From an uncultured Spirochaetales bacterium (GTDB taxonomy: Bacteria > UBP6 > UBA1177), in NCBI GenBank assembly GCA_902774115.1, contig CACYHH010000001.1, positions 124,001 through 188,000 on the forward strand: 64,000 bases of DNA, given 5' to 3'. Every line of letters starts with the position of its first letter. The first letter of the stretch is position 1. This document shows, piece by piece, positions 1-64,000 of the stretch. Made by a program: the position numbers and the translations under genes. The notes under the pieces were generated by a model, which had not been told where the DNA came from, ran no database searches, and saw nothing but the letters and a program-made list of their open reading frames with translations.

Positions 1-481
1 CTGCCATGAGTTTGAGTTCGAGACGGACTTTTCTGCGCTCGCCGGGAAGACCTTCCTGAGCGTAGTGAGGCGCTTTGTTGACGCTCGTTTTGAATTTCGC
101 GTTTCCTCTGCCGCCGATTCCGCCGTGCGCGACGATGACTTTCTGCCTGTGCTTCGTTATGTCGGCAATAAGTTCCGATGTTTCGTGGTCGAAGACGAAA
201 GTTCCGAGCGGGATTTTGACAATCGTGCTTTCGCCGCCGCGGCCGTACATGTTGGAACCCATTCCTTTCTGGCCGTTTTCCGCTTTGATTGTGCGCTGGT
301 AGCGGATGTCGTAAAGCGTTATGACGTTTTCGTCACCTTCAAAAACGACGTCTCCGCCTTTGCCGCCGTCGCCTCCGTCCGGTCCTCCGAGCGGAATGAA
401 AGGTTCACGCCTGAAACTTACGGCTCCGGCACCGCCGTTGCCTGCGATAATATCGACTATTGCCTGATCGACGAATTTCAT
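1..481 (-). CDS. obgE: Obg-family GTPase ObgE/CgtA, N-terminal part (cut by window edge)
   Basis: Only the first 160 codons are in the window. The translation is the glycine-rich Obg fold: it starts MKFVDQAIVDIIAGNGGAGA, continues with GGPDGGDGGKGGDV near residue 33, and later has the family's GGIGGRGNAKFKTS segment. The GTPase domain lies beyond the left edge. Obg is a ribosome-associated GTPase acting in 50S assembly and stress control. The ATG at 479-481 is preceded by GGAG. It is third in the usual rplU-rpmA-obgE order, separated from rpmA by a hairpin with a T-run, so its level may be set by read-through. Confidence 0.95.
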   Translation of the reverse strand, partial: MKFVDQAIVDIIAGNGGAGAVSFRREPFIPLGGPDGGDGGKGGDVVFEGDENVITLYDIRYQRTIKAENGQKGMGSNMYGRGGESTIVKIPLGTFVFDHETSELIADITKHRQKVIVAHGGIGGRGNAKFKTSVNKAPHYAQEGLPGERRKVRLELKLMA

Positions 482-509
482 AACGACTCCGTGTTTGGAA
501 TAAAAAAAA

Positions 510-527
510 ACTCCCGTTGCCGGGAGT
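510..527 (-). terminator. Hairpin plus T-run between rpmA and obgE
   Basis: The arms ACTCCCG and CGGGAGT form a 7-bp stem around a TTGC loop. Read on the minus strand, the hairpin is followed at once by a run of nine T, the form of an intrinsic terminator. It ends or attenuates rplU-rpmA transcription before obgE. Confidence 0.8.
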
Positions 528-551
528 CTGAAAATTTTAACGAAACGAAAA

Positions 552-818
552 TTATGCTTCGGTGACTACGGAAACTCTTCTTCTTGCTCTGCCGTTTTTG
601 TAGAATGTTTCATACTTGACGACACCTTCGGTAAGAGCGTAAATCGTGTAATCAGTTCCGAGACCTACGTTCTCGCCCGGAATCCATCTTGTTCCGACCT
701 GACGGACGATGATGTTGCCCGGAATAACCGGCTCGCCGCCGAACTTTTTGATGCCGCGTCTCTGACCTGCACTGTCACGACCGTTTCTTGCACTTCCGCC
801 GCTTTTCTTATGAGCCAT
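552..818 (-). CDS. rpmA: 50S ribosomal protein L27
   Basis: The 88-residue product starts [20 protein letters not shown], the classic L27 N-terminus, with GIKKFGGE and the basic tail expected of the family. L27 sits at the peptidyl-transferase centre of the large subunit. There is no N-terminal cleavage extension of the Firmicutes type. It lies 14 bp downstream of rplU in one operon. Confidence 0.97.
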
Positions 819-832
819 AATAACCCTCCGAA

Positions 833-1144
833 TTACTTGACAATTTCAAGAACTTTGAGCTGAGTGAAGCTCTGTCTGAAACCGTTTTTAACTTTGCTGG
901 TTTTTCTTCTTCTTTTCTTGAAAACGATAACTTTTTTGCCTTTATAGTTTTTTACAACTTCAAGTTTTACAGTTACATCGCTAAGATAAGGTTTGCCGAC
1001 CATAACATTTTCACCGTCTGCAAAAAGAAGAACGTTTTTGTTCTCGACAAGTTCGCCTTCTTTCTTGTCCAGATTATAAACAGACACTTTTTCTCCGGGG
1101 ACCGCTTTAAGCTGGTTGCCGCCGAAATCGATCATTGCGTACAT
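833..1144 (-). CDS. rplU: 50S ribosomal protein L21
   Basis: The 103-residue product begins [20 protein letters not shown] and has the Lys/Arg-rich [16 protein letters not shown] stretch typical of L21, which binds 23S rRNA. The ATG at 1142-1144 was chosen over a further upstream start because GGAGG lies just ahead of it. It is the first gene of the rplU-rpmA-obgE operon, with a clear sigma-70 promoter about 45 bp upstream. Confidence 0.97.
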
Positions 1145-1186
1145 CAAATCCTCCAATAAAAGAGCACACAAAAAAATAACGCGGGG

Positions 1187-1214
1187 ATTTTACGCAAACT
1201 TGAATTGGTGTCAA
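1187..1214 (-). promoter_or_regulatory. Sigma-70 promoter of rplU-rpmA
   Basis: On the minus strand TTGACA (1209-1214) and TAAAAT (1187-1192) are separated by 16 bp, a near-consensus pair upstream of rplU. Confidence 0.75.
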
Positions 1215-1359
1215 GATTTTTTTGTATTTTTGAGCATTAAAACGAAAAGCACCGGTTTTTTTGTTAAAGACCGGCTATTTTTTAAGTATGAAAATATTGA
1301 TAATACCTGCATTCTGAATAAACTAAGAGTCCGAGTTTTTTTGGATTATTGGGGGAAAA

Positions 1360-4300
1360 ATGAAAAAAACAGCTTTTTTTGCAGTTATGCTGGTTATTGT
1401 TTTTGCTTTTGTCGCATGCGGCGGCGGAAAAAAATCAAAACCAGAGGTCGATGAAGATCCGGTCGAAACCGAAGATTCAGATGCCGATGACGGAGAATCG
1501 GTTGTTACCGACGGTGACGATGATTCAGACGAAAACGGAAACGACGAGGATTCCTACGTCAATGACGGTGATTCGGATACGGTTCCGGACAACGATAAAC
1601 CGGATAATGACAATACCGACCCGTGCAATCCGAATCCGTGTACTGAGCCGAATAAAACTGTCTGCACTGCAACTGGTACTTCTTACACTTGTTCGTGCGA
1701 CAGACTGACCTGCGAAATAAACGGCGCATGCATTGCCGACGGCGAGAGAAATCCGGCAAATTCGTGCGAAGAGTGCAACCGCGACTATTCGAAAACCGGC
1801 TGGTCGCTTGTTGCCGACGGAAGAGACTGCGAGGCCAAAGCCGGGCTTATGGGCAGCGGTACATGCCGAAACGGCGTATGCGGCGGTTTCGGAACATGCG
1901 ACAACAGAGCTTACGGACTCAAAGCCGGTGCTCCGTGCAACAAGGATGTCGAGTGCGAAACCGGTTACTGCTACACGTGGTACGACAATTCCGGAGATGG
2001 CACATACAGCTTCGTCAGAGCTTCGGTCTGCACCGGAACTTGCAAAGAGGACGAAGACTGCCCGAACAATATGACCTGTCAGTTTATGGAAAGCAGAGGT
2101 TATCAGTGCATGCCGCTCTTTGTTGCAGGCGTTGAGAGACCGGCTCCGAAAATGAAGACTTACGGACCGTGCAACGTGAACGAAGACTGCGAAGGCGGGC
2201 TCTGTCTTTCATACGGCGAGGGCGAGAGTTTCTGTTCCGAAGAGTGCACGAAAAACCTGATCGGCGATTCCTGCGGTTCATGCGGAAAGTGCATGGAAGG
2301 CGGCTCTGACAAAGGTTTCAAATACGACAAATACTGTGTTCCGAAGGGAAGCGGCGAGCTCGGTGACCATTGCCAGAGCTCAATGGACTGTTCAAGCGGC
2401 GGCTGCTATGACGGATACTGCGTCAAGACCTGCGGAAGCATTTTCAGCAGCTGCGGAACCGGCTACGAGTGCGGAACTCTGCCGGATTACTTCGGCACTT
2501 CGGAAGTATGCTTCGACCCGAACAGGTTCAACTTGTCCGACGGAACATACTGCAACTACGACGAGCAGTGTGCAAGCGGAGAGTGCATCGAGTTCGAAGG
2601 CGACAAAATCTGCGGTTCTCACTGTACCGACAGCGAAGTTACCGATCCTGAAACAGGCACTACGACAACCACGAAAACCTGTGCAGACGGCAGCGAGTGT
2701 ATTCCGGTCAAGAAAACAAGCTCATACGGAAGTTACGCCGAATATATCTGCGCTCAGGACAAGATGCTGAAGCGGCTTGAATTCGGTCAGGACTGCTATT
2801 CAGACTGGCAGTGCGCCGACGGATATACCTGTTTCTCGGGATATTTCTGCAGTAAAGCCTGCACGGAAGACAGCGAGTGTGAAATAGACAAAACCTGTTA
2901 TATTTACGGTCAGCAGGAATCTGAAGACGGCGGCGACCCGCAGATTTTCGGTGTCTGCATTTCGAAAGAACAGCAGAGCTTCAAACCCGGCGAATACTGC
3001 CCGTATGTCTGGTCGTGCGAAAACTGCTACACTGACTACACTATTCAGCAGTACTACTGCACTAAATCGTGTGAAAGCGATGCCGACTGCTTCGATATAG
3101 GCGGCTGCTACGACGGAATATGCCGCAAGGCTATTCCTTACAGAAGTTACATCTACGATGCATGCCGTTTCGACGACGACTGCGAAAAGTACACAAACTG
3201 CGAACACGGAATGTGCACTGCTTCATGCTCGACCGATTCAAACTGCGACGGTTACGACGCTGTAACTCCGACCGGATCTCAGAAAACATGCAAGCCGTGC
3301 GAAAGCGACACTGACTGCAAAAAGACGTTCTACGATTACGGAATGTGTCTTACCGACTACGACGGCAATAAATTCTGTGCCGAAGACTGCAGTGAAAACT
3401 ACACTCTCTGCCCCGAAGGAACGCGCTGCAACGGTCACTACTGCTATCCGATTTCAGGTTCCTGCAAAGCAGGCAAGACTTACTGCAACGACGAAAGCAA
3501 CTGTGCTGTTCCGACTCTTCTTGACGACTGGATCTGTCAGGATAACAAAGAGTGCTACAGCGGAAAGTGCGGCGACAACTACTGCCAGAAAGATACATGC
3601 TCGACCGATGCCGACTGCGGATGCGGATTCAAGGAGTGCAAGAACGGAAACTGCGTTCCGAAGGAATCTCTCGGAACTCTTGAAGTAGAGCCTAACAACG
3701 ACATGGCTTCTGCTCAGAAAGTTGCGGCCGGTTTTGTTTTCGCCGGTTTCGGACATGTCAATAACGAAGAGGATGTCGACTACTTCAAAATCAATGCAAA
3801 AGCGGGTCAGTATCTCAAAGTCAGAACGCATCCTTACTGCGGCGAAACCCGTGCCGACACGTTTATCGCCCTGTTCAATGCAGACGGAGCGAAACTTGCC
3901 GAAAACGACTATATGGACTACTGCTACTTTACTCAGGGTTATTACTATTCAGAGATAATGAATTACAAAGTTCCCTCTGACGGCTATTACTATGCAATGG
4001 TAAGACAGAATCCGGCTTCCGCTGAAGCTCTTTACAATATGCCCTACATCCTTGAATTTGATGCGTTCACTCCTGTAGAACACAATGTATGCAGCGGAGC
4101 AAAAGAGCTCGAACAAGGGACTTATGACGAAAGTTTCAAACGTGCTTCGGATTCGATGGATACCGGAAGCTGTACTGATTACTACGGCGACGGTCCGGAT
4201 CTTTTCTACAAGGTTCATGTTCCTGCCGGAAAGATGATGACTGTTAAGGTCACTCCGAAATCAGGTGCTTTCTATCCTACGGTATCGGTTCTTTCTGATT

Positions 4301-5250
4301 GCGGCGAAATTGCAGATGTCTGCCTTGCGGGCAACTCTTTCGGAGGTTTTGGAGCTTCGGAAGAAATCATGTATTACAATGATTCGGAAACTGATAAAGA
4401 CTACATTGTCGTCGTAGACAGCGCGATCGCTCCGCTTGAATACGACTTCACAATCCAGCTTGACATCAGCGACAGTCTCCCGGTGCCTGAAAACGACAAA
4501 CTCGACGGAGTTATCCAGCTTGAAGGAAGAGGAAATCTTCAGGGATTCACTATTTCGGCAAACGATGACTTCGCACCGGCTGCCGGGATCTGCAACGGCG
4601 CAGCACTGGCAGGCAGGGATGTCGTCTATTCGATGAACATGGCGGCAGGAGACTATTTCCACGCTGAAATAACCTCCTCGTTCGAGGCTTCGATTTATGT
4701 TGTAAAATCGGACGATCCTGACACCTGCATCTACGGCGGCGGACTCATCAACTTCGAGACAGACGCAACGACAGCAGGAACTTACTATCTCGTAATCGAT
4801 TCGAAAGCCGAAAACATTTACGGCACATTCTCGATGTCATACATAAAAGAGGCTACTGACATGGATTCCTGCAAAGGAATATGCTCATCCTCATCCTCAT
4901 ACAGAATGTGCCTGCCGGATAAAACCGATCTCTGCATGTGTAATTCGTCGCTCGGAATTCTTTATACCGCGGACTGCAATTCTTACTGCGTTTCCGAAGG
5001 CGGTACCAGCGGATCTTGCGAAACGACTTACAAAACAGACGGCATCACGATTGAAAGAAACGGCTGTGTCTGCACATACGACTGCTCAGACTCTGCAAAA
5101 GTCGCAGAACTCTGCTCAGACCGTGAACCTTCCAACTGTACCTGCGGAACGGCTGATGTATGTTCGTGGAAAAACAACGGAAGCTGCGACAAAATGTGCA
5201 GCGACTTCTTCCCGGCAGACCATTTCGATGATTCGGCTGACTGCCAGTAA
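1360..5250 (+). CDS. Large Cys-rich outer-surface lipoprotein with PPC-like domains
   Basis: This 1296-residue protein has a lipoprotein signal peptide with Cys20 in the lipobox context AFVAC, then an Asp/Glu-rich linker to about residue 88. Residues 90-770 are a very Cys-rich chain of short EGF- or dickkopf-like repeats (patterns such as CxxDxDCxxG). From about 770 (EPNNDMASAQKV, then EDVDYFKI) come three copies resembling the bacterial pre-peptidase C-terminal (PPC) fold, to about 1160. A second Cys-rich tail closes the protein. It is probably exported and displayed on the outer membrane, with many disulfides. No catalytic motif was seen. The ATG follows GGGGG. Its closest relatives in the window are the lipoproteins at 6733 and 44724. 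Confidence 0.8.
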   Translation: MKKTAFFAVMLVIVFAFVACGGGKKSKPEVDEDPVETEDSDADDGESVVTDGDDDSDENGNDEDSYVNDGDSDTVPDNDKPDNDNTDPCNPNPCTEPNKTVCTATGTSYTCSCDRLTCEINGACIADGERNPANSCEECNRDYSKTGWSLVADGRDCEAKAGLMGSGTCRNGVCGGFGTCDNRAYGLKAGAPCNKDVECETGYCYTWYDNSGDGTYSFVRASVCTGTCKEDEDCPNNMTCQFMESRGYQCMPLFVAGVERPAPKMKTYGPCNVNEDCEGGLCLSYGEGESFCSEECTKNLIGDSCGSCGKCMEGGSDKGFKYDKYCVPKGSGELGDHCQSSMDCSSGGCYDGYCVKTCGSIFSSCGTGYECGTLPDYFGTSEVCFDPNRFNLSDGTYCNYDEQCASGECIEFEGDKICGSHCTDSEVTDPETGTTTTTKTCADGSECIPVKKTSSYGSYAEYICAQDKMLKRLEFGQDCYSDWQCADGYTCFSGYFCSKACTEDSECEIDKTCYIYGQQESEDGGDPQIFGVCISKEQQSFKPGEYCPYVWSCENCYTDYTIQQYYCTKSCESDADCFDIGGCYDGICRKAIPYRSYIYDACRFDDDCEKYTNCEHGMCTASCSTDSNCDGYDAVTPTGSQKTCKPCESDTDCKKTFYDYGMCLTDYDGNKFCAEDCSENYTLCPEGTRCNGHYCYPISGSCKAGKTYCNDESNCAVPTLLDDWICQDNKECYSGKCGDNYCQKDTCSTDADCGCGFKECKNGNCVPKESLGTLEVEPNNDMASAQKVAAGFVFAGFGHVNNEEDVDYFKINAKAGQYLKVRTHPYCGETRADTFIALFNADGAKLAENDYMDYCYFTQGYYYSEIMNYKVPSDGYYYAMVRQNPASAEALYNMPYILEFDAFTPVEHNVCSGAKELEQGTYDESFKRASDSMDTGSCTDYYGDGPDLFYKVHVPAGKMMTVKVTPKSGAFYPTVSVLSDCGEIADVCLAGNSFGGFGASEEIMYYNDSETDKDYIVVVDSAIAPLEYDFTIQLDISDSLPVPENDKLDGVIQLEGRGNLQGFTISANDDFAPAAGICNGAALAGRDVVYSMNMAAGDYFHAEITSSFEASIYVVKSDDPDTCIYGGGLINFETDATTAGTYYLVIDSKAENIYGTFSMSYIKEATDMDSCKGICSSSSSYRMCLPDKTDLCMCNSSLGILYTADCNSYCVSEGGTSGSCETTYKTDGITIERNGCVCTYDCSDSAKVAELCSDREPSNCTCGTADVCSWKNNGSCDKMCSDFFPADHFDDSADCQ

Positions 5251-5359
5251 AATCTTAATTCAAACAAAAAATCATAAATAAATCCGATATTGACTTTCAT
5301 TATTTCAAAATGATAATTCACCGCTTTCAAGCTGCTTGGCTGAAATGCGAGAGGATTCG

Positions 5360-6718
5360 ATGAGACGTGAAATCGACATGCTTAACGGCGGTTTCGCCGC
5401 AAAAATACTTCAGTTTGCGATCCCGCTTGCTCTGACGGGTATCCTGCAGCAGTTTTTCAATGCGGCTGATGTCATGGTCGTAGGGCGTTTCGCGAGCAAG
5501 TTCGCGATGGCTGCTGTCGGCTGCAACACTCCTGTCATCGGCATTGTCGTCAACCTTTTTGTCGGGATTTCGACCGGTGCGACTGTCGTTATCGCCAAGT
5601 GTATCGGGCGCGGTGACATGTCTGGGGTGAAGAAGGCTGTCCACACTGCGGTTTTTTTAAGCCTTGTCTGCGGAAGCGTGATGGCGCTTGTGGCGCTTGC
5701 TGTTTCAAGCCGCATTATGTCGCTTCTTTCGGTGCCGGAAGAGGTGCTCCCGATGGCGCTTTCTTATTTCCGGATCTACATTTCTGGGCTTCCGGCGATA
5801 CTTCTTTACAACTTTGAGTCGGCGATCTTCCGCTCGAAGGGAGATACGAACACTCCGCTTTTCTGCCTTGTCGCGGCGGGAATCGTGAACGTTCTGCTCA
5901 ATCTCTTTTTCGTTCTCGTTCTCAAAATGGGGGCGGAAGGTGTCGCGATAGCCACGGTCATCTCGAATATCCTGAGTTCCGGTACGATGTTCGTCATTCT
6001 TCTTCGCTCAAAAAGCGATGTCGGGATCGAGTTCCACCTCATCAGAGCTGACCACGCCTCGCTTCTTGAAATCCTGCGTATCGGTGTTCCGGCAGGCGTC
6101 CAGAGCATGGTCTTTGCCCTTTCGAATATCATAATACAATCTGCGATAAATTCGCTCGGAGCCGATGTCATGGCTGCTTCGGCCGCCGCTTTCAATACCG
6201 AGATCTTTGTCTACTTCATAGTGAACGCTTTTTCTCAGGCGTGCACCGCTTTCATCGGACAGAATTACGGTGCCGGAAAGCTTGACCGCTGCCGGAAAGT
6301 GACTCTGCATGCGTTCTGGATGGACTGTGTCTTCATGTTTGCGCTGGCTCTTCCGATAATAATTTTTTCACGTGAACTTCTCGCTCTTTTCAACGGCGAT
6401 CCCGCTGTCATTGAATACGGCAGGACGAGGATCCTCTACATCACTTCTTTCCAAATACTCAACCTTACGGTCGATATTCTTTCAGGAAGTCTTCGCGGCT
6501 ACGGCAATTCTCTTGCTCCCGCTCTGATTGCGCTTTTAGGCATCTGTGTGACGCGCGTCATCTGGGTTTTCACCGTCTTTCCTCTCCACAGCGACTATTC
6601 TACGCTTCTTGCATGCTATCCTATAAGCTGGAGCATTACCGCGACGATAATGCTCTGCTACTATTTTTGGTTTATGCGGGTCGCGCTGAAAAGGAAATCC
6701 GGCGGATCAACCCGATAA
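5360..6718 (+). CDS. MATE-family multidrug/sodium antiporter
   Basis: The 452-residue product is hydrophobic with about 12 predicted membrane segments. It carries MATE signatures such as FNAADVMVVGRF near the N-terminus, NTPVIGIVVNLFVGISTG, and the second-half repeat VMAASAAAFNTEIF followed by FIGQNYGAGKLDR. It is an inner-membrane cation-coupled exporter. Substrates cannot be read from sequence. The start at 5360 was preferred because GAGAGGA lies 5 bp upstream; ATG 5345 in the same frame is an alternative. It stands alone between two lipoprotein genes. Confidence 0.9.
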   Translation: MRREIDMLNGGFAAKILQFAIPLALTGILQQFFNAADVMVVGRFASKFAMAAVGCNTPVIGIVVNLFVGISTGATVVIAKCIGRGDMSGVKKAVHTAVFLSLVCGSVMALVALAVSSRIMSLLSVPEEVLPMALSYFRIYISGLPAILLYNFESAIFRSKGDTNTPLFCLVAAGIVNVLLNLFFVLVLKMGAEGVAIATVISNILSSGTMFVILLRSKSDVGIEFHLIRADHASLLEILRIGVPAGVQSMVFALSNIIIQSAINSLGADVMAASAAAFNTEIFVYFIVNAFSQACTAFIGQNYGAGKLDRCRKVTLHAFWMDCVFMFALALPIIIFSRELLALFNGDPAVIEYGRTRILYITSFQILNLTVDILSGSLRGYGNSLAPALIALLGICVTRVIWVFTVFPLHSDYSTLLACYPISWSITATIMLCYYFWFMRVALKRKSGGSTR

Positions 6719-6732
6719 ACTGCCGGCGGAAA

Positions 6733-7836
6733 TTATTCGGTTTTGCAGGTTTCGCCGTCTTCGGCACAGCCGTTTTCGCAGTATTCAGTCGGGACATTCC
6801 AGAACTCAAGATAACCTGCGCTCGTTTCAAGGCAGTAATCATTGTTGATGATTGCAATATTTAAATCCATATTAAAGATGCAGTATTTTTCGTCCAAATC
6901 AGCGGGTTCTTCGCATGAATTCATGCAGTACGCATAGTTTTTTCCTTCATATTCTTCGCCGTAGACACCGATGGTTGTCATGCAGGTTTTTCCTGAGCAG
7001 TTTGTTCTGGAAACAGTGCCCTCGCAGTATACGGCTGTGTTTCCGTCGCAGAATTCGACAAAGGTTTCATGATCACATTCTGCGAGAAATGTATTGTCCT
7101 GATCGTCAGGAACTTTATTCAGTTTTACAAAATCTGTTCCCTCTTCGTTGCACGGCGTGTCGCACTGTTCAGTAAATTTGAAGGAAAGTTTTCCTTTGCT
7201 TGTTTCAAGACAGAGGTCGGCAGATAAGGTCCCGCCCGCTTTGTAATCGGAGACGACATCGGATTTTTCGCAAACCACATTTTTTTTCGGTGTTTCACAG
7301 CTTTCGTGGCATCCTGCGACATTTTTCCCTTCCATGCGTCCGCAGTGAAGGCCGTTTGTGGTCATGCAGGTCTTGTCCGCGCAGTTTTCGTGAGAAACTT
7401 TTCCTTCGCGGCAGCGGACGGCCGTGTTTCCGTCACAGAATTCGACAAAAATTCCGAAAACGCAGTCGGCATCAGGAGTATTCACCTGATCGTCGGGAAC
7501 AGCGGTAACTTCTTCGTCAAGCGTGAAATCCTCTTCCGGAACTGTGTCGCCGTCAGGCTCTTCGTCATTGGAATCATCGGTCGAATCGGCATCATCCGGT
7601 TCCTGATCACTGTCGGAATCGGCGTCATCCGGTTGTTCCGGCGTCGTGTCGGTATCGACAGGCTGTGAATCGCTGTCGTCGGAAGGTTCAATGCCGTCAG
7701 CCTGTTCAGTGTCTGCAGCATCTTCATCGTTCTGTGTTTCTCCCGGATCGGTGTTGTCGTTTGTTTTTTTCGAGCTGCCGCAGGCAGTAATTGCAAAAAC
7801 CGTGCATAAAGCCAAAATCAAAAAGAATTTTTTCAT
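6733..7836 (-). CDS. Lipoprotein with acidic linker and two tandem Cys-rich repeats
   Basis: This 367-residue lipoprotein has Cys19 in the context FAITAC followed by GSS. Residues 20-110 are a linker made almost only of Asp, Glu, Ser, Thr and Pro. The rest is an internal duplication: PDDQVNTPDADC...FVEFCDGNTAV and then PDDQDNTFLAEC...FVEFCDGNTAV, each followed by KTCMTT and a set of Cys at matching spacing. The function is unknown. It is likely a disulfide-stabilised surface protein. Its 3' end faces the MATE gene 14 bp away, so transcription is convergent. Confidence 0.75.
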   Translation of the reverse strand: MKKFFLILALCTVFAITACGSSKKTNDNTDPGETQNDEDAADTEQADGIEPSDDSDSQPVDTDTTPEQPDDADSDSDQEPDDADSTDDSNDEEPDGDTVPEEDFTLDEEVTAVPDDQVNTPDADCVFGIFVEFCDGNTAVRCREGKVSHENCADKTCMTTNGLHCGRMEGKNVAGCHESCETPKKNVVCEKSDVVSDYKAGGTLSADLCLETSKGKLSFKFTEQCDTPCNEEGTDFVKLNKVPDDQDNTFLAECDHETFVEFCDGNTAVYCEGTVSRTNCSGKTCMTTIGVYGEEYEGKNYAYCMNSCEEPADLDEKYCIFNMDLNIAIINNDYCLETSAGYLEFWNVPTEYCENGCAEDGETCKTE

Positions 7837-7948
7837 CAGAGACCTCCGTCAAAAAACGCTGTATGTTAGGAAAAATCAGGTGAAAGGCAAGGAATTTGCC
7901 GTTCCGGAAACATTGTGGTAAAAGCGGCTGTTTTGCTGCGGAGGAACT

Positions 7949-8491
7949 ATGGAACTTGTAAGAATTGAAAGTACAAAAGCTGAAATGAATCGCGTGGAAG
8001 AGCTTTATTTAAGCGCTTTTCCTGCAAACGAGCGGTTTCCTTTCCGGCTTCTTAAAAAGCGCGCACTCCAGGGAAAAGCCGACTTCTGGAATCTTTTTGA
8101 AGGTGATCTGTGGGTAGGTTTCGCATACCTTGTCCATTCGGGCGACCTCGCTTATCTTTTCTTTTTCGCAATCGATGAAAAACAGCGCGGAAAGGGCTAC
8201 GGCACAGCTGCGGTAAAGGCGATGATAGAACATTACAAGGGAAAACGGCTGTTTCTGGCGCTTGAAAACTGGCTTGAAGAGTGCGATAACCCCGAAGAAA
8301 GGGTAAAACGGCACAACTTTTATCTCAACTGCGGCCTGCACGATCTGCCTTACAAACTGTGCGAACTCAAGATGGTCTATGCGATAATGGGTTCCGGCGG
8401 CAAAGTCGAGCCGGAAGAATACAAACCGATGATGGATAGCTACTTCGGCTGGTTCTGGCGGCATATAATCAATACCGATATCGTAAAATAG
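7949..8491 (+). CDS. GNAT-family N-acetyltransferase
   Basis: The 180-residue product has the acetyl-CoA-binding motif A as EKQRGKGYGTAAVKAM near residue 75-90, after the beta strand DLAYLFFFAID, with FYLNCGL in the C-terminal third as in GNAT folds. The acyl acceptor cannot be inferred. GGAGG sits 6 bp before the ATG. The Nudix gene follows after 8 bp, so the two form an operon. Confidence 0.85.
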   Translation: MELVRIESTKAEMNRVEELYLSAFPANERFPFRLLKKRALQGKADFWNLFEGDLWVGFAYLVHSGDLAYLFFFAIDEKQRGKGYGTAAVKAMIEHYKGKRLFLALENWLEECDNPEERVKRHNFYLNCGLHDLPYKLCELKMVYAIMGSGGKVEPEEYKPMMDSYFGWFWRHIINTDIVK

Positions 8492-8499
8492 GAGTAAAA

Positions 8500-8883
8500 A
8501 TGGTCGAAGTTGTCGCAGCGCTTGTGCGTGACGGTGAAAAATTCATGATCTGCCAGCGGCCCGAGCATAAGTCGCGTCCTTTGATGTGGGAATTTCCCGG
8601 CGGAAAAGTCGAAGCAGGGGAGACTCCGGAAGCTGCACTTGCGAGAGAATGCCGCGAAGAGCTTGAAATCGATCTTGAAGTAGGGGAGAAGTTCGCCGAA
8701 TCGACATTTGTCTATCCCGATATTTCGGTGCATCTCACACTTTTCGAGGCAAAGATCGTGAAGGGAGTTCCGAAACTTCTCGAACACAGGGATATCCGCT
8801 GGATAACGCCTGAAGAAGCAGCTGATTACGAATTTTCGCCCGCTGATGTTCCCTTCGTTGAAAAACTTGTAAAGTCATTCTGA
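8500..8883 (+). CDS. Nudix hydrolase, MutT-like
   Basis: The 127-residue product contains the full Nudix box, GGKVEAGETPEAALARECRE followed by ELEI, matching GX5EX7REUXEEXGU at about residues 36-58. The length and N-terminus (VEVVAALVRDGEKFMICQR) are those of MutT-type 8-oxo-dGTP diphosphatases, a likely but unproven activity. A GGAG start signal lies within the 8-bp gap after the GNAT gene. The last codons lie inside a dispersed repeat (GTCATTCTGAG). Confidence 0.88.
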   Translation: MVEVVAALVRDGEKFMICQRPEHKSRPLMWEFPGGKVEAGETPEAALARECREELEIDLEVGEKFAESTFVYPDISVHLTLFEAKIVKGVPKLLEHRDIRWITPEEAADYEFSPADVPFVEKLVKSF

Positions 8884-8930
8884 GTGAACGTAGAATCCGA
8901 TAGATCTTCTGCTTTGCTCAAGCGACACGT
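8874..8930. repeat. Degenerate dispersed repeat (GTCATTCTGAG type)
   Basis: The sequence starts GTCATTCTGAGTGAACG TAGAATC and is followed by an AGATCTTCTGC segment. It resembles the short dispersed repeats of form GTCATTCTGAGCGAAGCGAAGAATC seen in many bacterial genomes. The first bases overlap the 3' end of the Nudix gene and include its stop codon. A related scrap lies at about 21002. Confidence 0.5.
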
Positions 8931-8992
8931 CAGTGTTTGATATTATTTGATTTTTATCTATAATTCTCCGGTTTTTTTGTTAGGAGAGTGAT

Positions 8993-9862
8993 ATGAAAGC
9001 GTTTCTCAAAATGATACGGCCGCACCAGTACATCAAGAATCTTCTGGTCTTTTTCCCGCTTTTTTTCGCAAAAAAAATAACCGATGTCACGCTGCTTCAG
9101 AGTGCCGCGATGGCGTTCGTTTCCTTCTGTTTTGCGGCGAGCACGATTTATATCTTCAACGATATCCGCGACATAGAAAAGGATAAAGTCCATCCGAAAA
9201 AGAAATTCAGACCTATCGCAAGCGGCGCTGTTTCGGTAAAGGCGGCAATAATCACCGACATAATTTTTCTTGCTGTTGCACTTGCCGTCGCGTTTTTCAC
9301 CGGAACAAAAATGGGGATAATCATTCTCGTCTATCTCGGCATAAACCTAATTTATTCTTTGGGAATGAAAAACATAGCGATCCTCGATATTTTCGCCGTT
9401 TCGACAGGATTTCTTCTCAGGCTTCTTTCAGGAACCGAATACGGCGCTGTCGCAGGGATCCTTCCTTCGCACTGGATCATAATCATGACTTTCCTGTTGA
9501 GCCTTTTCCTTGCGATCGCAAAAAGGCGTGATGACCTTGTCCTTGCTGAGAGCGGGCTTGATGTCAGAAAGTCGATTTCGGGTTATTCCCTTGAATTTAT
9601 AAACGGTGTCATGAGCATAATGTCGGCCGTAATCATAGTTTCATACCTTCTTTACACCCTTGACCCTGCGGTTCAGGCGCATTACGGCTCGAAACACATC
9701 TATGCGACGGCATTCTTTGTTCTGCTTGGTCTCTTCAGATACATGCAGATCACTTTTGTCGAAAAGAAGAGCGGAAGCCCGACAGATATCGTCTACAAGG
9801 ACAGATTTCTTCAGATCACCCTTCTTGCCTGGATTGTTTCATTCCTGTTTTTCGCGTATTAG
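8993..9862 (+). CDS. UbiA-family prenyltransferase (decaprenyl-phosphate phosphoribosyltransferase-like)
   Basis: The 289-residue membrane protein has the UbiA Asp-rich motif NDIRDIEKDKVHPKKKFRPI around residue 63, with a second loop AKRRDDLVLAESG around 180. The N-terminus LKMIRPHQYIKNLLVFFPL is typical of the subgroup that transfers phosphoribose from PRPP to decaprenyl phosphate. That subgroup assignment is from memory of the family. Eight or nine membrane segments are visible. AGGAGAG precedes the ATG. It is monocistronic. Confidence 0.8.
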   Translation: MKAFLKMIRPHQYIKNLLVFFPLFFAKKITDVTLLQSAAMAFVSFCFAASTIYIFNDIRDIEKDKVHPKKKFRPIASGAVSVKAAIITDIIFLAVALAVAFFTGTKMGIIILVYLGINLIYSLGMKNIAILDIFAVSTGFLLRLLSGTEYGAVAGILPSHWIIIMTFLLSLFLAIAKRRDDLVLAESGLDVRKSISGYSLEFINGVMSIMSAVIIVSYLLYTLDPAVQAHYGSKHIYATAFFVLLGLFRYMQITFVEKKSGSPTDIVYKDRFLQITLLAWIVSFLFFAY

Positions 9863-9913
9863 TTCGATTCTATATTTAAAATTTTGCCGGTTTATGCTGT
9901 AGAATACGGCTTA

Positions 9914-9935
9914 TCACTATGACCTTATATAGTGA
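9914..9935. promoter_or_regulatory. Short inverted repeat after the UbiA gene
   Basis: TCACTAT and ATAGTGA form 7-bp arms around an 8-base loop, followed by AATTTTATT. It could be a weak terminator of the UbiA gene or an operator for the ORF6N gene downstream. Confidence 0.3.
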
Positions 9936-9962
9936 AATTTTATTGTGCTATTAGAAAATTTG

Positions 9963-9990
9963 TTGACTAAAATTTTAAAATTTATATTTT
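9963..9990 (+). promoter_or_regulatory. Likely promoter of first ORF6N gene
   Basis: TTGACT (9963-9968) and TATTTT (9985-9990) have a 16-bp spacer in very AT-rich DNA, about 35 bp ahead of the ATG at 10026. Confidence 0.4.
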
Positions 9991-10025
9991 TATTATCGTT
10001 ATTCTTTTGTGGTGTTGAGTGAAAT

Positions 10026-11018
10026 ATGGAAGAAGATGTCGTAATTCACAGTGAAAGTGATTTGAGATCCAAAATCTACATTATTCGCGGAAAGCAGGTG
10101 ATGCTTGACTTCGATCTGGCTGAAATTTATGGCTATACAACCAAGCGTTTTAACGAACAAGTCAAGAATAATATTGAGAAATTTGATGATGATTTCAGGT
10201 TTCAGTTGAATGCTGATGAAGTAATGGAATTATCGAGGTCGAAAATTTCGACCTCGATACAGGTAAAAGGTGTGAAAGGTGGTAGATCGTATTTTCCTTA
10301 CGCTTTCACCGAGCAGGGAATCTACATGCTGATGACTGTTCTGCGCGGCGAGTTGGCGATTAAACAAAGCAAGGTTTTGGTTCGCCTTTTCAAAGCGATG
10401 AAAGATTATATCATCGAGAGGGAACACTTCATCGGGTATGATGATGTCGCAAAACTTGCGCTCCAGACTTCGCAGAACACGAAAGATATCGCGAGAATGG
10501 ATAAAAAATTGTCGAATGTGCCTACAAAGGATGATGTGGTTAAAATCATTGAAGATTTCAGTAATAACGAAATAAAAAAAGATTTTTTGTTTTTGAACGG
10601 AAAATCGGTAGAAGCTGATCTCGCTTATCAGCAGATTTATGCCGAAGCAAAAGAAACGGTTTTTGTGATTGACAACTATATCGGTTTGAAAACGCTGGTG
10701 CTACTAAAATCTGCAAGAAAAAATGTAAAAATCACAATATTTTCTGACAATATTCATCATGGTTTGCATAAAAAGGAACTTGATGATTTTATTAAGGAAT
10801 ATCCGCATATTGTGGTTTCTTTCAAAAAGACGAACGGCATGTTTCATGACAGATATATCATTCTTGATTTCGGCACTAAGAACGAAAAAATTTATCACTG
10901 CGGAGCGTCATCAAAAGATGCCGGAAACAAAGTCTGTTCTATTTCTACGATGTCAGATCACGCCATGTACAAGCCGATGATTGAAAAATTATTGGAAAAT
11001 CGTGAACTGATTTTGTGA
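10026..11018 (+). CDS. ORF6N-domain protein with C-terminal PLD-like domain (copy 1)
   Basis: This 330-residue protein begins with an ORF6N domain: KIYIIRGKQVMLDFDLAEIYGY, then FRFQLNADEV, then PYAFTEQGIYML. This is a phage-derived, presumed DNA-binding domain. A coiled middle (about 130-190) leads to a C-terminal domain with AETVFVIDNYIGL, FHDRYIILD and CGASSKDAG, which resembles a half phospholipase-D/HKD nuclease fold. The same C-terminal layout is in the gene at 61381 and the RhuM-type gene at 58821. The gene contains a perfect inverted repeat at 10231-10259. AT content is higher than in the neighbours, which suggests acquisition. The function is unknown. Confidence 0.8.
   Translation: MEEDVVIHSESDLRSKIYIIRGKQVMLDFDLAEIYGYTTKRFNEQVKNNIEKFDDDFRFQLNADEVMELSRSKISTSIQVKGVKGGRSYFPYAFTEQGIYMLMTVLRGELAIKQSKVLVRLFKAMKDYIIEREHFIGYDDVAKLALQTSQNTKDIARMDKKLSNVPTKDDVVKIIEDFSNNEIKKDFLFLNGKSVEADLAYQQIYAEAKETVFVIDNYIGLKTLVLLKSARKNVKITIFSDNIHHGLHKKELDDFIKEYPHIVVSFKKTNGMFHDRYIILDFGTKNEKIYHCGASSKDAGNKVCSISTMSDHAMYKPMIEKLLENRELIL
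10231..10259. repeat. Perfect 29-bp palindrome inside ORF6N copy 1
   Basis: The 14-bp arms TATCGAGGTCGAAA and TTTCGACCTCGATA surround a single A at 10245. The centre is the first base of codon 74. Equivalent palindromes with different arm sequence lie in the other two ORF6N genes at the homologous codon. Confidence 0.85.
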
Positions 11019-11201
11019 TCCATTTCGCCATCTCAAAATGAAAATGTGAGGGATTTAAGGATTATTTTTTGGGTCTTTCGCCGACTTCTTTTAGAATCGA
11101 AAAAAATCACAGATTTTTATTGTAGTATTTAAATTTTTATTGATAAAAATTTGAAAATATATATTTTGCAATTGTGAAAATTTGTCTTTAGAGGATGGAA
11201 T

Positions 11202-11771
11202 ATGGAAAACGAGATGGTAGTTCACAGCGAAAACCAAACCAAACTCGATATCGAAAGCAAGATCTTAGTTATTCGCGGGCAGCATGTGATGATTGACAGG
11301 GATTTGGCTGAGCTTTACGGTGTTGAAACGAAAGTTCTGAATCAGGCGGTAAAAAGGAATATAGAGCGATTCCCGGAAAGATTTATGTTCCAGTTGACGA
11401 AAGAAGAGCAGGTTGGTATCGAAAAATTTTTAAGGTCACAATTTGTGACCATAGAAATTGCGAATGAAGATTTAAGGGGCCGGCACTCGAAATATCTTTC
11501 CTATGCCTTTACAGAACAGGGTGTGGCTATGCTGGCTTCAGTTCTTAAGAGTGATACTGCAGTGCTGACAAGTATAATGATTATTGATGCTTTTGTCGCT
11601 TTACGCCGGTTTTTGCAGAACAATTCTAAAATTTTCACCGAAATAGACTATCGGTTGCTGAGCTTGTTGAAGCACTTATCTCACACAGCGGAGATTCAGT
11701 TTAGAAGATTGCAGAGAAGGATATATAGAGACGCTATTTTTATAGTTGAAAAAGTGCCATGCGGAGGATGA
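11202..11771 (+). pseudogene. ORF6N-domain gene truncated at its 3' end (copy 2)
   Basis: The first 145 or so codons closely match the intact gene at 61381 (MENE, LDIESKILVIRG, DRDLAELYGVET, RFMFQLTKEE, YAFTEQGVAMLASVLKSDTA). Similarity stops after NNSKIF at about 11640. The remaining frame then runs antisense into the 3' end of the DUF1566 lipoprotein gene (96 bp overlap) and stops at 11771. The PLD-like C-terminal domain is therefore missing. The DNA-binding half could still be made as a 189-residue protein. A 17-bp palindrome sits at 11434-11450. The upstream sequence resembles that of the 61381 gene (TTTGTCTTT shortly before the ATG), so this is a relatively recent duplicate. Confidence 0.75.
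11434..11450. repeat. 17-bp palindrome inside ORF6N copy 2
   Basis: The arms GGTCACAA and TTGTGACC surround one T at 11442, the first base of codon 81. The position is homologous to the palindromes of the other two copies. Confidence 0.8.
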
Positions 11772-12380
11772 TTCATCTACCCATTGGAATGCTGATGCTG
11801 GGGAAGAAGACCACAAATTGGCTTTGATTGAATCTCCAAGTTTGCTGTAATAATCTTCCTCGTTTTTTGTTTCACATTCGCAGTCATGGGATTTTCCTTG
11901 CCCGTCGTAAAAATACACGCAGTTAAAATCAAGACAATCAGGATCCCGTACAGGACATTCTCCGTCAGGTTCCAGTTCAGGACAGTTTTTAACAATAGTT
12001 CTCCACACATTGATAGTAGGAAGAGTCCAGTCCGAATATCCTCCTTCTTCGAGGTTTTCGCAATACTCTATTGCTTCTTCATAAGTCCGTTCGTCGGCAG
12101 CAGATGACCATGTGATGTTCGTGTCGGGATCTTTCCAGGGTTTGCATTTTCCCGTAGAGGAATTGCAGCCTTCCTTGCATTTCTCGAAAAGATTGAGATT
12201 TTCACGTTCAAAATCCTCGTCATAATGACAGAGGTAAGAATCGGTTCTGCCCTCGGCATCCTGCCTGCATACAAAAGTGCCGTCTCCGCACTGGGCATCT
12301 TCTTCTTCGCCTGAAAACGCTTCGGAAAAACACGAAATCATAAAAAACGGAAGAGCAAAAAACAGTAATATTTTTTTCAT
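11676..12380 (-). CDS. DUF1566 lipoprotein
   Basis: The 234-residue lipoprotein has Cys17 in the context FFMISC. A Cys-containing region (CKEGCNSSTGKC) precedes a DUF1566 (Lcl C-terminal, C-type-lectin-like) domain, recognised by TYEEAIEYCENL, GYSDWTLPTINVWRTIV and the closing LRCVR. Many secreted bacterial proteins carry this fold for ligand binding; the ligand is unknown. The ATG at 12380 has GGGGAT upstream and was preferred to ATG 12392, which has none. It is a paralog of the next gene upstream and shares its domain order. Confidence 0.8.
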   Translation of the reverse strand: MKKILLFFALPFFMISCFSEAFSGEEEDAQCGDGTFVCRQDAEGRTDSYLCHYDEDFERENLNLFEKCKEGCNSSTGKCKPWKDPDTNITWSSAADERTYEEAIEYCENLEEGGYSDWTLPTINVWRTIVKNCPELEPDGECPVRDPDCLDFNCVYFYDGQGKSHDCECETKNEEDYYSKLGDSIKANLWSSSPASAFQWVDESSSAWHFFNYKNSVSIYPSLQSSKLNLRCVR

Positions 12381-12410
12381 TTTTATCCCCATTATTTTTT
12401 TACCAATGGT

Positions 12411-13193
12411 TTATCGGACACAACGAATAGTTTTAAAGTTGGTGGTACCCCCGCTCTTACCATCTAACAGCACAGAGGCGTAACCGAAACCTGCGATCCA
12501 TGCTTGACCAGGTAATTCAGAATGTGACCAAAGCCAAATATTGCCATCACCAAGTCTGCTGTATTTTCCTGTCGAATCGAATCGGCATGTACAGTCGGCA
12601 GGTGAGTAGCATTCATCATGACTATCGAGACAATCATCTTTTTCGCTGACTTTGCATTTTCCGCCGGTTTCTGTCGCAGGGCAGTTCTGTATAAGTGTTC
12701 TGAGTTCATCGATTGTGGGCAGCCGCCAATCGTTAAAACCGCCTTCTTTAAGTTTACTGCAGTAAGAACGAGCTTCCTCCCACTCAAACAACCAACCCCA
12801 ACCCTTATCGTCATTCAAATTTGGATCCATACCAGCCAATTTGTCATTCTTGTACTTTTTTAGAAAAGACCATGTTATTCCGGATTCAGGGTCTGTCCAC
12901 GGGTTGCATTTTCCTGTTGATGCGTTGCATCCGGCCTTACATTCTTCATATATTCCGTAGTGGGAGTGACTCGGCCAGCAAAGATATGATTTTTCTTTGC
13001 CGTCTGCAGGGTCTGTTCTGCAGCTGTATGTTCCGATTTCGTCGCAATGTTCGAACGCAGGAATAACGCTTTCATCATCTTTGCCGTAATCTTCGGAAGC
13101 AGTGCTGTCGATATCCGAATCATCATCGGTGCCGCCGCATCCGATAAAAACGAAAACCGCGCATAAAGCCAAAATTAGAAAAAATTTCTTCAT
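12411..13193 (-). CDS. DUF1566 lipoprotein
   Basis: The 260-residue lipoprotein has Cys19 in the context VFIGC and then a short acidic linker. A region ending CKAGCNASTGKCNPWTDPE is followed by a DUF1566 domain (WEEARSYCSKLKEGGFNDWR, then LPTIDELRTLIQNC, ending IRCVR). It shares layout and several motifs with the 11676 gene 30 bp downstream, so the pair arose by tandem duplication and is probably co-transcribed. AGAGG lies 8 bp before the ATG. A (TGTTG)7 repeat lies 88-122 bp upstream of the start. Confidence 0.82.
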   Translation of the reverse strand: MKKFFLILALCAVFVFIGCGGTDDDSDIDSTASEDYGKDDESVIPAFEHCDEIGTYSCRTDPADGKEKSYLCWPSHSHYGIYEECKAGCNASTGKCNPWTDPESGITWSFLKKYKNDKLAGMDPNLNDDKGWGWLFEWEEARSYCSKLKEGGFNDWRLPTIDELRTLIQNCPATETGGKCKVSEKDDCLDSHDECYSPADCTCRFDSTGKYSRLGDGNIWLWSHSELPGQAWIAGFGYASVLLDGKSGGTTNFKTIRCVR

Positions 13194-13280
13194 TTTGTCA
13201 CCTCTGAAAAAGTTGATAATATCGAAAAATATTGAAGAAAATACTTGACAGGGATGAATCGGTGCGATGCTTTGTTAATG

Positions 13281-13315
13281 TGTTGTGTTGTGTTGTGTTG
13301 TGTTGTGTTGTGTTG
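13281..13315. repeat. Pentanucleotide microsatellite (TGTTG)7
   Basis: Seven perfect units of TGTTG lie in the 201-bp gap between the ape-type operon's 3' end and the DUF1566 lipoprotein start. Such tracts change length by slipped-strand mispairing. Being upstream of the lipoprotein, it could vary that gene's expression. Confidence 0.9.
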
Positions 13316-13394
13316 AACATCATTTTGTCTTCAAATTGAATCAACAAAAACGGGGAATTTTAGAAAGTTGCAGATGAAAGGCAAGTTTTTGATC

Positions 13395-14657
13395 TTACTC
13401 TTTCCACTTCTTGAAGATGAGGGAAGTGTTGATCCCGCCGAAAGCGAAGTTGTTCGACATGACGTAGTCGCAGTTGATTTCCATGCCCTGACCTTTGATG
13501 TAGCCGAGCGGAGCGCACTGCGGATCGAGGTTGTCTAAATTTACGTTGGGGTGGAACCAGCCTTCGTTCATCATGTTGATAGTGACCCAGCTTTCGACTG
13601 CGCCGCATGCGCCCAGAAGGTGGCCGACGTAGCTTTTTGTCGAAGAAACGGGAACGGGACGCTTGAAAACGTTGTAAACGGCGGTCGTTTCGGAGATGTC
13701 GCCGTAGTATGTCGCGGTGCCGTGAGCGTTGATGTAGGCTATATCGTCTGTTGTCAGATTTGCGTTTGCGAGAGCCGCTTCCATGCAGATGCCCTGAGTG
13801 TAGTAGTTGGGGCTCGTGATGTGAAAACCGTCGGAATTCGTGGCGAAACCTGCGACTTCGCAGAAGATCTTCGCACCGCGCTTGACTGCGTGCTCAAGGT
13901 CTTCGAGGATAAGAGTTCCGGCTCCTTCGCCGATAACAAGGCCGTCGCGGTCTTTGTCGAAGCAGCGGGGAGTTGCTTCGGGAGTCTGATTTTTGAAGCT
14001 TGCCTGACCCAGAGTATCGAAAATAGCGGCATTCGGGGCCGAAAGTTCTTCCGCGCCGCCGCATATCATCATGTCCTGTCTGCCGTCTGCGATCGCTTCG
14101 TAACCGTAACCTACTGCCTGGCTTCCCGAAGTGCAGGCCGTATCGGTGATTATCATCCTTCCGCGGATCTGATAAAAAACGGAAAGATTGCAGGCGTTCG
14201 TCTGAGGCATAGCCTTGATGTAGGTCTGGGAGTCGAATTTCGAGGTGTCTCCTGTCGTCATCATCGTGGCAAGCGCGTTTACCGCATCCAGAGAACCCAT
14301 GCAGGTTCCGTAAGCGATCCCTGTGCGGCCGTTTTTGAGTTCTTCGATGACATCTCCGGTTTCTGTCAGAAGTCCTGCAACTCTGAGCGCATCTTCGGTA
14401 GCAACAAGCGAAAGGAGCGCGACTCTTCCCATTCCGCGGATCTTTTTGCGCGGATATGTCGGAAGTTCTTCGGTGTAGGGCGAGGCGAGGCGCGTATTCA
14501 TCTTGGTGAAACGCTCCCACTCCGGCATATATGAAATCCTGTTTTTGCACGCTTTAAGGTTTTCGAAAGCCTCTTCCCAGCTTCTTCCGAGCGAAGAAAG
14601 CATTCCGCCGCCTGTGACTACGACACGGCGTTTGCCGTCATGTCTCAAAAAGTTCAT
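13395..14657 (-). CDS. Beta-ketoacyl-ACP synthase, ApeR-like (aryl polyene type)
   Basis: The 420-residue ketosynthase has the active-site Cys in TACTSGS, the His in NAHGTATYYGD and the second His in SYVGHLLGACGAVE. The segments MPEWERF, NACNLSVFYQIRGR and VMSNNFAFGGINTSLIFKKW are those of the FabF relatives in aryl-polyene clusters (ApeR) rather than housekeeping FabF. That subgroup call is from family memory. Its start overlaps the FabG-like stop by 4 bp (ATGA), so the genes are translationally coupled. Confidence 0.85.
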   Translation of the reverse strand: MNFLRHDGKRRVVVTGGGMLSSLGRSWEEAFENLKACKNRISYMPEWERFTKMNTRLASPYTEELPTYPRKKIRGMGRVALLSLVATEDALRVAGLLTETGDVIEELKNGRTGIAYGTCMGSLDAVNALATMMTTGDTSKFDSQTYIKAMPQTNACNLSVFYQIRGRMIITDTACTSGSQAVGYGYEAIADGRQDMMICGGAEELSAPNAAIFDTLGQASFKNQTPEATPRCFDKDRDGLVIGEGAGTLILEDLEHAVKRGAKIFCEVAGFATNSDGFHITSPNYYTQGICMEAALANANLTTDDIAYINAHGTATYYGDISETTAVYNVFKRPVPVSSTKSYVGHLLGACGAVESWVTINMMNEGWFHPNVNLDNLDPQCAPLGYIKGQGMEINCDYVMSNNFAFGGINTSLIFKKWKE

Positions 14658-15403
14658 TCCATTCCTCCGTTTACAGAAATGACCTGCTTTGTGATATATC
14701 CGGATTCTTCAGAGAGTAAAAATACTGCAAGTGACGCAATTTCTTCAGGTTTTCCGACACGGTTCATCGGGATGCTTTCAACGATCTTCTCATACATTTC
14801 CGGGATTATCCCCTTGATCATGTCGGTTTCGATTAGTCCGGGAGCGATGCAGTTTACCGTGATCTTACGCGACGCGAGTTCCATGGCCAGAGCCTTTGCA
14901 GCGCCGATGATACCAGCTTTCGCCGCGCTGTAGTTGACTTGTCCGCGGTTTCCGATGATGCCGGTTATCGAAGAGATCACGATTATCCTTCCTCCGCGTT
15001 TGTTGCTTCTGCGGGCCATCGGCATTACGAGCGGCTGGATCACGTTGTAGAAACTGTCGAGATCGGTTCTGATTACATCGTCCCATTCGTCGCCTTTCAT
15101 CGCGGCAAAGACGTTGTCGCGTGTGATTCCGGCATTGCTGATTATTCCCCAGAGCGGACCTTTTTCCACGGTGATTTTATTAAGGATTTCTCGGCATTCA
15201 TCGCGGTTTGTCACGTCGAATTTCACGATTTCGCCGTTTCCGCCCTCACTTTTGATGAGATCCAGAGTTTCCTGAGCGCGCTCGATGCCTCTGTTGTAGT
15301 GGCAGATTACATAATATCCAGCCTTTGCAGCATAGAGCGCAATCGCCCTTCCGATGCCGCCGCTTGCGCCTGTTACGAGTATGGTTTTGTCGGAATTACT
15401 CAA
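14654..15403 (-). CDS. 3-oxoacyl-ACP reductase, FabG/ApeQ-like
   Basis: The 249-residue short-chain dehydrogenase has the NAD(P) motif TGASGGIGRAIA, NAG as NAGITRDN, catalytic Ser in VISSITGI, YxxxK as YSAAKAG, and the closing VNGGME, all as in FabG. It is the middle gene of the dehydratase-reductase-synthase operon and overlaps both neighbours. It would reduce the beta-keto group made by the ketosynthase during polyene chain extension. Confidence 0.88.
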   Translation of the reverse strand: MSNSDKTILVTGASGGIGRAIALYAAKAGYYVICHYNRGIERAQETLDLIKSEGGNGEIVKFDVTNRDECREILNKITVEKGPLWGIISNAGITRDNVFAAMKGDEWDDVIRTDLDSFYNVIQPLVMPMARRSNKRGGRIIVISSITGIIGNRGQVNYSAAKAGIIGAAKALAMELASRKITVNCIAPGLIETDMIKGIIPEMYEKIVESIPMNRVGKPEEIASLAVFLLSEESGYITKQVISVNGGME

Positions 15404-15905
15404 TATAACGCCCCCTTATTTCCTTCAGTTGTTCAAGACTTTCTATTTCTATTGCCGAAATTTTTGCCGTAACTGCCGGTTCTTCATCCACTCCGGCGAT
15501 AAAAAGTTCGCCGATGTAGTTGTAAAGCGCCGATTCTGCATCGCAGTAGTCTTCAGTCATCCGCATTCTGACCGTTTCGCCCGCTTTAAACCACTCTCTT
15601 TTTGTTTTGAAACCAGTGACGGAAAGGATCATTCCCGGAAGGACTTTCCGGCCGAAAAGTTTGTGGGCGATACCTGTCAGAGCGCAAACCGTCTGAGCCA
15701 TAAGCTCGAAACTTACCCAGCTCGGAATACCGTCAGCTTCACTTTCGTAAAAAATGCACTCTTTCGTGATGTCGTATTCGCCCGTTATTATGTGCTTTTC
15801 CATGTCATAATTTATGATACGCGAAAGCAGAAGCATCTTTCCGCGGTGGGGCAGATATTCTTCAATTTCGTTTTCACCAATAAATTCAGGAACTTCAGCA
15901 TTCAT
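15396..15905 (-). CDS. Hotdog-fold 3-hydroxyacyl-ACP dehydratase, ApeP-like
   Basis: The 169-residue protein has LPHRGKMLLLSRI near residue 18 and PSWVSFELMAQTVCALTGI near residue 75. These are the catalytic His and Glu segments of the FabZ/FabA-type hotdog family, in the ApeP subgroup. It would remove water from the 3-hydroxyacyl chain without further reduction, building conjugated double bonds. It is the first gene of the operon and overlaps the reductase gene by 8 bp. No acyl carrier protein, acyltransferase or exporter of the pathway is in the window. Confidence 0.8.
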   Translation of the reverse strand: MNAEVPEFIGENEIEEYLPHRGKMLLLSRIINYDMEKHIITGEYDITKECIFYESEADGIPSWVSFELMAQTVCALTGIAHKLFGRKVLPGMILSVTGFKTKREWFKAGETVRMRMTEDYCDAESALYNYIGELFIAGVDEEPAVTAKISAIEIESLEQLKEIRGRYIE

Positions 15906-15984
15906 CGTTATTCTCCCTCAAAACGCAGGCGCGTATTACACAATTTTAAGAAAAGTGTCAAACAAAAAAAAGAGTAAAAAAAAT

Positions 15985-16012
15985 TTGCTATTTGAAAATA
16001 AGTTGCTATAAA
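15985..16012 (+). promoter_or_regulatory. Promoter of tRNA-Pro
   Basis: TTGCTA (15985-15990) and TATAAA (16007-16012) have a 16-bp spacer, placing the start about 10 bp before the tRNA 5' end. Confidence 0.65.
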
Positions 16013-16029
16013 GCGACCGTTTTTTGGGT

Positions 16030-16106
16030 CGGGATGTAGCTCAGCCTGGTAGAGTGCTGCGTTCGGGACGCAGAAGTCGCTGGTTCGAACCCAGTCATCC
16101 CGACCA
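16030..16106 (+). tRNA. tRNA-Pro (anticodon CGG), CCA encoded
   Basis: The 77-nt gene folds as a complete cloverleaf. The acceptor stem pairs CGGGATG with CATCCCG, the D arm has GCTCAGCCTGGTAGAGT, and the anticodon stem CTGCG/CGCAG holds the loop TTCGGGA with CGG at 16064-16066. The T arm has GGTTCGAACC. The 3' end is ACCA, with CCA encoded in the DNA. Confidence 0.97.
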
Positions 16107-16123
16107 CTTTTGTTCTGAATATC

Positions 16124-16801
16124 GTGAAGAAACTAATAATCTTACCGCTTTTAATTCCTTTTATCGCTTTAGCGGTATTCTTTTTATCTTTTTCCTCCTA
16201 TTCCGAAGACGACGGCTGCGTTGTTCTTCTGAACTCCTTCAAAGAGGGTATAGTTTTTGATGATATTGTCTTCCTTGAAGCTGATAACGCTGAAAAATGT
16301 AATAAAAACAATACACTGATACTTTATACGCTTAAAGGAAGTGATGTTCTGAAGTTTGCCGGGCCGCTTAAAGTTAAAAAAGATAAAATCTCATTTTTCC
16401 TTTCTTCGATTGTTCCGGAAAGACACGGGGACGACCTGCCGATGGTTCACGGAGAACAGCGCGAAGATGATAAAAAGCCTTCAAAAGACGATCTGCCGTC
16501 CGATTTGCGCACTCATCTGCCGGATAAATCAAGCGATTTTGTTGTTTACTATCTTTATAACGATCCGGAATCGTCCGAGGAGGAGCTTACCGATGCCTTT
16601 ACCGACATTCAGGAAAATCCGGTAAATCTCATTCTTACAGGAACTTACAAAGCCGCTCCGGCAAGTATGATCCGTCCGCAGCTTTCATTGTTTGATTCTT
16701 CGGATAAACCTGAATTCGGGGTTCTTGTTTTTTCGGTCATCAGACTCGAAAACGGAGATAAAAAAGTGCTGGTGCGTTCCTTTAACCGCAGATTCATGTA
16801 A
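16124..16801 (+). CDS. Unknown membrane-anchored or secreted protein
   Basis: The 225-residue product starts with GTG and has an uncleaved-looking signal anchor (LIILPLLIPFIALAVFFLSF), then a soluble part with a charged middle (HGEQREDDKKPSKDD). No domain was recognised. It lies only 17 bp after the tRNA 3' end with no good Shine-Dalgarno sequence, so it is probably transcribed from the tRNA promoter and translated weakly. The start is supported by the signal sequence rather than by a binding site. Confidence 0.6.
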   Translation: MKKLIILPLLIPFIALAVFFLSFSSYSEDDGCVVLLNSFKEGIVFDDIVFLEADNAEKCNKNNTLILYTLKGSDVLKFAGPLKVKKDKISFFLSSIVPERHGDDLPMVHGEQREDDKKPSKDDLPSDLRTHLPDKSSDFVVYYLYNDPESSEEELTDAFTDIQENPVNLILTGTYKAAPASMIRPQLSLFDSSDKPEFGVLVFSVIRLENGDKKVLVRSFNRRFM

Positions 16802-17104
16802 AATATGGCGGAATTACAAACTATTACACGGTTTTTCAACACCTCGGAAAGTTTTCCACATTTGTGTTGCCAACCCCCCTTTTTTTGCCCGAAATACGCT
16901 AAGATATCAAAGGTTTTCTCGATTTGCACAAAAAAGTGTGCAGATGTTTTAATTAATAAAATCAGAGTGTTGGCTGGTCTCACTAAGGAATTTTTGTGGA
17001 AAAATCATATAACTGAATAAAAATCTCAATAATGTTGAAAAAATGTGGAAAAGCTATCATATTTTGCTTGATTAGCCGCTAATTATTGTTAATTGGAGCT
17101 AAGT
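16802..17104. other. 303-bp intergenic region with repeated GTGGAAAA motifs
   Basis: There is no gene here. The region holds TTTTCCACA at about 16853, GTGGAAAA at about 16995 and 17045, a hairpin TGCACA-AAAAAG-TGTGCA at 16925-16942, a TAATAAAATCAG box at about 16957 like those upstream of the secreted-protein genes, and an inverted repeat ATTAGC-C-GCTAAT at 17071-17083 just before the helicase gene. The last could be an operator. The motifs are not DnaA boxes. Confidence 0.4.
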
Positions 17105-19114
17105 TTGAATAAAGTGGATAAAAATCTTAGTGCACCGCAGGAAAAAGCGGTAAAAACGACCGAAGGGGCAGTTCTTGTTTTTGCCGGCGCCGGTTCGGGA
17201 AAAACGCGTGTCATAACGCACAGAATCGCGTGGCTTGTCGAAGGAAAAGGTGTCAGCCCGGAGAATATTCTCGCCGTCACTTTTACGAACAAGGCGGCCC
17301 GTGAGATGCGTGAAAGACTCCATTCTCTTCTTGATGATGAAGAAAAGTCATCGGGCGTAACACTTTGCACTTTTCACGCACTCGGTCTTTCGATCCTTCA
17401 CAAAGAATATGAAAAAATAGGCTATCCTGCTGATTTTACGATATATTCTCCTTATGAACAGAGCGAACTCATGAAGCGCGTCATGGCAGATGAAAAAGTT
17501 TCTTCCGAGCGTTTTTCGGCTCAAACTATAGTTGCTGCGATTTCAAAGATGAAGAATGATCCTTCGCTTCGTGAAAAGACCTCCTTTCTCGTTTCAAACC
17601 TCACTAACGCAGTTGCAAACAGGCTTTTTGAGCCTTACTGCCGTGCTATGAAAGTCCGCGCTGCGCTCGATTTCGACGATCTGATAACTCTGACGATCGA
17701 TTTGTTGAAAAAAGACGACGCTGTACGCATGAAGTACGCTTCAAAATACAAATATATAATGGTTGACGAATATCAGGATACCAACCATGCACAGTTCGAG
17801 TTCGTAAAACTTTTGTCTTCAGTCCACAGAAACATCTGCGTCGTAGGTGACGACGACCAGAGTATCTACAGCTGGCGCGGCGCGAATGTCGAAAACATCC
17901 TCAACTTCGAGCGCGATTTCGAAAATGTCACGATAGTAAAACTTGAAGAAAATTACCGTTCGATATCGGAAATCGTAGATACTGCCGGAAAACTTATCGC
18001 CCACAATGCGAAACGCAGCCCGAAAAAATGTTTCGCATCTAAAAACGGCGAAGCAGGCGAGGGGATAAAAGTCGTCAGAAAGCATAATGAAAAGGAAGAG
18101 GCTGAATTTACGGCGCAGGAAATCATGCGCTGGAAATCGGAAGGGATCAAATACAACGATGTCGCGGTTATCGTCCGGGCCAACTTTCAGACCCGTTTTT
18201 TCGAAGTCGCCTTTTCGCAGTTCGGCATTCCCTTTGTCGTTGTCGGCGGCAGCCGCTTCTTTGAAAACAAGGAAATTAAGGATATCTTAGCTTATATCAG
18301 GATCCTTTTAAATCCGCACGACGAGATAAACCTTCGCAGGATAATCAACTATCCGGTCCGCGGAATCGGCAGCGGCACGATGGAAAAGTTTTTTTCAGTC
18401 TCTGCTTCTATGAAACTTCTTCCGATGCAGCTTGTCGAAGATTTCGGCATATACAAAACGCTTTTCAGCGCTGAACAGGCGTCTTCTCTCGGCGGTTTTT
18501 CAGCTTTGATCCATGAGCTTAAGCAAAAATTCGAATCGGCTGATCCGCTTCAGTTCACAGCTTTTCTCGTAAAGCAGACAGAAATTGAAAACGAAATAAG
18601 AAAAAGTGCCGAAAACGAAGATGTGGCAAGGATAAAACTCGATAATATTTCAGCTTTTTTCGATGCTGTCTCAACAGATCCGTCGCTTCCGGAGCACAAG
18701 ACAGCACGCTCGTTTTTCGCCCGTTTTGTGAACAATGTCTCGCTTCTGGGGAGCGGAGAAGAGGAGAGCAGGGAAGGAAAAGTGACGATAATCACAGCTC
18801 ACAGCGCGAAAGGGCTTGAGTTTGAGAGAGTTTTCATCCCCGGATTTTATCAGGGCGGATTTCCGAACCACATTGCAATAGAGGAATTCAACGTCGATGA
18901 AGAGCGCAGACTTGCTTATGTCGCATTCACGAGGGCCAGAAAACGGCTCGTTATAACGATTCCCGAAACGGTTTCATTCAGAGGCAACACAAGAAAAACC
19001 GAACCGTCAGTCTTTATCAAAGAATCGGAACTTAACGGCGAAAAATACGGCGGACCTCCGATAGATCCGAACAAAATGATCGAAGCAATGCTCGCAAAAC
19101 TCAGAAAAGGGTAA
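17105..19114 (+). CDS. UvrD/PcrA/Rep-type superfamily 1 DNA helicase
   Basis: The 669-residue protein has all SF1A motifs: Walker A GAGSGKTRV, motif Ia VTFTNKAAREM, motif II VDEYQDTN, motif III VGDDDQSIYSWRGA, motif IV ENYRS, motif V AHSAKGLEF and motif VI YVAFTRAR. It unwinds DNA 3' to 5' in repair or replication restart. It is a little shorter than typical UvrD and lacks the long C-terminal extension, so it may be nearer Rep or PcrA. TTG at 17105 is the likely start, with GGAG 6 bp upstream. Confidence 0.93.
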   Translation: MNKVDKNLSAPQEKAVKTTEGAVLVFAGAGSGKTRVITHRIAWLVEGKGVSPENILAVTFTNKAAREMRERLHSLLDDEEKSSGVTLCTFHALGLSILHKEYEKIGYPADFTIYSPYEQSELMKRVMADEKVSSERFSAQTIVAAISKMKNDPSLREKTSFLVSNLTNAVANRLFEPYCRAMKVRAALDFDDLITLTIDLLKKDDAVRMKYASKYKYIMVDEYQDTNHAQFEFVKLLSSVHRNICVVGDDDQSIYSWRGANVENILNFERDFENVTIVKLEENYRSISEIVDTAGKLIAHNAKRSPKKCFASKNGEAGEGIKVVRKHNEKEEAEFTAQEIMRWKSEGIKYNDVAVIVRANFQTRFFEVAFSQFGIPFVVVGGSRFFENKEIKDILAYIRILLNPHDEINLRRIINYPVRGIGSGTMEKFFSVSASMKLLPMQLVEDFGIYKTLFSAEQASSLGGFSALIHELKQKFESADPLQFTAFLVKQTEIENEIRKSAENEDVARIKLDNISAFFDAVSTDPSLPEHKTARSFFARFVNNVSLLGSGEEESREGKVTIITAHSAKGLEFERVFIPGFYQGGFPNHIAIEEFNVDEERRLAYVAFTRARKRLVITIPETVSFRGNTRKTEPSVFIKESELNGEKYGGPPIDPNKMIEAMLAKLRKG

Positions 19115-19120
19115 GGAATT

Positions 19121-19165
19121 TTCCCCTCGCCACACTGGAGAGGGGAATAAAAGGGGTGAGGTCTT
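19121..19165. repeat. Hairpin-bearing dispersed repeat between helicase and hydG
   Basis: TTCCCCTC and GAGGGGAA form an 8-bp stem (19121-19128 with 19140-19147), followed by AAAAGGGGTGAGG. A second element of the same pattern (stem, then GAAGGGGTGAAGG) is at 30815-30848. Neither has a proper T-run, so this is a dispersed repeat that may incidentally end convergent transcripts. Confidence 0.5.
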
Positions 19166-19189
19166 GAAGGCTTGTCTCTAAATTGCGGT

Positions 19190-20578
19190 TTAGAAGTAAA
19201 GGTCTCTTTTGCCTTTTTCGATTTCGCCGAGAAGTTCCTGAGTTTTTGCTCTTCTTTCAGGATTTTCGATATCTTCCATAAGTTTGACGAGAAGTTTTTC
19301 GCCTTTCGCCTTGGTTTCGGGAGAAGCGAAGTCTTCAAGATATTCCTTGAACGTGAGCATTCCGTTCGGAAGGCAGAATTCGTGGATAAGTCCGGGTTTC
19401 GCGAGATCCATGAAGTCTGCGCCTACGCGGCCTCTGCGGTAACATCCTGTGCAGAATGAAGGAATGTAGCCGCCGTCGATGAGCGAAGATACGACTTCGT
19501 CGACACTTCTATGGTCGCCGAGCGAGAACTGAGCACCAGCTTCGTCTTCTTCGTATCCGCCGGGATTGGTCCTGCTTGCAGCGCTGACCTGGCTGACACC
19601 GTAGTGGAGAAGGCGAGTTCTGATCTTGTCGTTTTCACGGGTCGAAAGGATGATTCCGGTGTAGGGAAGCGAAAGTCTGATTACAGCTACTAAAAGCATG
19701 AATTCGTCATCGCTTACCGGATGCGGAATGTTGTATGAAAGCGGTGCGCCTTCTGCCGGTTCGATTCTGGGAACGCTGACAGTGTGCGGTCCGATCCCGT
19801 AGGTTTTGTCAAGATGGTTAGCGTGCTCGAGAAGTGCAAGAGTCTCGAAACGGTAGTCGGTAAGTCCGAAAAGTGCGCCGATACCGACATCGTTGAGTCC
19901 TGCGCGGAGAGCTCTGTCCATAACGAGAAGTCTCCAGCCGTAGTCAGCTTTGAGGCCGCTCGGATGGAAAGTGGGATAAAGTTTTTCGTCGTATGTTTCC
20001 TGGAAGCAGATGTATGTTCCGATCTTCTCTTTCTTCAGAAGTCTGAAGTTGTCTTCACTCTGAGGCGCGATCTCGACATTGATCCTGCGGACGGTGTTGC
20101 CGTTCCAGTTTGTCTCATAGACTTTTCTGATTGAGTGAGCGTAATATTCAACATCCGTAGCTCTCGCTTCGCCGCCGATGACGAGAAGTCTTTTGTGCCC
20201 CATTTTGAGGAGCAGTTTTGTCTCGTCCTGAATCTGCTCATCGGTGAGTATTGCACGTTTGAGTGCGGTGTTGTCCTTTCTGAAAGAGCAGTAAACGCAG
20301 TTGTTCGTGCAGACATTGCCGAGATAAAGCGGCGCAAAGAGGACTATTCTTTTGCCGTAAATTATCTCTTTTGCTTTTCCCGCAGCTTCGAAAACCTTGT
20401 TGCGCTGTTTTTCGTCCCTGATGTTGAGAAGAACAGCAGCGTCTTTGAGGTCGAGACCTTTGAGCTGCATTGCGCGGTTGAGGACTTCGTCAACCTGGCT
20501 GTCCGTTACTTTCTGGTCGATAAGACCGTAGAGCTTCTCACGGTCGATAAAAATTTTTTCAGTGTTCAGCGACTTCAT
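19190..20578 (-). CDS. hydG: [FeFe]-hydrogenase maturase HydG (radical SAM tyrosine lyase)
   Basis: The 462-residue protein has the radical-SAM cluster motif CTNNCVYC (CX3CX2C) near residue 90 and the HydG-specific C-terminal cluster motif CTGCYRRGR ... IHEFC (CX2CX22C). HydG splits tyrosine to give the CO and CN ligands of the [FeFe]-hydrogenase active site. It indicates anaerobic hydrogen metabolism, although hydE, hydF and the hydrogenase are not in the window. The ATG at 20578 follows GGAG; an upstream ATG at 20602 is possible. It overlaps the TM1266-type gene by 20 bp. Confidence 0.95.
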   Translation of the reverse strand: MKSLNTEKIFIDREKLYGLIDQKVTDSQVDEVLNRAMQLKGLDLKDAAVLLNIRDEKQRNKVFEAAGKAKEIIYGKRIVLFAPLYLGNVCTNNCVYCSFRKDNTALKRAILTDEQIQDETKLLLKMGHKRLLVIGGEARATDVEYYAHSIRKVYETNWNGNTVRRINVEIAPQSEDNFRLLKKEKIGTYICFQETYDEKLYPTFHPSGLKADYGWRLLVMDRALRAGLNDVGIGALFGLTDYRFETLALLEHANHLDKTYGIGPHTVSVPRIEPAEGAPLSYNIPHPVSDDEFMLLVAVIRLSLPYTGIILSTRENDKIRTRLLHYGVSQVSAASRTNPGGYEEDEAGAQFSLGDHRSVDEVVSSLIDGGYIPSFCTGCYRRGRVGADFMDLAKPGLIHEFCLPNGMLTFKEYLEDFASPETKAKGEKLLVKLMEDIENPERRAKTQELLGEIEKGKRDLYF

Positions 20579-20843
20579 TTTCAACTCCGTCTTCTTCAAC
20601 ATACTTGCTTAAAACAGACTTGACTTCGAAGCCTTGAAGTTTGCCGACCTTTCCGGTAAGCGACGAGATCCTGTCTGTCGTGCCATGGACGACAAGCGAA
20701 ATCACCTGAGCTCCGGGAAGCCCGAGATTGAGCCCCATTCTTCCGACGATGATATCACCGTGCTGCGAAAGGACTGTGTTTAACTTTGAAACATTTTCTT
20801 TTTCGGTAACAATGATCAGAACCGATCCGACTCTCTTTTCCAT
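20559..20843 (-). CDS. TM1266-type iron-only hydrogenase system regulator (ACT-like)
   Basis: The 94-residue protein matches the small ACT/NikR-like family found next to HydG (opening KRVGSVLIIVTEKENVSKLN, then GDIIVGRMGLN, then VISLVVHGTTDRISSLTGKVGKL in pieces). The role is presumed regulatory from gene neighbourhood; no activity is known. It is first in the operon, preceded by a strong promoter and a leader hairpin. Confidence 0.85.
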   Translation of the reverse strand: MEKRVGSVLIIVTEKENVSKLNTVLSQHGDIIVGRMGLNLGLPGAQVISLVVHGTTDRISSLTGKVGKLQGFEVKSVLSKYVEEDGVENEVAEH

Positions 20844-20881
20844 CAGACACCTCTTTTGGATAAGTTAATAAAAAGATCTTT

Positions 20882-20900
20882 GATGCCGACTGCCGGCATC
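20882..20900 (-). promoter_or_regulatory. Leader hairpin of the hydG operon
   Basis: The arms GATGCCG and CGGCATC form a 7-bp stem with a 5-base loop, about 10 bp downstream of the -10 box on the minus strand. It would lie at the very start of the mRNA or act as an operator. Confidence 0.5.
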
Positions 20901-20911
20901 TCAGTGGGCAG

Positions 20912-20939
20912 ATGATACGGTTCAAAAGGGGCTTGTCAA
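20912..20939 (-). promoter_or_regulatory. Sigma-70 promoter of TM1266-hydG
   Basis: On the minus strand TTGACA (20934-20939) and TATCAT (20912-20917) are spaced by 16 bp. Confidence 0.7.
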
Positions 20940-21147
20940 ATAAAAAAAGTTTTTTGTCAGCGCAAAGCGGTAATGCCACGTTGAGCGTAAGCGAAACATC
21001 TCTGTCATCTTGAACGCAAGAAGGAAAAATGAAAATTTATAAAAAAATCAAGGGATTTTATTCAGATGTTTCGCGTTGCCAAGCATGACATGACACACAT
21101 CATCGCCGCTTTACAGAGGCAAACACATAAGAAAGAATTTTTGGCAC

Positions 21148-22554
21148 TTACTCTTCGTCTTCCGTCAATTTTTCGTAGATGAATTTTTTGATTTTCGTTA
21201 TGTCGTCAGTGTCGAAAGCATCGTAGAAAAAGCCTTTGCGCAAAGGCCGCTTGATTTTGATTTTTCCTTTTTTTGAAAAGAGGGGGATGATGTTGTGTTT
21301 GTCGCATCCGCTTCCGAGAAGGAGTTCGTCTACGAATTTTTTCTTCGCTTCCCATCCGTTTTCGGTTGAATCGATGATGTGGAGGATAAGGTCTGACGCT
21401 GCGATTTCGGAAAAAGTCGAGTTGAACGCGTCTGTTATGTCTTTTGACATATTGGAGATGAAGCCGACCGTATCAAGAAGGAAAAACGGTTTGCCGAAAA
21501 GGCTGAACTTTCTGATTTTCGGGTCTATGGAACTGAAGAATCTGTCGCTTTCTCTGGTTGCCTCTTCGTTTAGAAGAGCGTTGAAAAGTGTCGATTTGCC
21601 TGCATTCGTGTAGCCGACAAGTGCGATTGTCGGGATTTGGTTCTTTTTTCTGAATTTGCGCTGGAATTCAAGGCGCGAGAACTCGTTTTCAAGCTGTTTA
21701 CGCACGTTTTTCTCTTTGTTTTTGAGAATACGTTTCCGCTCTTCTTCTTTCGTTTCGCCCGGTCCTTTGAGTCCGATACCGCCTTTTATCCTGCTCAATC
21801 CTGTGATTTTGTTTCTGAAGGCGGCTTTTTCCTTTGAAAGAACGGCGCTTGCAAGTTTCAGTTTTCCGCCTGTTCCTTCGGCGCGGGCGTTGAATATCGA
21901 AATGATCAGGTCGTCGCGGGAAAGGACAGTGAGTTTTGTCGCTTTCTCGAGTTTGGAGAGAAAAGCGGCTGTCGTTTCCGCAAAAATGATCATGTTTTCG
22001 ACCTCCGCTGCGGTTTTCAGCAGTTCAAGGATCCGGTTTATCCCGTTTTTAAGCGACTGCACCGAGATGATGAAGGACTCCGTTATCGAAAATCCGGCGT
22101 CTTCGGCAAGTTTTATGTTTTCTGCGATTTCGGAGGAAGTGCTTTCCGACGAGAAAAACGCGGCTGTAGGATTTTCCGGAACTTCCGGTCTTGCGGGTTC
22201 TTTGAAAAGAAAAAACGGCGAAGAAAGTTTCAGGACTTTTGAAAGATTTTTGTAAAAAAACGTAATGTTTTCCGGGATTTTTTCCTCATCGTGTTCGATG
22301 ATCCCGAGATATTTTATGAGTTTTCCGTCCATAAAACTTTTGATCCCGGCTATTTTCGGGGCAGTTTTCGCGGCGATCAGAAGTGTGTCGAAGTCGTTCG
22401 ACGCTTTCAGTTTTTCGAGAAAGTCGGAAAGATCCCAGTTCGAGACAAATATTCGGCTATGAGTGACAGTTCCTTTTGAAAGAAACATCAGTTTTATTGC
22501 GTTTAAAGGGTTTTCTTTAATAATTTTAATGACTTGGTCTTGGTTGAAAATCAA
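21148..22554 (-). CDS. hflX: HflX-type ribosome-associated GTPase with divergent G4 motif
   Basis: The 468-residue protein has the HflX linker GGIGLKGPGETKEEERKR, Walker A GYTNAGKST and G3 DTVGFI. HflX splits stalled or stressed 70S ribosomes. The guanine-specifying NKxD motif is not visible: the expected place reads PLFSKKGKI, with no Asp, so nucleotide choice may be relaxed. The start is TTG at 22552-22554, overlapping the TGA stop of the upstream namZ-like gene. It is last of the pssA-namZ-hflX operon. Confidence 0.88.
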   Translation of the reverse strand: MIFNQDQVIKIIKENPLNAIKLMFLSKGTVTHSRIFVSNWDLSDFLEKLKASNDFDTLLIAAKTAPKIAGIKSFMDGKLIKYLGIIEHDEEKIPENITFFYKNLSKVLKLSSPFFLFKEPARPEVPENPTAAFFSSESTSSEIAENIKLAEDAGFSITESFIISVQSLKNGINRILELLKTAAEVENMIIFAETTAAFLSKLEKATKLTVLSRDDLIISIFNARAEGTGGKLKLASAVLSKEKAAFRNKITGLSRIKGGIGLKGPGETKEEERKRILKNKEKNVRKQLENEFSRLEFQRKFRKKNQIPTIALVGYTNAGKSTLFNALLNEEATRESDRFFSSIDPKIRKFSLFGKPFFLLDTVGFISNMSKDITDAFNSTFSEIAASDLILHIIDSTENGWEAKKKFVDELLLGSGCDKHNIIPLFSKKGKIKIKRPLRKGFFYDAFDTDDITKIKKFIYEKLTEDEE

Positions 22555-23726
22555 TCGTAGAACCTGAATTCACTGAATTGTTTTTCAAAATTTTCTTCGC
22601 ATTCTGCTAAATACGAATCGATTTCGTGACTCGAAGCGAAATTGTAGAACATATCGATAAGCGTTTTGTCGCCAAAAAGCAGTTCGATCGCAGGGATTTT
22701 GTCAATGAATTCGTAAGGTTTTGCGCGGAAAAATCCGTCATCTCCGAGCATTTTCCGGAAAACCTGGATTATTGCGATGTAAGCCCTGAGCGGTTTCACT
22801 TTTCTGCGGTCGGTAAGGGCGATATAGACTCCTCCGCAGCGTTTCATGGAAAGTTTCTGGAACATCGGGCGGAATTCCATCGGAATGAATGTGACGCCTT
22901 CAATATTTTCTTTGTCGAGCTCTTTTTTCAGCTTGAAAGGGTCGAGCCCGTGCGTTCCTGCAAGGAGAAACGGCATCGTCGTGCCTCGTCCTTCCGAAAG
23001 TTCCGTTCCTTCGAGAAGGCAGCCGCCGGGATATAAAACTGCTGTGTCGACAGTCGGCATATTCGGCGATGTCGGAAGCCACGGATAGTCGTAATCATCA
23101 GCGAAAGAATCTCGTTCCCAGCCTTGCAACTTGGCGATTTTAAAGGGAAAATCGTATTTTTTGATGGCGTAGTAGTATGCCGCGATCTCTCCGGAAGTCA
23201 TGCCGTGACGGTGGAAAAGGGGAACGTAGCCTACGAAACTTTTGTAATTCGTGTCATCAAGAAGCGAGCCTTCAAACGCGCCGCCGATAGGATTGAGTCT
23301 GTCCAAAACGACAAGTTCGCGCTGAGTTTTCTGAAGTTCGTCCATGAAAATCGCGAGAGTCGCCAAGTATGTGTAATAGCGCGAGCCTATATCCTGAATG
23401 TCGTAAACTACGGTATCGAAAAGGTCGAAAAACTCTTGTTTAGGAGCAAGGGTCTCTACACTGCTGCCGTAAAGCGAAAAAACCGGTATGTTATTGATTT
23501 TATTCTCTGTTCCCACGCATTCCATGTCCTGTGCGACAGGGAAAAAACCGTGTTCGGGGCTGAAAATTGCAGTCACATTCAGACCGGAATTTACCATTTT
23601 TTCAACGAGAGAAACGCCGTTTTTGTCAATCGAAGTGTAGTTGGCTATTACTGCGACTCTTTTCCCTTTGAGAGATGAAAAGTCGAATAAATCTATTCCC
23701 TGAAACAGTTGTTTTCTGGAGCTCAA
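22551..23726 (-). CDS. DUF1343 exo-beta-N-acetylmuramidase, NamZ-like
   Basis: The 391-residue product has the DUF1343 landmarks FSPEHGFF, YDIQDIGSRYYTY, LDRLNP, SEGRGTTMPF and a C-terminal segment with VYIALTDRRKVKPL. Characterised members remove N-acetylmuramic acid from peptidoglycan fragments. The start is taken as the TTG at 23724-23726, with GGAGGA 6 bp upstream, overlapping the pssA stop. A longer frame runs back into pssA but has no such signal. No signal peptide is visible, so it may act on recycled wall material inside the cell. Confidence 0.85.
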   Translation of the reverse strand: MSSRKQLFQGIDLFDFSSLKGKRVAVIANYTSIDKNGVSLVEKMVNSGLNVTAIFSPEHGFFPVAQDMECVGTENKINNIPVFSLYGSSVETLAPKQEFFDLFDTVVYDIQDIGSRYYTYLATLAIFMDELQKTQRELVVLDRLNPIGGAFEGSLLDDTNYKSFVGYVPLFHRHGMTSGEIAAYYYAIKKYDFPFKIAKLQGWERDSFADDYDYPWLPTSPNMPTVDTAVLYPGGCLLEGTELSEGRGTTMPFLLAGTHGLDPFKLKKELDKENIEGVTFIPMEFRPMFQKLSMKRCGGVYIALTDRRKVKPLRAYIAIIQVFRKMLGDDGFFRAKPYEFIDKIPAIELLFGDKTLIDMFYNFASSHEIDSYLAECEENFEKQFSEFRFYD

Positions 23727-24493
23727 TTCTGCTCCTCCTGTTTTTCGGGGTTGAAATCTGTCGGATTGTTGAGTGAAACGGCGATTTTGCGTGTTGAAAG
23801 AAAACCGATCAGAACAAAAAGAACGCCTGAAATCCAAAGCATCCAGGGAAGACGGCGCATAAAGATCAGACCGCAGAGAAAAAGGAAATATATAATGAAG
23901 AAGATCCTTGCGGTCTTGTTTTTCGGCATTTTTACCTTCGGATATTTGAACGGAAGAAGCATGAGGCAGGCCTGGATCAGCATCATTCCGGCAACAATAT
24001 CAGTGGAGAGCAGAAATTTGAAACTCGGATTTTCTATTGCGAAAACCATGTATGCAGCAAGCATTCCGCCGGATTGTGTCGAAGTGAGACCGCTGAAATA
24101 GTCGTGATCTTCGCTTTGGAAAGAATTGTATCTTGCGAGGCGTACTGCACAGAAAATGACATAAAGCGGAACTACGGCGACAAAGTAGGGGTATTCCAAT
24201 ATTTTTCCGCCGGGAAACTCTTTGCTGAAGTAAGAAAAAACAAGGATGGCTGGGGCAAGCGAAAAGGAAACAAAATCCGAAAAGGAGTCAAATTCAACGC
24301 CGAAATCGCTTGATGCGTTGAAAAGACGCGCCGTCGTACCGTCGAGTTTGTCAAGCACTGCCGAAAGAAGTATGAGCCACGCCGCGTTTATGTAATCTCC
24401 GCTTATCGAATAAAAAACGGAAACCAGACCGATCAGCATATTCATGCCGGTAAAAAAGTTGGGGATAAGTATTTTCGGATTTCCCTTCAGCAT
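23723..24493 (-). CDS. pssA: CDP-diacylglycerol-serine O-phosphatidyltransferase
   Basis: The 256-residue membrane protein has the CDP-alcohol phosphatidyltransferase motif DGTTARLFNASSDFGVEFDS (DGX2ARX8GX3DX3D). The N-terminus PKILIPNFFTGMNMLIGL and the following RLARYN place it with type II PssA. It makes phosphatidylserine, the precursor of phosphatidylethanolamine, in the inner membrane. It leads a three-gene operon and is followed without a gap by namZ and hflX. Confidence 0.92.
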   Translation of the reverse strand: MLKGNPKILIPNFFTGMNMLIGLVSVFYSISGDYINAAWLILLSAVLDKLDGTTARLFNASSDFGVEFDSFSDFVSFSLAPAILVFSYFSKEFPGGKILEYPYFVAVVPLYVIFCAVRLARYNSFQSEDHDYFSGLTSTQSGGMLAAYMVFAIENPSFKFLLSTDIVAGMMLIQACLMLLPFKYPKVKMPKNKTARIFFIIYFLFLCGLIFMRRLPWMLWISGVLFVLIGFLSTRKIAVSLNNPTDFNPEKQEEQN

Positions 24494-24535
24494 AAAAACC
24501 TCTTAAAAAGTTGTTAAAAGCGCGAAAACCTGAAA

Positions 24536-24563
24536 ACTATGCTCAAATAAAGAGTTTTGTCAA
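24536..24563 (-). promoter_or_regulatory. Sigma-70 promoter of pssA-namZ-hflX
   Basis: On the minus strand TTGACA (24558-24563) and CATAGT (24536-24541) have a 16-bp spacer, 43 bp before the pssA start. Confidence 0.6.
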
Positions 24564-24581
24564 TTTGTTGAATGGTGTGTT

Positions 24582-25742
24582 TTAAAGGCTCATTCTGTAG
24601 ATTTCGACTATATCTTCTTTGTTCAGTTCTTTAAAAGTGCCGATCCTTGAATTTTTCAGTGCCGATGCTGCCATTTCTTCAAATTTCGAGTCGTCTATGC
24701 CGATTTCGGAAAGTTTCTGCGGAAGCCCGAGAGATTTAAAGAAATCTGCCGTTTTTTCAATAGCCTCTAAAGCGGCTTTCATGTCGTCTTTTTCGGTTAT
24801 TCCCCAGACATTTCTTCCGTATTTTGCGAATTTTGAGCAGTTTCTGCTGTCAAGAACCTTTTTCATCCAGCTCGGAGTGAGTATCGCAAGACCGACCCCG
24901 TGCGTGATGTCGTATTTTGCGCTGAGTTCGTGTTCGATCATGTGCGTCGCCCAGTCACCGTCTTTTCCGAGTTCTAAAAGTCCGTTCAAAGCGACCGTTC
25001 CCGCCCACATGATGTTTGCTCGCGCATCGTAGTTTTCAGGTTCTTCAAGAACTATCGGAGCATTTTCGATCACGGTTTTAAGCACCGCTTCAGACATATA
25101 ATCCTGTAAAGCTGCTTCAGGATAGCTGAAATACTGCTCGAAAACATGGCTCGTGATGTCTGCGATCCCTGCCACAGTCTGGTTTTTCGGCAGAGTGAAA
25201 GTGTATGTCGGATCGAGAATGCTGAATTTCGGTTTCAGTCTGACGCTTCCCATCGGAAGTTTTTCCTGCGTTTCCTCGTTGGTCAGTACGCAACCGCCGT
25301 TCATTTCGCTTCCTGTTGCCGCCAGAGTGAGGATTGCGCATATCGGCAGAGCTTTTTTGACGCTTGTTTTCCTGATGAAGAAATCCCACGGGTCGCCGCT
25401 ATAGTATCTTGCCGCTGCGATGGCTTTGCAGCAGTCGATAACGCTTCCGGCACCAGCTGCGATGATGAGATCGACTTTGTTTTCGCGGCAGAGTTCTGCA
25501 CCTTTTGCAACGCTCGTGATCCTCGGATTCGGGTCAATGCCGGCAAGTTCGGTGATTTTGACGGAGTTTTCATTCAGAATCGAAACGATTTTGTCGTAAA
25601 GCCCGCTTCTTTTGATGCTTCCGTGCCCGTAGGCGAGAAGGACTGACTTTACGCCGTCTTTTTTCAGCTGTTTTGAAAGGACTTCGATCTGATTTCTGCC
25701 GAAAAATATTTCAGTCGGCATATTGAGCCAGAAATTTCTCAT
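24582..25742 (-). CDS. Iron-containing alcohol dehydrogenase
   Basis: The 386-residue product is a type III (iron-dependent) alcohol dehydrogenase close to the BdhA/YqhD group. The NAD(P) motif region is AAGAGSVIDCCKAIA, ATGSEMNGG is conserved, and metal ligands are in GIADITSHVFEQY and MIEHELSAKYDITHG. It reduces aldehydes such as butyraldehyde or methylglyoxal to alcohols during fermentation. It is monocistronic. Confidence 0.93.
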   Translation of the reverse strand: MRNFWLNMPTEIFFGRNQIEVLSKQLKKDGVKSVLLAYGHGSIKRSGLYDKIVSILNENSVKITELAGIDPNPRITSVAKGAELCRENKVDLIIAAGAGSVIDCCKAIAAARYYSGDPWDFFIRKTSVKKALPICAILTLAATGSEMNGGCVLTNEETQEKLPMGSVRLKPKFSILDPTYTFTLPKNQTVAGIADITSHVFEQYFSYPEAALQDYMSEAVLKTVIENAPIVLEEPENYDARANIMWAGTVALNGLLELGKDGDWATHMIEHELSAKYDITHGVGLAILTPSWMKKVLDSRNCSKFAKYGRNVWGITEKDDMKAALEAIEKTADFFKSLGLPQKLSEIGIDDSKFEEMAASALKNSRIGTFKELNKEDIVEIYRMSL

Positions 25743-25801
25743 TTTTTCTCCTATTGATTAAAATTTGTGGATTTTTTTGTGAAAATTCAAAATGAGCGCG
25801 A

Positions 25802-26212
25802 TTAAAATTCGCCGGTTTTGTTGACGCTGTAGCCTTGATCTTCTTTCCAGCCTTTGAGTTTTTTAAGTTCTTTCAAAGCTTCGTTTTTAGCGTCATCGAT
25901 CGATTTCGAGCTGAAACCGAATGTGAAACGGTTTTTAAGAACGCCTTCAACCCAGTAAGCTGTCTGCAGAACGGCGAAGAAACCGCTGTTCAAAGTAGTT
26001 GCCGCGCCGACTTTTGCGTTTGCGTGACCCTGCTGCTTGAGCTGCTTTACCGCATTGTTTTTTGCTTTGGTTACATTCTTTCCGTCTTCAAACGAAAAAG
26101 TCCATGTTACCGAGTTCCCGTCTTTGTCAAGCGCTTCGGCAAAAGCCGCCGCACCGAAAACCGGAAATGTGAAAACAAAAAGCATTGCTGCGATAAAAAG
26201 CGATTTTTTCAT
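25802..26212 (-). CDS. Small secreted protein, DUF4189-like topology
   Basis: The 136-residue product has a Sec signal peptide (SLFIAAMLFVFTFPVFGAAAFA) and two similar halves, each an aromatic beta segment followed by a helix that ends in Lys (SVTWTFSFEDGKNVTKAKNN and RFTFGFSSKSIDDAKNEA). This is the shape of DUF4189-type periplasmic proteins, but the match is weak. The function is unknown. It lies 15 bp after the FHA gene and is probably co-transcribed with it. Confidence 0.6.
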   Translation of the reverse strand: MKKSLFIAAMLFVFTFPVFGAAAFAEALDKDGNSVTWTFSFEDGKNVTKAKNNAVKQLKQQGHANAKVGAATTLNSGFFAVLQTAYWVEGVLKNRFTFGFSSKSIDDAKNEALKELKKLKGWKEDQGYSVNKTGEF

Positions 26213-26227
26213 GGCTTTCTCCTGAAA

Positions 26228-27709
26228 TTATAATTTTTCCAAAAGTTCTTTCGCCTTTTTATAGCGTTTGCTTGAAGGATCTACCGAATTGATGATCTTC
26301 TGAAGCATTTTCTTCGCTTCTTCAGGATTTTCGTCTTTCATAGCGTTTGCTTCCATGTAAAGCGTTTTTGCTTCTTCTTCGCTCATCGTTGCTTTTTTAG
26401 CCTTCTTTTCCGGAGCTGGTTTCGTTTCAGCTTTTTTAGCTTCAGCTTTCTTCGGAGCTTCCTTCTTCGGTTCAGCCTTAACCTCTTCTTTTTTCGGTTC
26501 TTCTTTCGGCTCAGCCTTAACCTCTTCTTTTTTCGGCTCTTCTTTCGGTTCAGCCTTTACTTCTTCCTTTTTCGGTTCAGCTTTTTTCGGTTCAGCTTTC
26601 GGAGCCTCTTTCTTTGGCTCTTCCTTTTTGGGTTCAGCCTTTACTTCTTTAAGAGCGCTCTTTGCCGGAATGGTAAGAAGAAGGTTCTGTGCATCCTTGT
26701 GGAAAATTGACGAAGAAGGAATTGATTTAAGAAGTTTATCCGCTTCTTCAGGATTTTTCTGAATTACACTCTTAGCGTTTTCGAAAGTCGTCTGATTGGT
26801 TTTTTCCTTGCCGATAAGGACGAGCTGTTCGTTTATCCATGATTTGTAAGGATTGTCGCCGGAAGTTCTGTCATTTGCGGTAAGAAGGTTTTTTTCTGCG
26901 TTTTTGAGATCTTTCGCGTAGATGAGTTTTTCTATCGCGGCTTTGTCGTTTTCACCGAAAGAAGCAGATACTGCAGTTGTTTTCGGCTTCGAATTCTGAT
27001 TGTCGAACAGCATGAAGTATGCAACGCCGCCGATTCCGATGAGGATTACGACGATGATCGCGACTAAAACAAGAGGTGAAGAACCTTTTTTTGCCGGTTC
27101 GTCGTCTTCTTCCGGTTCGTAGTTTGTCGGAATAGTCTGTTTTGTCGTTCTCTGCGGTTTCGGTTTAAGATCGGGGTTGAGGATCTCGAACTTTATCTGA
27201 CGCGCACCGACTGAAATGATGTCGCCGTCGGAAAGAGTCGTGGAAGTCGTTTTTGATCCGTTTACCTTGATGCCGTTTCCGCTGCCCATATCGGAAATAA
27301 CGAAACGGTCGCCTTCTTTTTTGATTTTGAAGTGCTTTCTCGAAACCGAGATGTCGCTGATTACGAAATCGTTGTCAAGACTTCTTCCGGCAAGGATCTC
27401 GTCTTTCGTGATCTCGATGTTTTTACCTGAATCCTTTCCGTCGACGATCGTCAGTTTTGCGTCTGCGGCATGTCCGGAAAGAGCCGAAAGATCAATGATC
27501 GCAGTCTTTTCGGAAGCGATTTCTTCCTCATCGTCATCCGAAAGATATTTCGACGATATTGATGAAATAGGCGGAGGTGTAGGCTCGGTGTCGGCTTTTT
27601 TGCCGAGAGCTTCCTTTCTTGCCTTTTCAGCTTTGATTTTTTCGGCAAGTTTTTTCAGATATTCCTTGTCGATTGTCGGTTTCGTGCTGTTTTGATTGTT
27701 TTCGTCCAT
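26228..27709 (-). CDS. FHA-domain membrane protein with Lys/Glu/Pro repeats
   Basis: The 493-residue protein has an FHA domain at about 84-178 (AGRSLDNDFVISDISVSRKH, then GSGNGIKVNG), which binds phosphothreonine peptides. One membrane segment lies at about 212-236 (LVLVAIIVVILIGIGGVAYF), followed by a helical region. A low-complexity stretch of EEPKKEEVKAEPK repeats (about 340-430) leads to a C-terminal TPR-like piece (EAKTLYMEANAMKDENPEEA) that resembles the C-terminus of the TPR protein at 51823. It probably links kinase signalling to an envelope structure. A good promoter lies upstream at 27753-27781. Confidence 0.85.
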   Translation of the reverse strand: MDENNQNSTKPTIDKEYLKKLAEKIKAEKARKEALGKKADTEPTPPPISSISSKYLSDDDEEEIASEKTAIIDLSALSGHAADAKLTIVDGKDSGKNIEITKDEILAGRSLDNDFVISDISVSRKHFKIKKEGDRFVISDMGSGNGIKVNGSKTTSTTLSDGDIISVGARQIKFEILNPDLKPKPQRTTKQTIPTNYEPEEDDEPAKKGSSPLVLVAIIVVILIGIGGVAYFMLFDNQNSKPKTTAVSASFGENDKAAIEKLIYAKDLKNAEKNLLTANDRTSGDNPYKSWINEQLVLIGKEKTNQTTFENAKSVIQKNPEEADKLLKSIPSSSIFHKDAQNLLLTIPAKSALKEVKAEPKKEEPKKEAPKAEPKKAEPKKEEVKAEPKEEPKKEEVKAEPKEEPKKEEVKAEPKKEAPKKAEAKKAETKPAPEKKAKKATMSEEEAKTLYMEANAMKDENPEEAKKMLQKIINSVDPSSKRYKKAKELLEKL

Positions 27710-27752
27710 TTTTTACTCCCGAAATTGAACAACTAACAAAAAAATACGGCGT

Positions 27753-27781
27753 TGCATACTTTAAAAAGGGTAAAAAGTCAA
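27753..27781 (-). promoter_or_regulatory. Sigma-70 promoter of FHA gene
   Basis: On the minus strand TTGACT (27776-27781) and TATGCA (27753-27758) have a 17-bp spacer. Confidence 0.55.
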
Positions 27782-27879
27782 ATAATGCGGGTTATTTTGT
27801 CGAAGAAACGGAAAATATTTTTCGGGAGCGGTTTTTTTCGGTTTTTCCGCTCTTTTTCGCTATTGTTTGACCGAAAATA

Positions 27880-27907
27880 TTGATTTGCCGATTTCATTCT
27901 GTAAAAT
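27880..27907 (+). promoter_or_regulatory. Promoter of Sel1 lipoprotein gene
   Basis: TTGATT (27880-27885) and TAAAAT (27902-27907) have a 16-bp spacer, 35 bp before the ATG at 27943. Confidence 0.5.
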
Positions 27908-27942
27908 TATCCGCTCTTTGGTTTTTAATTTAGGAGAGAAAA

Positions 27943-29421
27943 ATGAGAAAAAGTGTTGTTTTCATGACATTGCTGGCAATTGTTGCGTTCGCAGGATGCG
28001 GTTCGGTGTCTCTTTTTGAGAAAGGAAACGCCGCGAGAGAAACGGACAAAGTCAAAGCGCGCGGCTACTACGAGGAAGCGTGCGAAAAGGAAAACCATCT
28101 TGAGGCATGCCACAACGCTGCACTGCTCTGGCAGAACGGCGACGGCATAAGCGAAGAGAACAAAAAGGCGCGCGAACTTTTCAAAAAGGCTTGCGACGGC
28201 AAGTTCGACGAGTCATGTTTTATTCTTGCTGATATGTGGGCAAACGGCAAAGGCGGCGTTTATAAAGATACAGATTCCGCTTTCAATCTTTACAAAGAGA
28301 CTTGCGAACGCGGATTCGGAAAGGCATGCAGAGGTGTCGGTCAGATCTATGCGAAAGGCGGCGGTTCGATTGCAAAAAGCATTGACAAGGCAAAGGAATA
28401 TTTCGCTCTCGCATGTGAAAAAGGCGATATGGCAACATGTGTAGATCTCGGTCAGACATGGTCTAAAAAATTCGAAGAGGCCGAAGGCTACGAAAAAGTC
28501 GTTACTTTCTGGGGCAAGGCGTGCCAGGAAGGCGGAATGCTCGACATCTGCGAAAAGCTGGCAGACATGATCGTTGCTACCAAAGAAAAAGAGGAAAAAG
28601 TTCCCCTTTCGAAAGGATATTACGAAAAAGCGTGTGACGGCGGTTCGAACGAAGCCTGCTACAAACTTGCCCGTGCAATGGTTGAAAATGTCGAGGGTTC
28701 CGACGGCGAAGCGCAGACTTACTACAAAAAGGCGTGTGATGCCGATCATGCGGAATCATGCTACTATATCGGCGTTTACCTCAGCGAAGCTTACGGCGAG
28801 ACGCTTGAACTCGAAAAACTGAGAGAAATGCACTCTTTCTACGACAAATCCTGCAAAAAAGGCTTCGAGGCGTCATGTTCAAGCGCATCTTCGCTTCAGG
28901 CTACGATAGCCGAGCAGGAAGAGGCGATCCGCAGAGAGGAGGAAGCAAAAAGACTTGCAGAGGAAGAAGCCCGCAAAGAGGCTGAGAGACTGGAGGCTGA
29001 GGCTGCTGAAAGGGAAAGACTTGAAAGGGAAAAAGCAGAACTTGAAGAAAAACTTGCCGAGGAAGAAGCAAGAAGAGCCGAAGAAGAAGCCCGTAAAGAG
29101 GCTGAACGTGAGGAGCGCGAAGAACAGGAAAGAATGAGACGCGAACGCGAAGAGGCTGAAAGAGAAGCTGCTGCGGCAGCCGCTGCTGAAGAAGAGGATG
29201 AAGACGAGGAGGAGGAAGAAGAAGAGCCTGCTCCGAAGAAAAAAGTCAGCAAGAAGAAAGCTCAGGAACCTGAAGAGGACGAAGATGAATTAGATGAAGA
29301 TGAGGATGAAGAGGAGGAGGAAGAAGAGCCTGCTCCGAAGAAAAAATCCAAATCAAAATCCAAATCCAAACCGAAAAAGAAAAGTGCCGAAGAAGAACTT
29401 GACGATCTTTTCGACGATTAA
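27943..29421 (+). CDS. Sel1-repeat lipoprotein with coiled coil and charged tail
   Basis: The 492-residue lipoprotein has Cys19 in AFAGC. Residues 40-310 hold about seven Sel1-like repeats, several with paired Cys (YYEEACEKENHLEAC, YYEKACDGGSNEAC), as in disulfide-bridged Hcp-type proteins. Residues 320-410 are a Glu/Arg/Lys/Ala coiled coil. The last 80 residues are runs of Glu/Asp alternating with Pro-Lys and Ser-Lys stretches. The likely role is a scaffold or binding protein at the envelope. AGGAGAG precedes the ATG. It is monocistronic. Confidence 0.85.
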   Translation: MRKSVVFMTLLAIVAFAGCGSVSLFEKGNAARETDKVKARGYYEEACEKENHLEACHNAALLWQNGDGISEENKKARELFKKACDGKFDESCFILADMWANGKGGVYKDTDSAFNLYKETCERGFGKACRGVGQIYAKGGGSIAKSIDKAKEYFALACEKGDMATCVDLGQTWSKKFEEAEGYEKVVTFWGKACQEGGMLDICEKLADMIVATKEKEEKVPLSKGYYEKACDGGSNEACYKLARAMVENVEGSDGEAQTYYKKACDADHAESCYYIGVYLSEAYGETLELEKLREMHSFYDKSCKKGFEASCSSASSLQATIAEQEEAIRREEEAKRLAEEEARKEAERLEAEAAERERLEREKAELEEKLAEEEARRAEEEARKEAEREEREEQERMRREREEAEREAAAAAAAEEEDEDEEEEEEEPAPKKKVSKKKAQEPEEDEDELDEDEDEEEEEEEPAPKKKSKSKSKSKPKKKSAEEELDDLFDD

Positions 29422-29441
29422 AATTCAAAAATTAAATCCAA

Positions 29442-30809
29442 TCAGAACCAGTCTTTTTTCTTGAAATACCAGACTACAAGTCCTGAGAACATTATTGAAA
29501 TTATTACGAAAACTGCAAAAGCATAAGGCGATTTGTCGCCGGGAAGCTGAATGTTCATGCCGTAGATCGAGGCGAACATGACGGGAACTGTGAGGACGAT
29601 TGTTATGATGGTGAGAAGTTTCATGATGTTGTTCAGTTTGTTCGAGATAATCGAACTGAATGCCGTCATCATTTCGCTTACAATGTTGTTGTAGATCGAA
29701 GACATTTCGATTGCCTGCTTGGTTTCGGTCACGATGTCGTCGATTTTGTCGTCGTTTTCCTCTGTAACAGGAACAAGGCCGATTTTTCTGAGTCTCATCG
29801 CCATGAACTCGTTTGATTTGAGCGCGGTAGTGAAGTAGACGAGACTTTTTTCGAGGTTCAGAAGTTTTGCAAGGTCTTCGTTTCTGCTTGTCTCCTGAAT
29901 CTTTTTCTGGACGATGGTGATGATATTGCTGATCTGTTTCAGGTAAAGCAGGAAAAGCTGCGTCGTGTCGAACAGAGTCGTAAGGACAAAATCATCCTTT
30001 GCGAGACTTCCGAGATATCGTTTCTGCATGTTTTCTATCATTTTCGAGATGAAATCGGTCTGCATTCCGCATACAAGAAGGATCGTGTTCCCGGCGAAAA
30101 TTATGCCGAGCGGGATCGTTCCGTACATTTCGTCCTCGTCAGTAGAATCGTAGTAAGGGATTTTGACGATGACGAGTTTGTTGTTGTCGTCCTCTTCGAT
30201 ACGCGCCCTTTCATCCATGTCGAGAGCGTATTCGAAAAAGTCTGCCGGAATATTCAGTTCCTTGCAGAGAAAGTCGATTTCCTCCTGCCCGGGGTCTGTG
30301 ACTGTTATAAGAGTTCCTTTGTCTAACTTGTTGATTTGTTTGAGTTTTTTTGCAAACGGCTTGTAGACTCTGATACTTTCGTGAATGTTGCCTTCGCGGT
30401 CACGGATGATGCCGGGAATGTTTCCGAAAAGAGCTTCCTGAGCCTGCCTCGACTCTTTGTCGATCTCCTCTATAAGTTCGTGGATTTCAGTTTTTTTCTC
30501 TTCGTCGAGGGTAGATAGAATCTGAGAGTGCATGTCTTCCGGCAGTTCGTACAGCAGTTCGGCGAGCTGTCTGCTCGACATCTGCGAAGTGATCTGGTTT
30601 TTGACTTCGTCCTCGAATTCCGAAAATATGTCGGCAACTATTTCTTCATCGATGAATGAAAAAATCTGAATGATTTCAGGAATTTCCAGCGCTTCAAAGA
30701 AGTTCGCGACAACATCAGGAGGGTTCGACTCGGCAAAATCTTTAATGTCTTCAAAGAGACCGTCCTCGAGCATCTCTCTGATTTCTTTGACGAGCAGTGT
30801 ATTTTTCAT
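29442..30809 (-). CDS. CorA-family Mg2+ channel fused to an MgtE-N-like domain
   Basis: The 455-residue protein ends with a CorA channel: long stalk helices from about 255, YGMNIQLPG (the GMN selectivity motif) and two C-terminal membrane helices before KKKDWF. Ahead of the CorA soluble domain (from about 150) sits a roughly 120-residue helical region with repeats such as EIPEIIQIFSFIDEEIVADI and ELLYELPEDMHSQIL, the pattern of the MgtE N-terminal domain. In MgtE this domain senses cytosolic Mg2+. The fusion would put an MgtE-type sensor on a CorA channel. The start signal GGAGG is inside a 7-bp hairpin stem. Confidence 0.85.
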   Translation of the reverse strand: MKNTLLVKEIREMLEDGLFEDIKDFAESNPPDVVANFFEALEIPEIIQIFSFIDEEIVADIFSEFEDEVKNQITSQMSSRQLAELLYELPEDMHSQILSTLDEEKKTEIHELIEEIDKESRQAQEALFGNIPGIIRDREGNIHESIRVYKPFAKKLKQINKLDKGTLITVTDPGQEEIDFLCKELNIPADFFEYALDMDERARIEEDDNNKLVIVKIPYYDSTDEDEMYGTIPLGIIFAGNTILLVCGMQTDFISKMIENMQKRYLGSLAKDDFVLTTLFDTTQLFLLYLKQISNIITIVQKKIQETSRNEDLAKLLNLEKSLVYFTTALKSNEFMAMRLRKIGLVPVTEENDDKIDDIVTETKQAIEMSSIYNNIVSEMMTAFSSIISNKLNNIMKLLTIITIVLTVPVMFASIYGMNIQLPGDKSPYAFAVFVIISIMFSGLVVWYFKKKDWF

Positions 30810-30814
30810 GATTT

Positions 30815-30835
30815 CCTCCCGTCGGACGCGGGAGG
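30815..30835 (-). promoter_or_regulatory. Hairpin enclosing the CorA ribosome binding site
   Basis: CCTCCCG (30815-30821) and CGGGAGG (30829-30835) pair over 7 bp. On the minus-strand mRNA the 3' arm is CGGGAGG, which is the Shine-Dalgarno sequence of the CorA gene, 5 bases before its ATG. The 5' arm CCTCCCG would mask it. The element continues as GAAGGGGTGAAGG, a dispersed repeat like that at 19121. Confidence 0.6.
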
Positions 30836-30993
30836 GAAGGGGTGAAGGCTAATCTCTCCGGCTACCGACTAAAAATTTTGTCACGCTACCTAAAGGATCT
30901 TCCATTTTACCCTCAAAAAATAAACCGCGGCATTATAGAGAATTTTAGCGGTTTTGCAAGAAAAAACGGTGATTTTAAATGCAGATTTTTGAA

Positions 30994-31995
30994 TTATGCT
31001 TTTCCGGCGCTTCCGAGAACGTTGATGTTTTTGTGTTTGTAAAGCTCTTTGAGTGCATCACGCGCAGGGCCGAGGTATTTTCTCGGGTCAAATTCCGCCG
31101 GTTTCTCGGCAAGAACTTTCCTGACTGCGGCAGTCATAGCCAGGCGGCCGTCGCTGTCGATATTGATTTTGCAGACCGCACTTGCAGCAGCTTTGCGGAG
31201 CTGTTCTTCGGGAATGCCTATCGCGTCTTTGAGTTTTCCGCCGTAAGTATTGATTATCTTTACTAAATCCTGCGGAACTGAAGAAGAACCGTGAAGAACT
31301 ATCGGAAATCCCGGAAGCTTCTTTTCGACTTCTTCAAGAATGTCGAATCTGAGAGGCGGCGGAAGAAGGATACCTTCCTCGTTTCTTGTGCACTGCTCAG
31401 GTTTGAACTTGTTTGCACCGTGGCTTGTTCCGATCGATATCGCAAGGGAATCAACGCCTGTTTTGCCGACGAAATCGATGACTTCTTCGGGCGGAGTGTA
31501 GGAAGAATGCTCGGCAGAAACTTCGTCTTCGATGCCGGCAAGAACACCGAGTTCGCCTTCGACCGTGACGTAATCCTTCTGCGAGTGGGCGTATTCGACG
31601 ACTTTTCTGGTGAGTGCGACGTTTTCTTCGTAGGGAAGGTGCGATCCGTCGATCATTACTGAGCTGAAGCCGTTGTCAATGCACTGTTTGCAGATCTCGA
31701 AATCACCGCCGTGGTCAAGGTGAAGAACGACGGGGATCGGATAACCGAGTTCTTTCGCGTATTCGACTGCGCCGCGTGCCATGTTTCTGAGCAGAGTTGC
31801 GTTCGCATAATCTCTTGCACCTTTGGAAACCTGCAGAATTACAGGAGATTTTGTTTCGACACAGGCCATAATGATAGCCTGGAGCTGCTCCATGTTGTTG
31901 AAGTTGTAGGCAGGGATCGCGTAACCGCCTTTAACAGCCTTTGCGAAAAGCTCTTTCGTGTTTACAAGACCGAGTTCTTTGTAACTTACTGTCAT
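30994..31995 (-). CDS. fba: Class II fructose-bisphosphate aldolase
   Basis: The 333-residue aldolase has the zinc-binding segment VVLHLDHGGDFE, VMIDGSHLPYEENVA, VEGELGVLAG and the phosphate loop VLHGSSSVPQD. It cleaves fructose 1,6-bisphosphate in glycolysis or makes it in gluconeogenesis. The ATG at 31995 with GGAG upstream was chosen over an ATG four codons earlier that overlaps the GGAG. A TATAAT box on the minus strand (32036-32041) is a plausible -10. Confidence 0.95.
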   Translation of the reverse strand: MTVSYKELGLVNTKELFAKAVKGGYAIPAYNFNNMEQLQAIIMACVETKSPVILQVSKGARDYANATLLRNMARGAVEYAKELGYPIPVVLHLDHGGDFEICKQCIDNGFSSVMIDGSHLPYEENVALTRKVVEYAHSQKDYVTVEGELGVLAGIEDEVSAEHSSYTPPEEVIDFVGKTGVDSLAISIGTSHGANKFKPEQCTRNEEGILLPPPLRFDILEEVEKKLPGFPIVLHGSSSVPQDLVKIINTYGGKLKDAIGIPEEQLRKAAASAVCKINIDSDGRLAMTAAVRKVLAEKPAEFDPRKYLGPARDALKELYKHKNINVLGSAGKA

Positions 31996-32035
31996 TTTTG
32001 ACTCCATAAAATGTTGAAAAAACTTAAAACGCGGA

Positions 32036-32041
32036 ATTATA
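32036..32041 (-). promoter_or_regulatory. Likely -10 box of aldolase promoter
   Basis: A perfect TATAAT lies on the minus strand 41 bp before the aldolase start. The -35 region at 17 bp is poor (CTTTAT). Confidence 0.45.
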
Positions 32042-32098
32042 GCCGGAATTGAGAAAAAATAAAGAGCTTAAATGGCAGGAGAAAATATAAAAATTTCT

Positions 32099-32174
32099 CA
32101 ATAAAATCAGATTATTGTTGCTTTTTTTAATTTTTGAGTCAGAAAAATTGGCTCTTTATGTAACTAAATATATG
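32099..32174 (+). promoter_or_regulatory. Two-box upstream element, copy A
   Basis: AATAAAATCAG begins the element near 32100 and ACTAAATATATG (32163-32174) ends it 34 bp before the ATG. A run of seven T lies between. Copies at 34793, 40602 and 57699 have the same order upstream of other exported proteins. Confidence 0.6.
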
Positions 32175-32208
32175 TTTGTTTGGTTTTTTAACTTTAATGG
32201 AGGCTGAA

Positions 32209-33123
32209 ATGAAAAAATTACTTGCTATTCTTGTGATGCTTGCTGCTGCAACGACACTTTTTGCGGAAGACGAAAGTATTTCGTGTAAATCCGATCTTGG
32301 TGAATGCACCTTTACTCTTTCGGCGGATTCATTTTCAAAAGACTGCACCTGCCGCGACGGGAGCGGAGTCGGGGAGTCAGAACTTCCGCCAGAGGGTGGA
32401 ACTCTCGAATCGACATTGCCGACAGAGGAAGAATGCCGGGCTGAGATCGAAGACCTCTGCGGAAACGCAGGAATAAGATGCGAGAACAATGCCGGCGAAT
32501 GCGAAGTAGAAGCGGACGGCAGCTATGACTGCCGCTGTTTCGGATTCTCGGAAATTACTTCTGGAAACATTGAAGCCAGCGATGAAGCATGCAACAGCAA
32601 ACTTGTCGAGCTCTGCGGGACCGAGTCGGCAACGGCAAGAACTATCTGCACAGATTCAGAAATTTTTAATGTATGTCTTACTTACGCGAAGAGTTTTACG
32701 AACACATGCTACGAGCCGATGACAGATGAAGAAATAGAAGCAGCTCTCGATCTTCCGGCAGAAACCAACAACACGACGGCAGTCCTTGCTCTCTGCTGTC
32801 AGGACGAACAGATGAGAGATGAATGGTTCAAGGATTCTTTTGAATGTCTCGAAGCAATCGAAAGCTGTGAAGACGGGGAATGCTGCGACACTTGCGATGT
32901 TTTCGTTTTTGAAGAATCAAACGAGAAAGATGACGATGAAGTCATTTCTCCTGCTCCGGATGACAGCGCTGACGCAGGCGACACTGAAGTCCCGGCTGAA
33001 GATGCAACAGGCAATGCCGATGGTTCTGACGCTCCGACCGACGGTGATTCTGCACCCGCAACCGATTCCGAAGCTGAAAAAGAAGAAAGCAAATCCGACG
33101 GCTGCTCGATGCTGTTCATCTAA
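32209..33123 (+). CDS. Secreted Cys-rich protein with EKEESKSDGCSMLFI tail (paralog A)
   Basis: The 304-residue protein has a Sec signal peptide (LLAILVMLAAATTLFA, cut before EDES) and then about 28 Cys in a conserved pattern (CKSDLGECTF, CTCRDGSGVGE, CENNAGECEVE, ECCDTCD). An acidic low-complexity linker follows, and the last 15 residues are EKEESKSDGCSMLFI. The gene at 40732 is a full-length paralog and 42727-42918 a remnant. The DGCS tail recalls Cys-containing sorting tags such as MYXO-CTERM but lacks their membrane helix and Arg cluster. The ATG at 32209 has GGAGG upstream. No known domain was recognised; it is likely periplasmic or surface-exposed. Confidence 0.8.
   Translation: MKKLLAILVMLAAATTLFAEDESISCKSDLGECTFTLSADSFSKDCTCRDGSGVGESELPPEGGTLESTLPTEEECRAEIEDLCGNAGIRCENNAGECEVEADGSYDCRCFGFSEITSGNIEASDEACNSKLVELCGTESATARTICTDSEIFNVCLTYAKSFTNTCYEPMTDEEIEAALDLPAETNNTTAVLALCCQDEQMRDEWFKDSFECLEAIESCEDGECCDTCDVFVFEESNEKDDDEVISPAPDDSADAGDTEVPAEDATGNADGSDAPTDGDSAPATDSEAEKEESKSDGCSMLFI
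33075..33123 (+). repeat. 49-bp tail repeat T1
   Basis: This is the last 49 bp of paralog A, from TGAAAAAGAAG to the stop TAA. It is nearly identical to T2 (34652-34700; 47 of 49), T3 (41517-41565) and T4 (42870-42918). T1 and T2 flank the ATPase gene directly. Confidence 0.9.
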
Positions 33124-33176
33124 AAATTTCTTTTTTTTGTAATCTCCGGCACATAGTCTAAAAAGGCAAAAATTTC

Positions 33177-33275
33177 GCGCTCAGCTGTATTTTGGATAGA
33201 AAAGATTCTGCGCTAAGCTGTAAAATTCATAAAAAAAATTTTGCGCTAAGCTGTATTTTCTTGAAAAACAGCAAT
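33177..33275 (+). repeat. Three iterons of 33-bp period upstream of the ATPase gene
   Basis: GCGCTCAGCTGTA (33177), GCGCTAAGCTGTA (33210) and GCGCTAAGCTGTA (33243) repeat at exactly 33-bp spacing, about three helical turns, each followed by an AT-rich stretch. The last iteron ends 5 bp before the -35 box, so these are probable operator sites. Confidence 0.8.
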
Positions 33276-33289
33276 AAAATCAGTATAAT
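33261..33289 (+). promoter_or_regulatory. Sigma-70 promoter of the ATPase gene
   Basis: TTGAAA (33261-33266) and a perfect TATAAT (33284-33289) are separated by 17 bp, 27 bp before the TTG start at 33317. Confidence 0.8.
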
Positions 33290-33316
33290 CATATGTGATT
33301 CTTTTTGGAGGTTGTT

Positions 33317-34654
33317 TTGGAAAGAATTTTTAAAAGAAAAGCTTACGAAAAAATGCTCAAATGGAAGGCAGGATCAAACGGAAAAAGTGCTTTGCTGATA
33401 GAAGGGGCCAGGCGTGTCGGCAAGTCAACTCTGACAAGGCAGTTTGCTGAAAACGAGTATAAATCCTACATTCTGATCGATTGTTCCAAGTTGTCGGCAG
33501 AAGTTCGGAGCCTGCTGGATATAGGTTTCTCCGATCTCAACTACTTTTTTATGCGGCTGCAGATTCTTTACCGCGTGAACCTCTATGAGCGCAGATCCGT
33601 TATCATTTTCGATGAAGTCCAGCTCAGGCCTGACGCGAGACAGGCGATCAAGCATCTTGTCGAAGACGGAAGATACGACTACATCGAGACAGGTTCGCTT
33701 ATCAGCATCAAACAGAATGTGCGGGACATCGTTATTCCGAGCGAGGAAGAGCGTATTCAGATGTTTCCGATGGATTACGAGGAGTTTTCGTGGGCAGTCG
33801 GTGATACTGCCACGATTCCGATCCTGAAAGATCTTTTTGTAAGCCGCGCTTCTTTGGGGGAAGCCGTAAACCGCAAGATCATGCGTGATTTCAGGCTTTA
33901 TATGCTGGTCGGCGGTATGCCTCAGGCGGTTGAAAGCTATCTCGAAACAAACAACCTTCAAGCTGTAGACTCTGTGAAAAGGAGAATCATCAATCTTTAT
34001 ATTGAAGACCTTCACAAGCTCGATTCGACAGGAAAACTGCGCGCAATGTTCCGTGCGATACCATCTGAACTCGGCAAAGCTGAAAAGCACTATCAAGTGA
34101 CTACTGTTGTGGAAAATATCAGGAAGGAAAAGACTTTTGAACTGCTGGAAATGCTTTATGAAAGCATGATAGTCAATATCGCGTACCATTCTTCTGATCC
34201 GAACGCCGGGCTTGCTTTGAGCCGTGAAAGTACGCGTTTCAAAATGTTTATGGGTGACACCGGACTTTTTGTGACCTTGGCTTTCTGGGACAAGGATTTT
34301 ACCGAAAATATCATCTATCAGAAGCTTCTTTCCGACAAACTTGAAGCCAATTTGGGCTACATTTATGAAAATGTTGTCGCGCAGATGCTACGTGCTTCAG
34401 GTTATGAACTTTACTACTACACTTTTCCTGCATCCGGCAACCACAGTTATGAAGTCGATTTTCTTTTGTCGAAAGGGAACAAACTGGTTCCGGTCGAAGT
34501 TAAATCTTCCGGATATAAAACGCACAAATCTTTGGATGCTTTCTGCGAAAAGTTTTCTTCCCGCGTATCTGAAAGGATCCTGCTTTATACGAAAGATCTT
34601 CAGAAAGACGGTCAAACGACATGCCTTCCGGTTTACATGGCTCCTTTTTTGTGA
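33317..34654 (+). CDS. AAA ATPase with C-terminal DUF4143 domain
   Basis: The 445-residue protein has Walker A GARRVGKST near residue 35, Walker B SVIIFDEVQL near 95, a helical middle, and a C-terminal DUF4143 domain with a PD-(D/E)XK-like core (YEVDFLLSKG, then VPVEVKSSG). These proteins are common in bacterial accessory regions; their role is not settled and a nuclease or defence function has been suggested from the fold. TTG at 33317 is the chosen start, with GGAGG 5 bp upstream. The stop TGA (34652-34654) is formed by the first bases of tail repeat T2, so the gene is inserted exactly against the repeat. Confidence 0.85.
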   Translation: MERIFKRKAYEKMLKWKAGSNGKSALLIEGARRVGKSTLTRQFAENEYKSYILIDCSKLSAEVRSLLDIGFSDLNYFFMRLQILYRVNLYERRSVIIFDEVQLRPDARQAIKHLVEDGRYDYIETGSLISIKQNVRDIVIPSEEERIQMFPMDYEEFSWAVGDTATIPILKDLFVSRASLGEAVNRKIMRDFRLYMLVGGMPQAVESYLETNNLQAVDSVKRRIINLYIEDLHKLDSTGKLRAMFRAIPSELGKAEKHYQVTTVVENIRKEKTFELLEMLYESMIVNIAYHSSDPNAGLALSRESTRFKMFMGDTGLFVTLAFWDKDFTENIIYQKLLSDKLEANLGYIYENVVAQMLRASGYELYYYTFPASGNHSYEVDFLLSKGNKLVPVEVKSSGYKTHKSLDAFCEKFSSRVSERILLYTKDLQKDGQTTCLPVYMAPFL

Positions 34655-34700
34655 AAAAGAAGAAAGCAAATCCGACGGCTGCTCGATGCTGTTTATTTAA
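34652..34700 (+). repeat. 49-bp tail repeat T2
   Basis: It encodes EKEESKSDGCSMLFI and a stop, out of context, right after the ATPase gene. It differs from T1 only at two positions near the stop. The sequence just after it (TTTATTCCAACAAA) resembles the sequence after T3 (TTTATTTCAACAAA), so T2 probably marks the original 3' end of paralog A. Confidence 0.9.
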
Positions 34701-34792
34701 TTTATTCCAACAAAATCCTTTCCGTAACTTGTCAAAATAACAAAAATCTCTTTCCATTTCTTGTAAAATTAAAAAAAACTGTAAAAATTCTT

Positions 34793-34876
34793 TAATAAAA
34801 TCAATGTGTTGCCGTTTTTTTTTTTTTTTGAATTTTTGGGTCAGAAAAATTGCTATTTTGTACAACTAAATATATG
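34793..34876 (+). promoter_or_regulatory. Two-box upstream element, copy B
   Basis: TAATAAAATCA starts the element and ACTAAATATATG (34865-34876) ends it 30 bp before the ATG at 34907. A run of 15 T (34815-34829) lies between the boxes. Confidence 0.6.
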
Positions 34877-34906
34877 ATTATTTGTTTTTTTATTTTGGAG
34901 GATTTT

Positions 34907-37423
34907 ATGAAAAGATCAAAGATTTTAGCAGCTGTTCTGGTTTTTTTGCTTTTTGCCGGTTGCGGAAGCTCAAAAAACGATAATCAGCATGAAAATCAGG
35001 ATTTAACTGATACAGTGACTGAGGAAGACGCCGACACAGTTGACATCGAGCCGGCGGATGCAGATTCTGACGGCGATTCCGATTCCATGCCGGAACCTGA
35101 CAACGATAATGCCGATACTGATTCCGTCGATGACTCAGATACCATTGAATCCAATGATGAAGACGGTGACACGGAACCGTCAGAAACAGATTCTGACAAA
35201 ATTCCGGCTGATGATTCCGACACCGCACCGGAACCGGATGACGATGACGCGGACAGCGAGCCGGTTGACGATGCAGATTCTGCGCCTGAACCAAGTGACG
35301 ATGATGCTGATACCGCTCCGGTTGACGATACAGATTCACAGTCTGAACCGAGCGACGATGATGCGGACATAGATTCAGACGATGATACCGATACTGCACT
35401 GGAAGAAAACGACGATGATGCGGACAGCGAACCTTTCAATGCATGCAGCAGTGAACCGTGCGCAGGCATCACGAATTCCACAGGAGTTTGTATCGCCGGG
35501 GCAGCGTTGGAGTATTTCTGCGAATGCAATGAACACTACATTTGGAACGGTACTGATTGCGAAGCCGAAACAACGGTTGCCGACTGCACCGACCTTCCCG
35601 AAAACGCAGTCTGGAACGACGGCGGCAGAAACGGCAAGTTTACACAGACCTGGAACGGTGAAACATGGGTTCCATCAAACTACGATTCGAGTTACAGCAC
35701 AACTGCGGGAATATGCACGTTTATTTGCGGAACAAACTACAACTGGGAGAGCTCTACTTCACAATGTGATGCCGCAACACAGCTTGGAAACTGCTCTTCA
35801 AAACCGGAAAATTCCGTTTGGAACGATAACGGCGCGAACGGCAAATTCACTCAGACTTGGAACGGTAGCACATGGTATCCGGCAAGCTACAGTTCGGCTT
35901 ACAGCACAAAAGCCGGTGTCTGCAAATACAAGTGTGCTGAGGAGTATCACCGTGAAAATTTACAATGCGTGTCGAATACAAGAACAAACGTCAGCTGCAC
36001 CAACCTTCCTTCAGGCGCACAGTGGAATACGGCTACAAGCATAACCCAGACCTGGAACGGTTCATCGTGGTCACCGGACACAAGCGGAACTTACAGCACT
36101 ACCGCAAGTACAACAGAATGTTTGTTCAAGTGCAAAAAACACTACACTTGGAAAAATTCAAAATGCGAAGCCGACCAGCAGACAGTGAACTGTGAAGAAA
36201 TTCCTCTTAATTCCGAGTGGAACTCTGTTTCAACAATCACTCAGACTTGGAACGGCAGCACATGGTATCCTCCGACAACCTCGGTATACAACACGACTTC
36301 AAGCACGGAATATTGCCGCTATAAGTGCAATGAAGGCTATTTTTGGAACGGTTCTTCGGAATGTATAAATCCCTGTGAGACAAATCCGTGCAATGATGTT
36401 GCGAACTCGACACACGAATGCTCTGCATCATCGTGGCAAAACTATTTCTGCAGCTGCAGTGCAGGTTACAACTGGAGACGCGGAGAATGTGCCGAAATTC
36501 CTAAAGCTTTAGGCAATATCTGCACCGGTCAGAATTTGTGCTACAATTACTTTACCAGTGCAGACAGTGAAATTATTGACTGCCCGACTTCATCAAGTGA
36601 CAAATTCTTCGGACAGGATGCCTATTATGCCGACAAAGGTCTGTGTATACCGCAGAGTTTTACTGTCCAGACTGTTTCAAGCCAGAAAATCGTTGTTGAC
36701 AACAACACAGGGTTGATGTGGCAGCAGACTCTTTCTGAAGAGACTTTCGCCTGGGAAAACGCCGTTTCATACTGTGACAATTTGACTTATGCCGGATATT
36801 CAGACTGGAGACTGCCGTCATCAAAAGAACTGTTTACCATTGTTGACCATGGCAAATACAGTCCTGCCATTGACACGACATTTTTCCCTGATACGCCCAG
36901 CGACTATTTTTGGTCACAAGACAACATTCTAACCTACTTTAATGATGGTCGTATGGCATTGGCTGTATTTTTCGACACCGGTGTTTCAACCATACTTTCC
37001 ACTGATGAATTAGAGTTTAATGTCCGCTGCGTGAGAGGTGCAGCACTGCCGACAGCTTCGTTCGTTTCCACCTTCGTGAACGGAGATGAAATTATAACAG
37101 ACACAAATACAGGTTTAATGTGGCAGAAAACTTATGTACTCGGTCCGTATTGGGAAAAGGCACTTGCCTACTGTGCAGAACTCTCTTATGCAGGTTTCAG
37201 TGACTGGAGACTGCCCAATATGATGGAGCTGCTGTCACTTGTGAACTGTGAAGTGTTTCCGACATCCGACTTTCCGGATACGCCGACGAAATACGCTTTC
37301 TGGTCTTCCACAACCAGCCTGCCTTACACCAGATTTGCTTTTGATGTGGATTTCTCATACGGGTCTTCCGGCGCCGGCGCACAACAAAAGCACATGAATA
37401 TCTATGTCCGTTGCGTGAGGTAG
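34907..37423 (+). CDS. Large DUF1566 lipoprotein (two DUF1566 domains)
   Basis: The 838-residue lipoprotein has Cys19 in LLFAGC and an Asp/Glu/Ser/Pro linker to about residue 178. A Cys-containing EGF-like piece is followed by four repeats of about 75 residues with the core TQTWNG(S/E)(T/S)W (for example NGKFTQTWNGETWVPSNY). The C-terminal third has two DUF1566 domains, each with GLMWQ, YAGYSDWRLP or YAGFSDWRLP, and VRCVR. It is probably a surface-displayed binding protein. ATG 34907 has GGAGG upstream. The gene at 37451 follows after 27 bp and is a paralog. Confidence 0.85.
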   Translation: MKRSKILAAVLVFLLFAGCGSSKNDNQHENQDLTDTVTEEDADTVDIEPADADSDGDSDSMPEPDNDNADTDSVDDSDTIESNDEDGDTEPSETDSDKIPADDSDTAPEPDDDDADSEPVDDADSAPEPSDDDADTAPVDDTDSQSEPSDDDADIDSDDDTDTALEENDDDADSEPFNACSSEPCAGITNSTGVCIAGAALEYFCECNEHYIWNGTDCEAETTVADCTDLPENAVWNDGGRNGKFTQTWNGETWVPSNYDSSYSTTAGICTFICGTNYNWESSTSQCDAATQLGNCSSKPENSVWNDNGANGKFTQTWNGSTWYPASYSSAYSTKAGVCKYKCAEEYHRENLQCVSNTRTNVSCTNLPSGAQWNTATSITQTWNGSSWSPDTSGTYSTTASTTECLFKCKKHYTWKNSKCEADQQTVNCEEIPLNSEWNSVSTITQTWNGSTWYPPTTSVYNTTSSTEYCRYKCNEGYFWNGSSECINPCETNPCNDVANSTHECSASSWQNYFCSCSAGYNWRRGECAEIPKALGNICTGQNLCYNYFTSADSEIIDCPTSSSDKFFGQDAYYADKGLCIPQSFTVQTVSSQKIVVDNNTGLMWQQTLSEETFAWENAVSYCDNLTYAGYSDWRLPSSKELFTIVDHGKYSPAIDTTFFPDTPSDYFWSQDNILTYFNDGRMALAVFFDTGVSTILSTDELEFNVRCVRGAALPTASFVSTFVNGDEIITDTNTGLMWQKTYVLGPYWEKALAYCAELSYAGFSDWRLPNMMELLSLVNCEVFPTSDFPDTPTKYAFWSSTTSLPYTRFAFDVDFSYGSSGAGAQQKHMNIYVRCVR

Positions 37424-37450
37424 CTTTTTTAAATTTTCAGAGAGGGAGAC

Positions 37451-40400
37451 ATGAAAAAATTTAGCCTGATTTTTGTCGTTTTAATGCTTTTGGCATTTGT
37501 TGGTTGCGGAAACTCAAAAAACGACAATCAAAACGAGAACACCGATTCAACGGATACCGTAACTGATGAAGAGAGCGGCACTGTTGACATTGAGCCGACG
37601 GAGGCAGAACCTATTCCGACCGACGATGCTGATTCTACGCCCGAACCAAATGACGATGATGTGGACACCGAACCGACCGACGATGCTGATTCTACGCCCG
37701 AACCAAATGACGATGATGTGGACACCGAGCCGACCGACGATGCTGATTCTACGCCCGAACCAAATGACGATGATGTGGACACCGAGCCGACCGATGATGC
37801 AGATTCCCAGCCCGAGCCAAGTGACGACGACGCAGACAGCGAACCGACTGACGATGCGGATTCCCAGCCTGAACTGGATGACGACGATACGGACAGCGAA
37901 CCGACCGATGATGCGGATTCTGTCATCGAACAGAGTGATGAGGAAAAATGCGCCGAAGCCGGCGGAACATGGAACGAAGAAGAACACAAATGCACAAAAA
38001 CCGTGGAATGCAGCGGCAAACCCGCAAACAGTGAATGGAGCAGCGAACATACAAGCTACACAATGGAATATGCTGACGGCGGATGGACAGGCGCAGTTGA
38101 TGCAAAATATATCGATGAATCCAACGGCTACTGCGGCTTCAGCTGCATCGAAAACTATTTCTGGAACGGCTCGGAATGCAGAACGCCTCTTCATTTGGGC
38201 AACATCTGCACGGGGCAGACATTGTGTTTCGGAGATTGGGCAAGCACCTTGGAGGTCACGAATATAATTCCATGCAATACACCGGCAGAAGATTTTTTCG
38301 GGCAGGATGCATATTACGCTTCCATCGGTGTCTGCACTCCGCAGAACTTAAAACTCATAACATCGGGGGAAGCAGCTGTTGTCAAAGATTTGAACACAGG
38401 TTTAATGTGGGCGCGGGATGCTGTATATCCTGACTGTTCAAGCTGGACAGCAGCTAAAAACTACTGTGAAGAACTAGAACACGGAGGTTATACCGACTGG
38501 CGTCTGCCGAAACCGCTTGAATTACTGACAATTGTTGACCGGACAGCCGGACTGGACTACTCACTCTTTCCGAATATTACACAATCCAGCGACTATCATT
38601 TATGGAGTTCCAGACTCAAATCCAATGACCCTTGCAAACCTTTCCTGCTTAACCCGTATTGGGGTGAAATAACCCAAGGTCCGAGCGATCCGTTTACTTT
38701 CACCACTAATGTTATTTGCGTCCGCGGAAATGAAATGGCTGACCCCTCACTCACAATCAAAAGATTCGGAGACGAGCTTGTTGCCATTGATTCCTCTACC
38801 GGCTTTATGTGGCAGACAGATTATCATTCTTTTTTCGGATCCGGTTGGATGGATGCTCTGGCATACTGTGAAAATTCAAATTATGCAGGTTATTCCGACT
38901 GGAGAATGCCTAACAAGCACGAACTGGCATCCCTTTTAAATTATGATAAACCGGAACCGCTCTTTTCCGATATGCCTAACGAGTATTACAACAGCCTTAA
39001 CCCTTCACTTTTTTCTTCAACGACTTCTTTTTCTGACAGAACAAGAGCATGGGGAGTAAGTTTTTATTTCGGCGATGTAATGTCCTTTGAAGGTAAAAAT
39101 CACGGTATTTTCCGTTGCGTAAGATCTATTGCCGAAGAGGATGCAAATGACGGTATCGTTGTTGAAAAGACTACGGAGGAAAAATGTGCCGAAGTCGGCG
39201 GAACCTGGAATGAAGAAAATGAAAAATGCACCAAAACTATCGGATGCAGCGAAAAACCGGCAAACAGCGTCTGGAACGGAGAATCAAACAATATTCTTGA
39301 ATATGAATACGGTGCATGGACATATCCTGTTGCAACCGAACACAGCGAGGAAGAGGGAATCTGCCGCTTCAAATGCGACACAACCCATTTCTGGAACGGA
39401 ACAAGCTGCGTAAATCCGTGCTTGAGTTTTGCAAATTCGACAGGTGTCTGTACTCATGAAAAGCCCGAAATATATTCGTGTGAATGTATCAGTGGATATT
39501 ACTGGTGGGGAACGGAAAACGGATGTTTGAACAGGCCCACTCTCGGAAATATCTGCACGGGACAGAACAAATGTTTCGGAAGCACTTGGACTGACACAAC
39601 TATACCGTCAGCTGAAATCCCGTGTCCCGTCTCACCTGACGATGATTTCTACGGACAGGATGCACAATATGCGGCTCTCGGTCACTGTGTTCCTCTGAAT
39701 TTTTCAGTTGAAACAAATATTTCAGGGGAAAATACCGTTCACGACAACAATACAGGTCTGGAATGGCAGCAAACCCTTTCAGACACTGAATTTACCTGGG
39801 AGGAAGCATCAAATTACTGCAGCGGACTTGTATACGGCGGTCATACCGACTGGCGTCTGCCGAATCCGAGTGAACTTTTGACAATTGTTGACGACAGCCG
39901 ATCGAACCCGCCTATAAATACGGAAATCTTCCTGAATATGCCTTCGCAGGCAGCAGGTTTATGGAGTTCCAAACAAAACAAGGGGCAACCTTCTTCTGAT
40001 TATTTTGACTTAAGATTATACGACGGATTTGTATCATGGCAGGAAGGCTCATCTGCTATTCGAGCTTTGTGTGTCCGTGGAACAGAACTTCCCACCGCTT
40101 CCCTTACAACAAAAACACTCAATGGTGATACTGTCGCTATTGATTCTGCAACCAAACTGATGTGGAAAAAGAAAGACGATTTTTCTGCCTCATATAATTG
40201 GTTTTACGCGTTGGATTATTGTGAAAATCTAAGTTATGCGGGATTTTCCGACTGGCGGTTACCCAATAAAAACGAACTGGCATCTCTCCTGAACTATGAC
40301 AATATCGACAGGATGTCCGACTTCGGAAACATAGGCATTTCATGGTCTTCAACCACATATATGCCTTATCAAATTTTAGCCTTTAGATATAACATGAACT

Positions 40401-40462
40401 GGGATTCCTTAATCAACAAGAATATCGGAGCAAATGTCATTTGTGTCCGCAACGCTGATTAG
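37451..40462 (+). CDS. Giant DUF1566 lipoprotein (four DUF1566 domains)
   Basis: The 1003-residue lipoprotein has Cys19 in LAFVGC and an acidic linker built from repeats of PTDDADSTPEPNDDDVDTE, of which three are nearly identical in DNA. Two similar halves follow, each with a KCAEAGGTWNEE-type Cys segment and two DUF1566 domains (YTDWRLP, YSDWRMP, HTDWRLP, FSDWRLP). The doubling suggests internal duplication of a unit like the 34907 protein. GGGAG precedes the ATG. It is probably co-transcribed with 34907 from the copy B element. Confidence 0.85.
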   Translation: MKKFSLIFVVLMLLAFVGCGNSKNDNQNENTDSTDTVTDEESGTVDIEPTEAEPIPTDDADSTPEPNDDDVDTEPTDDADSTPEPNDDDVDTEPTDDADSTPEPNDDDVDTEPTDDADSQPEPSDDDADSEPTDDADSQPELDDDDTDSEPTDDADSVIEQSDEEKCAEAGGTWNEEEHKCTKTVECSGKPANSEWSSEHTSYTMEYADGGWTGAVDAKYIDESNGYCGFSCIENYFWNGSECRTPLHLGNICTGQTLCFGDWASTLEVTNIIPCNTPAEDFFGQDAYYASIGVCTPQNLKLITSGEAAVVKDLNTGLMWARDAVYPDCSSWTAAKNYCEELEHGGYTDWRLPKPLELLTIVDRTAGLDYSLFPNITQSSDYHLWSSRLKSNDPCKPFLLNPYWGEITQGPSDPFTFTTNVICVRGNEMADPSLTIKRFGDELVAIDSSTGFMWQTDYHSFFGSGWMDALAYCENSNYAGYSDWRMPNKHELASLLNYDKPEPLFSDMPNEYYNSLNPSLFSSTTSFSDRTRAWGVSFYFGDVMSFEGKNHGIFRCVRSIAEEDANDGIVVEKTTEEKCAEVGGTWNEENEKCTKTIGCSEKPANSVWNGESNNILEYEYGAWTYPVATEHSEEEGICRFKCDTTHFWNGTSCVNPCLSFANSTGVCTHEKPEIYSCECISGYYWWGTENGCLNRPTLGNICTGQNKCFGSTWTDTTIPSAEIPCPVSPDDDFYGQDAQYAALGHCVPLNFSVETNISGENTVHDNNTGLEWQQTLSDTEFTWEEASNYCSGLVYGGHTDWRLPNPSELLTIVDDSRSNPPINTEIFLNMPSQAAGLWSSKQNKGQPSSDYFDLRLYDGFVSWQEGSSAIRALCVRGTELPTASLTTKTLNGDTVAIDSATKLMWKKKDDFSASYNWFYALDYCENLSYAGFSDWRLPNKNELASLLNYDNIDRMSDFGNIGISWSSTTYMPYQILAFRYNMNWDSLINKNIGANVICVRNAD
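37624..37794 (+). repeat. 57-bp tandem repeat in lipoprotein linker
   Basis: Three near-perfect units of 57 bp (19 codons) start at 37624, 37681 and 37738. More diverged units continue to about 37920. It lies within the acidic linker, where copy number would change linker length. Confidence 0.85.
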
Positions 40463-40510
40463 CGCACTTCTACCGGATAGTTTCCTCAAAAAATGAAAAG
40501 TTCCAGAGAG

Positions 40511-40595
40511 ACTTTCCGAAAATACTGTACGCTTGAAGGCTATAGTCGCGTAAATCGGTAAATAAAATTCTGAATTGTAAAAAAAAAATGCAAAA
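40511..40595 (+). repeat. Leader repeat upstream of paralog C
   Basis: This stretch beginning ACTTTCCGAAAAT is similar throughout to 42653-42735 (shared ACTTTCCGAAAAT, TCGCG, GAATT and an A-run before TGCAA or TGCAAT). It is the 5' leader of paralog C; the second copy leads straight into the paralog remnant. Confidence 0.65.
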
Positions 40596-40601
40596 AATCA
40601 T

Positions 40602-40684
40602 TAATAAAACTAAATAGTTGTGAAATTTTTCGGGGGGGTAATTTTTTTTCAATAAAAATCGGATTTTTGGGAACTAAATATATG
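40602..40684 (+). promoter_or_regulatory. Two-box upstream element, copy C
   Basis: TAATAAAACTA starts the element and ACTAAATATATG (40673-40684) ends it 47 bp before the ATG at 40732. Runs of seven G (40632-40638) and eight T lie between. Confidence 0.6.
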
Positions 40685-40731
40685 TGTTTTTTGGCGAAGG
40701 CCGTATGTTTTTTAACTTTATGGAGGTTGTT

Positions 40732-41565
40732 ATGAAAAAATCACTTGTTTTGGTTGCAATGCTTGCAGTGGCAACAACACTTTTTGCGGAAACTGAAATG
40801 GTTTCATGCGAATCGGATCTTGGAAAATGCACTTATACGCTTTCTGATGAGTTTTTCAGTCAGGAATGCACATGCCGTGATGGTATGGGTGTTGGGGAAG
40901 ATTCAACAATTGATGGCACCCAAACTCTGCCGACAGACGAAGAATGTGATGCGGAACTTGAGAAAGTATGCAAAAACGCAGGAATCAAATGCGAAAACGA
41001 GGCTGGTGAATGCCATTTGGAACAGAATGGTGACTACAGCTGCAGATGCTACGGTATCGAAGGAATAAACACCGGAAGCGGAATTTTCAGCGAGACAGCA
41101 TGTAATGACACTCTTGTTGAAATCTGCGGAACGGAAGCTATGACTGCAAGAAAGATCTGCACGGAAGCAGGATTTCTTGATGTGTGTGTTTCTTACATTG
41201 AAAAAATCAACAATACTTGTCTTAATCCCATCGACGGAATCAACGACATTCTTGATGCTCCGCTTAATTCCGACTCAATATCGTACGAAATAGGACATTG
41301 CTGTCAGTATGAGGAGTATAGAAACGAATACAAAAACGAGTTTGACTGTCTTGAGGCATCTGGAACGTGCAACTCATGCGTTGATATGCCTTTTGACGAG
41401 GGCGAAGAGGGCAAAGAAGACGCTGCAAACACTGATGTAGCCGGAAACGGTTCCGCTTCTGCAGAAGACACCGCTGACGGTGATTCCGCACCCGCAACTG
41501 ATTCAGAATCTTCCTCTGAAAAAGAAGAAAGCAAATCCGACGGCTGTTCTATGCTGTTTATCTAA
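40732..41565 (+). CDS. Secreted Cys-rich protein with EKEESKSDGCSMLFI tail (paralog C)
   Basis: The 277-residue protein is a full-length paralog of the 32209 product: signal peptide SLVLVAMLAVATTLFA, then CESDLGKCTYTL, CTCRDGMGVGE, LPTDEECDAELEKVC, CENEAGEC, LVEICGTEAMTARKIC in the same order, an acidic linker, and the identical 15-residue tail. The Cys positions are kept while the linker has diverged. No known domain was recognised. GGAGG lies 6 bp before the ATG. It is followed within 40 bp by the promoter of the small RNA and Abi gene. Confidence 0.8.
   Translation: MKKSLVLVAMLAVATTLFAETEMVSCESDLGKCTYTLSDEFFSQECTCRDGMGVGEDSTIDGTQTLPTDEECDAELEKVCKNAGIKCENEAGECHLEQNGDYSCRCYGIEGINTGSGIFSETACNDTLVEICGTEAMTARKICTEAGFLDVCVSYIEKINNTCLNPIDGINDILDAPLNSDSISYEIGHCCQYEEYRNEYKNEFDCLEASGTCNSCVDMPFDEGEEGKEDAANTDVAGNGSASAEDTADGDSAPATDSESSSEKEESKSDGCSMLFI
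41517..41565 (+). repeat. 49-bp tail repeat T3
   Basis: The 3' end of paralog C, from TGAAAAAGAAG to TAA, nearly identical to T1, T2 and T4. With T4 it flanks the small RNA-Abi segment. Confidence 0.9.
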
Positions 41566-41604
41566 GTTTTATTTCAACAAACTTAAAATTTTTCTAAATC
41601 AGTA

Positions 41605-41632
41605 TTGACAAAACAAGAAAAGAGAGTATCGT
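41605..41632 (+). promoter_or_regulatory. Promoter of the Abi-associated small RNA
   Basis: A consensus TTGACA (41605-41610) is followed after 16 bp by TATCGT (41627-41632). The start point would be about 41639, just before the structured segment. Confidence 0.7.
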
Positions 41633-41638
41633 TTTAGC

Positions 41639-41698
41639 TAATAGTCCCTCCCACGCTTCCCGTAAGATCAGCGCACCAGGGAGGGCTTCGAGTTTTTT
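41639..41698 (+). ncRNA. Probable Abi-associated small structured RNA
   Basis: The segment folds as CCCTCCC (41646-41652) paired with GGGAGGG (41679-41685). Inside this stem CGC (41654-41656) can pair with GCG (41671-41673) around a small CTT/AAG hairpin. A T6 tract (41693-41698) follows the stem after 7 bases, as in an intrinsic terminator. It has its own promoter and ends 16 bp before the Abi_2 start. Several AbiF/AbiD-type systems are known to have a small RNA next to the HEPN gene; assignment here is by position and structure, not by sequence match. Confidence 0.6.
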
Positions 41699-41714
41699 GG
41701 AATCACGATTCAGC

Positions 41715-42635
41715 ATGAAATACACAAAATCTCCGATTTCAGTTGACGAGCAAATAGCAAAACTTGAAAAACGCGGATTGAATTTTTTGGATAAAACTTC
41801 CGCTCGCGAATATCTGAAAAACATCGGCTGCTACAGGCTGCGGTCCTATACTTATCCTTTTCAGAACAACACCGATCCTGATGTAGACCACGCCTTTATC
41901 CTAAAAGACATCTGTTTTGAGGATATCATCGACCTTTATCTTTTCGACCGCAGATTAAGGAATCTTATTTTTAACGAACTTGAAAAAATCGAAGTTGCTG
42001 TCCGTACTAAAATGTCGCTTGTTTATTCTGTTTCGACCGAAGATCCATGGTGGTTTGAAGCGGCGGAAAGATATAAAGACAAAAATTTTTATGAAAAACT
42101 TGTCGAAAACATAAAGGCTGATGTGCTTAGAAGCAATGAGGATTTTATTAGACATTACAAGGAGAAATATGATTCGCCGGAAATGCCGCCGTCGTGGATG
42201 ACTTTGGAAGTCGTTTCGTTCGGTGCTTTAAGCCGGATGTACGGCCTGTTGCGCGACAGCCGCGAAAAACAGAAAATTGCTGAAGAATTGGGAATTCGCA
42301 AAAGCGATGTGCTTTCGAACTGGCTTCACGCTTTCTCAAATCTGCGGAATTGCTGCGCTCACCACAGCAGAATCTGGAACAGGAGATTCGCTATTCACTT
42401 GAAACTTTCATACAACACAACCAATCCGTTTTTAAGCAAATCCGAGACTGAAACTTTGGAACATAACAAAATTTTTGCCATCCTCTGCGCTGTCAAATAC
42501 ATCGTTGACATCATAAGTCCCGGAAATTCTTTTAAAAAGAATCTTGTAGCATTGCTGAATGACAGGCATCTGCTTTTGACTCTCAAAGAAATGGGATTTC
42601 CTAATGATTGGGAAAATCTGCCTGTGTGGAGATAA
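41715..42635 (+). CDS. Abi_2 (AbiD/AbiF) family abortive-infection protein, HEPN
   Basis: The 306-residue protein matches Abi_2: SPISVDEQIAKLEKRGL at the N-terminus, YLKNIGCYRLRSYTYPF, LYLFDRRLRNLIFNELEKIE and the HEPN signature NLRNCCAHHSRIWNRRF near residue 220, where R and H (RX4H) are the expected RNase residues. Family members stop phage growth by RNA cleavage and have been linked to Cas13 ancestry. The ATG at 41715 lacks a clear Shine-Dalgarno sequence, so translation may depend on the upstream RNA. The gene sits between tail repeats T3 and T4. Confidence 0.88.
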   Translation: MKYTKSPISVDEQIAKLEKRGLNFLDKTSAREYLKNIGCYRLRSYTYPFQNNTDPDVDHAFILKDICFEDIIDLYLFDRRLRNLIFNELEKIEVAVRTKMSLVYSVSTEDPWWFEAAERYKDKNFYEKLVENIKADVLRSNEDFIRHYKEKYDSPEMPPSWMTLEVVSFGALSRMYGLLRDSREKQKIAEELGIRKSDVLSNWLHAFSNLRNCCAHHSRIWNRRFAIHLKLSYNTTNPFLSKSETETLEHNKIFAILCAVKYIVDIISPGNSFKKNLVALLNDRHLLLTLKEMGFPNDWENLPVWR

Positions 42636-42652
42636 AACAAATTTCGAAAAAA

Positions 42653-42735
42653 ACTTTCCGAAAATCTGTTGCATCTCAAGGCGAGACTCGCGGAAATCAG
42701 GAAAAAGAGTCTTGAATTACAAAAAAAACTGCAAT
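42653..42735 (+). repeat. Second copy of the paralog C leader
   Basis: It matches 40511-40595, but here it runs directly into the 3' remnant of a Cys-rich paralog instead of into a promoter and gene start. Confidence 0.6.
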
Positions 42736-42918
42736 ACAGAAGAATGCTGTAACAGTTGCGATTTCCAATTTTATTCCGGAGATTTGGAGAGTGATGCTGC
42801 TTCCGCTGACGGTGATAAGGCAGACGGTGACGGTTCCGTTTCACCCGCAACCGATTCTGAATCTTCCGCTGAAAAAGAAGAAAGCAAATCCGACGGCTGT
42901 TCGATGCTTTTCATCTAA
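42727..42918 (+). pseudogene. 3' remnant of a third Cys-rich paralog
   Basis: The frame ending at 42918 encodes NCNTEECCNSCDFQFYSGD, an acidic linker and the tail EKEESKSDGCSMLFI. It corresponds to ESCEDGECCDTCDVF and the following residues of the 32209 protein. The signal peptide and most of the Cys-rich domain are missing, and the sequence upstream is the leader copy, so an internal deletion joined leader to 3' end. No start codon with a binding site serves this frame; an ATG at 42604 lies inside the Abi gene. Confidence 0.75.
42870..42918 (+). repeat. 49-bp tail repeat T4
   Basis: Tail repeat at the end of the pseudogene, with the same 15 codons plus stop as T1 to T3. Confidence 0.9.
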
Positions 42919-43048
42919 ACAGGATCAGCCTTCGCATAGAGGGTTTTTCTGCCTGCTCCTATCCGGATCAGGGTCCCGTCGTCAACAAGATTAGCAGAAA
43001 ATCAATCTTTTTCTCCCAAATTTAATGATGTTTTGTGAGAAATAGCAT

Positions 43049-43071
43049 GCTGTTCGATGCTGTTTATCTAA
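43049..43071 (+). repeat. 23-bp tail repeat scrap T5
   Basis: GCTGTTCGATGCTGTTTATC plus TAA is the very end of the tail repeat (CSMLFI and stop) with nothing of the gene before it. The 130 bp between T4 and T5 hold an 8-bp inverted repeat (TTTTCTGC at 42945-42952, GCAGAAAA at 42994-43001) and no gene. Confidence 0.7.
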
Positions 43072-43125
43072 AGTCCTGAATTTTTTTTAAGAATCAAAAA
43101 ATATCTAAGATTTTTGCAGTGAAAT

Positions 43126-44562
43126 TTACTTTGCGTCGGGGCGGTTTACTTTCTGGTGGTAATCTTCTGGTTTATACTGATATTCAAGGTTGAAGCAGGC
43201 GAAGCAGAAATCTTCGAATTTGTGGAGGATCTTGCCGAAATCGGCGATTTCGATGTGCTTCAGCGAATCGGCGCCTAAATATTCGCAGATTTCGTCGTGG
43301 CTTTTTACTGCCGCGATAAGTTCGTTTCTCGTCGGAGTGTCGATGCCGTAGTAGCAGCTTCCGATGACTTTCGGAGAACCGATCCTGATGTGGATCTCTT
43401 TTGCACCGGCGTTGCGGAGCATTCTTGTGATTTTGCGGAGAGTGGTTCCACGGACGATCGAATCGTCAACGAGAACTACTTTTTTGCCTTCGAAAAAGTC
43501 GGGAAGGGGATTGAATTTGTGGCGGACACCTTCGTCACGCTGTTTCTGGTCTGGTTTTGTAAAAGTACGACCGACATAGTGGTTTCTCAGAAGTCCCATA
43601 TCGAAAGAGAGTTTCGCGCTCTGGGCGTAACCCAAAGCGACGAAGTTCGACGAGTCCGGGACTGCCATAACGACAGTGTCGTCGCCGAATCCCATGTTTT
43701 TATCGTAATCTGCAAGCTGTGCGCCGATTTTTTTGCGGACATCGTAAACTTTTTCGCCGAAAACTTTTGTGTCAGGACGCGAGAAATAGATAAGTTCGAA
43801 TACGCAGTGCTGCGTTTTTCCGGCGTTGACTGCGACTGTCGTCATCGGTTTCCCTTTTTCGAGCCTGATGATCTCGCCGGGGCGCATTTCTCTGATCATT
43901 CTTGCTCCGACAATGCCGAATGCGCAGCTTTCAGACGCGAGAACAATGCCTTCTGACGGGATCTCGCCGTTTAAATCAGCTTCGTCGTCGAGAGTTCCGA
44001 TGACGTAAGGCCTGTATCCGTGCGGATCGCGGAATCCGAACATTTTGTCGCGGTAGATGAGTATCGACGAGAATGCGCCTTTGAGCTGTTTCTGCGCTTC
44101 GATTATCGAATCTTCGATCGAAAGTTTCTTGTGAAGAAGGTAGAAGGCGATGAGTCTGCCGATGAGCTCTCCGTCGTTGTCGCTTTTGAAGGTGAAGCCG
44201 TAGTCGTTTTCAAGCCATGTGCGGAGTTCGTAGTAGTTGATGATGTCGCCGTTGCTGCAGATCGCGAGATGCGGACCTTCCGGAAGCTCGATCACATGCG
44301 GCTGGCTGTTGGTTTCGTCGCTTTTCCCCGCAGTCGGGTAGCGGACGTGACCGATGGCGATGTTTCCGCTGTATTTCTTGAGTATCTCTTCCGTGAGAAC
44401 GTTCTTTACAAGACCCATTCCTTTGTAGCAGAAGATGTTTCCGCGCTCGTTTCTTGCTGCCAGACCGCAGCTTTCCTGACCTCTGTGCTGAATCGAAAAA
44501 AGGAGTTCGGCAACAAGGGTTTCACTGTCTGAAACATTGAAAATACCGGCTATTCCGCACAC
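43126..44562 (-). CDS. purF: Amidophosphoribosyltransferase
   Basis: The 478-residue enzyme makes 5-phosphoribosylamine, the first committed step of purine synthesis. The GTG start at 44562 puts Cys2 (MCGIAGIF) at the mature N-terminus as the glutaminase nucleophile. Other marks are IQHRGQES, GHVRYPTAG, SNGDI and the PRPP loop VVLVDDSIVRGTT. GGAGG lies 5 bp before the GTG; a longer reading adds four codons that overlap the binding site. Cys residues in GSCYYGI and CFACF are as in PurF with an Fe-S cluster. Confidence 0.95.
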   Translation of the reverse strand: MCGIAGIFNVSDSETLVAELLFSIQHRGQESCGLAARNERGNIFCYKGMGLVKNVLTEEILKKYSGNIAIGHVRYPTAGKSDETNSQPHVIELPEGPHLAICSNGDIINYYELRTWLENDYGFTFKSDNDGELIGRLIAFYLLHKKLSIEDSIIEAQKQLKGAFSSILIYRDKMFGFRDPHGYRPYVIGTLDDEADLNGEIPSEGIVLASESCAFGIVGARMIREMRPGEIIRLEKGKPMTTVAVNAGKTQHCVFELIYFSRPDTKVFGEKVYDVRKKIGAQLADYDKNMGFGDDTVVMAVPDSSNFVALGYAQSAKLSFDMGLLRNHYVGRTFTKPDQKQRDEGVRHKFNPLPDFFEGKKVVLVDDSIVRGTTLRKITRMLRNAGAKEIHIRIGSPKVIGSCYYGIDTPTRNELIAAVKSHDEICEYLGADSLKHIEIADFGKILHKFEDFCFACFNLEYQYKPEDYHQKVNRPDAK

Positions 44563-44646
44563 GTTAACCTCCAAAAAAAGAAAAAACGCGCGACTCTACA
44601 TTTAAAAATTTTTTTTTGCAAGATGCGGGAACAATAAAATGAATTT

Positions 44647-44675
44647 TTGTTTTTTCCGGTGTTTTAAGTTATAAT
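44647..44675 (+). promoter_or_regulatory. Sigma-70 promoter of the amidohydrolase lipoprotein
   Basis: TTGTTT (44647-44652) and a perfect TATAAT (44670-44675) are spaced by 17 bp, 48 bp before the ATG at 44724. Confidence 0.6.
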
Positions 44676-44723
44676 ATTCAGTTTTGATGTGTTACTTTTT
44701 ATTTATTTTATACGGAGGTTTCA

Positions 44724-47700
44724 ATGAAAAAATTCATGTCGGCAGCACTCGTTCTGATGCTGCTTTTGTTTGTCGCGTGCAGCGGTGGAGGAAAATCGGA
44801 AATAGATGAAGATCAGATTGATGACGGAGACACTGATACGGAAAAACCCGAAGGTGACGACGATGACTGCGACACTGTTCCCGATTGTGACGGTGACGAC
44901 TGCGGTGATACGGATCCTGATGATGTCGATACTGAACCTGACACGGAACCCGATACCGAGCCTGACACTGATCCTGAAGAGCCGGTGGTTGACGCCGAAG
45001 ATGTGCCCGAAACTGTAAGCTGCAACGAACTTCCGGCACTTTCGAGCGGAGTATGCGAAGTCAAAAAGGGAAACGGTGCGAAACTTATAAAAGGTAACAT
45101 TCTTTCAGGAAACAAAACCTATATCGGCGGTGAAGTGCTGATAGGTGAAGACGGTTTCATTGCTTGTGCAGGCTGTGACTGCTCGGCTGATGCGACCGGT
45201 GCAACTGAAATCAACTGCCCGGGTGCGACTGTAACCCCCGCTTTGATAAACGGTCATGATCATCTCGGCTATGTCAACAACAAGCCAAGCGACTGGGGAG
45301 CTGAGAGATTCGATCACAGACACGAGTGGAGAAAGGGCAAGAACGGTCACACAAACCTTCAGAAAAACATTAACAGTGGCGCTTCGGCCGTGCAGAAACA
45401 GTGGGCCGAGCTGCGTCAGCTCATGTCCGGAACTCTCGCTATCGCGGGAAGCGGCGGAGCGAACGGATTCCTTAGAAATATCGACCAGAATTTTGTAAAT
45501 ACCCAAGGCTTGGGCGGAATAAACGTCCACTATCAGACTTTCCCGCTCGGTGATTCAAGCGGAAACATGGTAGAAAGCGGCTGCAGTGATTACAAAATAG
45601 ATACTGCGAGCGTTCTGCAGAACGACTGCTATCTTCCGCACGTTTCGGAAGGCATCAACAAGGCTGCGAGAAACGAGATGCTCTGTCTTACAGGCAGACA
45701 GGACGGAGGAATCGACCTCGCTAAAGAAAATTCGGCGTTCGTCCACTCGGTCGGAATTATCGCAAGTGACGGTGAAGAACTCGCAAACAGCAAAACCGCG
45801 ATAATATGGTCTGCAAGAACGAATGTTTCACTTTATGGTAACACAGCTCCTGTCACGATGCTCAAAAATCAGGGCGTTCTCATAGGTCTCGGCACCGACT
45901 GGCTCTCAAGCGGCTCGATGCACATTCTCCGCGAACTTGCATGTGTCGATTATCTCAACAAAAACCACTTTGGAAAGAGTTTTTCTGACTATGAAATCTG
46001 GAAACTGGCGACAGTCAACAACGCTGCAGCACTCAGAATTCTCGATGTTACCGGCGCTATCAGACCCGGACTTGTCGGCGATATCGTAATTTTTGATGCC
46101 AAAGGTGCTGCAAATCCTTACAGAGCCGTCATCGAAGGACACGAAAAGAAAGTCGCGCTTGTTCTCAGAGGCGGAATAGTTTTCTACGGCGATGAAAATG
46201 TCGTAACAGCGCTTGATTCAGCAAACGAATGCGAGAAACTTTCTGTCTGCGATGTCAATAAGAAAGTGTGCGTAAAGGAAACCGGCAAAACTTTTGCTGA
46301 ACTTCAGAGTGCAAACAGCGACCAGTACAAACTTTTCTACTGCGGAACACCTGATGACGAGCCGACATGCGTTCCTAAGCGTACGAGAAGCCAGGATGAG
46401 TCGAATCCATACTCAGGTCCGACCAACGACGATACTGACGGCGACGGAATTGAGGATGAAGACGACAACTGCCCCGATATTTTCAACCCGATCAGACCGG
46501 TCGACGGCGGCAAACAGGCTGATTCTGACGGTGACGGAGTAGGTGATGCGTGCGATCCGTGCCCGCTTGCAAAAAATACTGACGACTGCAGTGTAGTAAA
46601 TCCATCGGACAAAGACGGCGACGGCATTATAAACGCGCTCGACAACTGTCCGTTCGACAAAAATCCGGAACAGACCGATTCTGACGGAAACGGAATCGGT
46701 GATGCGTGCGATGTGACGGCTGTCACGATTTATGAAATCAAGCAGAAAACCGTTGCTGAAGGTGCTCTGGTAAAGGTCGAGGGAATCGTCACGGCATTCA
46801 AGAGCAAAAATTTCTTCATGCAGGTCGATCCTGACGACCACGACAGTGCTTTGAAAGAGAAATTCAGCGGAATTTATGTCTATAAATCGCCTGCCGATGT
46901 CAATGTAGGAGATAAAGTCCGTGTCAGCGGAAAGGTTATGGTTTACTATGACCAGCTCCAGATCGCAAATGTCGAAAGTGTCGAAGTAATCAAGGCGAAT
47001 AAAGGTGTTCCAGATTTCGTAACGGTCGATCCGGCGAAAGTCAAAGACGGCGGAGAACTGAAAGATGCATACAACGGCGTTCTTGTCAAAGTCGAAGATG
47101 TCAATGTCACCGAAGCGGCCGATTCTTACCACGTTTTCGGTGTTGCAAACGGACTCAAAGTCGATGACGACTTCTATTCATTTGAAGATCCTGAGGTCGG
47201 AACACATTTTGATTTGATCAGCGGTGTTCTGGCCTACACTTTCAACCATTCAAAGATTCTTCCGAGATTTGCCGAAGATTACGTCATCGACAACTGCTCA
47301 GCATCGACATGCGACGAATCGTGGTCCGAGTGTGAGCCTGTGACTGGCGAATGTCTTCCGAAAGATGGTTTCTGCGCAACAAAAGCCGAGTGTCCTGCAG
47401 TTGACAAAATCTGCGACACCGAGCAGCATCTCTGTGTTGACGGCGATCCGTGCGAAGGAGTCGTATGTGATGACAGTTATCAGGAATGTTCAGGAGTTAC
47501 CGGCACATGCGTCGCTCAGGAAGGAAAGTGCATGACAAATGCAGACTGCGCTTCTATGCATGAGTGCAATACAACGACTCACGAATGTTCGGCAGATGCC
47601 ACGATCATCACGAACGGCGGATTCGAAACAGGAGATCTTACCGGCTGGAAAGGTGACAAAACAAACATTGCAAATGCTAACGCGGAGGTCGTAACCGGCA

Positions 47701-48053
47701 ATGCAAGAACAGGAAACTACTCTGTTCAGCTTAAGAGTATAGCGAGCGGCAACAAACGTTTTACAACTCAGTCTATAGCTCTTACTGCAGGAACCTACAG
47801 CTGCGAAGCTTATGCGAAAGGGACTACGGCAAGCGCCGGTTTCAGAGTCTACTCGACAAATGTAGAAGGCAATCAGGAGGGTTACTACCCGAAATCAAAC
47901 TTCTGGGGCGATATCAATTCAACCAGTTGGACCAAACTCACTCTGACATTCAAACTGACAGCAGATGACAACGATGTCCAGATCATTCTTTTTGATGCAA
48001 GCGGCGACGCTCTTCTTACTTATTTCGACGACGTTTCCTGCACGAAAGATTAG
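44724..48053 (+). CDS. Mosaic lipoprotein: amidohydrolase, TSP3 repeats, OB-like, Cys-rich and CBM-like domains
   Basis: The 1109-residue lipoprotein has Cys19 in LLFVAC and an Asp-rich linker to about 95. Residues 105-500 are an amidohydrolase of the imidazolonepropionase/cytosine deaminase type, with apparent ligands GHDH (HxH), LPHVSEG, FVHSVG and GLGTDW, so it looks active. Residues 555-660 are thrombospondin type 3 calcium-binding repeats (DTDGDGIEDEDDNCPD, DSDGDGVGDACDPC). Then come an OB-like domain (VEGIVTAFKSKNFFMQV), EGF-like Cys repeats, and a C-terminal carbohydrate-binding-like beta domain (NGGFETGDLTGWKGD). An outer-surface enzyme is the likely role; the substrate is unknown. 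GGAGG precedes the ATG. Confidence 0.82.
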   Translation: MKKFMSAALVLMLLLFVACSGGGKSEIDEDQIDDGDTDTEKPEGDDDDCDTVPDCDGDDCGDTDPDDVDTEPDTEPDTEPDTDPEEPVVDAEDVPETVSCNELPALSSGVCEVKKGNGAKLIKGNILSGNKTYIGGEVLIGEDGFIACAGCDCSADATGATEINCPGATVTPALINGHDHLGYVNNKPSDWGAERFDHRHEWRKGKNGHTNLQKNINSGASAVQKQWAELRQLMSGTLAIAGSGGANGFLRNIDQNFVNTQGLGGINVHYQTFPLGDSSGNMVESGCSDYKIDTASVLQNDCYLPHVSEGINKAARNEMLCLTGRQDGGIDLAKENSAFVHSVGIIASDGEELANSKTAIIWSARTNVSLYGNTAPVTMLKNQGVLIGLGTDWLSSGSMHILRELACVDYLNKNHFGKSFSDYEIWKLATVNNAAALRILDVTGAIRPGLVGDIVIFDAKGAANPYRAVIEGHEKKVALVLRGGIVFYGDENVVTALDSANECEKLSVCDVNKKVCVKETGKTFAELQSANSDQYKLFYCGTPDDEPTCVPKRTRSQDESNPYSGPTNDDTDGDGIEDEDDNCPDIFNPIRPVDGGKQADSDGDGVGDACDPCPLAKNTDDCSVVNPSDKDGDGIINALDNCPFDKNPEQTDSDGNGIGDACDVTAVTIYEIKQKTVAEGALVKVEGIVTAFKSKNFFMQVDPDDHDSALKEKFSGIYVYKSPADVNVGDKVRVSGKVMVYYDQLQIANVESVEVIKANKGVPDFVTVDPAKVKDGGELKDAYNGVLVKVEDVNVTEAADSYHVFGVANGLKVDDDFYSFEDPEVGTHFDLISGVLAYTFNHSKILPRFAEDYVIDNCSASTCDESWSECEPVTGECLPKDGFCATKAECPAVDKICDTEQHLCVDGDPCEGVVCDDSYQECSGVTGTCVAQEGKCMTNADCASMHECNTTTHECSADATIITNGGFETGDLTGWKGDKTNIANANAEVVTGNARTGNYSVQLKSIASGNKRFTTQSIALTAGTYSCEAYAKGTTASAGFRVYSTNVEGNQEGYYPKSNFWGDINSTSWTKLTLTFKLTADDNDVQIILFDASGDALLTYFDDVSCTKD

Positions 48054-48126
48054 TTTGTAAACATTTTTTCCAAAGCAAATCCAGACAAAAATCCATTTTT
48101 AAAACTTTTTTAATCTGAGTAGCTAT

Positions 48127-48143
48127 TGTAAAAATTTTTTACA
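48127..48143. promoter_or_regulatory. AT-rich perfect inverted repeat upstream of hisC
   Basis: TGTAAAAA and TTTTTACA surround a single T. It could be an activator site 41 bp upstream of the possible sigma-54 promoter, or part of a weak terminator of the preceding gene. Confidence 0.45.
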
Positions 48144-48183
48144 TTGTTTTTGATGAAAAAATCAATTAAATCAAACACTTGTG

Positions 48184-48201
48184 TTGGCATATTTTTTGCT
48201 T
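48184..48201 (+). promoter_or_regulatory. Possible sigma-54 promoter of hisC
   Basis: TTGGCATATTTTTTGCTT has GG at 48186-48187 and GC at 48198-48199, the 12-bp spacing and flanking bases of a -24/-12 promoter (TGGCAN7TTGCW pattern). The start point would be about 48211, 31 bp before the ATG. Confidence 0.5.
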
Positions 48202-48241
48202 GCTTTGGCCGATTTTTTGTTTTTTAACTTAGGGAAAAAAG

Positions 48242-49372
48242 ATGAAAGGAACTGCTTGTTACAGTAAGACTGAAAGAAATTTTGCTTCCGATTTTATAGA
48301 AAATTTAGAGCCTTATTCGCCGATTTCAAGCCGCGACAAAATCGTTTCCGGGCTTGCGAACTGCGATCTTCCGCCGCTCAAGCTCGACTGGAATGAATCG
48401 ACTTTGCCGCCCTCGGTTGCAGTTAAAAATGCGATAATAAACGCTCTTGCCTGCAACGACAATCTGCTCAACTGGTATCCCGAGCTTTCGAGCAAGGAGC
48501 TCCGCCGCAAACTCGCAGCCTATTCAGGGCGTGCAATGGAAGAGATCCTTGTCACGAACGGAAGCGACGATGCGCTTGACCTCATATGCAAAGTTTTCCT
48601 TGATCCGAAAGACGAAGTAGTCGTTCCTTATCCGACATACACCCACTTCCTGACCTATATCCATACACGCGGCGCAGTCGTAAAAAAGGTCGAAACTCCC
48701 GATCCTTTCAAGCCGGACATCGCTTCAGTCCTTGAAAATGTAACACCCGCAACAAAAATGATTTATATCGTAAACCCGAACAATCCGACAGGTGTTCTGC
48801 TTTCAAAACAGCAGATCGCTACTCTCTGCTCGATTGCGAGTCACTGTGTCGTTATCGTTGACGAGGCTTACTACGAATTCGCGGGCGAAACGGTTCTCGA
48901 TCTCATTGACACTTATCCGAATCTGATTGTTACGAGAACTTTCTCGAAAGCATGGGCTCTTGCAGGACTTAGAGTAGGGTACCTTCTCACGAACCTTTCG
49001 CTTATCGCGCAGCTTTCGAAGGTCCTCAACCCGAAAAGCGTAAGCGTTCTTGCACAGATCGCGGCGACTGCGGCACTTGACGACAAGCAGTATATGGAAA
49101 AATACGTAACCGACGTCAGAAACAGCAAGATCGCGATGCTTGATTTCTTCCGCAAACGCGGTCTTACCGCTTTCGACAGCAAGGCGAACTACATCATGGT
49201 TCAGCATCCGCGCCTTCCGAAACTCCTTGAAGAAATGGAAAAAGAAAACATTTTTGTCCGCGACAGAAGCTCCTTCAAAATGCTTCCGGGTTTCTTCAGA
49301 GTAACTTTGGGCGACCATCTCCAGACCGAAGACTTCCTTGCCAGAATGGATAAAGTCCTCGACAGAGTATAG
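48242..49372 (+). CDS. hisC: Histidinol-phosphate aminotransferase-like PLP enzyme
   Basis: The 376-residue fold-type I aminotransferase has LDWNESTLPPS at the N-terminus, NGSDDALDLI, NPNNPTG, DEAYYEF, and the PLP lysine in TRTFSKAWALAGLRVGY. This is the HisC pattern, converting histidinol phosphate and 2-oxoglutarate to imidazole-acetol phosphate and glutamate. Aromatic amino acids are an alternative substrate, since no other his gene is nearby. AGGG lies about 8 bp before the ATG. Confidence 0.85.
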   Translation: MKGTACYSKTERNFASDFIENLEPYSPISSRDKIVSGLANCDLPPLKLDWNESTLPPSVAVKNAIINALACNDNLLNWYPELSSKELRRKLAAYSGRAMEEILVTNGSDDALDLICKVFLDPKDEVVVPYPTYTHFLTYIHTRGAVVKKVETPDPFKPDIASVLENVTPATKMIYIVNPNNPTGVLLSKQQIATLCSIASHCVVIVDEAYYEFAGETVLDLIDTYPNLIVTRTFSKAWALAGLRVGYLLTNLSLIAQLSKVLNPKSVSVLAQIAATAALDDKQYMEKYVTDVRNSKIAMLDFFRKRGLTAFDSKANYIMVQHPRLPKLLEEMEKENIFVRDRSSFKMLPGFFRVTLGDHLQTEDFLARMDKVLDRV

Positions 49373-49488
49373 GACATTTCTGAAACTAAAAATCACGGCC
49401 ATCTGACAATTTATCAATAAATTTATAAAAATATTTGTATATTATAGATACTTGAGTAATATTCCGCGTCTGATTGTGAAGGTGAATC

Positions 49489-50718
49489 ATGGCTTCGGGA
49501 ATTTTTAACAAGAATCTGCTTCTTATAGTTTCGGGCGGTATTGCGGCCTATAAATCGGTTTATCTTCTGCGCGAACTCACAAAGCTTGGCGCTTCGATCC
49601 AGGTCGTAGGGACTGCTAACTCGCTGAATTTTATAGGAAAATCTACTTGGGAGGCACTTTCCGGCAAGACTCCGCTCTTCGATTCTTTCGAAACTTTCGA
49701 TTCTTCAAAAATCACCCACATCACGCTTGCTCAGGATGTTGATGCAGTCATAGTTGCTCCCGCTACGGCGAATATTATCGCAAAGGCTGCCTGCGGAATA
49801 GCCGACGATCTTGCTTCGACAATTCTTTCGGCGGCGACGGCTCCGGTTCTTTTCGCTCCGGCGATGAATACGGCAATGTTCGAGAATCCTGCGAATCTTG
49901 AAAATATTGAGCGGCTGAAAAAGCGCGCAAATGTTTATTTCGCAGATCCTGAAAGCGGCTGCCTTGCCTGCGGAACGAGCGGAAAAGGGAGAATGGCCGA
50001 GCCTGAAGAGATAATTTTCAAACTTGAAGAGATTTTCTATCCCGTAAAACACAGCGGCGTCAAGTGGCTTGTCACCGGCGGCGCGACGCGGGAATACCTT
50101 GATCCTGTGCGTTTCGTGACGAACGGTTCTTCGGGCAAAACCGGTTTCGCTGTTTCGGAAGCGGCTTTGAAATCGGGCGGAGACGTAACTTTTGTTGCTG
50201 TCAATGCGGAGCCGAAGTTCAATCCCGGATATTCAGTGATAAAGACTGTGACTGCGGCTGAAACTGCCGAAGTTGTAGAAAAAAACGTCAAAGATGCCGA
50301 TATTTTTGTTATGAGCGCCGCGATTGCCGACTATTCGCCGGAAAAGAGCGCGCAGAAGATCAAAAAGGGCGAAAATTTTGTAACTGCTGAATTTTTCATG
50401 ACAAAAGACATTCTTGCGGAATCGGTCAACTGGACAAAACCGGGTGCTGTAAGAATCGGTTTTGCCGCTGAAACCGAGAATCTTGAAGAAAACGCGCGGA
50501 AAAAACTTGTGAAGAAAAATCTCGATTTCGTAGTGGCAAATCAGGTTTCTTCAGAATTTAATCCTTTCGGAGCAGACACAAACACGGTAAAAATCGTTTT
50601 TGCAGACCGTGTTGAAGAGTTTAAAAATATAGAAAAATCGCAACTCGCTGATATTATTGTTAAAAATGCCTTAAATCTGTGTGGGGTGAAGTGCAATGGC
50701 AGAAAAAACGAACGATAA
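49489..50718 (+). CDS. coaBC: Bifunctional phosphopantothenoylcysteine decarboxylase/synthetase
   Basis: The 409-residue enzyme has a flavoprotein CoaC half (SGGIAAYKSVYLLREL, ATANIIAKAACGIADDL, APAMNTAMFENP) and a CoaB half from about 185 (VTGGATREYLDPVRFVTN, SSGKTGFAVSEAALKSGG, AAIADYSP). It makes 4'-phosphopantetheine for coenzyme A. It opens a dense operon that also holds coaD, another coenzyme A step. The regulator gene overlaps its 3' end by 23 bp. Confidence 0.95.
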   Translation: MASGIFNKNLLLIVSGGIAAYKSVYLLRELTKLGASIQVVGTANSLNFIGKSTWEALSGKTPLFDSFETFDSSKITHITLAQDVDAVIVAPATANIIAKAACGIADDLASTILSAATAPVLFAPAMNTAMFENPANLENIERLKKRANVYFADPESGCLACGTSGKGRMAEPEEIIFKLEEIFYPVKHSGVKWLVTGGATREYLDPVRFVTNGSSGKTGFAVSEAALKSGGDVTFVAVNAEPKFNPGYSVIKTVTAAETAEVVEKNVKDADIFVMSAAIADYSPEKSAQKIKKGENFVTAEFFMTKDILAESVNWTKPGAVRIGFAAETENLEENARKKLVKKNLDFVVANQVSSEFNPFGADTNTVKIVFADRVEEFKNIEKSQLADIIVKNALNLCGVKCNGRKNER

Positions 50719-51142
50719 AAACCTGACTTCGACTCAGGAAGATTACCTCGAGGCGATTCTTGAGCTTACCGAAAAAAGGGTCGTTGCAAGAAATATGGAG
50801 CTTTCGAGCAAACTGGGTGTCCGCCGTGCGACAGTCACGAGAGCGCTCAAACTTCTGACGCAGAAAGGGCTTGTCAACCACGAAATGAACGGATACGTCA
50901 CTCTGACAGACGAGGGGAAGGCTATTGCTCAGGATATTCTCGCAAGACACGAGCTTTTCAGGCATTTTTTCAGAGACATCCTCAATCTTGAAGAGGAAGA
51001 AGCTGACGAAATCGCGTGCAAGATTGAGCATACGGTTTCCGGAAACGCGTTGAAAAAATTCAGACTTTTTATAAAACGCGCCGATGAATGCGAAGGCAAG
51101 TGCCCGAATTCATTGAAGTTGAAGAAGGAAGAGGAAGAGTAA
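50696..51142 (+). CDS. DtxR/MntR-family metal-dependent transcriptional regulator
   Basis: The 148-residue protein has the DtxR winged helix (TSTQEDYLEAILELTEK, then LSSKLGVRRATVTRALKLLT, GLVNHEMNGYVTLTDEGKAIA) and the dimer/metal domain with ARHELFRHFFRDIL, EADEIACKIEH and ECEGKC, containing Cys, His and Glu ligands. There is no SH3 domain, as in MntR. It would repress metal transport genes, none of which is in the window. The start is inside coaBC and its stop TAATG overlaps the next start. Confidence 0.88.
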   Translation: MAEKTNDKNLTSTQEDYLEAILELTEKRVVARNMELSSKLGVRRATVTRALKLLTQKGLVNHEMNGYVTLTDEGKAIAQDILARHELFRHFFRDILNLEEEEADEIACKIEHTVSGNALKKFRLFIKRADECEGKCPNSLKLKKEEEE

Positions 51143-51801
51143 TGGAAAAGGAGTTCCTTCCGGGAGAAACTGTTGTCCTGACCGGTGAAATTTCGCCGCA
51201 CCTTTTTCTGATAAAGCACGGCAGTGTGAAACTTGAGGGGAACGGGGAAACTTTCTTTCTTTCCGAAGACGATTTTTTCGGCGAAGAGGGTTGTTTTTTC
51301 GGGAAACCGTCTAAATTCAGTGTTACGGCAAGGGAGGAAACCCGTCTTCAGCTTATGGAAAGTGCCGAAGCCGAAGAGTTTTTTGCCGGAGATCCGAAGG
51401 CTGCATTTGCCCTTTTTATCAAAAATTCGGCGAGAGCAAATGAAAAGGATAAACCTTTGGACGAAATGAGTCCGCAGCACATCAGACTTGTTGCGGGCGT
51501 TCTTCCGTATGTCGTTAAAAAGGAAGGCTCGGAACCTGTTCACGAAGCGGAAATAGATCTTGAAACTCTTGCCGCACAGATAGAAATGCCAACTGACAAC
51601 TTGTTGAATTTGTTGGATTTGTCGAGAATGTTCGGCTATGTTTCCTTTGTCGAAGACAGGATTATGACATGTGGAAAGGATAAGCTTGCGGAGCTTTTTA
51701 AGAAATATAACCGTGAGGCGATTTTTGCCGGAGTAAAAGGCGAAAAGGGTGTCGGAGCGGTCTCGTTTTTGAATGTTGTGAATCAAAAGACAAAAATATA
51801 A
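51142..51801 (+). CDS. Crp/Fnr-like cyclic-nucleotide-binding-fold protein
   Basis: The 219-residue protein starts with a cupin-like cNMP-binding domain (FLPGETVVLTGEISPHLFLI, KHGSVKLEG, EDDFFGEEGCFFG) and has a helical C-terminal half (LAAQIEMPTDNLLNLLDLSR) that could be a weak winged helix. The residues that hold cAMP are not obvious, so it may bind something else. ATG 51142 overlaps the DtxR-like stop by one base, showing tight coupling with the metal regulator. Confidence 0.75.
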   Translation: MEKEFLPGETVVLTGEISPHLFLIKHGSVKLEGNGETFFLSEDDFFGEEGCFFGKPSKFSVTAREETRLQLMESAEAEEFFAGDPKAAFALFIKNSARANEKDKPLDEMSPQHIRLVAGVLPYVVKKEGSEPVHEAEIDLETLAAQIEMPTDNLLNLLDLSRMFGYVSFVEDRIMTCGKDKLAELFKKYNREAIFAGVKGEKGVGAVSFLNVVNQKTKI

Positions 51802-51822
51802 ACTTTGGAGAAGGTGGTAACA

Positions 51823-54800
51823 ATGAAAATCGTATGTCCTCACTGCAGCACGAACTATCAGATAGACGATTCGAAAATTCCGGAGAAGGGTCTTCCGGTA
51901 AAATGTTCCGTCTGCGGAAACAAGTTCAGAGTTTTCAGGGAACAGGAAAACGAAGAAAAACCTGAACCTCCGAAAGAGGATGAAATTCAGGAAAACAAAA
52001 GCTCTGATATGGATTCTCTTTTCGATTCGATGCCTGCAAACAACAATAAGGCGGCTGATGATCTCGATGCTCTGCTGAACGGTGATTTCAACAGTAAGCA
52101 GCAGGAAGAGGCGCCTCAGAGCGAAGATGTTCCGGAAGAAAACGGCGGAATCGAAATAACGTCCTACAACGATGAAATATCAGATTCTTCCAATTCTTTC
52201 GATGCAGAGAGTGTTTCGTTCGGCGGCAGCGGAAAATCCGAGCTTGATATTGCTAACGACCGTTTCGATGCAGACGACGATCTTTTTGCCGACAATCCGC
52301 AGAAACCGGCGGAATCTGATTCCGATGCGGATGCCCTCTTTTCGGATGTTCCGAATAAAGGTGCTTCGGCAGATTCAGATTTAGACGATCTTTTTTCGGA
52401 TCAGCCTGTTAAAAGTGCCGCAGAAGACAGTCATAAGAAGGAAGATGACCTTTTCGGAAGCGACGATGATGATCTTTTCGGCAGTGTTTCCGGTGACAAA
52501 GGGGGAAACTCGGAAGACAATACGGATGATTTCCTGAAAGAGCTTTTCGGGGATACACCTTCCGCCAAACCGCAGCAGCAGAGCCAGAAGATCTATTTCA
52601 GAAACAAAAATACAGGCAAAGTGATCGGTCCTGTCGATGAATCGCAGGTCGATGAACTTATGATAAACGGTGAAATTACGGAAGACGACGACATCAGCTA
52701 CGACGGCGTAAACTGGAACGGCGGAGAGGCACCTTCCAAGCAGGCTCCGCAGAGTTCGGATAATTCTTCGGGTCTTTCGCTCGGTCTCGATCAGGCTGAA
52801 GATTCCATGGATTCTCTGCTTTTTGAGGAGGGAACAGCCATCAATAAAGAGAGCATTGCGGAAGAGATCAATTTGGATGAAGACGTCAGCAAAGTCGAGC
52901 ATGTTTACATTCCTGACGAATTCAATGACACTATGACCGGAGTGCCGAAAGCAGCTCCGAAAAAAGAGAGAAAACGCGGCGGCAGTTCGGTTATGTTCTA
53001 CGTCGTGACTTCCGTTGCGACTCTTGCGATTCTGGCTATCGTTGCCGGCGGTGCATATTACTTCTATACCAAACGCAATAATTCTGCCGATATTCTCGAC
53101 AACATAAGCGAGCAGATCGCGGTCAATACGGGAACTCTTGCGGATGTCAGAGAAGCTCTCGACAAGGATATTCCAGAGGACTATATAAACAGTATCGGTA
53201 TTCTCAAACAGTATATAAAACCGGACGATTCGGCTCCGAGCGCAGTCGGTCTTGACGGTCAGGTAAAGATGAACCTTCTTGTTTCGTACAACAGAAGAAT
53301 CGAATCTTCTTCCTCGATAAATGAAAAGATAACTGCGGCAATGAAGAAGGCTCCGGGTAATATTGACCTCGTAAAAGCGAAGTCTCTCTACCTTTACGAG
53401 CAGAAGCAGTACGATGAAGCGGCGGAACTTCTCCAGCCCTTTACCGATAAAAACGATCAGGAAGTTTTCTATATTCTGGGTTTGATCGCAAGCGGAAAGA
53501 ACGATCTTGAAAAAGCCGAGAATTTCTTCAACACCGGTTTCATTCAGGGCGGCGGAAAAAGCGTCAAGATCATGTATGCTCTGGCAAACATGAAATATCA
53601 GAACGGCGACACGCAGTCGGCGATGGCGTTCATCAACAGGATAATTTCGGAGTCTCCGAACTACCTCAAGGCATATCTTCTCAAATCGAAGATCCTTATG
53701 AACAGCGATAACAAACTCGCAGAAGCCGAGAAATTCCTTAAAAATATAGACAACAATATTGTCGCTAAGGCCGATGATACACAAAAGGCTGAATATTATC
53801 AGATGCTTGCAAGTATTTCGACAAGAATGGGCGCATTCAAGGAAGCTATAAAATACTACGAAAAAGCTGTCGAAATAAACCAGACGGATACTGAGGCTAT
53901 AACGAAGATCGCCGATTTTTATGTTCAGATTTCCGATTCGACAAAAGCTATGGAATACTACGACATGGCTCTGAAAATAGATCCGAAGCACGCTGCTTCG
54001 ATAATCGGAAAGACGGAAATCTACGTTCTTCTGGGACAGAAAGAGAAAATTTACCTCGAACTTGCAAAACTCGATCTCAAAACTCTGACGAATCCGCAGC
54101 TTCTGGCGAGAGTAGGAAAGATTTACTCGAATATCGGCGACAAGGCGAAGGCGATAGAGTTCTACGATCTTTCTATAAAATCCGATCCTTCCTATGTCGA
54201 GCCGTATATCGCAAAGGCTCACATTTTATTGGTCGATTTCAACAAGGTCAAAGATCTCGAACAGATCCTTGTCGTTCTCGAAAAACTCGGAAAAGACAGA
54301 TATCCGTATCACTTGGTAAAAGCGATAATCGACCACAAAAACGCCGATTACAAGAGTGCGGCAGAGCATTTCAGACAAGCTGAAGAAAAGAACTCCGCCG
54401 GAGACGAAAGGGTTTACTTCTTCTACGGCGAATTCCTCAAAGACCAGCGCAAATATGCCGAAGCGAGCAAGATGCTTGCAAGAGCACATAAAATAGATCC
54501 CGGAAATTACGATTACATGCACTCTTATGTCGACAGTCTCGAAAAGGAGAGAAAGTGGCAGACGATCATATCGATGCTCGAGCAGAAAACTTTTGTCGAA
54601 AAGAAAATGTATAAAAGCTATGTTTCGCTTGCCAACTCCTATTTCCACGTCAAGTCTTATGAAAAGGCGCTCAACACTATAAACAAGGCGCTTGAGCTTG
54701 ATTCCCAGAAGACATCTGTTTACTACCTCAAAGCGAAGATTCTCTACACGATGGAACGTTATCCGGAAGCTGAAAAGGAGATCGATACGGCAGTCGTTCT

Positions 54801-55623
54801 CGACATGAAGAATTTCGACAACTATATGCTTTATGCAAGGATTCTGTCGAAACGCGGCGACTACAAAGGTGCGGTCGAAAAGATCGAAGCGGCTGAAAAA
54901 ATCGACCCTGCGGATCAGGATCTTCTTCTGATGAAAGGCGTTATCTACAAAAATCTGGATGATTACAGAAGCGCTCTCAAGTATTTCAACAGAGTTACGA
55001 ATAATTCTCTGAAGAAAGACGCTTACCTTGAAATCGGAGAAAGCTATCTTCAGCTTGGTAACCGCAGCAAAGCGATGGAATACCTTAAAAAAGCGGAAAA
55101 ATCTGGCAACCGTGATGCCGTCAAGCTGCTTGCCGGAATATACTACGAGTCAGGCGATATCAATAAGGCGATAAACTACTACAAAAAAGTTCTTGCCGGA
55201 AATAAGAAAGATGTCGATTCAATGAGCAAACTCGGCTATATTTATAAGGAACGAGGCGAACTGCCCACGGCTCTCCGCTATTTCCAGCGCTGCCTTAAAA
55301 ATGTCAGCGATCCGAACGAGAAAAGAATGATCCAGGACGAAGTTTACTATATCAAGCAGAATATGCCGCAGAGCAGTGCTCCGGCACCGAAAGCTGCGAA
55401 AGAAGGCGATTCTGAAGAGGCGATAGAAGAGGCTGAAGACCTTTACGAAGAGGGATTGTACGTTATGGATGATGATCCCGAAGAGGCTGAAAGACTTTTC
55501 CATGAAGTTATGAAAACAGTCTCCAAAAACAACGAATTCTACAAAAAGGCTCAGAAGGCACTTAACAAAATCAATTCCCGGGAGAAAAAGCAGGAAGAAC
55601 AGAAAGCCGGCGAGGAAGAATAA
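51823..55623 (+). CDS. Large membrane TPR protein with zinc ribbon and GYF_2-like domain
   Basis: The 1266-residue protein has an MJ0042-type zinc ribbon (CPHCSTNYQIDDSKI, then CSVCGNKFRVF), an acidic linker to about 250, a GYF_2-like domain (KIYFRNKNTGKVIGPVDESQ) at about 260-310, one membrane segment at about 390-415, and some 20 TPR repeats filling 440-1200 (for example AIKYYEKAVEINQTD). The C-terminal 70 residues resemble the end of the FHA protein at 26228. This layout is common in deltaproteobacterial envelope or motility scaffolds. ATG 51823 has AAGGTGG upstream. Its stop overlaps the coaD start (TAATG). Confidence 0.85.
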   Translation: MKIVCPHCSTNYQIDDSKIPEKGLPVKCSVCGNKFRVFREQENEEKPEPPKEDEIQENKSSDMDSLFDSMPANNNKAADDLDALLNGDFNSKQQEEAPQSEDVPEENGGIEITSYNDEISDSSNSFDAESVSFGGSGKSELDIANDRFDADDDLFADNPQKPAESDSDADALFSDVPNKGASADSDLDDLFSDQPVKSAAEDSHKKEDDLFGSDDDDLFGSVSGDKGGNSEDNTDDFLKELFGDTPSAKPQQQSQKIYFRNKNTGKVIGPVDESQVDELMINGEITEDDDISYDGVNWNGGEAPSKQAPQSSDNSSGLSLGLDQAEDSMDSLLFEEGTAINKESIAEEINLDEDVSKVEHVYIPDEFNDTMTGVPKAAPKKERKRGGSSVMFYVVTSVATLAILAIVAGGAYYFYTKRNNSADILDNISEQIAVNTGTLADVREALDKDIPEDYINSIGILKQYIKPDDSAPSAVGLDGQVKMNLLVSYNRRIESSSSINEKITAAMKKAPGNIDLVKAKSLYLYEQKQYDEAAELLQPFTDKNDQEVFYILGLIASGKNDLEKAENFFNTGFIQGGGKSVKIMYALANMKYQNGDTQSAMAFINRIISESPNYLKAYLLKSKILMNSDNKLAEAEKFLKNIDNNIVAKADDTQKAEYYQMLASISTRMGAFKEAIKYYEKAVEINQTDTEAITKIADFYVQISDSTKAMEYYDMALKIDPKHAASIIGKTEIYVLLGQKEKIYLELAKLDLKTLTNPQLLARVGKIYSNIGDKAKAIEFYDLSIKSDPSYVEPYIAKAHILLVDFNKVKDLEQILVVLEKLGKDRYPYHLVKAIIDHKNADYKSAAEHFRQAEEKNSAGDERVYFFYGEFLKDQRKYAEASKMLARAHKIDPGNYDYMHSYVDSLEKERKWQTIISMLEQKTFVEKKMYKSYVSLANSYFHVKSYEKALNTINKALELDSQKTSVYYLKAKILYTMERYPEAEKEIDTAVVLDMKNFDNYMLYARILSKRGDYKGAVEKIEAAEKIDPADQDLLLMKGVIYKNLDDYRSALKYFNRVTNNSLKKDAYLEIGESYLQLGNRSKAMEYLKKAEKSGNRDAVKLLAGIYYESGDINKAINYYKKVLAGNKKDVDSMSKLGYIYKERGELPTALRYFQRCLKNVSDPNEKRMIQDEVYYIKQNMPQSSAPAPKAAKEGDSEEAIEEAEDLYEEGLYVMDDDPEEAERLFHEVMKTVSKNNEFYKKAQKALNKINSREKKQEEQKAGEEE

Positions 55624-56111
55624 TGACTAAAACTGCGATTTATCCAGGCAGTTTCGATCCTTTCACCCTCGGGCATCTTGATATTGTCAACCGTGCCAAG
55701 ACGATTTTCGACAAAATCTATATCGCGATAGGTGAAAACGGAAGCAAAAAAAACCTTTTCACTGCGAAGGAGCGCAAACTTCAGATTGAAGAGATTTTCA
55801 AGGACGATCCTGCGATAACGGTTGTGATTTTTAACGATCTTCTTGTCGATTTCGCGCGTCAGGTCAATGTGTTCACCGTGATCCGCGGTCTGCGTGCAGT
55901 ATCGGATTTCGAATACGAATTCCTCATGGCTTCGACGAACAGGGCGATGGAACCAAAGATCGAATCGGTATTTTTCATGACTTCAGACAAATATTCGTTT
56001 CTGTCATCAAGCATTGTCAAAGAAGTCGCTTCGAAGAACGGAACTTATCTTTCCCATTTTGTTACTCCCAATGTCGAAAAGGCTTTGCGGGAAAAATTCA
56101 GGCTGATGTAG
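55623..56111 (+). CDS. coaD: Phosphopantetheine adenylyltransferase
   Basis: The 162-residue enzyme has the nucleotidyltransferase HxGH motif in PGSFDPFTLGHLDIVNRA, IRGLRAVSDFEYEF and the SSSIVKEVA loop, all diagnostic of CoaD, the penultimate step of coenzyme A synthesis. Length is normal. It shares the operon with coaBC but is separated from it by regulator and TPR genes. Confidence 0.96.
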   Translation: MTKTAIYPGSFDPFTLGHLDIVNRAKTIFDKIYIAIGENGSKKNLFTAKERKLQIEEIFKDDPAITVVIFNDLLVDFARQVNVFTVIRGLRAVSDFEYEFLMASTNRAMEPKIESVFFMTSDKYSFLSSSIVKEVASKNGTYLSHFVTPNVEKALREKFRLM

Positions 56112-56136
56112 TGTTTTGAGTTTGCCGGAGTTTTAA

Positions 56137-57678
56137 ATGTATAATGAAAAAAAACATAATTTTACGGTTTGGGTTTTTGCAGCCGTAATAGCGGTACTTG
56201 CTCTTCTTGTCGTTTTCTACAGAGCCGGGGCAGGCGAAACATCCGAGCAAAAACCTGCGGAACAAACGAAACCCGATGAAAAAAATGTACAGACGTTTCA
56301 TGAAACGTCTCTACAAAAAATATCACCGCAAAATGACGATTCTCACCGCAAAAACGCGGAAATGCGTGAAAACGAGGAGACTGCCGGAGATGCAATACCG
56401 GCATCAACTCCGTCAGAGCCGCAGAAAGAGGCTGAAGATATCGAATCCAGTGAAATTACGGGCGGAGTCGATGTCGAAGTCGTTAAGGATAAGGATTCGA
56501 CAGCCGATTCAGAAGGTTTCCTGCACGGCAAAATTCTTCCGAAAAAAGGAATAGAAGAGGCTTTGCTCAAAGTTCCCGGACTCCAGCTCAAACACGCGAT
56601 GGAAATAAGCAACGCGATCAGATACGACGTCGATCTCACGCAGATAAAGGCGGGAGAGGACTTCAAAGTGAAGTTCGACAAAGACGGCAATGTCGAAGAG
56701 TTCGTCTACTATCCCGATATCGTCACTTTCCACATTCTGAAGCGTGATCCTGTTGAAAAGAAACTTAAATATACGGCAAAAACCCTGCCGACAGAACGCA
56801 GATTCAGGATAATAGAAGGCAGGATCGACTCGACTCTCAACGAATCTCTTGTCAAAAGGGACGATGTCACGAGAAATATCCGCGCTGTCACGGTCGGGAT
56901 CCTTGAGTGCATCGTAAGTTTCAGTACCGATGCGAGAAAAGGCGACGAGTACAGGATTTTAGTCGAGGACAGATACTATCACGGCGAAATGGTGCCCGGT
57001 TCGAAGGTGCTTTACGCCTCCTACCGCGGCAAACAGGCAGGTTTCAGCGAGGCTTTCAGGTATGAGGACGAAGAGCCGAAATCGGCTTTCAACGCGCACT
57101 ATACCGACAAAGGAAAGGCGCTTATCCCAAGTGCGATGAGGCTTCCTCTCGATACAATCCGCATCACGAGTCCGTTCGGTGTCCGCCGTCACCCGATAAC
57201 CGGAAAAATGGTTACTCACCACGGTGTCGATTACGGCGCACCGGTAGGAACTCCGGTTTATGCTGTCGCTCCCGGCAAAGTCATCGAAGTCAAGCAGACT
57301 CCGCTCGGCGGAAAGCAGGTCACGATAAACCATGCCGATAACACGAAAACATACTACCTTCATCTGAGCGCGTTCCATGTCAGTGTCGGAACTGCGGTTT
57401 CGGCGCGTCAGAGAATCGCTTCGGTTGGAAACACCGGAAGAAGCACCGGCCCGCATCTTCATTTAGGCATCAAAGATCCGAAGGGAAACTGGCTCAATCC
57501 GCAGAAAGTAAAGATGATCGCGACTCCGCAGCTTGACAACAAGCGTATGCCGCGCTTCAAAAAACAGATGAAAGAGATTCTCTCTCTTCTTGAAAACACC
57601 GCCCAGTATCAGGAGTGGATAAGAAAATACGATGAAGGGCCGCAGCCGGGCGACTTCTATCAGCAGTATAAAGAGTAA
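56137..57678 (+). CDS. M23-family peptidoglycan endopeptidase, membrane anchored
   Basis: The 513-residue protein has an N-terminal membrane anchor (FTVWVFAAVIAVLALLVVFY), a Lys/Glu/Pro-rich linker to about 130, an OapA- or SH3-like middle domain, and a C-terminal LytM/M23 domain from about 345: HPITGKMVTHHGVDYGAPVG carries the HxxxD zinc ligands and GPHLHLGI the HxH. All ligands are present, so it should cut cross-links or stems in the wall. It lies 25 bp after coaD at the end of the operon. Confidence 0.92.
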   Translation: MYNEKKHNFTVWVFAAVIAVLALLVVFYRAGAGETSEQKPAEQTKPDEKNVQTFHETSLQKISPQNDDSHRKNAEMRENEETAGDAIPASTPSEPQKEAEDIESSEITGGVDVEVVKDKDSTADSEGFLHGKILPKKGIEEALLKVPGLQLKHAMEISNAIRYDVDLTQIKAGEDFKVKFDKDGNVEEFVYYPDIVTFHILKRDPVEKKLKYTAKTLPTERRFRIIEGRIDSTLNESLVKRDDVTRNIRAVTVGILECIVSFSTDARKGDEYRILVEDRYYHGEMVPGSKVLYASYRGKQAGFSEAFRYEDEEPKSAFNAHYTDKGKALIPSAMRLPLDTIRITSPFGVRRHPITGKMVTHHGVDYGAPVGTPVYAVAPGKVIEVKQTPLGGKQVTINHADNTKTYYLHLSAFHVSVGTAVSARQRIASVGNTGRSTGPHLHLGIKDPKGNWLNPQKVKMIATPQLDNKRMPRFKKQMKEILSLLENTAQYQEWIRKYDEGPQPGDFYQQYKE

Positions 57679-57698
57679 AATAAATATTTAAATATCGT

Positions 57699-57783
57699 TA
57701 ATAAAATCAGCTGGTTGTTAATTTTTCCCAATTGCGGAAAAATTTTTTCAATAAAAAATGAATTTTGTGGTACTAAATATATG
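57699..57783 (+). promoter_or_regulatory. Two-box upstream element, copy D
   Basis: TAATAAAATCAG starts the element and ACTAAATATATG (57772-57783) ends it 28 bp before the ATG at 57812. A T6 run lies between. It is far from copies A to C, so the element is not confined to the tail-repeat island. Confidence 0.6.
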
Positions 57784-57811
57784 TAAAGTTTGTTTTTTTA
57801 AGGAGGAAAAC

Positions 57812-58645
57812 ATGAAAAGATTTTTGATTTTGTCAGCTGCGGTTTTCGCAATGTTTTTAGTCGCAAGCTGCGGCTCGGAAAGCAACAATGAGCCCGCAGA
57901 CGGAAACGAAGATGATTTCAAAGCGGTAGACGTCGGTGAATGCCGTTTCGATGAGCCTCCGCTTTCTTTCAAAGACAGGATCTATACCGAACAAAAAGAT
58001 GAATTTTCCTGCAAAGAGTATGTCGAAGTTACTGAAAAAGCAGAGAAAACCATTAAATTCAACTGGTTCGGCGAAATGCGCTGCGGCATTGACTGGGAAT
58101 ACGGCTACAAAATTGAAGGAATCGAAAACAATGTTCTGAAAGTAAACATTCTTGAGCGCGACACCGACCTCGATCTTGCCGCTGACTGCGACAGCTGCTG
58201 CTACCTTATGCCGATAGAATACACCGCTTCAAGTGCAGAAGAAATCGATTCTATCAAAACAATCGAAATCAATTACGAAGGCAAAAACCACAAAGCTGCT
58301 TTCCCGATCGACGAAAAAACGCCCGAAGAACCTGCTGACACCGAAACACCTGATGATACCGAAACACCTGACGAAGAAGCACCGGCACAGTGCGAAGACA
58401 GCGAAGGAAGGATTTATAACGAAGGCGATAGAATTTCCGATGCATGCAGAGAAGCATATTGCTCCGAAGCTGGCTGGAATGAGGACGAGATGGAATGTGA
58501 CGGATGTGTTGTCGGAAGTAAAAAGAACTGGATATGCGCCGACGGAATTACGGAAGTCGACTGGTGTGAATGTTTAGAAGATGAACATGTTTATACAATA
58601 TGGAATTGTATATCAAGAGCGGATCTCAACTGCCCGAAAGAATAA
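57812..58645 (+). CDS. Small Cys-containing lipoprotein
   Basis: The 277-residue lipoprotein has Cys20 in FLVASC. A beta-rich domain with Cys pairs (GECRFDE, FSCKEYV, DCDSCCYLM) occupies about 35-175, followed by a short acidic linker of DTETPDDTETPDEEA and a C-terminal Cys-rich segment (CEDSEGRIYNEGDRISDAC, CEC). No known domain was recognised. GGAGG lies 6 bp before the ATG. It belongs to the acidic-linker lipoprotein set of this genome and is expressed from the copy D element. Confidence 0.75.
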   Translation: MKRFLILSAAVFAMFLVASCGSESNNEPADGNEDDFKAVDVGECRFDEPPLSFKDRIYTEQKDEFSCKEYVEVTEKAEKTIKFNWFGEMRCGIDWEYGYKIEGIENNVLKVNILERDTDLDLAADCDSCCYLMPIEYTASSAEEIDSIKTIEINYEGKNHKAAFPIDEKTPEEPADTETPDDTETPDEEAPAQCEDSEGRIYNEGDRISDACREAYCSEAGWNEDEMECDGCVVGSKKNWICADGITEVDWCECLEDEHVYTIWNCISRADLNCPKE

Positions 58646-58820
58646 AATAAATCATTTCCTGTAAATCTGCTGCTTCCCTAAATTTGAACTGTTCGGAATC
58701 ATGATAGTTGGATTCTTTATCAAATCAGCAAATGTTTTTATTTCTATAATAAATTTTTATTGATCTGTATTTAAAAATCAATATCATCGAGTTGACAAAA
58801 ATGTTTTGTTCGGTAATGAT

Positions 58821-59675
58821 ATGGGAAACGATATTTATTTTGAATCTAATTTTAAAGAAAATGAAATAGTTTTGTATCAGCCGAATAATGCTGTTCATCT
58901 TGAGGTTAGAATCAGCAATGACTCGGTGTGGCTGACACAATCACAGATAGCCTTTCTGTTCGGTGTGAAACAGCCTGCAATTTCCAAGCATCTGAACAAT
59001 ATTTTCAAAAGTGGCGAGTTGGATGAAAACTCAGTTTATTCCACTTTGGAATATACTGCCTCTGACGGGAAACTTTATAAAACCAAATTTTATAATCTTG
59101 ATGCCATTCTTTCTGTCGGATACCGCGTAAACAGTTTTAACGCTACGATGTTCCGTAAGTGGGCAACCAGCGTTTTAAAAGACTATCTTCTTAAAGGTTA
59201 TTCCGTGAACCAAAGGATTGAACGGCTGGAAAACCGGATGAGCAAAACGGAAGAAAAAATCGATTTTTTTGTCCGCACGTCTTTGCCACCGGCCGAGGGA
59301 ATTTTCTTCAACGGTCAGATTTTTGATGCCTATACATTTGTGTGCGACCTGATCCGCAGTGCGAAAAAACAGATAATATTATTCGATAATTACATTGATG
59401 ACAGCGTTCTGAAAATGCTCGACAAGCATAGTGAGGGCGTTGATGTTCGCATTCTGACTAAAAGTATTTCTCCGCAGCTGCAGCTTGATATTGAGAAGCA
59501 TAATTCCCAATATTCTCCGATTAAATTAAAAGTTTTCACAAATTCCCACGACCGCTTTCTGTGTATTGATGAGACGGTTTATCACATCGGTGCTTCGCTC
59601 AAGGATTTGGGCAAAAAGTGGTTCGCTTTCAGCAAAATGGAAATAAATACCAAGAGTTTAATGAAAAAATTATGA
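58821..59675 (+). CDS. RhuM-type protein with PLD-like C-terminal domain
   Basis: The 284-residue protein has a RhuM N-terminal half (VWLTQSQIAFLFGVKQPAIS, SGELDENSVYSTLEYTASDG, FYNLDAILSVGYRVNS, FRKWATSVLKDYLLKGYSVN), which looks like a DNA-binding domain. The C-terminal half (IFFNGQIFDAYTFVCDLIRS, ILFDNYIDDSVL, HDRFLCIDETVYHIGASLKD) matches that of the ORF6N protein at 61381 almost motif for motif. RhuM was named as a pathogenicity-island gene, but its activity is unknown. The start at 58821 has no strong binding site. The gene is AT-richer than its neighbours. Confidence 0.8.
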   Translation: MGNDIYFESNFKENEIVLYQPNNAVHLEVRISNDSVWLTQSQIAFLFGVKQPAISKHLNNIFKSGELDENSVYSTLEYTASDGKLYKTKFYNLDAILSVGYRVNSFNATMFRKWATSVLKDYLLKGYSVNQRIERLENRMSKTEEKIDFFVRTSLPPAEGIFFNGQIFDAYTFVCDLIRSAKKQIILFDNYIDDSVLKMLDKHSEGVDVRILTKSISPQLQLDIEKHNSQYSPIKLKVFTNSHDRFLCIDETVYHIGASLKDLGKKWFAFSKMEINTKSLMKKL

Positions 59676-59821
59676 CCTTGATTTTGGAATCTTACTTCAT
59701 TTGGTTCCAGTTTTAAGATTTTGCAGGATAACTGCGCTGTGACAACAATTTTTGACTTAAATCCGATTTCAAATAGACTTTTGCGTTCGTTTCTTTAACA
59801 ACAGATTTTTTGGAGGAAATC

Positions 59822-61366
59822 ATGTCAAAGGTTGCAGAAGCAGTAGCAAAATTCAAAAAAGTTTCGATCGATTACGATCATTCGACTCTCACGGATGACG
59901 TTAAAAACGCGCTTCCTTACCTTAAAAAGGCGATGGACGGCATCACGAGGATCTTTCTCCGCCAGCAGAGCGAAGGTCTTCCCGATGTTTATGACGAGGT
60001 TATGGCTGGAAACGACGAGGAAAAGAAGGATTTCTTCAAACTTTTCATGGGTCCGTGGGGACAGCTTGAAAACTACAAATCACTTTTCCCGGAATACAAC
60101 GACAGACCGCGCACATGCGCTTTCTACCCGGTAGATATCACGAAAGAAGAGTGGGAAAAGGCTCTTTCGGAAATGAGCGAAGAGGAGAAGGAACTTATGA
60201 TGGACAACTATTCGGTCGTTGTCCGCGAAAACGGCAAACTCAAGGCGATCCCTTACCATGTTTACTATGCTGAAGAGCTCACTGATATATTCGATAATAT
60301 GGAGGCTGCTGCAAATGCTGTGGAAAATCAGGAACTTAAAGAATACTTGCTTGCACGCGCCGAAGGTCTTGTAACGGGCAACTACCGTGATTCAGACGCA
60401 ACATGGGTCCGCATGAAAAACGTTCCGATCGACCCTGTTATCGGCCCGTTTGAAGTCTATGCAGACGATTTTATGGGAATCAAGGCGACTTACGAGGCTT
60501 TCCTCATGGTCGTTGACCACGAAAAAGGGGCGAGACTTCACGAAATCGAGCAGAATCTCAACAAGATCTCCGAGATATTCCCGCTTCCGGCTGAATCGAA
60601 AGCGGCTGTCGGCGGCATGGCTCCGATGATCGTCGTTCACCAGATCTACACCGGCGGCGAAGCGGCTCAGGGCATCATGGCGAGTGCGTTCAACCTTCCG
60701 AACGACGCATGGGTACGCGGAAATGTCGGCTGGAAACAGATCATGATCTACAACATCATGAAGGCTAAGTTCGACACCTGCACCGTAAAAATCGCGGAAG
60801 AAGTTTCCCACGGCAAGATCCACGCCGATTTCGATCCTTACTTCTACTTTGTTCTTATGCACGAAGTCAGCCACGGCTTGGGACCTGCATACAGAAAGGA
60901 CGGCACTCCGGTCGCAAAGGCGATAGGCAAGAACTACACCGCTGTCGAAGAGGCGAAAGCGGACACAGGAAGCCTTTACTCGCTTCTTAAATGCGGCGGA
61001 AAATACGGAATTCCGGGATTCGACAAAGAGAGGACCCTCAACAGCTTCTTCGCAGGTCTTTTCCGCTCGATGAGATTCGGCGTTCACGAAGCTCACGGCG
61101 CAGCAAACGTCGTTGAATACAACTGGCTGAAAGAGAAGGGCGTTATCAAAGTTCTCCCGAACGGCGACTTTGAAACTGACTCAACCAATTTGGTAGAAGC
61201 AGCGGAATCACTTCTTTACGAGCTCTGCAGGATCGAAGCGGAAGCTACTCCGGAAGAGGCTGAAGCATTCCTCAAGAAATACGCAGAACCCGGAAAAGAC
61301 ATTCTCGACGCACTCGACAAACTTGTAGAGATCCCGATCGACATCAGAGTCGAATACAAACTTTAA
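59822..61366 (+). CDS. M49-like (dipeptidyl-peptidase III type) zinc metallopeptidase
   Basis: The 514-residue protein has HEVSHGLGPAYRKDG near residue 350 and EEAKADTGSLY about 30 residues later, giving an HExxH plus downstream Glu zinc site like that of the M49-related family also found in plant Nudix hydrolase 3. The conserved GPFEVYADDFMGIKATYEAF segment supports this. True DPP III has HExxGH with one more residue, so this is the bacterial subgroup. There is no signal peptide, so it is cytoplasmic. GGAGG precedes the ATG at 59822. It is monocistronic. Confidence 0.82.
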   Translation: MSKVAEAVAKFKKVSIDYDHSTLTDDVKNALPYLKKAMDGITRIFLRQQSEGLPDVYDEVMAGNDEEKKDFFKLFMGPWGQLENYKSLFPEYNDRPRTCAFYPVDITKEEWEKALSEMSEEEKELMMDNYSVVVRENGKLKAIPYHVYYAEELTDIFDNMEAAANAVENQELKEYLLARAEGLVTGNYRDSDATWVRMKNVPIDPVIGPFEVYADDFMGIKATYEAFLMVVDHEKGARLHEIEQNLNKISEIFPLPAESKAAVGGMAPMIVVHQIYTGGEAAQGIMASAFNLPNDAWVRGNVGWKQIMIYNIMKAKFDTCTVKIAEEVSHGKIHADFDPYFYFVLMHEVSHGLGPAYRKDGTPVAKAIGKNYTAVEEAKADTGSLYSLLKCGGKYGIPGFDKERTLNSFFAGLFRSMRFGVHEAHGAANVVEYNWLKEKGVIKVLPNGDFETDSTNLVEAAESLLYELCRIEAEATPEEAEAFLKKYAEPGKDILDALDKLVEIPIDIRVEYKL

Positions 61367-61380
61367 TCAGGTCAGACATC

Positions 61381-62316
61381 TCACAAATTCCTCATAATTT
61401 CACTAATCCACGATGAATCCATGATTTCAAAACCAAAGCATTTTTTGCCCAGATCTTTTAGCGAAGCACCGATGTGATAAAGGATTTTGTTATCGATTAT
61501 CAAAAAGCGGTCATGGATTTTTTCTGTATTTCTTAGTTCAAGCACTGGATATTGTTCATTGAATTTCTGGATGTCGAGAGATGTGATTTTAGTTTTGGGA
61601 CAAGTGTAAATCGTGACTTTTACACCGTTTTTCTTTTTCGCAAAGCGTTCCAGAACAGTTAAATCAACATAGTTGTCAATCAGAACGATCTCTTTTTCCG
61701 CTTCAGCAATAAAAGACTCGAATTTTGCATAAGCATCGAAAATCTGTCCTTGGAAGAAGATTCCCTGCTTATCCTTGATTTTGTATCTGTCCATTTTGTC
61801 AAAAAGCTCATCGATTTTTTTACCGTGTTCCAACAAGTGAATCTCACTTGTTATCTGTCGTTTTTCCATAAAGTCCAGTCTTTGAAAAATTTGAGAATTT
61901 GCCTGCACAAATCGCCTCAAAGCGACAAAAGCATCGATAATCATTATACTTGTCAGCACTGCAGTATCGCTTTTAAGAACAGATGCAAGCATCGCTACAC
62001 CTTGTTCCGTAAAGGCATAAGGCAGATATTTAACATTGCTTCCTCGGCTTTTTTTATCGTTCAAGATCACAAATTGTGATCTTGAACGTGATTCATCAAG
62101 CAATAACATTTCCTCTTTAGTAAGTTGAAACATAAAGCGTTCAGGAAATCTTTCCAGATTCCTTTTCACTGCTTGATTCAAAAGTCTGGTTTCAACACCG
62201 TAAAGTTCAGCTAAGTCTCGATCAAGCATCACCTGTTGTCCGCGAATAACTAAAATTTTGCTTTCAATGTCGAGTTTGGGTTGATTCTCGTTGTGAATTA
62301 CTATCTCGTTTTCCAT
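61381..62316 (-). CDS. ORF6N-domain protein with C-terminal PLD-like domain (copy 3, intact)
   Basis: The 311-residue protein has the ORF6N domain (LDIESKILVIRGQQVMLDRD, LAELYGVETRLLNQAVKRN, RFMFQLTKEE, PYAFTEQGVAMLASVLKSDT), a coiled middle with LLEHGKKIDELFDKMD, and a C-terminal PLD-like domain (IFFQGQIFDAYAKFESFIAE, IVLIDNYVDLTVLERF, IHDRFLIIDNKILYHIGASL). It is the complete relative of the truncated gene at 11202. A 31-bp perfect palindrome lies within codons 77-87. It faces the M49 gene convergently (14 bp apart) and is divergent from the restriction-methylase gene. Confidence 0.82.
   Translation of the reverse strand: MENEIVIHNENQPKLDIESKILVIRGQQVMLDRDLAELYGVETRLLNQAVKRNLERFPERFMFQLTKEEMLLLDESRSRSQFVILNDKKSRGSNVKYLPYAFTEQGVAMLASVLKSDTAVLTSIMIIDAFVALRRFVQANSQIFQRLDFMEKRQITSEIHLLEHGKKIDELFDKMDRYKIKDKQGIFFQGQIFDAYAKFESFIAEAEKEIVLIDNYVDLTVLERFAKKKNGVKVTIYTCPKTKITSLDIQKFNEQYPVLELRNTEKIHDRFLIIDNKILYHIGASLKDLGKKCFGFEIMDSSWISEIMRNL
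62058..62088. repeat. Perfect 31-bp palindrome inside ORF6N copy 3
   Basis: The 15-bp arms CGTTCAAGATCACAA and TTGTGATCTTGAACG surround a single base at 62073, the first base of codon 82. It is the longest of the three homologous palindromes. Confidence 0.9.
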
Positions 62317-62583
62317 ATTTAAAGACCAAAGACAAATTTTTCACATCAATATTGTGATTAAATTTGAAGAATTATCAAATATATTTTGATTTAAAATTAA
62401 AATTTAGCGTTTTTACTTAGCAGTGTAACATAAACACCACTCGCATCTCCTCATTCTCCGAGTCAAGATTGTCTAACATCTAAATTCCAAAATCATTCAA
62501 TAAAATTAGATTGTTACGCTATTGAAATAAGAAAGGGGATTTTTTATAGTGCGGCGGGTTTTGGGTCGTCAAGGAGAGTTTGC

Positions 62584-64000
62584 ATGGCAAAGAAAGAAGT
62601 TAAAACCGATTTATGGGTTCACGATTTACTGAAAGAAGCCGGAATAGAATTAGATGCACAGGGAAGCGAAATAAAAGAAATTGATGAGGCTTTAAAAACA
62701 GCGTCAAAACGCGGCACTGGCAAAGTCGGTTTTCCTGAATATGTGGGCGTTGTAAAAGATTTTATTATTGTAATTGAAGATAAGCCGAAACTCGAAAATC
62801 ATGTGAAATACGATTCAAATAAACTTATCAGCCTTGAGACTAAAGATGTTGTTGAGTTTGCCGTGAACGGCGCGTTGTTCTATGCGAAACATTTGATTCA
62901 GAATACGACTTATAAAAAAGTTTTTGCTTTGGGAGTTTCCGGAAATGAAAAAAATCATCGGATTACTCCGCTTTTTGTTGATGACAGGCAAAATCTGTTT
63001 GACCAGCTTGAAGATGTTGAATCTTTTATTTCGTTTAATGAAAAAAATATCGACGAGTATTATCTTTGCGATGTCCTGAAGGAATCGAGCGACAAAGAAA
63101 AAGAACTGGAAGAGATCTTGGCGGATGCAAAAGTATTGCACGAGCATTTGAGAAACTACGGTAATATGAAAGATGAAGAAAAACCGCTTGTTGTTTCGGG
63201 AATTCTTCTTGCTTTGCGTGAGCGTGACCATGGAAATTTCAGTATTGATTCACTAAACGGAGACACTTTCGTAACTGACGGACAGAAAATTTACAATGCG
63301 ATTGAATCAAGTTTCAAAAGAACGGATTTATCGCCGATAACAAAAATCGATAAAATTCTTTCGCAGTTCGCAATCATAAAAGACAGTACAAAGTTAAACG
63401 AAAAAAATGCGACTCTTGGCGAAACTCCGCTGAAATTCTTTGCAAAGTTTCTGGACGAAAAACTTTATAAGTCAATCAAATATACAAAATCGGCTGAGGA
63501 TTATCTCGGTCGTTTTTACGGCGAGTTTATGCGTTATTCTGGCGGCAGCGGTCAGACTTTGGGAATCGTTTTGACACCTCGGCACATTACGGAACTTTTC
63601 TGCGATTTGCTTGATTTGAAAACTACCGACAGAATTTTTGACCCGTGCTGTGGAACTGGCGGCTTTCTTGTTGCGGCTCTTCACGCAATGCTTTCAAAAA
63701 GTTCAAGTGAAGCTGAAAAACAGCATATCCGCAAAAATCAGCTTTACGGAATCGAACTTCGTCCAGATATGTTCACGGTTGCCACAACGAATATGATTTT
63801 GCGTGGCGACGGAAAGAGCAATTTGCACTGTGATGATTTTCTTGCTAAAAATCCGAAACAGCTTCAGACAGACTTCAGAGCAACAGTCGGAATGTTGAAT
63901 CCGCCTTATTCTCAGGGAACAAAAAAAGATCCGAGTCTTTATGAAATTGCTTTTACGGAACATCTTTTGGATTCACTTCTTCCAAATTCAAGATGTGCTG
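62584..64000 (+). CDS. N6-adenine methylase with N-terminal HsdR-like region (restriction-modification), cut by window edge
   Basis: The frame is open for 472 codons to the right edge. The first 130 residues resemble the type I restriction R-subunit N-terminal fold: GFPEYVGVVKDFIIVIEDK has the spacing of a PD-(D/E)XK nuclease core (Glu, then E-D-K). From about 310 comes an N6-methylase: YGEFMRYSGGSGQTLGIVLT, motif I DPCCGTGGFLVAALHAM near 354 and motif IV NPPYSQG near 438. Nuclease plus methylase in one chain suggests a type IIG-like enzyme, perhaps with a specificity subunit beyond the edge. The ATG has GGAG upstream. Confidence 0.82.
   Translation, partial: MAKKEVKTDLWVHDLLKEAGIELDAQGSEIKEIDEALKTASKRGTGKVGFPEYVGVVKDFIIVIEDKPKLENHVKYDSNKLISLETKDVVEFAVNGALFYAKHLIQNTTYKKVFALGVSGNEKNHRITPLFVDDRQNLFDQLEDVESFISFNEKNIDEYYLCDVLKESSDKEKELEEILADAKVLHEHLRNYGNMKDEEKPLVVSGILLALRERDHGNFSIDSLNGDTFVTDGQKIYNAIESSFKRTDLSPITKIDKILSQFAIIKDSTKLNEKNATLGETPLKFFAKFLDEKLYKSIKYTKSAEDYLGRFYGEFMRYSGGSGQTLGIVLTPRHITELFCDLLDLKTTDRIFDPCCGTGGFLVAALHAMLSKSSSEAEKQHIRKNQLYGIELRPDMFTVATTNMILRGDGKSNLHCDDFLAKNPKQLQTDFRATVGMLNPPYSQGTKKDPSLYEIAFTEHLLDSLLPNSRCA

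Follow-up and report, generated by a model that had tools for sequence, protein, structure and literature searches.

Two loci with repeated gene ends

The window, that is, the whole stretch of 64,000 nucleotides analysed here, holds two paralogous genes encoding Cys-rich proteins, indicated as A and B, and short segments of their 3' ends (tails, T1 to T5) recur downstream of an accessory gene. The features of locus A are the following (G and L numbers designate genomes and loci):

32209 to 33123, forward strand: gene A, from the ORF list, encoding a Cys-rich secreted-type protein of 304 aa with the C-terminus KEESKSDGCSMLFI
33075 to 33123, forward strand: T1, the last 49 bp of gene A, with the 33-bp site core at 33091-33123 in the GCTGTTCATCTAA variant; upstream copy, arrived with the insert
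33124 to 33169, forward strand: left linker, also present in the G008 copy of the ATPase unit
33170 to 34654, forward strand: mobile core, the part common to 94-95% identical copies at unrelated sites
33177 to 33255, forward strand: iterons, three direct repeats GCGCT(A/C)AGCTGTA with starts at 33177, 33210 and 33243 and a spacing of exactly 33 bp
33261 to 33289, forward strand: probable promoter TTGAAA-17 bp-TATAAT, directly 3' of the third iteron, as read from the sequence
33317 to 34654, forward strand: AAA_14-DUF4143 ATPase gene (PADLOC PDC-S01), recognised by profile matches and conserved motifs
34652 to 34700, forward strand: T2, native end of gene A, with the 33-bp site at 34668-34700

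Gene A has no match in Pfam or NCBIfam, and its orthologues in congeners are 89-97% identical. T1 and T2 are present as reported in a preliminary description of this DNA, with identity at 47 of 49 positions and two mismatches, and the ATPase stop codon TGA (34652-34654) is indeed formed by the first three bases of T2; T2 and T3, the corresponding end of gene B, differ at three positions, and the occurrence of T1, T2 and T3 is beyond chance (0 in 100 dinucleotide shuffles). The unit conserved at other loci is not the 49 bp of the T1/T2 match, which holds for this pair, but 33 bp, the extra 16 bp being Cys-gene coding sequence. The start codon of the ATPase is probably the TTG at 33317, 6 nt 3' of a GGAGG, instead of position 33305, and the iteron motif has no occurrence elsewhere in the genome. 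The 1.58-kb segment carries the ATPase alone, in agreement with the reported absence of an integrase from the insert.

The suggestion that T2 represents the original end is borne out by related genomes, in which gene A has a single tail followed by the DNA found after T2 (G008, L072; G004, L076); further single-tail gene A loci with a T2-type right flank are present in G001 (L284) and G014 (L262/L314). In particular, gene A of G008, 97% identical to that of the window, ends with the single tail GCTGTTTATTTAA and continues as TTTATTCC, the post-T2 sequence, and the same arrangement is found in G004. T1 reads GCTGTTCATCTAAAAATTTC, which is the sequence upstream of a near-identical ATPase at another G008 locus, and its continuation TTCATCTAAAAATTTC is common to the G008 copy of the ATPase unit (L059/L276) and absent from the single-tail genomes. 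Because the single-tail flank matches T2 and T1 matches the sequence upstream of the G008 ATPase, T2 is considered the native end and T1 the copy brought by the insert. The ATPase is not a constant neighbour of gene A, since four congeners have the gene with one tail and without the ATPase; at a second locus, in both G008 and G009, the ATPase unit is likewise enclosed by tails.

Locus B comprises the following features:

40732 to 41565, forward strand: gene B, the Cys-rich paralogue of gene A
41517 to 41565, forward strand: T3, the last 49 bp of gene B, with the 33-bp site at 41533-41565
41697 to 42635, forward strand: AbiD-type gene (Pfam Abi_2), the second bracketed cargo
42886 to 42918, forward strand: T4, a 33-bp site preceded by a Cys-gene 3' remnant of ~220 bp
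43048 to 43071, forward strand: T5, of which only the site core is present (TGCTGTTCGATGCTGTTTATCTAA); the native right flank of locus B comes next

T4 and T5 lie beyond the AbiD gene, and the window therefore contains two tail-bracketed accessory genes, against the single one initially described. The occupancy of locus B varies among congeners: G014 and G012 have a single site, the window carries AbiD between its sites, and G004 carries PBECR4 there. The right-flank variant that is native to the locus remains with the downstream site copy.

Repertoire, orientation and edges of the 33-bp site

The site, whose core is GGCTGYTCNATGCTGTTYRTCTAA, was searched allowing up to 3 mismatches and is present in 112 copies distributed over 15 of 15 congeners, a genome set consisting mostly of metagenome assemblies, some in many contigs, in which the copies of related species are non-independent; the same pattern read backwards, used as a control in the same congener search, gave 0 matches. 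It is absent from 46 other genomes (24-bp core, up to 2 mismatches) and has no exact match in viral contigs. The records near the window derive from ruminant forestomach samples.

Among 89 copies inspected, 38 are solo and 51 form in-frame ORF ends, nearly all of Cys-rich genes. The genes of this family overlap the site with their last 10 codons; many solo copies begin 0-5 bp past the stop of an unrelated gene that is read from the same strand. The alignment of solo copies (n = 42) contains ~0.2 bit per position to the left of position -2, rises sharply at the first base, remains at ~1.1-2.0 bits over nearly all 33 positions and drops after base 33. Site pairs no more than 4 kb apart are on the same strand in 25 cases and on opposite strands in 0, and random site placement gave a mean of 1.37 and a maximum of 7 (2000 trials); tandem Cys-rich genes supply part of this same-strand excess, and most intervals carry other cargo.

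Tail repeats elsewhere were expected to flank different cargo, and the 25 same-strand pairs do enclose varied genes: PDC-S01 ATPase, AbiD, acyltransferase_3, YafQ, RelB with PIN, UPF0175 with DUF3368, PBECR4, SLFN_AlbA_2 (Schlafen-type) proteins, MnmA, a BRO-N protein matching PDC-S13 and lipoproteins. Many of the unrelated accessory genes joined at the site are phage-defence or toxin-antitoxin genes, and the inserts at other site intervals contain one to three cargo genes. A PBECR4 cassette occurs at two loci with different neighbours (L310/L318), where the DNA in common is limited to the stretch that starts within one site and stops at the end of the following one; the site is absent after some cargo copies. 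Where two sites have the right flank alone in common, their agreement exceeds background at positions 26-32 but not at positions 0-13, and the exchanges therefore map inside the site.

Since solo copies with the same direction are located at the joins of unrelated genes, the site has the appearance of a docking point for a gene-cassette system different from an integron. Judging from the sequences, it is rather probable that the tail is the 33-bp junction site of a genus-specific, integron-like system of this kind, in which copies would recombine via an excised circle, and the junction sequences suggest that a recombinase acts on the tail. A cassette would consist of a promoter, one to three accessory genes and one site copy at the end; a new cassette would join directly 3' of an existing site copy with constant orientation, so that the site copies would form direct repeats around the cargo. 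The upstream copy would arrive with the cassette and the native copy would remain downstream, and the overlap of the site with the last 10 codons of the Cys-rich gene would leave the 3' end of the host gene intact after insertion. In the window, a 1.58-kb cassette made of the PDC-S01 ATPase and its iteron-type promoter would have entered gene A, and the AbiD unit would have been inserted after gene B. The original idea that the tail may serve as a recombination site for the capture of accessory genes is thus supported by the single-tail relatives and by the varied cargo between tails.

Some observations are at odds with the cassette system, among them the cargo copies without a following site and the lack of a linked recombinase. 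T2 and T4 retain on their left 16 bp and ~220 bp of Cys-gene sequence, respectively, and these two junctions are therefore untrimmed to the 33-bp unit; moreover, copies of the ATPase and of further cargo are found between repeats of another tail, that of gltD, which a single-site system leaves unexplained. No circular or excised form of a cassette was seen in the data, which are mostly metagenome assemblies. In the main rival explanation, which dispenses with a dedicated system, the 3' ends conserved in the large Cys-rich gene family (and in gltD) would recombine by a RecA-type process, homologous or half-illegitimate, that carries neighbouring genes along and leaves the tails as remnants. The sites have a near identity over 33-49 bp that is sufficient for RecA, the Cys-gene remnants of ~220 bp at locus B fit this process, the gltD tail flanks varied cargo in G002, G006, G013 and G014, and the sites have no linked integrase. 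Nevertheless, such recombination should produce remnants of random length, whereas the 42 solo copies share one sharp left edge, and the repeated contact of the site with foreign stop codons, in many cargos, and the 25:0 strand bias also argue against this explanation, which is considered unlikely overall.

According to a further explanation, Cys-rich genes would have been duplicated in tandem and their bodies then decayed or replaced, with only the tails left; in its favour, these genes are found in tandem and some downstream copies are degenerate (L302 and T4 of the window). It is disfavoured because single-site relatives exist, which share the flanks on both sides of the tail, and the sharp 33-bp edges beside foreign stop codons also count against it, making it highly improbable.

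The iteron-associated ATPase family

The ATPase inserted at gene A matches PADLOC PDC-S01 with an E value of 9e-97 and contains AAA_14 and DUF4143 domains; PDC-S01 is a phage-defence candidate by name only. Its Walker A and Walker B motifs and the PD-(D/E)XK-type residues (E354, D384 and E397-x-K399) are conserved. A sequence search did not retrieve a solved structure, and the predicted model (pLDDT 91) has as closest folds SSO1545 (2fna, E 5e-9) and Cdc6/Orc1 (2qby, bound to origin DNA). The full-length TM-scores with these proteins are low (0.3-0.5) and, unlike them, the ATPase has a C-terminal PD-(D/E)XK-like domain and is encoded by a solitary mobile gene. It is a member of the PDC-S01/COG1373 ATPases, and COG1373 is listed among the genes exchanged between distinct gut genera (PMC10782964); the repeats and the unit boundaries of the family were not found described in the literature searched, where few papers name the family.

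Strong direct repeats precede 108 of 125 family members, and of the 112 that pass the lag-count threshold (score of at least 10), 98 have a spacing of exactly 33 bp; at a higher threshold (11), the control regions gave 19/125 downstream and 7/118 further upstream. In an independent set of 26 distinct viral-contig loci, strong repeats occur in 17, all at 32-34 bp, and in 0 downstream. Repeats with the 33-bp spacing are located before ATPases of Bacteroidales, Lachnospiraceae, Treponema, Bacilli and viral contigs; paralogues differ in their motif, and in many cases the -35 box immediately follows the last repeat. Motif similarity showed no correlation with ATPase protein similarity (Mantel rho -0.15) in a crude measure applied to fast-diverging motifs. 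The ATPase may bind its own repeats, and the exact spacing makes this very large family accessible to experiments on such binding and on whether the repeats are the end of the mobile unit.

The PDC-S01-type ATPase family behaves as a single-gene mobile unit, independent of the 33-bp tail. The genome of the window encodes about a dozen AAA_14-DUF4143 members, and ATPase copies 85-95% identical are found at unrelated places, where the homology stops just left of the first iteron of the repeat array and at the stop codon. In fact, a 94% identical copy lies at the end of a gltD-like gene without the 33-bp tail, and others are located at polA and elsewhere. At the polA 3' end, four congeners carry the unit and four lack it; in G014 (L247, G014:C5) and G009 (L248, G009:C93) the same position is occupied by another ATPase, ~35% identical to that of the window.

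The ATPase itself could be the mobile agent, that is, iterons and an AAA+/nuclease gene that insert at gene 3' ends and duplicate the target tail. This is consistent with the edges of the copies at unrelated sites, with the polA insertions that have empty relatives and with the resemblance of the fold to DNA-binding Cdc6/Orc1 proteins, as well as with flanking duplications at 26/124 ATPases versus 2/136 control genes (score of at least 18; some of them are iteron repeats or tandem ATPases), the duplicated ends including a tRNA-Leu (73 bp, L062), a gltD-like tail (29 bp, L101) and the start of a dus-like gene (L024). On the other hand, a long duplication is missing at most ATPase insertions, the duplicated lengths range from 22 to >120 bp, the repeat at L108 is a dispersed REP-like sequence and was rejected as a duplication, and the 33-bp site brackets other cargo where any ATPase is absent; the ATPase is thus an improbable agent. 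Because the insertions at polA and L148 are devoid of duplication, the tail as an ATPase-made target-site duplication was rejected as a general case, and this range, from none to >120 bp, also distinguishes the insertions from transposable elements with target-site duplications of fixed length.

The polA 3' end (L247, L248, L007) has the appearance of an insertion hotspot. At L062, in Erysipelotrichaceae, the 73-bp 3' part of the tRNA-Leu gene brackets an ATPase in two copies identical at ~71/73 positions, one located ~203-131 bp before the ATPase gene and the other 7-79 bp after it. A gltD-like coding tail of 29-69 bp is duplicated around four cargos in four congeners (L101, L203, L204, L210), namely two unrelated PDC-S01 ATPases, a lipoprotein and an 807-aa restriction-methylation-like protein beside small ORFs. 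A G+C-rich REP-like repeat (GCGGGCGGCTCGCCCGC) is scattered in the genus (L108, L154, L207) and can imitate flanking duplications.

Recombinases and comparison with known systems

Within the genus no recombinase linked to the sites was found and no tyrosine recombinase adjoins a site, and the idea of a dedicated integrase beside them was rejected. The tyrosine recombinases of the genus are XerD (above its cut-off), a XerC-like protein and a solo protein of 395-400 aa (MVKVFKKKGSKNYYFQ...), the last being present in ~10/15 congeners at differing loci (L356-L364). IntI is lacking, the integron integrase model giving 139, 134 and 30 bits versus a cut-off of 265. The dif sequence of the genus, CGCATAACATATATTATGTAAA, is a single-copy sequence in 13 of 15 genomes and is unlike the tail, so that the identification of the tail as dif or pdif was discarded. 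The reading of the site as an attC hairpin was likewise abandoned, since neither the 33-bp and 48-bp sites (z from -0.4 to +1.1) nor their 82-nt extensions fold better than shuffled sequences. In four congeners a dif lies within ~9 kb of a tail site, at L406 (G011:C35:83618), G003:C13:15908, G004:C76:30279 and G002:C3:28205; the remaining nine genomes that gave a dif match showed no such proximity.

Compared with integrons, whose features were taken from PMC8876359, the inserts are similarly single genes with the site at the 3' end, in one orientation and inserted after an existing site, and are similarly rich in toxin-antitoxin, defence and acyltransferase genes; the single orientation and the position of the site 3' of the ORF are apparent from the 25:0 pairs and from the sites 0-5 bp past many stop codons. 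In contrast to attC, which has a variable sequence with imperfect inverted repeats and forms a hairpin, the site described here is 33 bp long, nearly constant and non-folding, and doubles as the coding 3' end of a gene family; furthermore, there is neither IntI nor a single array next to an integrase, and the cassettes appear to have their own promoters.

The pdif modules of Acinetobacter (XerC/XerD), for which PMC13141974 was the reference, are also small, often contain toxin-antitoxin genes, are bounded by short sites and have no linked recombinase. Their site is instead a 28-bp dif-like sequence with XerC and XerD arms, and pdif sites alternate in orientation (PMC13141974), whereas neighbouring tail sites are all direct. 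Integrative elements at the 3' end of a tRNA or protein gene share the duplication of the host end, which is kept intact with the native copy downstream, and both the restored 3' end and the native copy at the far end are recognisable here from the single-tail relatives and from locus B; they differ in that the present insert is devoid of an integrase, the cargo is limited to one to three genes and the same site is used at many loci.

It is tentatively proposed that the genus harbours a new class of cassette system, with a non-folding 33-bp site that is also a coding C-terminus, a putative recombinase that is neither IntI nor XerCD/dif, and defence and toxin-antitoxin genes collected singly throughout the genus. 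No description of the site or of the 33-bp spacing of the ATPase repeats was found in the literature searched, outside of which lie many subscription journals. If the cassette system is real, it would be a second route, besides integrons and XerCD modules, by which bacteria accumulate small accessory genes at a standardised docking site; this site would be concealed in ordinary coding sequence and invisible to annotation, and reading the DNA between its copies would be a direct way to the defence genes of this genus.

Two minor observations concern other genes. Type IV pilin genes adjoin short tyrosine-recombinase-like ORFs (L365, L366), possibly a pilin variation locus. In the window, 57-bp in-frame tandem repeats (35144-35490 and 37556-37959) encode acidic stalks (DDADSxPEPNDDD) in two large Lcl_C lipoproteins.
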